The notes below the pieces were generated by a model. The model did no database searches and was not told where the DNA came from. It worked only from the letters and a program-made list of their open reading frames with translations. 22,182 nt of DNA from Chloroflexota bacterium. GTDB lineage: Bacteria > Chloroflexota > Anaerolineae > UBA4142. Both the position numbers and the translations under genes were made by a program. This document shows positions 1 through 22,182 of the stretch, one piece after another. The DNA lies in assembly GCA_023380675.1 (NCBI GenBank), contig JAMCRS010000155.1, positions 1 through 22,182 on the forward strand. The letters run 5' to 3'. Within the stretch, counting starts at the first letter, position 1. Each line of letters begins with the position of its first letter.

Positions 1-150
1 AGAAAGTATCCGTGCGCGCGATCCTCGGTTGCCGGGAGCAAGACGCATTTGGGCAAAGACGTATTCGAAGAAAACGGGTTTCTTGACACGCGCGTTGCCG
101 GCGGCGGGTGCGGCGTTCGCCGGCAAGGGCGGCCAGGGTGGCGACCACAT
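1..150 (-). CDS. Possible partial ORF of unknown function running off the window
   Basis: An open frame begins at an ATG at 150 and runs 50 codons without a stop to the window edge. The N-terminal half is Pro/Ala-rich and the second half reads more like ordinary protein (for example KKPVFFEYVFAQ). The ribosome site is weak (GTAGGGCC about 8 nt upstream). It would be the next gene after the DUF1573-like gene, separated by about 80 bp. I do not recognise it, and in DNA this GC-rich an open frame of 50 codons can occur by chance. Bases 151-232 hold nothing I can identify. Confidence 0.2.
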   Translation of the reverse strand, partial: MWSPPWPPLPANAAPAAGNARVKKPVFFEYVFAQMRLAPGNRGSRARILS

Positions 151-232
151 AGGGCCGGCCCTACGTCTGCCGGCGCGGCGCGCACGAGCGGAGGCAACGC
201 GCACTACTCCGCCAGCAACTCGATCCGGGCGT

Positions 233-787
233 CTAAGGTCGACTCGCTTTCAAAGGGGCCAATGAAATTGCTTCCCAATCTGAAGCGATCAGAAGGTTCT
301 TGCTGCTGTTGGATGGATCGTTCGTCTTGAGCGCGATCTGGAACAGATGCTTGCCTTCCATTCCCGCGTGCATCATGAATTCGGTGTAGAGGGTGGTGGA
401 TTCGCCGGGCCGCAGCGTCGTCTGACCGACGACGATGTCCGGCGGTCAGCAGCCTTCCAGAAGCGTGGCGACACGCGGCACATCCAGTTTGAGCGTGCCG
501 TCACCTGTGTTCTTGATGTTAAAGGCGGCACGCACGGTCCGGTTCAACGGTTGGAGGCCCAGGTCGATCTGATCGTGATCGACCTGCAGGCGCGGCGTGC
601 CGTCAGCCTGTGCGGCCGAGGGGTTGGACCGCGCATACCACGTCGTCGCGGCCACGACGAACAGGACGAACGCGGCGGCGATCAGTGCGACAACCAGCTT
701 CAATTTGTTCTTGCGGCGCTCTTGTGCCCGGCCCTGCTCGCGTCGCGTGACGCGTACCTGGGTCCGACGCATGGGTTTGTCTGACAT
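233..787 (-). CDS. DUF1573-like Ig-fold membrane-anchored protein with in-frame UGA; candidate selenoprotein
   Basis: Read through the UGA at 448-446, this encodes 184 residues. It has a basic cytoplasmic tail (1-30), one membrane segment (about 31-50) and an extracytoplasmic Ig-like domain of the DUF1573 type (about 65-184). The domain shows family hallmarks on both sides of the UGA: LGLQPLNRTVRAAFNIKNTG before it, and LRPGESTTLYTEF, HAGMEGKH and LKTNDPSNSSK after it. Residue 113 is Cys, 114 is the UGA and 115-116 are Pro-Pro. From memory, relatives have Gly-Cys-Cys-Pro-Pro here, so the UGA replaces the second Cys. The tail is open for 70 codons to TAG at 233-235, with no frameshift. The start is an ATG at 787 behind a strong AGGAGG, 12 bp after the CuA-cytochrome gene. 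Terminating at the UGA would lose half the Ig fold. Alternatives are a nonsense mutation or a C-to-A base-call error. Its function is unknown; a role in metal or thiol redox chemistry is inferred from the operon. Confidence 0.8.
404..448 (-). promoter_or_regulatory. Candidate bacterial SECIS element (UGA plus downstream hairpin)
   Basis: Immediately after the in-frame UGA (448-446) the minus strand can fold an upper stem CGTCGTC (434-428), loop GGTCA (427-423) and stem GACGACG (422-416), seven uninterrupted GC-rich pairs. A lower helix is possible between GCCGG (443-439) and CCGGC (408-404), or between CCGC (445-442) and GCGG (413-410). The GGUC loop motif starts 18 nt after the UGA, which matches the E. 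coli fdhF SECIS as I remember it. No bulged U is seen in the stem, unlike E. coli. The Val-Val and Thr-Thr codons (GTC GTC and ACG ACG) are complementary by themselves, so part of the stem could be a codon-usage coincidence. Confidence 0.6.
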
Positions 788-799
788 TCATCCTCCTGG

Positions 800-1798
800 C
801 TATGGACTCTGGCTCAAGCCGTAGTCGAATACAAACGATCGAATGTAACTTGTCACAGCGCCGATGTCCTGGTCGGCGTATAGCGATCTCCACTCGGGCA
901 TGCCGGTCCCCATACCGCCGCGCAGGACCTTGCCCTGCAAAAGCGCGTCGCTGGCACCGAGCATTTGAGACGCGTCGCCGAGGTCCGCCGGACCGCGCCG
1001 GGCGCCGGGGTCTATCGCCGCGCGGCCCGGAAGCTCGCGGCCCGCCGGACCGTCGCCCGCGCTGGACTCGCCGTGACACGCTGCGCAGTCCCGTGCGTAA
1101 AGCTGCTGCCCTCGCGCGATCGCCGCGTCGCCGGCGGCACGTTTCCACTCGAACGCGATCGCATCCCACAACTGCGTGTCGCCATAGGAGCTCAGCGCCC
1201 GCTCGGACCGCAGCCGCGCGAAGACGTCGCTCGGCGATTGCGTTTGAGTGTCCGCGTCGATCGCAATTGGGTTGGCGAGCGTCGCGCCGCGGGCCGCGGA
1301 CGGGCGTGTCGACGGCAAATTCTGCGCCGGGTGCGGCTCGTCGATGTCAAGTTTGAGTTGCTGGTAGAGCGGAGGCGCCGTCGTGGGCAATACCGGCGTT
1401 GGATTCTGCGGATCGACGACCTCGATCACTCCACGCATTCGCCAGTGGTCGACGCTGCACCAGCGCGTACAGGCGAAGGGAAATCGTCCAACGCGCGAGG
1501 CGACGAATTCGACCTCCTGCACATGGCCGGGCAAGATCTCGTCCACCTTGATGCCGAGCGCGGGCACCACGAATCCGTGGACCACATCGGGTGACGAGAT
1601 GCGAAGGCGCACCCGCTCGCCCAGACGGACGCGAATCGTATCGGGCTGCCAACCGCCGTCGGCCGGTACGTTTGCCGTCAGGTCTATCACGCGGACGCCC
1701 GCCGCGTTCGTCCGCCACGCCTGATACGCAAAGAGCGATGCGGGAAACCCGATGACGATGACGATGACGACGAGCGCGGCGAAGAGCTCACGATTCAA
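800..1798 (-). CDS. CuA-type cupredoxin fused to a c-type cytochrome domain, membrane-anchored
   Basis: The protein has 332 residues: an N-terminal membrane anchor (about 5-27), a cytochrome-oxidase-subunit-II-like cupredoxin domain (about 35-130), a linker rich in Pro, Thr and Ser, and a cytochrome c domain (about 225-325). The cupredoxin carries the full CuA ligand pattern: His74, then Cys110-x3-Cys114-x3-His118-x2-Met121. The cytochrome has CAACH at 238-242 and a likely axial Met at 300 (GTGMPEW). It should pass electrons between a CuA centre and haem c outside the membrane. Oxidase subunit II usually has two anchors and partner subunits, and none is encoded nearby, so this is a free-standing CuA-cytochrome. 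The start is TTG at 1798 with GGAGGG about 9 nt upstream. It lies 47 bp after the polyferredoxin gene and 12 bp before the DUF1573-like gene, and is clearly operonic. Confidence 0.9.
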   Translation of the reverse strand: MNRELFAALVVIVIVIGFPASLFAYQAWRTNAAGVRVIDLTANVPADGGWQPDTIRVRLGERVRLRISSPDVVHGFVVPALGIKVDEILPGHVQEVEFVASRVGRFPFACTRWCSVDHWRMRGVIEVVDPQNPTPVLPTTAPPLYQQLKLDIDEPHPAQNLPSTRPSAARGATLANPIAIDADTQTQSPSDVFARLRSERALSSYGDTQLWDAIAFEWKRAAGDAAIARGQQLYARDCAACHGESSAGDGPAGRELPGRAAIDPGARRGPADLGDASQMLGASDALLQGKVLRGGMGTGMPEWRSLYADQDIGAVTSYIRSFVFDYGLSQSP

Positions 1799-1845
1799 AA
1801 CGAACCCTCCTCATCGAGAAACGACAAAACGGAAATCGCATCTTT

Positions 1846-3209
1846 TCACACATACAATCCAACGAACGCCAACGTGAACAGGGTGCAAAAACCGATGATC
1901 GGCAGCGCTGCGAGCGGCGGCACCCGTTGTTCGCGCGCCGTGCGGACGGTGACCGCGATCGCCCCGATCAGACCCACGAGCAGTATCGGCACCTGTAGCG
2001 TCGACTGCCAGCCCGCAAGGTACGGGGTCCACGGCCAATTCGCGGTACCGTTCAAGTTCCATCCCCAGCCGAATGGATCGGATACCACCGGCCACGCGTA
2101 CGACAAATTGGTCGTGACGAAAGAGAGACTGAACGCTGCCCAGGCGGCCAGCCCGAGCGGCACGAGCGCGTAGGCATGATCGACGAAGAACCGACGGGTC
2201 GACAGGTTCGCGCGTCCCAGTTTCTTGGCGGCGAGAACACAGACGAGAAATATCCCCGGCACGACGGCGAGGTTTATGGCGAGAAAGGCGGCCGCGTAAA
2301 TCCACCAACTGGCCGTGCCGACGGCGTATGCGGTCTCGCGGAGAATCGCCCAGGGACCGGTCAGGACGATCGAGTAGGCGAGCGCGCACGTCAGCATGAT
2401 GAACGCCTTGTACGCTTCGTCGAGACGGCGCCCTTGGCCGCGAGCAGGTCCGCGCCGAAGGGACGCACGAACACGCCGACGTTGTCGAGGGGGCAGGTTT
2501 TCAAGCATTCGGTACAGAGGCCGCAGTACGTGTTCTTCTCGAGCGCGCCTGGAAACACCAGCCACGGGCAGCCGTAGCCGGCAGCGCTGCCGACGTAGCA
2601 CGTTTTTTGCTTGTGCGTCATGCACACCGCTCGGTCTCGCGCCCGGATCTCGACCGGTGCGAGCTGGGAGTACAGACCGATGAATCCGCCGACCGGGCAC
2701 AGGTAGCGGCAGAAGGTACGGCGCTCGAACAGCAGGCTCGTGCCGACTGCCATCGCGGCAAAGAGCGCGAGCACGAGTGCGCTGACCGATGGAGTGGTCA
2801 GAATCACGACCGAGAACAAAGCGACGGTGAGAAAACTTGCGCTCTGCAGCCAGATGTTGGCGAGCCTCCGCGGCCACTTGAGGCCGAGTGTGTAGAGCCG
2901 GCCGCCCCGGCGCGGCTCCACCAATGCCCTGCGTTGAAGCCACTCGCCCGGCGCGGGGATCGGGCAGATCGCGCACCACAGCCGGCCGCCCAAGGGCAGC
3001 AAGAGCAGGATGAGGAAAGCCCACCATACGACCCAGACAAAGACGATGCCAAAGTTGCGGCTGCCCGCGGGTGTGCCGAACCCGCCGGCGAGGATGGCGA
3101 GCAGGAACACGGGCAGCGTGATGGCGATCATCGACCACTGCAGCCAACGGCTGGTGAGGATTCGTTTGACGATCGGTTCGCGTGTTAGTTCTATACGACG
3201 ATAAGACAT
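1846..3209 (-). CDS. NapH/NosR-like membrane 4Fe-4S polyferredoxin, interrupted by a single-base frameshift
   Basis: After correcting one missing base this is a protein of about 454 residues with several membrane helices and ferredoxin clusters. The first frame runs from ATG 3209 and shows CAICP (about 79-83), CRYLCP and CGLCTECLKTCP, typical of NapH/NosR/CcoG-like membrane ferredoxins that move electrons across or along the membrane. Near 2431-2433, in a run of three C on the plus strand, the frame slips. Uncorrected, it ends at a stop at 2391; the adjacent frame continues with five to six hydrophobic segments to TGA at 1846. One extra G in the run joins the halves smoothly (AAKG then RRLDEAYK). 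A sequencing indel is likely, and a true mutation is possible. I chose ATG 3209, which gives a 64-bp gap after the upstream cupredoxin gene; an in-frame upstream start at 3305 would overlap that gene and adds no recognisable sequence. Confidence 0.82.
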
Positions 3210-3273
3210 TAGGCTAATCGGATCGGATGGACCCGTGTTGGCGCAGCGGCGGACGACATCCGGCGCACCCGTC

Positions 3274-3735
3274 TCACGCTGTCCAGAAGAAGAGGCTCGC
3301 GCCAACGGCGACGAGGAGCGTTATGGTGATGGCATGCGCCAGCGGGAGATCCGGCTCCACGGTCAGCTCGCCGATCATGAAAGGGTGAAGCGGGCCGCAA
3401 GTTACCGAACAGCGAAACCTGAACGCACCGATCTTGTCCGCCACAAACGTGACGTCGGCGGTCTTGCCCGGCTCGGCCTGCATGTCCACGCCGTATCCGT
3501 CGATCGACAATCCGTGCGACGCATCGAGCGATTGGAAATGGATCGTAACCGTATCGCCGCGTCGAACAGCGATCGTCGCCGGCTCAAAGGCGAACTGCCG
3601 CGCGTCGACCTCGAATGTGACAGCCCGGGGACTCGCCGTCGCACCGGGCAGCGGCACAAAGATCGCCGCAAGGGTCAACAGCACGACGCTCGCGGCAATC
3701 AATGGTTTCTGGCGGCCGCGCAATTGTCGAATCAT
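3274..3735 (-). CDS. Membrane-anchored CuA-type cupredoxin (COX2-like periplasmic domain)
   Basis: This encodes 153 residues. There is a signal anchor (about 11-30), a cupredoxin domain (about 38-127) and a second hydrophobic segment at the C-terminus (about 132-152). The CuA ligand set is complete: His74 in DASHG, then Cys109-x3-Cys113-x3-His117-x2-Met120. The C-terminal anchor and small size set it apart from oxidase subunit II. Its ATG at 3735 overlaps the TGA of the PCYCGC gene by one base (TGATG), so the two are probably translationally coupled. With the CuA-cytochrome fusion, this is the second CuA domain in one operon, which suggests dedicated copper or electron relay chemistry. A nitrous oxide reductase or oxidase accessory role is possible but no catalytic subunit is in view. 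Confidence 0.88.
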   Translation of the reverse strand: MIRQLRGRQKPLIAASVVLLTLAAIFVPLPGATASPRAVTFEVDARQFAFEPATIAVRRGDTVTIHFQSLDASHGLSIDGYGVDMQAEPGKTADVTFVADKIGAFRFRCSVTCGPLHPFMIGELTVEPDLPLAHAITITLLVAVGASLFFWTA

Positions 3736-4181
3736 CAATTCACCGGCTGGTTGGGCGGTCCATATTGGCTGTAAGTCGAGATAATGGCGGCGCGGATCGC
3801 CGGCGGCGCGCGCCCTTCGCGCGTCATCCGCATTACGTCCTGCGTGATGTCGACGCATACGCTGCAACCGAGCGCGTGGTCATCGAACACAATAGCTCCA
3901 TCGGCTTTCGCCTCATTGACGTAGCATGAATAGTTGCTCGTATGTCCCATCGCACCGCAGCCGCAGTAGCACGGCACGTTTGTGAGCGCGTCGGGATTGG
4001 CGACCGCGAACTGGTACGCCTCGCGCACGCGCGTCGGCGCGTTCTGCATTTCAACGGGAAGCGCGGACATGGGTGCCATCTTGAGCTCATGCGCGGGATT
4101 TGCCGCGCACGCGGTCGTCAACAAAGCTGGAGAGAACAAGAACACAAACAGGACAAGGGACAAGATGCGGCTCACGCTCAA
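3735..4181 (-). CDS. PCYCGC-motif exported protein
   Basis: The protein has 148 residues with an N-terminal signal sequence (about 5-25); a Cys at 25 may be a lipid-attachment site, though the lipobox (TTAC) is not ideal. The core carries the name-giving motif PCYCGCG at 70-76, followed by His80, Cys86 and a second pair Cys106/Cys109 (GCSVC), then a helical C-terminus ending in a Pro/Asn-rich tail. PCYCGC-motif proteins are a recognised family of uncharacterised exported proteins of Gram-positive-type bacteria. The dense Cys/His suggests metal binding, copper being plausible from the neighbours. It sits 34 bp after the TlpA-like gene and overlaps the next gene by one base. The family call is firm and the function is inference. 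Confidence 0.88.
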   Translation of the reverse strand: MSVSRILSLVLFVFLFSPALLTTACAANPAHELKMAPMSALPVEMQNAPTRVREAYQFAVANPDALTNVPCYCGCGAMGHTSNYSCYVNEAKADGAIVFDDHALGCSVCVDITQDVMRMTREGRAPPAIRAAIISTYSQYGPPNQPVN

Positions 4182-4215
4182 CCTTTCATGGGTGGACCCG
4201 ATTCCACGTTGGATG

Positions 4216-4770
4216 CTACGGCTTCAGCAGCTCTTCAATCTTATCTGTCAGAGTTGGGACGTCGATAGGACCGATGTGATTGCCATACAGATTACCATCT
4301 CTACCGACGAAATAGGTTTCCGGCACGCCCTGGATGTGATAGGCCTGTGAGGCCTGCGTTCCAATATCCGGGCCGTTCGGATACGTGACGCCAAACTCTT
4401 TGATAAACGCCAGCGCTTCCTTGTCCGTATCTACGTAATCGACGCCGATGAACACGACGTCGCGATCCTTGTAGTCGCGCCAGGTACTTTCGAGAACTGG
4501 CGCTTCGTCCCGGCACGGCTGACACCACGATGCCCAGAAATTGACGACGACGACCTTGCCGCGTTCCGCCGCCAGGGAAAACGTGCCGCCGCCATAGAGG
4601 GGAATATTGATCTGCGGGGCGGCGCCGCGCTCGACCGGTTGAGCGCTTCGATTCACCATTCCGACCGCGAAAAGCGCGATAATGGCGATCACCAGGCCAA
4701 GGGCGCCGAGCTGAACCAAGTTGAAACCGCGCATTCGCGGCGAAGTTGGCGCTGAGACTTGCCTTTCCAT
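4216..4770 (-). CDS. TlpA/ResA-like membrane-anchored thiol-disulfide oxidoreductase
   Basis: This encodes 184 residues: an N-terminal anchor (about 18-38) and a thioredoxin fold outside the membrane. The active site is WCQPC (Cys83 and Cys86), following VVVNFWAS, with the cis-Pro region GVPETYF further on. This pattern is typical of TlpA/ResA/CcmG proteins, which reduce disulfides in apocytochromes or in CuA and copper chaperone proteins. In this operon it could keep the Cys ligands of the CuA domains, the PCYCGC protein or the Cys-Sec pair reduced. The start is ATG 4770, only 2 bp after the TAA of the lipoprotein gene. Upstream in-frame codons overlap that gene and look like non-coding shadow. 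Confidence 0.9.
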   Translation of the reverse strand: MERQVSAPTSPRMRGFNLVQLGALGLVIAIIALFAVGMVNRSAQPVERGAAPQINIPLYGGGTFSLAAERGKVVVVNFWASWCQPCRDEAPVLESTWRDYKDRDVVFIGVDYVDTDKEALAFIKEFGVTYPNGPDIGTQASQAYHIQGVPETYFVGRDGNLYGNHIGPIDVPTLTDKIEELLKP

Positions 4771-4772
4771 CG

Positions 4773-5258
4773 TTACTGCAAATCCCATCTGAAGACGCGT
4801 TCGGGAACGCCGGCGAGTCCTTTGATCACCAACTCGACGAATTTGGGCTTGCTCGGCAGCGCGGCGAAGGTGAGCGTCCCGGAGCGGTGGTGGCCGCCGC
4901 CACCAGGCCCGTCCCACGCCATCGGCCTGTAAACCTTGCCCGTGTCATCGCGCAGGACGACGATCTTGGTCATGTCGTCGTTCAGATCAACCGAGTGCGT
5001 ATTCATCGCAATATCAAAGGCAATCGGTTTGCCCACTTGGAGCGCGCCGGGCTGCACATCCACGGTAACGCTGCCGCTCGAATTGTTTTGGGTCTCAAAC
5101 ACAGACGACGGCGGAGCCGGCTTTGACGCATTGCTCGCCGACGGCGGCACCGTCGCGGGTACCGGGGCTACAGTTGGAGTTGCTGCGCCGCTACATGCCG
5201 CGAGCACCAGCGCGACGAGCGCAAAGCTACCGGTAAGCAAAGCCATTCTTCTGGTCAT
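4773..5258 (-). CDS. Lipoprotein with a conserved C-terminal domain of unknown function
   Basis: The protein has 161 residues. A signal peptide ends in the lipobox LAAC (Cys22), followed by a Pro/Ala/Thr/Ser-rich linker (about 23-60) that would hold the domain away from the membrane. The C-terminal domain (about 62-161) is all-beta in character and contains VRPMAWDGPGGGGHHRSGTL-like features: a Gly-rich loop followed by two His residues. Such His pairs may bind metal, but I cannot assign a function. It is the first gene of the seven-gene operon. ATG 5258 is preceded by AGGAGA at a good distance, and about 100 bp separate it from the CsoR-like regulator upstream. Confidence 0.8.
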   Translation of the reverse strand: MTRRMALLTGSFALVALVLAACSGAATPTVAPVPATVPPSASNASKPAPPSSVFETQNNSSGSVTVDVQPGALQVGKPIAFDIAMNTHSVDLNDDMTKIVVLRDDTGKVYRPMAWDGPGGGGHHRSGTLTFAALPSKPKFVELVIKGLAGVPERVFRWDLQ

Positions 5259-5360
5259 CGTATCTCTCCTGGATTTGTCAGTCAGATGTTTGCTCCGACG
5301 TGTAGAGTAAGAGTCAATTGAATCTTCGCCGTACCATTGAACAAGGTCATGCGTACTGTT
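5259..5360 (-). promoter_or_regulatory. Probable promoter/operator region of the seven-gene operon
   Basis: This 102-bp gap separates the CsoR-like gene from the operon it may control. It contains a perfect 8-bp palindrome TCAATTGA (5314-5321) inside a 14-bp imperfect one (GAGTCAATTGAATC and its complement). A TTGACT hexamer in minus orientation overlaps it and could be a -35 box, but I see no convincing -10 at 17 nt. The location, not the motif strength, is the main argument. Confidence 0.35.
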
Positions 5361-5630
5361 CTATGGCCTACATCGGTGCTTGGTCAGCCACAGGCCCACT
5401 TGATGCCACTCTCGCTCGCGCCGTCCTCGGTCCCGGGCACGTAAGCCACAATTCCTGTCGAGAAGATAGGCGCGCCACAGCTCACGATGAATGGCGCGCA
5501 GGGCTCCACGTACCGCCAATAGTTGGCGAAGGATGTCGACAAAGGACGCGTCGGTCTCGATCATCTGTGCAATCGCACCCAAGTGACCCTGAGCGCTTCG
5601 GATGCGATTTCGCAAGTCGCGTTGGTTCAT
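5361..5630 (-). CDS. CsoR/FrmR-family (DUF156) regulator lacking the usual metal ligands
   Basis: This encodes 89 residues with the three-helix pattern of CsoR/RcnR/FrmR repressors: NRIRSAQGHLGAIAQMIE, then FVDILRQLLAVRGALRAI. In copper-sensing CsoR the ligands are a Cys two residues before the conserved Asp and a His-x3-Cys in helix 2. Here the first Cys is Phe and the His is missing; only one Cys remains (RNCG). The protein may therefore sense something else or be degenerate. The Arg-rich C-terminal tail (after about residue 62) is longer than usual. The start is ATG 5630, 35 bp after the stop of a 41-residue membrane peptide ORF. It lies directly upstream of the copper/redox operon, so control of that operon is a reasonable inference. 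Confidence 0.7.
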   Translation of the reverse strand: MNQRDLRNRIRSAQGHLGAIAQMIETDASFVDILRQLLAVRGALRAIHRELWRAYLLDRNCGLRARDRGRREREWHQVGLWLTKHRCRP

Positions 5631-5665
5631 TGCCCGCGGGTTGCGAGTCGCCTCATTGCAGGTTC

Positions 5666-5791
5666 TTATCCTGGTCCGCATTCTTCCGTGTTGATCCACC
5701 CAATTCCGGTTGCGCGGCGGTTGAGCCAGACCGCGAGCGGAATGGCCACGGCGATGGTCGCAAGTGGGTATCCCGCAACCATCCGTGTCAT
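5666..5791 (-). CDS. Small 41-residue single-span membrane protein
   Basis: A short ORF starts at ATG 5791, which overlaps the TGA of the winged-helix gene in an ATGA arrangement, and ends at TAA 5666-5668. The peptide has one hydrophobic segment (about residues 4-23, with GYPLATIAVAIPLAVW) and a short charged tail containing one Cys. Coupled translation with the regulator upstream and its position just before the CsoR-like gene support a real gene. I do not recognise a family. It is short enough to be missed by standard gene callers. Confidence 0.5.
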   Translation of the reverse strand: MTRMVAGYPLATIAVAIPLAVWLNRRATGIGWINTEECGPG

Positions 5792-6183
5792 TCAACGCTT
5801 GTCATTTTCGTGATGATGTGCAGCTTTAATTCATCTTTGGCGCGCTCCAAACGAGCAAGATGGTCGTCGCGCAAAAGCCAGAATTGTTCGAGGGCCTGCG
5901 ACAACTCTGTTTCGTGCGCCAGGCGATAGAACGTCCAACTGTTCAGGACAGCCTTGCGTTCAATGAGCCGTGCGTCAGTCAGCTGATCCAACGCATCGAT
6001 GGCTTGCGACTCCGATCGCCGTAGATGATAGGCTATGTCGCTGGCTTGGAGCCAGGTGAGTGACCGTTGGCGGAAGAAATCCAGAACCTCGCACGCGCAT
6101 TCGCAGTCCAATACCCGGGCAATCAGCGGCCGCAGGCGCGGACATAATTCGTTCAGAAATTCTTGACGCGTCGAATCGTTCAT
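5788..6183 (-). CDS. Winged-helix DNA-binding regulator
   Basis: From ATG 6183 this encodes about 131 residues; an in-frame ATG at 6210 would add nine. The middle resembles a winged helix: helices around WLQASDIAYHLRRSESQAIDAL, with YHLRRSESQAIDA as the likely recognition helix, followed by a wing (LIERKAVLNSWTFYRL). The N-terminal part has a Cys cluster (LCPRL and LDCECACE), so redox or metal sensing is possible. The C-terminal third is helical and could dimerise. GGGA lies about 7 nt before ATG 6183, and the alternative start has a poorly spaced AGGA. The gene overlaps the 41-aa membrane ORF by four bases and precedes the CsoR-like gene, giving a small regulatory cluster. No precise family is assigned. 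Confidence 0.7.
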   Translation of the reverse strand: MNDSTRQEFLNELCPRLRPLIARVLDCECACEVLDFFRQRSLTWLQASDIAYHLRRSESQAIDALDQLTDARLIERKAVLNSWTFYRLAHETELSQALEQFWLLRDDHLARLERAKDELKLHIITKMTSVE

Positions 6184-6184
6184 C

Positions 6185-6411
6185 TTATTCCCGATGGAAA
6201 TGAATTCCATTCCTGGCTCTGGTCCAATAACTGATGCAGCCTGCCTCGACGACGGTGCCTGCGCATAGACGACGCCCTTTAGCGCGCGGCCCGAGGTAAT
6301 CGGTCACGCGAACAACAGCGCCGGCTAGAATAGTCAGCACGGCAAATCCACGCAGCCATTTCAGAATCCGCGACGGGCGTCCGCTGGGACGGGTCAGGTG
6401 GTGTGATCCAC
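6185..6411 (-). pseudogene. Possible frameshifted small membrane protein
   Basis: In the 230-bp gap downstream of the DUF2933-like gene, one frame reads as a plausible small protein ending at TAA 6185-6187. It has a basic stretch (SGRPSRILKWLRG), one hydrophobic span (FAVLTILAGAVVRV) and a polar tail with two Cys. It has no ATG or GTG in its own frame, but a GTG at 6411 in the neighbouring frame would start it if one base were missing near 6395. It overlaps the winged-helix gene's alternative upstream start. Treat it as tentative; the codon pattern looks coding-like but the break may be real. Confidence 0.3.
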
Positions 6412-6442
6412 GCGACCGGCCTGGAGCGTGTGAAGCTTCAAA

Positions 6443-6763
6443 TCAATGTAACTGCTCACGCTCTGGCACGGTCGTCTCAACTGTACCCTTGGCATTCCCC
6501 GTGATACGGGGCGTGTCTACGTAACCAAGGTCGGAACGGTGATGCTGCGCGACGTCTGCGCCGTGCTCCTGGCTCATCCCGCGCATCATGAAGAACATCA
6601 TCAGCGGGCACAGCAAAACGAGCGCGTAGGGCAACAAGCCTGACAACGGGCCGAGCGAGAGCCCGAGCACGCCCACGGCAACAATCAGAGCAATCGGAAC
6701 AAGACAGCATAGGACCATCAACAGCATGTGCTTGCCCATTCCGCTCGAGTGATCGTGATTCAT
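6443..6763 (-). CDS. Small His/Met-rich membrane protein, DUF2933-like
   Basis: The protein has 106 residues. The N-terminus MNHDHSSGMGKHML is followed by two hydrophobic segments (about 13-35 and 42-62), with CC at 19-20 and CPLMMFFMMRGM after the second. The C-terminal tail includes QEHGADVAQHH. Small proteins with this His/Cys/Met arrangement (DUF2933 and relatives) commonly sit beside copper ATPases and YHS proteins, which fits here. The residues are suited to soft-metal binding near the membrane, but no function is established. AAGGAGA is well placed before ATG 6763, and the YHS gene ends 30 bp upstream. Confidence 0.75.
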   Translation of the reverse strand: MNHDHSSGMGKHMLLMVLCCLVPIALIVAVGVLGLSLGPLSGLLPYALVLLCPLMMFFMMRGMSQEHGADVAQHHRSDLGYVDTPRITGNAKGTVETTVPEREQLH

Positions 6764-6793
6764 TCTTTTGTCTCTCCTTCGAAAAAGGGTGTG

Positions 6794-7042
6794 TTATTGC
6801 GCCGGACCGCGAATTACAGTGCCGGTTCTCGAGGAACCACTGTCATGCCGATCCGGTTTGCCGCGCGCCCGTATTGGTTTCGTCTCTTCTCCCATCTCGG
6901 GGTGCGCGAACTTGTCGGGTGCGCGTTCAAAATCGGTCTGGCAGCGCGGGCAGCACAGATAGTACGTGACGCCGCGGAAATCTATCGCGATGTGGGCCCG
7001 CTGGCGTTTGATACGTTTGCCGCACACGGGATCGGTCAGCAT
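6794..7042 (-). CDS. YHS-domain protein
   Basis: This encodes 82 residues. The YHS (TRASH-like) domain fills the first 50: DPVCGKRI at 4-11, then FRGVTYYLCCPRCQTDF with Cys30, Cys31 and Cys34. These Cys residues are the metal-binding set of the domain, which is found alone or attached to copper ATPases and is thought to bind or hand over metal. The C-terminal 30 residues are Arg/Lys/Gly-rich and appear disordered. A very strong GAGGAGGT precedes ATG 7042. The gene overlaps the 3' part of the upstream membrane protein frame by about 116 bp. Confidence 0.85.
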   Translation of the reverse strand: MLTDPVCGKRIKRQRAHIAIDFRGVTYYLCCPRCQTDFERAPDKFAHPEMGEETKPIRARGKPDRHDSGSSRTGTVIRGPAQ

Positions 7043-7262
7043 TTCGGTTTACCTCCTCAGGAATCTTTGGAAAGAAGCAGATGCCCCAACATGCGGCGAG
7101 TGCCATCGGAAATGTTATTGCCGCTGCGGCAAGACCGCCTTGCCATCCAAAAAATGGCAACGTGAACAAGAGAACGAACGGAACCACGCAAAACCAGATG
7201 ACGAGCGTCAGGAACATCGTCGTGTCGTGAAACCCGTTCAGCAGTCTGCGAATCCTGGGCAT
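6927..7262 (-). CDS. Small two-span membrane protein, C-terminal end uncertain
   Basis: From ATG 7262 (GGAGGAGG upstream) the ORF encodes 111 residues. The first 68 look genuine: a basic N-terminus, hydrophobic spans at about 13-33 and 38-62, and a short CFFPKIPEE end. The last 40 residues overlap the YHS gene in another frame and read as shadow. A one-base shift near 7062 would give a TGA right before the YHS ribosome site, so the real protein may be about 65-70 residues and the window may contain an indel here. I know no family name for it. Confidence 0.6.
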   Translation of the reverse strand: MPRIRRLLNGFHDTTMFLTLVIWFCVVPFVLLFTLPFFGWQGGLAAAAITFPMALAACWGICFFPKIPEEVNRNADRSRVRQTYQTPAGPHRDRFPRRHVLSVLPALPDRF

Positions 7263-7303
7263 CGTTCCTCCTCCGTCCAATGGTCGCGTCGTCTTTTAGT
7301 CAC

Positions 7304-7317
7304 TTGGCATTTGCCAA
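7304..7317 (-). promoter_or_regulatory. Palindromic operator candidate within a putative promoter
   Basis: TTGGCA-TT-TGCCAA is a perfect 14-bp palindrome about 42 bp before the ATG at 7262. On the minus strand it lies between a TTGCAT hexamer and a CTAAAA hexamer that are 17 bp apart, which suits a -35/-10 pair with an operator in the spacer. The -10 match is weak. The regulator is unknown. Confidence 0.35.
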
Positions 7318-7324
7318 TGCAACA

Positions 7325-7364
7325 ACACGACCATCCGACTACCTGACCGTCTGACTATGTGACT
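7325..7364. repeat. Five-unit period-8 tandem repeat
   Basis: On the plus strand five successive octamers end in GACC or GACT: acacgacc, atccgact, acctgacc, gtctgact, atgtgact. The array crosses the stop codon of the 71-residue membrane protein gene (TAG at 7355-7357). No protein is encoded from it beyond that last overlap. It may be a polymerase-slippage tract or a binding array. Confidence 0.5.
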
Positions 7365-7570
7365 TTGATCCGCCGTTTCACCGCAGACGTGACGAGCGGC
7401 ATCGTCACGATGAACGATAAGAGCATTACCCACGCCGAGCCGCCGAACCGCGCGACATCGGTGTAACCGCCACGCAGAGTAGCCGCAGCAAAAAATAGCA
7501 CGCTCGTGGTCACCGAGACAGCGGTGTAGATTGCCGCGCTTGCAATTCCTATTCTGCGATCAATATCCAT
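7355..7570 (-). CDS. Small two-span membrane protein of unknown function
   Basis: This encodes 71 residues with two hydrophobic spans (about 8-31 and 44-63) separated by a short polar loop (RGGYTDVARFGG), and a basic tail (KRRIKV). GGAGAAT stands about 6 nt before ATG 7570. The gene lies between the large ATPase and the YHS cluster and shares their orientation, but intergenic repeats separate it from the ATPase. I do not recognise a family; the topology and ribosome site are the main support. Confidence 0.6.
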   Translation of the reverse strand: MDIDRRIGIASAAIYTAVSVTTSVLFFAAATLRGGYTDVARFGGSAWVMLLSFIVTMPLVTSAVKRRIKVT

Positions 7571-7922
7571 ATCCGATTCTCCAACTTTGGACGAGAGGAC
7601 GAACTGGGGAGATACGAGCCAGTCCGCTTTCGCATGTCTCTCCTCGCCAAGCGGTTTCTTCGGCCTGTCCTCGGCTCCTCGGCGAGACGTGCGACCTCTC
7701 GATTGTTTTCACGCGCTCGCGTTCGCTCTCGGCTCTCCCTCCGCGAGCAACGTGTCGACCGTGACTACTCAGCGAGGAGCGTTTTCTTGCGACGAAGCAA
7801 TCTCCAAATCGGCAATGAGACGGCTTCGCTGCGCGCGCAACCCTGGCATGACTGTGGAGAACTGCGCCACAGCCACGTTTCCGCCAGGGCAAGTGCGACA
7901 CGGCTGGCAGTTACTGTCGGCC
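7571..7922. other. Intergenic region without a supported gene
   Basis: This 352-bp gap between the large ATPase and the next small gene shows no convincing coding frame on either strand. It contains the REP-like palindromic repeat listed separately and GC-rich stretches with many CTCG/CGAG steps (about 7680-7750). I see no T-tract terminator after the ATPase stop. Confidence 0.6.
7761..7852. repeat. Degenerate REP-like inverted repeat
   Basis: Two arms resemble a common environmental-bacterial intergenic repeat built on GAGATTGCTTCGTCGC and GCGAGGAGCG with a terminal TCATTGC/GCAATGA. Plus-strand 7761-7805 includes AGCGAGGAGCG and GCGACGAAGCAATCTCC; 7816-7852 is an inverted, diverged copy (GAGACGGCTTCGCTGCGCGC, ending CATGAC). 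The family comparison is from memory; the inverted arrangement is seen directly. Confidence 0.45.
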
Positions 7923-10900
7923 TTATTCTGCTGGCGCCGTTGCCAGTGCGTGCCGCGCTTGGGCGGTCTCGCGTTCACCTGTTCCACCTGAACCGCGCCG
8001 CACCGACGGAACGAACCCGCGCAGGAACAGCGTGTTCAGCGTCACCGTCAGCGAACTGATCGCCATCATAAAGCCGGCCAGTTCAGGACTCACTACGACG
8101 CGGAACGCCGGGTAGAACAAACCCGCGGCAAGCGGAATGCCGAGCGTGTTGTAGACGAATGCCCAGAACAGGTTCTGCTTCACCTTGCCCATCGTCGCCT
8201 TGCCCACTTCAATCGCGACGACGACATCGTTCAAGTCATCCTTGATGAGGATGACATGCCCTGTCTCTTTCGCGACGTCCGTCCCCGAACCAATCGCCAT
8301 CCCGACATCCGCCTGCGCAAGCGCCGGCGCGTCGTTCACGCCATCGCCGACCATTGCAACTTTCTTGCCGAGCGCCTGCAGTTTTCTCACTTCGTTCGCT
8401 TTATCTTGCGGCAGCACTTCCGCCAGCACACGGTCACCCGTGATCATCACGGTTTCGATCCCGAGTTTGTGCAGCGCGCGTATCGCGTCCGTCGAATGTT
8501 CCTTGAGCGTATCCGCGACCGCGATGAGTCCCGCCGCGCGCCGATCGACTGCGACGAACATCGCCGTCTTGCCATTTCGCTCCAAGTTCTCGGCTTGTGC
8601 CAGCAGCGCGGACAAGTCCACCCCGCGCGCCTGCATCAACTTGCGATTGCCCAACAGGACCTGGCGTCCGGCGATACCTGCCTCGACCCCGTGACCAGGA
8701 ATCGAGTTAAACGACTCGGCGTGGGCAACGTCCAAGCCGCGTTCGTTCGCGCCGCGCACGATCGCCTCGCCGAGCGGGTGTTCGCTGTTCTTTTCCGCGA
8801 GGGCGGCGAGGCGAAGGACCTCAGATGGAGCTGGCATTTCTGAAAGGGTTTGAAACCTGAAATCAGCGATCACATTGGTCACCGACGGTTCACCGTTGGT
8901 CAGCGTTCCGGTCTTGTCAAACACAATGGTCTGCAATTTGGAGACGTTCTCAATCGCCTCGGCGTTCTTGAACAGTACGCCGTGCTCCGCTGCTTTGCCG
9001 GTGCCTGCCATCATCGCGCTCGGCGTCGCGAGTCCCACGGCGCACGGGCATGAAATCACCAGCACCGTCACACTCAACAGGAGCGCGAAACCAAACACGC
9101 CAACGTCGCCGAGAGTGTACGGAGAGAACACAAACCGTGTCCCTGGATCGAAGAAGAGCTGATAGCCGGCGAAGAACCAAAAGACGAATACGGCAACTGC
9201 GAGGATATGCACACCCAGAATGAAATGCCCTGCGACCCAGTCGGCGAGCTTCTGGATCGGCGCTTTCGACGCCTGTGCATCTTCCACCAACTGGATGATT
9301 TGCGCGAGCGCGCTATCGGCACCGACTTTCGTCGCCACGAACTTAAATGCGCCCGTCTTGTTCATCGTCCCACCGATGACATTGTCGCCGACCTTTTTCT
9401 CGACGGGCAGCGACTCACCCGTGAGCATGGATTCGTCCACCGCGCTGTAGCCCTCCTTAACGACGCCATCCACCGGCACGCGCTCGCCCGGACGCACCAG
9501 CACGATGTCTTCAGCGATGACTGCGTCCGCGGGAATTTCGATTTCGTTGCCATCGCGAATCACGCGCGCAATTTTCGGTTGCAGACTCATCAACTTGCGA
9601 ATCGCCTCCGATGTTCGCCCGCGCGTCAACGCTTCGAGGAATCGCCCGAGGATGATGAACCAAGTCAACAGCGCCGCAGACTCGAAGAACGTCGCCCCCT
9701 TACCGCCAAAGCCCGCGTCAGGGAAAAGCGTGTTGATGACCGCGATGCCATACGCCGCGCCAATGCCCGTCGCATAGAGCAGATTCATGTCGGTGACGCC
9801 ATGGCGCAGTCCGCGGAAACTATTGACAAAAAACTGTCGCCCCGGTCCGAACACGATGGGCGTGGTAAGCAAGCCGAGAAACCATTTTTCGCCAAGCAGT
9901 CCAGGGATCCACTGCATCCAGCTTGCGGGCAGCATATCGCGGAACGTGCCGAGCATGATGATGAGCGCGATCGGCGTCGCAATAGCGAGATAAGTTCCCT
10001 GTCGCCGAATTTCCTTTTGCCGCATCTCCCGTTCGCGATCCATCGCCGAGACCTGGTCGTTTTTCTGTTCGGCCTCGTAGCCGACCGCGTGAATCGCGGT
10101 TTTCATTTGCGCGACCGTCACGAGGGTTGGCACGTACTCGACCTTGGTGGTGTTCAGTGCGAGGTTGACGGTCGCTTTCGTCACGCCGTCGAGTTCGTTC
10201 AGCGCGCCTTCGACGTGCGCAACGCAGCTCGCGCACGTCATCCCCGTGACATTGAGAGTGACGCTCGCGCTGCCGACTTCGTAGCCGACATCCGCGACTG
10301 CCGCGAACATCTGCGCGGGCGAGACGCGTTCTGGGTCGTACTCCACATTCGCCTTTGCCGCGCCGAGATTTACAACCGCTTTCTCGACGCCGCTCAGATT
10401 ATTCAACTTTCCCTGTTTTTCCTTCCCTCCGTGACACGCTGGCGCAGTTTCTGTTGCCGCCGTTGCCACACCTGCACTTGCGGTAACCGCAGGTGCAAGT
10501 GTCGCATCCAAATGCGCCTTCGATTTGCGAATCGTCCGCAGGGTGACGACAACGCCAATCGCGTTTATCACCAAGCCGAGAGCGATGAACGCATATTTCC
10601 ATTCGGTGAAGAATCCAATCGCGCCGGACAGTCCGCCGGCGCCCGTCAAACCGACCAGCGGCGCGATGTCGGTGAGATGATGCGCGCAGCACGCGATCAT
10701 GCCGAGCGTGGACGTGCCGGTGCCCGTTCCAGCCACACCTGCACTTGCGTTAACCGCAGGTGCAAGTGTCGCCGTTGCCCCGGCGGCTTGCGCGGCGTGA
10801 ATAATGACGCGCAGATAGGTGTACAATCCGATCTGGGTGCCGAACCCCAACGCAACCAGCCCAACCCACAGCCAATCCTGAGCCGCCTGTTGCATCGCGT

Positions 10901-11048
10901 GAGAGAAATCTTGGAACACGGTCAGGATGAGGATGTACACCCCGAGCATCGCCAGCGCCGCGATCATTCCTGCGACAATCGGAACGACGAACAGTTTGAC
11001 GTCCCGTGTTGCGGGTCGTGCAGGGATTGAGACTCGCCGCATGCTCAT
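7923..11048 (-). CDS. Large copper-type P1B ATPase with an extra N-terminal membrane domain and internal lesions
   Basis: The protein has 1041 residues, longer than usual copper ATPases (about 750-900). Residues 1-175 are a four-span domain with a CCAHH motif (120-124). A first HMA domain (about 213-258) begins directly at its second half and lacks the GMTCxxC loop. A second HMA is complete (GMTCASC, 269-275). The catalytic core has TGES (543-546), the membrane site SCPC (666-669), phosphorylation DKTGT (711-715), SEHPLG (755-760), TGD (870-872) and GDGVND (901-906). About 15 residues that normally follow TGD (xxRTAxxIA region) are missing. Two in-frame copies of a palindromic repeat encode TLAPAVxASAGVA at about 94-106 and 183-195. 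Copper export is the likely ancestral role and present activity is uncertain. ATG 11048 overlaps the methyltransferase stop (ATGA), so the two are coupled. Confidence 0.85.
10465..10505. repeat. Palindromic protein-coding insertion repeat, copy 1
   Basis: This 41-bp unit differs from copy 2 at one base only. Its arms CACCTGCACTTGCG and CGCAGGTGCAAGTG can pair with one mismatch and one G-T pair around a 5-nt loop. On the minus strand it is read in frame as [13 protein letters not shown] within the large ATPase, between the four-span domain and the broken HMA domain. Confidence 0.75.
10732..10772. repeat. Palindromic protein-coding insertion repeat, copy 2
   Basis: Same 41-bp unit as at 10465-10505, with T for G at the loop edge. 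It is read in frame as [13 protein letters not shown] in the loop between the second and third membrane spans of the ATPase N-terminal domain. Near identity of the two copies, in a gene otherwise without internal repeats, points to recent mobilisation or gene conversion. Confidence 0.75.
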
Positions 11049-11722
11049 GATTCGGCCTCCGACACAGACGCCGGCGCAGGCCGTTCGCGCAGCGATCTTA
11101 AGGAAGGGATGAACGCCGGAGTCTGCTCGCGGTAGGAGACGTATCGATCGCCGAACTTTTCAGTCACCTCACGTTCCTCGCGGCGCGCCAAGCGCACGTA
11201 GGTGATGAAAAGGATCGGCGCCAGGATCCACGATAAAAGGGCCGGCCACTGAATGAGGAGCGAGACGATCAACAAGAACAGCGCACTGTACTGCGGGTGA
11301 CGCACCTGTCGATAGAGCCCATCGGTCACCAGGTCACCTTTGGCGCGGTGAATTTGACTGAATGCTTTGGCCATCAAGACCAGCGCGATGAAGAACATGA
11401 GGCTCGTCACGGCATCCACGGCTAGTTCAACCGCCGGCGAACCCCCCGCGAGAACTACCAACAGATGTCCATTGAGATGGGAGAACGGTTCGGCGACCGG
11501 ATACGCACGGCCGAGCCAATTCGACAAAAGATAGATCGTGAGCGGAAAACCGTACATCTCGGTGAATAGCGCGACGACCCACGCGGCGAAGACGCCCATC
11601 GAGCGCCACTCCACGCGGCGCCTGGGCGCGAGATAAGTCAGCGCAAAGATCAGCACGAAGCCGACGTTGAATGCGACGATCCACCACAAGCCGTAGGCAT
11701 ATTCGTTCGACGAGGCATGCAT
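11045..11722 (-). CDS. ICMT/PEMT-like membrane methyltransferase
   Basis: This encodes 225 residues with about five membrane spans. The C-terminal half has the isoprenylcysteine-methyltransferase-like signature: [15 protein letters not shown] (about 145-159), then [25 protein letters not shown] (about 187-211), which in this superfamily forms the S-adenosylmethionine pocket. The substrate in bacteria is unknown; prenyl transfer targets are absent in most. AGGAGTTG precedes ATG 11722, and the stop overlaps the ATG of the large ATPase, so the pair is probably one transcript. Such genes are often found beside copper and heavy-metal ATPases, but the reason is not known. Confidence 0.8.
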
Positions 11723-11727
11723 CGTTC

Positions 11728-11775
11728 AACTCCTGTTGTGCAAACATTCTAAAGGGAATCCCTTCTCTACACCAC
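11728..11775 (-). promoter_or_regulatory. Putative promoter with palindromic operator upstream of the methyltransferase-ATPase pair
   Basis: A 13-bp palindrome AAGGGA-A-TCCCTT (11752-11764) lies just upstream of a TAGAAT hexamer (minus strand, about 11747-11752) that could be a -10 box, about 25 bp before ATG 11722. No good -35 box is visible. G-tract palindromes of this kind are used by CsoR-type repressors, so copper control is a possibility. Confidence 0.35.
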
Positions 11776-12012
11776 TGCCGTTAGCCCAGTTTTCGAGCGG
11801 GCAGCTCGGCGTCTTTCCAAATACGCCATTCGGCGCGGTCGCGCGCTCGGGGTCAACGTCGAGTGTGATACAACCCCGCGCAGACTCACGGAACGGGTGA
11901 CGGGTTGCGAGACGGACCGGTCATCTCCCCGCCACCCGTCATCCACCATCCGAGTACGCCTCCAGCGAAGACGTTCGGCTGCTGATGGCGCCAGGTAATC
12001 CGCTGCCGATAA

Positions 12013-12585
12013 TCACTCATTGGATCGAAGTGAACCGGAAGCCAAGCCTCCCCACCGGCCTAGAAGCGGAGTCAACCGCCGATCTAACCCAAGGTAAAGA
12101 CCTGAGGAGGTCAGAAACAAGCCTGCGAAGACGAGCACGTAGATAACCGCGGAGCCAATGTCGGTTGATCCTGGCGCGTAAGGACCGCCAAAGCCTTCGG
12201 CTGTCGACCAAATCACCAGCGACAGCAGAATACCGCCCAGATAGGTGAGGTTGCTAAAGAGGCCGAAGATCAAGCCCACGGCGATGGCGGTCTCGCCAAG
12301 GGCCACCAGGTATGCCAGGGCGCGCGGATTGACGTTGACAATGTTAATCCACAGGTTGATCCACGCCTGAACCACGGCCGGCTGTCCATCGAGTGCACCG
12401 GTAAGAAAGTCCGTGAACTTGCCGATGAACTCGGGTTGCCACTTGAACCAGGCGTCGATCAACCAAATGATCCCGAAAACAATGCGCAGAAGGCCCAGCC
12501 CGTTTAGCCGCCACGCGTCTTGCGCGATGACGCCAGACGGAGTGCGCGCCGGTGCGCCCGTCAGAGCAACTGCATGTGTTGTCAT
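12013..12585 (-). CDS. DoxX/DoxD-like integral membrane protein
   Basis: The protein has 190 residues with four to five hydrophobic spans. The core LGLLRIVFGIIWLIDAWFKWQPEF (about 28-51), a long loop with FLTGALDGQPAVVQAWIN, and ETAIAVGLIFGLFSNLTYLGG are characteristic of the DoxX superfamily, specifically the DoxD-like branch related to thiosulfate:quinone oxidoreductase small subunits. Many members have no known reaction. The start is ATG 12585, with AAAGGGGA 7 nt upstream, preferred over an in-frame ATG at 12615. It appears monocistronic; about 290 bp with no gene follow before the methyltransferase. Confidence 0.8.
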   Translation of the reverse strand: MTTHAVALTGAPARTPSGVIAQDAWRLNGLGLLRIVFGIIWLIDAWFKWQPEFIGKFTDFLTGALDGQPAVVQAWINLWINIVNVNPRALAYLVALGETAIAVGLIFGLFSNLTYLGGILLSLVIWSTAEGFGGPYAPGSTDIGSAVIYVLVFAGLFLTSSGLYLGLDRRLTPLLGRWGGLASGSLRSNE

Positions 12586-12669
12586 TTCAAATCCCCTTTC
12601 TTGGCTTGAGCCCACACCGTACGAGCCGGGTTCGACTCAATTCGTAATCGATTGAATTCTGCGTTCATC

Positions 12670-12891
12670 CTAGCACGGCTTCGATTGGCTGCCCAGCGCC
12701 ATAACGCCCGTTGACCACGGGTATGGTTTCCAGCGTTGCATTCGTTCTAAGGGATGGGCATCCGACAGGTAAATTGGCGCGGTCAGGCGCGCGCCGATCA
12801 GGACGACCGCGAACGGCAAGATCAACCAGAGCAGAATCTGAGTGCGCGTATCACGAAACAGCGTGTTCGCTCGTCTGCATTCTGCGGTCAA
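12670..12891 (-). CDS. Possible small single-span membrane protein
   Basis: A 73-residue frame starts at TTG 12891 and ends at TAG 12670-12672. It has a basic N-terminus with one Cys, one clear hydrophobic span (ILLWLILPFAVVLIGARL, about 19-36) and a polar tail (APIYLSDAHPLERMQRW) ending in Cys. The ribosome site is weak and the start uncertain. It lies in the same direction as, and 30 bp after, the response regulator gene. No family recognised. Confidence 0.4.
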   Translation of the reverse strand: MTAECRRANTLFRDTRTQILLWLILPFAVVLIGARLTAPIYLSDAHPLERMQRWKPYPWSTGVMALGSQSKPC

Positions 12892-12920
12892 TCAACCAAC
12901 AATGACCGGCAAGACGCGGG

Positions 12921-13586
12921 CTAGCACAGGTCAATCCATTTGTTGCGAACCGCGAAAAGAACTGCTTCGGTGCGGGTCGCGACCTGCAATTTCGAATAGA
13001 CATTGGCCAGATGTCCTTGCACTGTGCGATCGCTGATCACAAGCGCGACTCCGATTTGTTTATTGCCCATCCCCTTCGCTACGAGCTGCAGCACCTGCAG
13101 TTCCCGATCGGTGAGCGGTTCGACGTCCTCGTCGGCGTGAGCCTTATCCGAAATGCGCTGCACCAATTTCTTGATGACGGCGGGCGACAACTTCGTTTCA
13201 CCTGCGGCGATCGCGTGCACCGCATGGATCAGGTCGTCGGAGCTCGCGGTTTTGAGGAGATACCCGCAGGCACCCGCCCTCAAGGCATCGAGGATGTACG
13301 GCTCGTCCTCGTACGCGGTCAGTATCAGCACGCGTGTGTCTGGAATTTGCTCTTTCACACGGCGTGTAGCGGCCAGCCCATTCAGGCGCGGCATTTGAAT
13401 GTCGAACACGGCGACGTCCGGTAGTTCACGCGCGACCAGCTCCACCGCCTCCGCGCCGTCGCTTGCTTCGCCGACGACGCGGATCGCCGAGTCTTGCTCC
13501 AGGAATTCTCGTATGCCCTTGCGCACCACGGCGTGGTCGTCGGCAAGAACGACGCGGACCTGCCCGGTTGATTTCGTTTCAGTCAC
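12921..13586 (-). CDS. NarL/FixJ-family response regulator
   Basis: This encodes 221 residues from GTG 13586, which has AGGA about 9 nt upstream; an ATG at 13616 would add ten residues. The receiver domain shows the acidic pair LADDH, the phospho-acceptor Asp in VAVFDIQMP, Thr in LILTAYED and Lys in GYLLKTAS. The C-terminal LuxR-type helix-turn-helix is LTDRELQVLQLVAKGMGNKQIGVALVISDRTVQGHLANVYSKLQV. It will bind DNA once phosphorylated by a histidine kinase, but no kinase gene is adjacent: 13617-13749 upstream has no recognisable coding. Regulation of the neighbouring metal genes is possible but not shown. Confidence 0.92.
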   Translation of the reverse strand: MTETKSTGQVRVVLADDHAVVRKGIREFLEQDSAIRVVGEASDGAEAVELVARELPDVAVFDIQMPRLNGLAATRRVKEQIPDTRVLILTAYEDEPYILDALRAGACGYLLKTASSDDLIHAVHAIAAGETKLSPAVIKKLVQRISDKAHADEDVEPLTDRELQVLQLVAKGMGNKQIGVALVISDRTVQGHLANVYSKLQVATRTEAVLFAVRNKWIDLC

Positions 13587-13749
13587 TCTGCCATCCTCGC
13601 TTGCCCACGGCCGCATCGTTTCGTTTCACGGATCTGCCGCGTCCCGGTGTCGAGTTGCCGCCACGCTTGCCGCGACGGCGGCAATTGTCTTGTCCCAGCC
13701 GAGCACCCGCCCACGCTGACAGTGCAGTCGCACGCGGTTCCGGTTCGAA

Positions 13750-14589
13750 CTAAACCGTCGCTAGAATCAGGATGCCCATCACAGTGACGCCGCTGCCCAG
13801 CGCCAACCGCACCCACTCTTTGTGATGCAGGTTCCAGTGCGCGAGTTTGTTCAGCGTTGGTCGAGCGGAAGCCGCGACGAGCAGCGCGACCAGTGGCAGG
13901 ATGAACAGCAGATTGTAAAGCACGAGATAGGCATATCCGACCAGCGCAGTCGTCTGCATCGAAAGGAGCGCCAAGACCGCAAGATACACGGCGCCGCTGC
14001 ACGGCACCGTGCATAGTCCGATCAAGAATCCCCCCAAGATCAGTGCCGGGATCGTCATTCGGCGAGCCGCGTCGGCCGTCCACCGGCCCACGATTTCGGG
14101 CGCGGCGAGTCGCGGACCCACTCCCGGCATAAAGAAATCCTTGAGCATCCACAAGCCCAGGCCGATCGCCAAGAGCGCGCCGACGCGGGCCGGCGCGTGA
14201 TAGCGCGAAAAGAGCGCACTCGTCGCGAGCAAGCCGACCCCCAGGCCGAGGTACGTCAGGAACACCGCGGCGATGTAGATCGAGCCCATGCCGACGATGC
14301 GCGCCCGCGCGACGCTGATCTCCCGGGAGGTGCTTGCTTGCAGGGTCGCCAGCATCGCAGTGACAAACAGGATCAGCACCGTGAACGCACACGGATTGAT
14401 GCCATCGATCAATCCGCCGACGATGACCGTGCCGAGCGTGACGGTAGGAAGATATGCTTCCATCCCTACCGTCGGAGCATGCGGATGGATAAACCCAAAG
14501 TAGACTGCAATGGCCATCGCGGCCAGGATGGCCGCGGAAACGACAAGGATGTTCCGGACGCTAGAGCGGCTATACGACCGGGTGACCAT
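13750..14589 (-). CDS. CcdA/DsbD-like transmembrane thiol-electron transporter
   Basis: This encodes 279 residues with about six to seven membrane spans. Two Cys-containing helices are diagnostic: INPCAFTVLILF (after about 65 residues) and LCTVPCSGAVYLAVLALLS. The Cys pair in these helices moves reducing equivalents from cytoplasmic thioredoxin to thiol proteins outside. The natural partner in this window would be the TlpA-like thioredoxin at 4216-4770 or the Cys-rich exported proteins. ATG 14589 follows the TAG of the cupredoxin gene by 2 bp, with GAGG overlapping that stop, so the two are co-translated. Confidence 0.88.
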   Translation of the reverse strand: MVTRSYSRSSVRNILVVSAAILAAMAIAVYFGFIHPHAPTVGMEAYLPTVTLGTVIVGGLIDGINPCAFTVLILFVTAMLATLQASTSREISVARARIVGMGSIYIAAVFLTYLGLGVGLLATSALFSRYHAPARVGALLAIGLGLWMLKDFFMPGVGPRLAAPEIVGRWTADAARRMTIPALILGGFLIGLCTVPCSGAVYLAVLALLSMQTTALVGYAYLVLYNLLFILPLVALLVAASARPTLNKLAHWNLHHKEWVRLALGSGVTVMGILILATV

Positions 14590-14591
14590 CT

Positions 14592-15077
14592 CTACGCCTC
14601 GACGATCAACGTGCCGTTCATGGCCGGGTTGGCTTTTCCGCCGCAGCAAATGTCACAGTAGAACGTGTACGTTCCCGGCTGAGTTGGCGTGAACGTCGCG
14701 CTCGCAACAGACATCGGCGGGGCAATCATATTCACACCCAAGGCGTCGATTGCGAATTGGTGCCGGCCGCCGCCATCCGTATGAAACTCGTTGTCGAGGC
14801 TCCGCAAGTTCACCTTAACAGGCTCGCCGGCCTTGATGTGGATTTCTTGCATGTCGAATCCGTCCATGCCGGCTTGCAGATTGACCACCTGCGTTTTGCC
14901 GATGTCGGCGATGCCAGCCGTCGTGGGCGCGAACACGGGCGCGAGAAGATACGTGACCGCGAGGACCACCGCGACGACGATCGCGGTGAATGCACCCAAT
15001 CGCGCCATCCGTCTAACCCGCTGTCCTCGGGTTTCTGTGCGCTTGCGCTCGGATTTGCGTGTGTGTGAACCACTCAT
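14592..15077 (-). CDS. Membrane-anchored cupredoxin with CDICCGG motif
   Basis: The protein has 161 residues: a very basic tail (1-26), a membrane anchor (about 27-47) and a cupredoxin domain (about 62-161). Potential copper ligands are the His of GRHQFAI and the C-terminal loop YCDICCGGKANPAMNGTL. This loop is shaped like the CuA loop (Cys-x3-Cys ... Met) but lacks the His, and Met is one residue further along, so a mononuclear or altered site is likely. It is upstream of, and coupled to, the CcdA-like gene, which could reduce its Cys residues. AAGGAGTTG precedes ATG 15077. Confidence 0.85.
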   Translation of the reverse strand: MSGSHTRKSERKRTETRGQRVRRMARLGAFTAIVVAVVLAVTYLLAPVFAPTTAGIADIGKTQVVNLQAGMDGFDMQEIHIKAGEPVKVNLRSLDNEFHTDGGGRHQFAIDALGVNMIAPPMSVASATFTPTQPGTYTFYCDICCGGKANPAMNGTLIVEA

Positions 15078-15174
15078 ACCAACTCCTTCTCACGATAGGA
15101 CGTGCGCGTGATAATTCGGCCGCCTCAGATCGATCGGCGCTGATGCACAGCACCGACGCGAGTGAATTGAATGT

Positions 15175-16243
15175 TCAACGTACTCCATTGCTTCCATCGC
15201 CCACAGCCACAAAGCTCAATCGACCCGCGGCCACCGTCACTCGCGCCGTGAATGCCGTTCCCACCACGCGAACGATGTAGTCGCCGGCTGGCAAATCGCC
15301 AATCACAAAGTTCTCCCCTAGCCCGTCATCTGAATTGACGCTGGGTTGTTCGTCCGCGCCATAAGTCTCCGTTTCGCGGTACAACTTTGTCGGCTCTTGT
15401 GAGCGGAAGAAGTCGACGATCGCGCCGCGGACGAGATTACCTTCGCGATCAACGTACCGACCGGCGAGCACCCCGCGCCCCGGCAGTGGTGAAAGCCACA
15501 ACATGGGATTGAGCGTGCCTGCGTAATCGTTCGTCCCGAATCGAATCTCAAAGTGAACGTGCGGCCCGATCGCGATGCCTGTCATTCCGACGGTGCCAAT
15601 CGCATCGCCGCGTCGGACGCGCTGTCCAACTTGAACTTGAATGCGCGATTGATGTCCATACAACGCATACAGGATCTGTCCGCGATAACCCTGGTCCAGG
15701 CGAACGACGGTAACGAGTCCATAGTATTCCAAGAAGCGGCCGCACACCTCGTTGCCGCTCGAGCCACATAGCGGTTGACGGTCATCGCCGGCGGTGACGA
15801 CGACACCGTCACCGACAGCATATACGGGCACCCCAATCGGATTGAGATCAAAGTCAACCCCGTGATGCACTTCATACTTGCCCAGTTCCGTCGTGCCGTA
15901 TAGGTAAACCGAATCCGGCGAGGGCTCCGGCGCATCCAGTGCGAGCGGCCGTCCGAACATGAAATGCGCGACCGCGAGGCGCGGCTCGGTGACTCGGCTC
16001 GCGCCCTTCGGTATGACGTTCGGCGCGGCAGTGCCCGAGTATGCTGCGGTTGCCAGAGGCGACCCCGCGGTCGTTGGCGTGAATGCCGGCTCCGGCTTCC
16101 AGGTCGGCGACGGGGACACGGCGACGGCAAACGACGCTACGGTCAGCGTCGACTTGCTGGAGCGCTACTACGCTGAGCACAATCGCAATCGCAAAGCCGA
16201 TACCGGTGGCGACGAGCAATTGCTTGGCGACCAGGCTTGACAT
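15175..16243 (-). CDS. M23-family (LytM-type) metallopeptidase, N-terminus frameshifted
   Basis: The catalytic region is intact: HHGVDFD supplies the first His and Asp zinc ligands and HVHFE supplies the second His pair, as in LytM-type glycyl or peptidoglycan endopeptidases. A C-terminal beta domain follows (about the last 90 residues, GDYIVRVVG). In this frame the first start is GTG 16119, which gives a 314-residue protein with no export signal. A good signal anchor (MSSLVAKQLLVATGIGFAIA) lies just upstream in another frame from ATG 16243, directly after the preceding gene. One surplus base between about 16110 and 16150 would join them, so I annotate the whole span. The cause may be a sequencing error. 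The protein remodels cell wall outside the cell. Confidence 0.8.
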
Positions 16244-16251
16244 TCAGTGCG

Positions 16252-16881
16252 TCAACATTCGCCGCGCGCCTTCAGCTCTTCCAGCGCGGCATTTACATCG
16301 GGATCGAGCGGGGCGCGTTTCTCCATCTCCACGCGCACCGCTTCCTTTGGAAAGAGATAACGGTTCCAGAGCGTGACCTCGCCCTCGACAGCTCTCGAGT
16401 CCCATCCGCGGCTCAGCAATTCCTTGCTCAACCCCTCGAGCGCCTGATGATGACCGCACCTGCAGTTTCGGCTCTCGTCGCGCGAGGGAGTGGACCAATC
16501 GCAGCACGGAAGAAGCAAATCGAGCGACTCGTACGCATTGGCGAAGCGGTCCTCGAGCTCGACATCCGCATTCCAGCCGACCAAAGTCTCATATCCCAGG
16601 TCGCTGAAGGTAACGCCGTAGTCGGTTGACTTGCCTTCGCGTGGCGCGATTTCATTGCGCATGCGTGCGAGCACGGCACGTGCTTGGGCCATGCCCGGCG
16701 AATCGGTCGGCGTCGCCGAAACCGCGCCCCCGGATTCCAATTCAGGTATGCTGGCGTCTGGGGTGGAGAGAACGACGAGGCTTGAAACGAGCCGCGGCAC
16801 GAGAATTACCAGCACGATGTTCGAAACGAGAATTACCCCGAGCGAAATGACGTTAACCCAATTTGTGTGAAACCGTGACAT
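16252..16881 (-). CDS. Cys/His-rich membrane-anchored protein, possibly PCYCGC-related
   Basis: The protein has 209 residues. A membrane span (about 11-38) is followed by a Ser/Thr/Pro-rich stretch and a globular domain. The centre carries LPCCDWS (Cys126-Cys127), then CRCGHHQAL (Cys140, Cys142, His144, His145), and the C-terminus is helical (EGEVTLWNRYLFPKEAVRVEM), ending GEC. The order of Cys pair, Cys/His cluster and helical tail resembles the PCYCGC protein at 3735-4181, though I cannot align them firmly by eye. Metal binding is a fair guess. GAGGAATAG precedes ATG 16881, and the gene begins directly after the stop of the decayed ATPase fragment. Confidence 0.65.
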   Translation of the reverse strand: MSRFHTNWVNVISLGVILVSNIVLVILVPRLVSSLVVLSTPDASIPELESGGAVSATPTDSPGMAQARAVLARMRNEIAPREGKSTDYGVTFSDLGYETLVGWNADVELEDRFANAYESLDLLLPCCDWSTPSRDESRNCRCGHHQALEGLSKELLSRGWDSRAVEGEVTLWNRYLFPKEAVRVEMEKRAPLDPDVNAALEELKARGEC

Positions 16882-17135
16882 CTATTCCTCATCGGTTAGC
16901 GGGTTCAGCAACACGCCCACCTTGCCGCTTACGGCGACGAACATCGGCGTTTTGCCCTGCGCAGAGAGCTGAGCCGCTTGACTCTTAGCCGCCGAGGGCG
17001 ATCTTTTCGCGCGGTATCAACTTTAGATTGCCGATCACCACCGGCTGGTCTTGAATCCGTGTGCGGATTCCATGACCAGGAAACGAAATGCCCCACGCAT
17101 ACCCTACCACGCGGGCTGGATCGCGCCAACGGGCT
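16882..17135 (-). pseudogene. Decayed P-type ATPase nucleotide-binding-domain fragment
   Basis: Translated in pieces, this stretch matches the N-domain of a copper-type P1B ATPase: ISFPGHGIRTRIQDQPVVIGN then, after a stop and a frame change, QAAQLSAQGKTPMFVAVSGKVGV. The same segment in the intact ATPase at 19203-21863 reads [18 protein letters not shown] and [16 protein letters not shown]. The catalytic Asp, membrane helices and actuator domain are absent. The last frame ends in TAG at 16882-16884, next to the following start codon. It is a relic of a deleted or recombined ATPase gene. The 70 bp further upstream (17136-17207) show nothing recognisable. Confidence 0.75.
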
Positions 17136-17207
17136 TGCGGCTAGACTGGGTCTACGTCGAAAGCCTTGCTCGTTCGCAAGCCAATAAGCACCCGCTTTGG
17201 TGACCCA

Positions 17208-17465
17208 TCAAGCGCTGAGATCGCGCTTCAATTCATCGAACTGCTCTTTCGTGATCTCGCCGTTGGCGTAACGCATCTTCAAGTTGTCGAGCGGCGCCTG
17301 ACTGGACGCAGGCATGCCGCTGGCTGTGTGCGCAAAAGTCTGTCCCTGAGTCCCACGCACCAGCGTGGCGACCAACCACACCGCTCCGCCAATGACGAGC
17401 GCCCAGAAGGCGAGCATCATAAACGCGCCGATTCCAAACATTCCGAATCCCAATCCACCCATCAT
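17208..17465 (-). CDS. SHOCT-domain small membrane protein
   Basis: This encodes 85 residues: a Gly/Met/Phe-rich N-terminus (MMGGLGFGMFGIG), one membrane span (about 13-37) and a C-terminal SHOCT motif (DNLKMRYANGEITKEQFDELKRDL, about 60-83). SHOCT is a short oligomerisation-type motif common at the C-termini of small membrane proteins; it gives no reaction. It closely parallels the next gene upstream (17479-17877), 13 bp away, suggesting duplication. AAAGGAG precedes ATG 17465. Confidence 0.85.
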   Translation of the reverse strand: MMGGLGFGMFGIGAFMMLAFWALVIGGAVWLVATLVRGTQGQTFAHTASGMPASSQAPLDNLKMRYANGEITKEQFDELKRDLSA

Positions 17466-17478
17466 TTCTATTGCTCCT

Positions 17479-17877
17479 TTACTCGATATCCCTTTTCATT
17501 GCGTCGAACTGATCTTTCGAGATCTCACCTTTGGCGTAGCGTCCCTTCAAGATCTCAAGGGCAGAATTGGCCGAAGCCGTCGCGTGGGCGTTGTTCCGGG
17601 CGAGCCAGACGACCAAGAGGACGAAACCGCCGATGATGAGTGCCCAAAAAATCAGCGAGAGGACGCCGCCAACGGGGTTATACGCAATGCCATATTGCCC
17701 ACCGTAGCCGCCCGCACCTGCACTTGCGTGCGGTGCAAGTGTCATCCCGTAGCCGCCGGCAAACCCAGGCCCCATCATACCGAAGCCGCCGAACCCCATC
17801 ATTCCCGCGCCCCCGAGTAGCAACAGAACTAAAAGTGCGACGAGGACTACGGTTAGCAATGCACCGGTGGTTTTCAT
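17479..17877 (-). CDS. SHOCT-domain membrane protein carrying a palindromic repeat
   Basis: This encodes 132 residues. A signal or membrane span (about 5-25) leads into a Gly/Met-rich loop, followed by a second span (about 70-92) and a C-terminal SHOCT motif (LEILKGRYAKGEISKDQFDAMKRDI). The loop contains TLAPHASAGAGG, encoded by a shorter relative of the 41-bp palindromic repeat found twice in the large ATPase. Gly/Met-rich loops can bind copper weakly, but no function is known. GGAGGTT precedes ATG 17877. It is probably co-transcribed with the SHOCT gene downstream. Confidence 0.85.
   Translation of the reverse strand: MKTTGALLTVVLVALLVLLLLGGAGMMGFGGFGMMGPGFAGGYGMTLAPHASAGAGGYGGQYGIAYNPVGGVLSLIFWALIIGGFVLLVVWLARNNAHATASANSALEILKGRYAKGEISKDQFDAMKRDIE
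17714..17743. repeat. Shortened palindromic repeat copy, in frame
   Basis: GCACCTGCACTTGCG and TGCGGTGCAAGTGTC keep both outer arms of the 41-bp repeat but lack the central loop bases. It is translated as TLAPHASAG in the SHOCT protein. Confidence 0.6.
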
Positions 17878-17904
17878 TCTTAACCTCCGTATCGGATTCT
17901 AATT

Positions 17905-17945
17905 GAACTGTAGCAGAGACTCTTGAAGATCCGGTGAAGGACCTA
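17905..17945 (-). promoter_or_regulatory. Possible response-regulator site and promoter upstream of the SHOCT pair
   Basis: On the minus strand TTCACC and TTCAAG repeat with an 11-bp period (17921-17939), the spacing typical of OmpR/PhoB-family sites. They are followed by GCTACAGT, a weak -10 candidate, about 35 bp before ATG 17877. No cognate OmpR-type regulator is in the window. Confidence 0.3.
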
Positions 17946-18017
17946 TAGCGATTTTGTGAGTGACCGGGCGGCCAAATTCACCTATTACTTCGTCCGGCCG
18001 CTCAAATGCCGACGCGG

Positions 18018-18551
18018 TTATTTGAGTGTTTTCAAGTACGCGATCAAATCGTCCAGGTCGGCCGGCGACATGCTCCAGTGTGGCATCGGCGCTTCGAGCG
18101 GGTGACCCCCCGGATCGACTCCTTGCGTGATTGCACGTTTGAGCGTCGCGTCGGTATACGGAGGGTGGTCTTCGGCCATTGCTTGTGACGAGAGCGTCTC
18201 GTAGCGAATGTCCGGCGCGTCAAAGCTATACATCATGAACCTGACCGGACCGCCGCGCGCGTCTGGCCCATGACAGGTCACGCACGCAACCGTCCTCGAG
18301 CCCATCATTCCGACTTGCAAGTCCGAGGTGATCGGTGCGCCGCGTTGGCTCGTGGCCGTAAAATAGATCTGCCGCCCATTGGCACTCGCTGGCTGATCCG
18401 AGCTCTGAGTCGGCGCGGCATGGGTCGCGGCAGCCGTCGGCGCGGTTGCAGGCGCCACCGTCGGAGCAGCGTAGGTTGTGCATCCGATGGCAAGCACCAA
18501 CAGGGCACAGCCCGCCAAGGACGTGCGAGACACATGCCAGATGTTAATCAC
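18018..18551 (-). CDS. Exported c-type cytochrome
   Basis: This encodes 177 residues from GTG 18551. I chose this start because GGAGAGAGGA lies directly before it, and because upstream TTG/ATG codons at 18572 and 18569 would place that ribosome site inside the gene. The signal peptide ends near LLVLAIGC, a possible lipobox, and is followed by an Ala/Pro/Thr linker. The single haem site is CVTCH, and an axial Met is probably in APMPHWSMS. This looks like a small membrane-tethered electron carrier. About 260 bp separate it from the cupredoxin gene upstream, with a possible broken ORF between. A GC-rich inverted repeat (GCGGCC ... GGCCGC, 17967-18004) follows the stop. Confidence 0.9.
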   Translation of the reverse strand: MINIWHVSRTSLAGCALLVLAIGCTTYAAPTVAPATAPTAAATHAAPTQSSDQPASANGRQIYFTATSQRGAPITSDLQVGMMGSRTVACVTCHGPDARGGPVRFMMYSFDAPDIRYETLSSQAMAEDHPPYTDATLKRAITQGVDPGGHPLEAPMPHWSMSPADLDDLIAYLKTLK

Positions 18552-18673
18552 GGGTCCTCTCTCCTTCATCAATACCTTGATTGCCCAATTGCAATAGAGT
18601 ATTCCGAAAGCAACTTCCCTTGTTCAGCGCAACTGAGCTCACAACTCGCGGCTTTTCGTGCAGGTCGCCGTCG

Positions 18674-18785
18674 TCAAAGGTGCCTGTCGTCGCGCTTGAA
18701 GCAGCACAACTCGCCCGCGACGCGCTGCAAAAAGAACTCCGCCGTCAAATGCTCGGCCGCGTATGCGTAGCAAATCTTCGGTCAA
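18674..18785 (-). pseudogene. Possible frameshifted small Cys-containing ORF
   Basis: Between the cupredoxin and cytochrome genes one frame reads as a plausible short protein: KICYAYAAEHLTAEFFLQRV, then AGELCCFKRDD, ending at TGA 18674-18676. It has the strong third-position GC of real genes here. Its frame lacks a start, but a TTG at 18785 with a strong GGGAGGT lies in the neighbouring frame, so one surplus base near 18770 would restore about 36 codons. Tentative; no family recognised. Confidence 0.3.
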
Positions 18786-18811
18786 CTACTTAACCTCCCG
18801 CGCGATTGAAC

Positions 18812-19186
18812 TTACTCTACGATAAGCTTACCGTGGAGCATGCCCATCTGGCATTGAAAATCGAACTCTCCCACCTTGTCAGGTGTGAATTCCACGGAGA
18901 CGGTTTCCCCGGTGGGGAGCTTGGCGCTCTTGTTAAAGTCGGGAAAAAGCACCATCTCCGAACACGACGCGGTTTCCTGCCGATTGAAATTCAAGCGTAC
19001 GGGCTGGCCGGCCTTGACGACCAGGACGTCAGGCGTGTAACCGCCCTTGACGATGATGTTCGCTTCTTGCACGCCGCTGCTCTCAGCCAATCGCGTCCCC
19101 GTCTTCTGCGAAAGGAAGAAGAACCACACGACCAAGCCGGACAAGACGACCGCACCCAAAAGAACGCTCCATTGAATGATTGCCAT
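18812..19186 (-). CDS. Cupredoxin associated with CopA
   Basis: This encodes 124 residues: a membrane anchor (about 4-24) and a cupredoxin domain (about 38-124). It shows the features of the cupredoxin domain often found with or fused to copper ATPases: GGYTPDVLVVKAGQPVRLNF, then TASCSEMVLFPDF with a Cys, and FDFQCQMGMLHGKLIV with Cys and two Met. These can bind Cu(I) and Cu(II) on the outer face. It starts 17 bp after CopA and almost certainly receives or buffers the copper exported by it. GAAGGGG precedes ATG 19186. Confidence 0.9.
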   Translation of the reverse strand: MAIIQWSVLLGAVVLSGLVVWFFFLSQKTGTRLAESSGVQEANIIVKGGYTPDVLVVKAGQPVRLNFNRQETASCSEMVLFPDFNKSAKLPTGETVSVEFTPDKVGEFDFQCQMGMLHGKLIVE

Positions 19187-19202
19187 TTTTTCCCCTTCTG
19201 CG

Positions 19203-21863
19203 CTATTTCGCTGCCGCCGTCGGCTTGAAGCCGCGCAAGCGCAGCGCATTGCTGACGACGGTCACGCTGCTCAGCGCCATGGCCGCGCTCGCGATGATCG
19301 GGCTGAGCAGGATGCCGAAGAACGGAAACAAGACACCCGCCGCGATCGGGACGCCGAGCGTGTTGTAGATAAAGCTGCCGAACAGGTTCTGCTTGATGTT
19401 GCGCATCGTCGCTTTGCTCAGCTCGATCGCGACGGCGACGCCGGTAAGGCTTCCCTTGATCAGCGTAATGTCTGATGCTTCGATGGCGACGTCCGTGCCG
19501 GTGCCGATGGCGAGACCCACGTCCGCCTGCGCCAGCGCCGGGGCGTCGTTGATGCCGTCGCCCACCATGACGACGACCTTGCCCTCCCGCTGAAGCATCT
19601 GCACATTGCGCGCCTTGTCCTCCGGCAGCACTTCCGCCAGCACCCGGTCGACGCCGACCTGGCGCGCGATCGCAGTCGCCGTGCGCTTGTTGTCGCCCGT
19701 GATCATCACCACCTCCAGCCCTAGTCGCTTGAGTCGCGCAATGGCTTCGCGGCTGTCGTCTTTGACGGTGTCCGCTACCGCGACGATGCCAGCCGCTTGA
19801 CCGTCTACGGCGACGTACATTGGCGTCTTGCCGTCTTCGGCGAGATGACGGGCCGCGATGTCGAGATCACCGAGAGCAATATTCTCTTTTGCCATGAGTT
19901 GGGCGTTCCCCAGCAGCACGCGTCGTCCATCGACTTTGGCAATGACGCCGTGACCCGGGACCGCGTCGAAATCGGTCGCGTCCGCGAGCGTGATCCCGCG
20001 CCCCTTGGCGCCTTCGACGATGGCCGCGGCGAGCGGATGCTCGGACGACTTTTCGACCGATGCGGCGAGCCGAAGCAGCTCATTCTGATTATCGACGACC
20101 GCAGGCTGATTGCCGATTACATCCGTCAGCTCCGGTTTGCCCTTCGTGATCGTCCCGGTCTTGTCCAACACGATAGCGTTCACCTTGTGCGCGGTCTCCA
20201 GCGCTTCCGCCGAGCGGATCAGGATGCCGTTCTCCGCGCCCTTGCCCGTGCCGACCATGATCGAAGTCGGAGTCGCGAGCCCCAAAGCGCACGGGCAGGC
20301 GATGATGAGCACGGTCACGGCGGAAACCAATGCGTGAATGAATTGCGGCTGCGGGCCAAAGATGAACCAAAGAGTGAAACTCCATATCGCGATCAAGATC
20401 ACCGTCGGCACAAAGTAGCCCGAAATGACGTCTGCCAGGCGCTGGATCGGGGCTTTGGTCCCTTGGGCCTGCTGCACCAATTGGACGATTTGGCTCAACG
20501 CCGTATCTTTGCCCACCTTGGTCGCCTGGAATCGGAACGCGCCGGTTTTGTTCAAGGTCGCTCCGATCACTTCGTCGCCAGACTTTTTGCTCACCGGCAG
20601 CGACTCGCCCGTAATCATGCTTTCGTCGACGGTCGAGCTGCCTTCGTTCACGACGCCGTCGACCGGGATCTGCTCGCCGGGGCGCACGATCACCACGTCG
20701 CCCACCAGCACCTCTTCGACCGGAATGTCTACATCCTGGCCGTCGCGGACAACGCGCGCCGTCTTGGCTTGCAGACCCATCAGCTTGCGGATCGCCTCGT
20801 TGGTTTGGCCCTTGGCCCGCGCTTCGAGCATCTGGCCGAGTAGGATCAAGGCGACGATGATCGCGGTGGTGTCAAAGTAGACGTCGCGCAGCGCTTCGGG
20901 CAGTACGCCGGGGAGGAAGGTAGCCACCGCGGAGTAGAGATAAGCCGCGCCCGTGCCGAGCGCGATCAGCGTGTTCATGTCGGCGGCGTGGTGGCGGAAC
21001 GCGCTCCAAGCGCCTACGAAAAAGCGGCTGCCCGCCCAGAAGAGGACGGGCGTCGTCAGCACGAAAAGGATGAACCAGTTGATCTGAGTCGGTATGCCTT
21101 TCAGCACCGGAATGAATTCAGCGTAAGTGAGTACGAGAATCGCCGCCGAGAGTAGGGTGGCGAAGACAAACCGGTTGCGCAGGTTGAGGTATTCCGCCTG
21201 CCGTGCGGCGCGCTCCGCGTCCTCTGCCGGCGCGCCTTTTGTCGGTTCAACCGTCTTGTAGCCCGCGGATTCCACGACGCGATGAAGATCGGCTAGTGTC
21301 GTCACGCCCGGAAGGTATTCGACGTCCGCTCTCTGCGCGGCGAGGTTGACGCTGGCCTTGAGCACGCCGGGAGTGGCCTTGAGACTCTCTTCGATGAATG
21401 TGACGCAAGAAGCGCAGCGCAGATCCTGGATTCCGATCTGCGTCCTCGCCCCGCCGACGGCATAGCCGGCTTGCTTGACCGCGCGCTCCATATCCGTAAG
21501 CGAGACTCGCGCCGGGTCATAGGTGACATGCGCCTTGCCGGTCGCGCAATTGACGTTTGCCTTCTGTACTCCTTCCATGCCGCCGAGCACCCGTTCGGTC
21601 GTCAACGCGCACGTCGCGCAGTCCAGGTTGACGATCGGCAGCTCGACTCGGACGGGACCTGCCAGACTCGGGTTGACGCCGGTCGTGGCGGATCCGACGA
21701 TCGGCTTGCCGGCTGCATTCGCATGAACGTATTGGCTCGGGTTGTGATCGAATTGATCCACGCAGCCCGGCGAGCAAAATGAATACCGCCTTCCGTTCAC
21801 GCGGCGCGCTGCAAATACGGCTCGATCATCGATCTCCATTCCGCAAACAGGATCCCTGACCAC
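19203..21863 (-). CDS. copA: Copper-exporting P1B-type ATPase with YHS and two HMA domains
   Basis: This encodes 886 residues from GTG 21863, chosen because GGAGGTGAG lies 7 nt upstream; the ORF could extend to 21884 but would then contain that ribosome site. The N-terminus is a YHS domain (DPVCGMEI and CSPGCVDQF), followed by HMA1 with CATC (82-85) and HMA2 with CASC (150-153). The core has TGES, the membrane copper site CPC (523-525), DKTGT (567-571), SEHPLA, PGHG, the complete [10 protein letters not shown] and GDGIND. All motifs are intact, unlike the large ATPase at 7923-11048. It exports Cu(I) from the cytoplasm using ATP. The fused YHS domain may bind or sense metal. It leads an operon with the cupredoxin. 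Confidence 0.95.
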
Positions 21864-21944
21864 TTGCTCACCTCCTTTGACCACTCACAGGGTATCACGC
21901 CGCTTTCATATTCACATGAGCGAACGCGCTTGTTGCAGCCAATG
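21864..21944 (-). promoter_or_regulatory. Upstream region of copA
   Basis: It contains the ribosome site and a partial palindrome TCATGTGAATATGA (about 21906-21919). A TGATAC hexamer could be a -10 box. No strong -35 or known copper operator is evident. Confidence 0.25.
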
Positions 21945-21970
21945 AAAAAGACCAGTCTCCGGACTGGTCT
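21945..21970 (-). terminator. Rho-independent terminator of the upstream regulator gene
   Basis: On the minus strand AGACCAGTC and GACTGGTCT form a perfect 9-bp stem with a 4-nt loop, followed by five T. It stands about 54 bp after the stop of the LuxR-type gene, just before the copA upstream region. Confidence 0.85.
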
Positions 21971-22023
21971 ACGGTCGAGCTCTGAATTGGACGTGCGGCC
22001 AGGACAAGGGCGACGACGAAATA

Positions 22024-22182
22024 CTAGGTCACGTGGTGCCTGACCGCGAACAAGGCAGCCAGAGTCCGGTCGGCCAGCTCCAATTTGCTCAGCACGCTGC
22101 TCACGTGGAACTTGACTGTCTTTTCGCTAATCGTGAGTTCCGAGGCGATCTCCTTGTTGCTCTTGCCTTGCCCCCAAAGCGC
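22024..22182 (-). CDS. LuxR-type response regulator, C-terminal end only
   Basis: The last 52 codons of a gene entering from beyond the window end at TAG 22024-22026. They encode most of a LuxR helix-turn-helix: QGKSNKEIASELTISEKTVK followed by FHVSSVLSKLELADRT and a short hydrophobic tail. This is the DNA-binding part of a NarL/FixJ-type regulator, distinct from the one at 12921-13586. The receiver domain and start lie outside. A terminator follows, so it is transcribed separately from copA but may regulate it. Confidence 0.85.
   Translation of the reverse strand, partial: ALWGQGKSNKEIASELTISEKTVKFHVSSVLSKLELADRTLAALFAVRHHVT

What the first reader, a model, noticed from the sequence alone, without database searches (positions are those of the whole stretch)
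233..787. Candidate selenocysteine at the second Cys of a GCCPP-type motif in a DUF1573-like protein
The gene reads Gly-Cys-UGA-Pro-Pro and then stays open for 70 codons with family-like sequence on both sides (NIKNTG before, PGESTT and LKTNDP after). From memory relatives have a vicinal Cys-Cys-Pro-Pro here. A Cys-Sec pair on an extracytoplasmic Ig-like domain in a CuA/thiol operon would be a selenoprotein I have not seen described. Seen: the UGA, the open frame, a strong ribosome site, no indel. Known: Sec typically replaces catalytic Cys. Inference: readthrough. Several other genes here end in UGA, so the code is not generally reassigned.
Basis: partly seen in the sequence, partly recalled or inferred. 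Interest (0 to 1): 0.95.

Follow-up and report, generated by a model that had tools for sequence, protein, structure and literature searches.

The report
Cys-selenocysteine protein in copper operon
A bacterial gene in a copper-handling gene cluster has a UGA 'stop' codon in its middle that is predicted to be read as the rare amino acid selenocysteine next to a cysteine, and because dozens of relatives keep a UGA there and, wherever it was examined, the same RNA hairpin after it, protein databases have likely been recording a whole family of selenium proteins as broken stubs.

Summary
Confirmed and strengthened. The 184-codon frame 787->233 (-) has one in-frame UGA (446-448, residue 114, GCUPP), then 70 open codons. 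All 28 strong relatives in 400 genomes of a Chloroflexota relative's phylum carry in-frame TGA, as do 80 of 82 in one order; the other two read TGT and TGC. Wherever the exact site was read it is the same GC^U position. A hairpin 12 nt past the UGA has bacterial-SECIS geometry in 31 of 31 sites examined, with compensatory changes in 4 of 6 pairs, and is degraded in both Cys forms. Sequence after the UGA is under purifying selection (dN/dS 0.07-0.15 in the two main groups). Four named Chloroflexota relatives have tRNA-Sec(UCA), SelB and SelD; three have SelA. So it is very likely a selenoprotein. DUF1573 selenoproteins were already predicted (OS_HP2, motif UGC), but here Sec sits elsewhere (vicinal Cys-Sec), the OS_HP2 cut-off is missed, and the 119-family catalogue I read lists no such form: a new subfamily. 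Function is inferred: a membrane-anchored Ig-like thiol/selenol protein serving copper (CuA) assembly. Selenium incorporation itself is untested, and the window's own genome is not held.

The parts
233..787 (-). selenoprotein gene, 184 codons read through the UGA: predicted N-terminal membrane helix, then an Ig-like domain
   Evidence: translation; PF22544 34 bits against a cut-off of 25.5; AlphaFold2 mean pLDDT 88.4, pTM 0.60
446..448 (-). in-frame UGA, residue 114, predicted selenocysteine, next to Cys113
   Evidence: same codon position in 29 related loci read in detail
417..433 (-). SECIS-like hairpin: stem 433-428 with 422-417, loop GGTCA 427-423, starting 12 nt after the UGA
272..595 (-). 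Ig/PapD-like domain, residues 65-172
347..373 (-). residues 139-147, MHxGMxGxH; Met143 and His147 invariant in 17 aligned rows, Met139 and His140 in at least 90%; possible metal ligands (inferred)
792..797 (-). AGGAGG, likely ribosome binding site
   Evidence: sequence
800..1798 (-). CuA-domain/cytochrome c protein, 12 nt upstream of the selenoprotein gene
   Evidence: PF00116 and PF00034; upstream of the relative in 16 of 27 loci
1846..3305 (-). Fe-S membrane protein (Fer4_5; NosR/CcoG-like by my own naming), split over two frames in the window
3274..3867 (-). cupredoxin-like protein
   Evidence: PF13473
3735..4181 (-). PCYCGC-motif protein, present in 19 of 27 related loci
   Evidence: PF13798
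4216..4917 (-). TlpA/ResA-like thioredoxin-fold protein, possible reductant (inferred)
   Evidence: PF00578, PF08534, PF00085

Best explanation
This gene carries an in-frame UGA at codon 114 that is very likely decoded as selenocysteine, with a hairpin starting 12 nt downstream as the likely SelB signal, which would give a membrane-anchored protein whose Ig-like domain bears a vicinal Cys113-Sec114 pair. Shown here: the UGA, its fixed position in relatives, the covarying hairpin, purifying selection on both sides of the UGA, Cys at the same site in homologues without the UGA, and selenocysteine machinery in relatives' genomes. Inferred: that selenium is really inserted in this host. Inferred and least certain (about 0.4): the outward-facing Cys-Sec pair, together with the conserved Met/His motif MHxGMxGxH, handles copper or the thiols that receive it, keeping the CuA centre of the neighbouring CuA/cytochrome c protein reduced and loaded, and is itself reduced by the TlpA-like protein of the same cluster.
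For: Fixed UGA: 28 of 28 and 80 of 82 strong matches carry in-frame TGA; 49 of 122 listed homologues are stubs ending at the residue before it. Hairpin: 97.2% of cells paired on 30 sequences, 4 of 6 pairs with changes on both sides, 0 of 500 shuffles reaching the percentage paired or the covariation score; 31 of 31 sites have the same spacing, a stem of at least 5 of 6 pairs and G-U at loop positions 2-3, against 35 of 15,209 other TGA trinucleotides that meet the stem and G-U criteria. A covariance model built without the window's subfamily finds the window site at E 2.8e-4. Synonymous positions of codons 5-9 after the UGA do not vary in either main group. Both Cys forms read as DNA have 4 of 6 pairs and no G-U, while all 22 Sec rows of the same run have 6 of 6. 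dN/dS after the UGA 0.148 and 0.072, much as before it. tRNA-Sec(UCA), SelB and SelD in 4 of 4 named relatives, SelA in 3 of 4. Copper role: CuA/cytochrome c just upstream in 16 of 27 loci and PCYCGC in 19 of 27; conserved Met/His motif.
Against: No peptide, 75Se or read data. The window's host genome is not held. tRNA-Sec is common in the phylum (305 of 400) and not significantly enriched in carriers: 18 of 21 against 287 of 379, Fisher p 0.43; of the three carriers without a match one has SelB over the cut-off, two do not. The window's 39-nt and 28-nt stretches fold no better than shuffles (z -0.99, -0.93), the 48-nt one somewhat better (z -2.08). The 45-nt fold of L004 is -7.3 kcal/mol, just short of the model's -7.5, and in L052 and L053 the minimum-energy fold is not this hairpin. 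Copper role: 11 of 27 loci showed no CuA neighbour (some contigs are short), and one divergent Sec relative (L133) lacks the Met/His motif.
Confidence: 0.88

Rival explanations
1. Sequencing error or a decayed gene: the UGA is an accidental nonsense codon.
For: The window has a frameshift in a neighbouring gene and one relative (L068) is frameshifted after the UGA, so some error or decay exists in these contigs.
Against: The same UGA recurs in many genomes and subfamilies, with purifying selection after it.
Confidence: 0.02
2. The UGA is read as another amino acid, for example Cys by a suppressor tRNA, and not as Sec.
For: Cys is what homologues carry at the site; suppressor tRNA-Cys(UCA) is something I recall from the literature, not from a call.
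Against: Ordinary tRNA-Sec genes with anticodon TCA, full-length SelB and SelD in 4 of 4 relatives; a covarying hairpin of SECIS geometry has no role in this reading. I did not search for suppressor tRNA-Cys.
Confidence: 0.03
3. Dual product: the UGA often ends translation and a 113-aa anchored stub without the second half of the Ig domain is made on purpose, with Sec read-through depending on selenium supply.
For: Sec insertion competes with termination (general knowledge, no call).
Against: The stub would end inside the Ig fold, between strands 108-111 and 117-120 of the model, and selection is as strong after the UGA as before it.
Confidence: 0.1
4. It is a selenoprotein, but its job is not copper: for instance a general thiol/disulfide or peroxide-reducing partner of the PCYCGC protein, or a binder of other soft metals.
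For: The PCYCGC partner is commoner (19 of 27 loci) than CuA/cytochrome c (16 of 27), and L081-L088 gave no CuA match in the stretches searched. The review holds that most uncharacterised selenoproteins are likely redox proteins, and ties several transport-linked ones to mercury or arsenic.
Against: In the window and in 16 of 27 loci it directly follows the CuA gene; the window cluster holds cupredoxins, P-type metal ATPases (my naming from the sequence) and a Fer4_5 membrane protein.
Confidence: 0.45

Closest known systems
OS_HP2 / DUF1573 selenoprotein (NF041425, PF07610), predicted by Zhang and Gladyshev 2007; that paper is not held, and I saw only table rows in PMC2398784, PMC9312934 and PMC13188914
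   Same: Distantly related domain (NF041425 19 bits, E 0.0013, aligned over residues 84-169) and a predicted Sec in its Cys motif.
   Different: Listed Sec motif is UGC or UxC; here it is GCU. Score far below the curated cut-off of 100, and 0 of 400 genomes of the phylum have a match over it. The register is unsure, but in neither alignment I considered does Sec114 fall on the listed Sec.
Ig-like HYDIN/CFA65/VesB domain (PF22544) and the DUF1573-like structure 2qsv
   Different: A shared fold shows no function, and I read nothing that gives these structures a Cys-Sec pair.
Mammalian thioredoxin reductase, C-terminal Gly-Cys-Sec-Gly (recalled; only a search listing seen)
   Same: Vicinal Cys-Sec after a Gly.
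   Different: Different fold, position in the protein and partners; an analogy only.
Other catalogued CU-motif selenoproteins (SaoL, SaoC, HgcA, MbdU, KCU-star, Csac_0668 family) in PMC13188914 Table 1
   Same: Adjacent Cys and Sec.
   Different: Listed under other domain models; none is listed as PF22544 or DUF1573.

Membership tests
Bacterial selenoprotein | in-frame UGA with homology on both sides | tested here: met
Bacterial selenoprotein | Cys homologues aligned at the UGA | tested here: met
   73 of 122 listed homologues contain GCC; TGT and TGC in two genomes
Bacterial selenoprotein | bSECIS model as quoted in PMC13188914: 3-9 nt loop, 4-16 bp stem, G in the first two loop positions, loop 16-37 nt from the UGA, MFE at most -7.5 kcal/mol | tested here: met
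   window: 6 bp stem, 5-nt loop GGUCA, 18 nt from the UGA, 45-nt fold -24.0 kcal/mol; geometry in 31 of 31 sites, energy of the 45-nt stretch in 30 of 31 (L004 -7.3)
Bacterial selenoprotein | selA, selB, selC, selD in the same genome | tested here: inconclusive
   window's genome not held; relatives: selC, selB, selD 4 of 4, selA 3 of 4
Bacterial selenoprotein | selenium found in the protein | not testable with these tools
   needs mass spectrometry or 75Se
OS_HP2 family (NF041425) | score over the curated cut-off of 100 bits | tested here: not met
   window 19 bits; L001 22.5, L002 18
OS_HP2 family (NF041425) | Sec motif UGC/UxC | tested here: not met
   sequence reads GCU; motif as listed
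DUF1573 (PF07610) | gathering score 26.1 bits | tested here: not met
   20.6 bits, E 0.00046; one homologue, P0015, is pre-annotated with it
HYDIN/CFA65/VesB-like Ig domain (PF22544) | gathering score 25.5 bits | tested here: met
   34 bits, residues 65-165

The most novel reading that the evidence does not exclude
A widespread, unannotated Chloroflexota selenoprotein family in which a selenolate-thiolate pair on an Ig domain, with Met/His ligands, acts as an extracytoplasmic copper carrier or reductase for CuA: selenocysteine used as a copper-handling residue outside the cytoplasm, with Sec, not Cys, the usual state of the family in sequenced genomes.
Probability: 0.3. Interest if true: 0.85.

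Novelty: new variant of a known kind. Interest (0 to 1): 0.66.

Why it matters
It turns a set of database stubs (49 of 122 homologues listed) into one likely selenoprotein subfamily, shows an Ig-like scaffold bearing Sec at a second position, and places selenium in a conserved copper/CuA gene cluster of Chloroflexota, where its role can be tested directly.

Tried and rejected
One search translated the wrong strand. A pattern scan of genome contigs with the window protein alone found nothing; the alignment of stubs gave 11 loci, of which L008-L011 are other families. Rfam on the window: nothing at gathering scores. selC enrichment in carrier genomes: not significant. RNAalifold on 8 close sequences preferred a pairing that includes the UGA; on 30 diverse sequences it returned the downstream hairpin. 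The register between GCU and the canonical CGC is unsure: MAFFT puts Cys113 on the first Cys of CGC, anchoring by eye on the PGE that follows puts it on the second; in neither does Sec114 fall on the listed Sec. NF041425 in 400 genomes gave no true OS_HP2 to compare with. Tree of 31 Sec and 66 Cys forms: 2 label changes (about 26 in shuffles), the Cys rows beside one group of Sec rows, but few columns, many open forks, long branches and no root, so I claim no direction of change. The 2007 source paper is not held.

Full report
Observation. The minus-strand frame 787->233 is 184 codons long with one UGA, codon 114, in LLEGC-UGA-PPDIVVGQTTLRPGE, and ends at TAG. UGA is a stop elsewhere in the window: 11 of 24 ORFs that I listed end in it. 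No whole genome is held for the window.

The UGA is a family trait. The first database search gave 22 proteins, 15 of which, the window's own stub included, are 103-125 aa long and end exactly at ...GC. After a second search with an alignment, 122 distinct proteins were listed: 49 end in GC, 73 contain GCC, none is otherwise (the second search listed its best 120 of 966 hits). Seven loci in four named Chloroflexota MAGs have TGA at the same codon. In 400 genomes of the phylum of G001 (the genome of L001, titled Chloroflexi) 26 have a match, and all 28 matches with E <= 1e-20 carry in-frame TGA. In 301 genomes of the order of G009, partly the same genomes, 80 have a match; of 82 matches with E <= 1e-20, 80 carry TGA and two carry no stop. 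Those two read TGT and TGC at the site. The exact site was read in 29 loci (L039, which repeats L001, included) and the window, and in L004, L059 and L068; all are GC^U. One more distant relative, L133, reads SC^U.

The hairpin. Counting from the first base of the UGA, positions 16-21 pair with 27-32 around a 5-nt loop. On 30 sequences (A5; L039 as a repeat, L059 and the frameshifted L068 were not in it) 97.2% of cells pair and 4 of 6 pairs change on both sides; 0 of 500 shuffles reach the percentage paired, the number of cells with double changes or the covariation score; sliding the partner lowers the pairing to 10-67%. Two of the five measures were not decisive: pairs with double changes (47/500) and further pair types (500/500). 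Cells count sequences, not events, and several rows are near copies. With L059 added, 31 of 31 sites have G-U at loop positions 2-3. Among 15,209 other TGA trinucleotides of 28 sequences, 35 have at least 5 of 6 pairs plus that G-U. A covariance model built from 21 sequences outside the window's subfamily puts the window and seven sister loci in its first eight places (window E 2.8e-4); a ninth hit, L007:5533-5604, follows at 0.028. The geometry agrees with the published bSECIS model as quoted in PMC13188914 (passages); the energy criterion is met by 30 of 31 45-nt stretches, and in L052 and L053 the minimum-energy fold differs. In the two Cys forms the stem falls to 4 of 6 and the G-U is gone, while all 22 Sec rows printed in that run (21 places, since L108 and L111 are one) have 6 of 6; of 40 loci given to the script, 24 passed its filter.

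Coding. In the window's group (9 sequences, 36 pairs) dN/dS is 0.148 after the UGA and 0.155 in the 50 codons before it; in the second group (12 sequences, 66 pairs) 0.072 and 0.106, saturated pairs left out. Two single pairs gave 0.122 and 0.305 after the UGA, the latter on very few changes. Third positions of codons 5 to 9 after the UGA, where the hairpin lies, do not vary in either group (codon 9 of the second group is Met, which has no synonym).

Machinery. The four named genomes have tRNA-Sec over the Rfam cut-off with anticodon TCA, full-length SelB, and SelD; SelA in three. Across the phylum tRNA-Sec is found in 305 of 400 genomes and in 18 of the 21 with a strong UGA form, which is no significant enrichment (Fisher p 0.43). 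Of the three without it, G125 has SelB over the cut-off; G133 and G263 do not. Of the two Cys-form genomes, G642 showed no tRNA-Sec at E <= 1e-7 and G542 did.

Protein. A predicted long N-terminal helix (8-53), read by me as a membrane anchor, precedes an Ig/PapD-like domain (mean pLDDT 88.4, pTM 0.60). PF22544 passes its cut-off, DUF1573 does not. Best solved fold: 2qsv. Besides Gly112, Cys113, Sec/Cys114 and Pro115, Gly142, Met143, Gly145 and His147 are among the invariant columns of 17 selected rows.

Neighbourhood. Window cluster: P-type metal ATPases (my naming from the ORFs), cupredoxins, TlpA-like, PCYCGC, Fer4_5 membrane protein, CuA/cytochrome c, selenoprotein. In 27 related loci searched with the window's proteins, a CuA/cytochrome c match lies just upstream in 16 and a PCYCGC match is present in 19 (counted from its listing; several contigs are short).

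Mechanism. SelB-dependent Sec insertion is the only reading I know that explains the fixed UGA, the hairpin, its spacing and the Cys counterparts together. The function is inference from location, the Cys-Sec pair and the Met/His motif; I give the copper role about 0.4.

Known and new. PMC13188914 (outline, passages, and section 7 parts 1-2 of 3, which hold its Table 1) lists 119 families or subfamilies, one of them a DUF1573 protein with motif UGC, and treats different Sec positions as distinct subfamilies. PMC9312934 and PMC2398784 (passages) list the same family. Searches for OS_HP2, for DUF1573 with selenoprotein, for Chloroflexi selenoproteins and for DUF1573 with copper (titles and abstract starts only, apart from the three papers named) showed me no GCU form. 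This covers only the held open-licence library. I therefore call it a new variant of a known kind.

Noticed in passing
window 2391-2430 (-): The Fer4_5 membrane protein is one open frame in L003, L005 and L069 but is split over two frames in the window: a frameshift, real or from assembly.
   Followed up: partly
L083:10255-10677 (-): A TlpA-like gene close to the selenoprotein relative has an in-frame TGA in its Trx-like motif (WATW-UGA-GWC), a second Sec candidate at that locus.
   Followed up: no
L031-L034: selD of all four named Chloroflexota genomes carries one in-frame TGA, as known Sec-containing SelD does.
   Followed up: no
L001, L005, L065; L003, L004; L006, L007: Genomes hold two or three copies of the gene: three in G001, two each in the CAIKBD and JACQYF MAGs.
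   Followed up: partly
L068:1501-1827: A second copy in G116 keeps the UGA but is frameshifted after it.
   Followed up: no
L133:81-380 (-): A divergent relative in G019 reads SC^U with one TGA but lacks the MHxGMxGxH motif; it matches the OS_HP2 model at 36.6 bits and may be intermediate.
   Followed up: partly
window 3735-4181 (-): The PCYCGC protein belongs to PF13798, which PMC13188914 lists as a selenoprotein family too (OS_HP4, UxxC); here the motif has Cys.
   Followed up: partly
L007:5533-5604 (-): Ninth-ranked hit of the hairpin model (15.9 bits, E 0.028), not examined.
   Followed up: no
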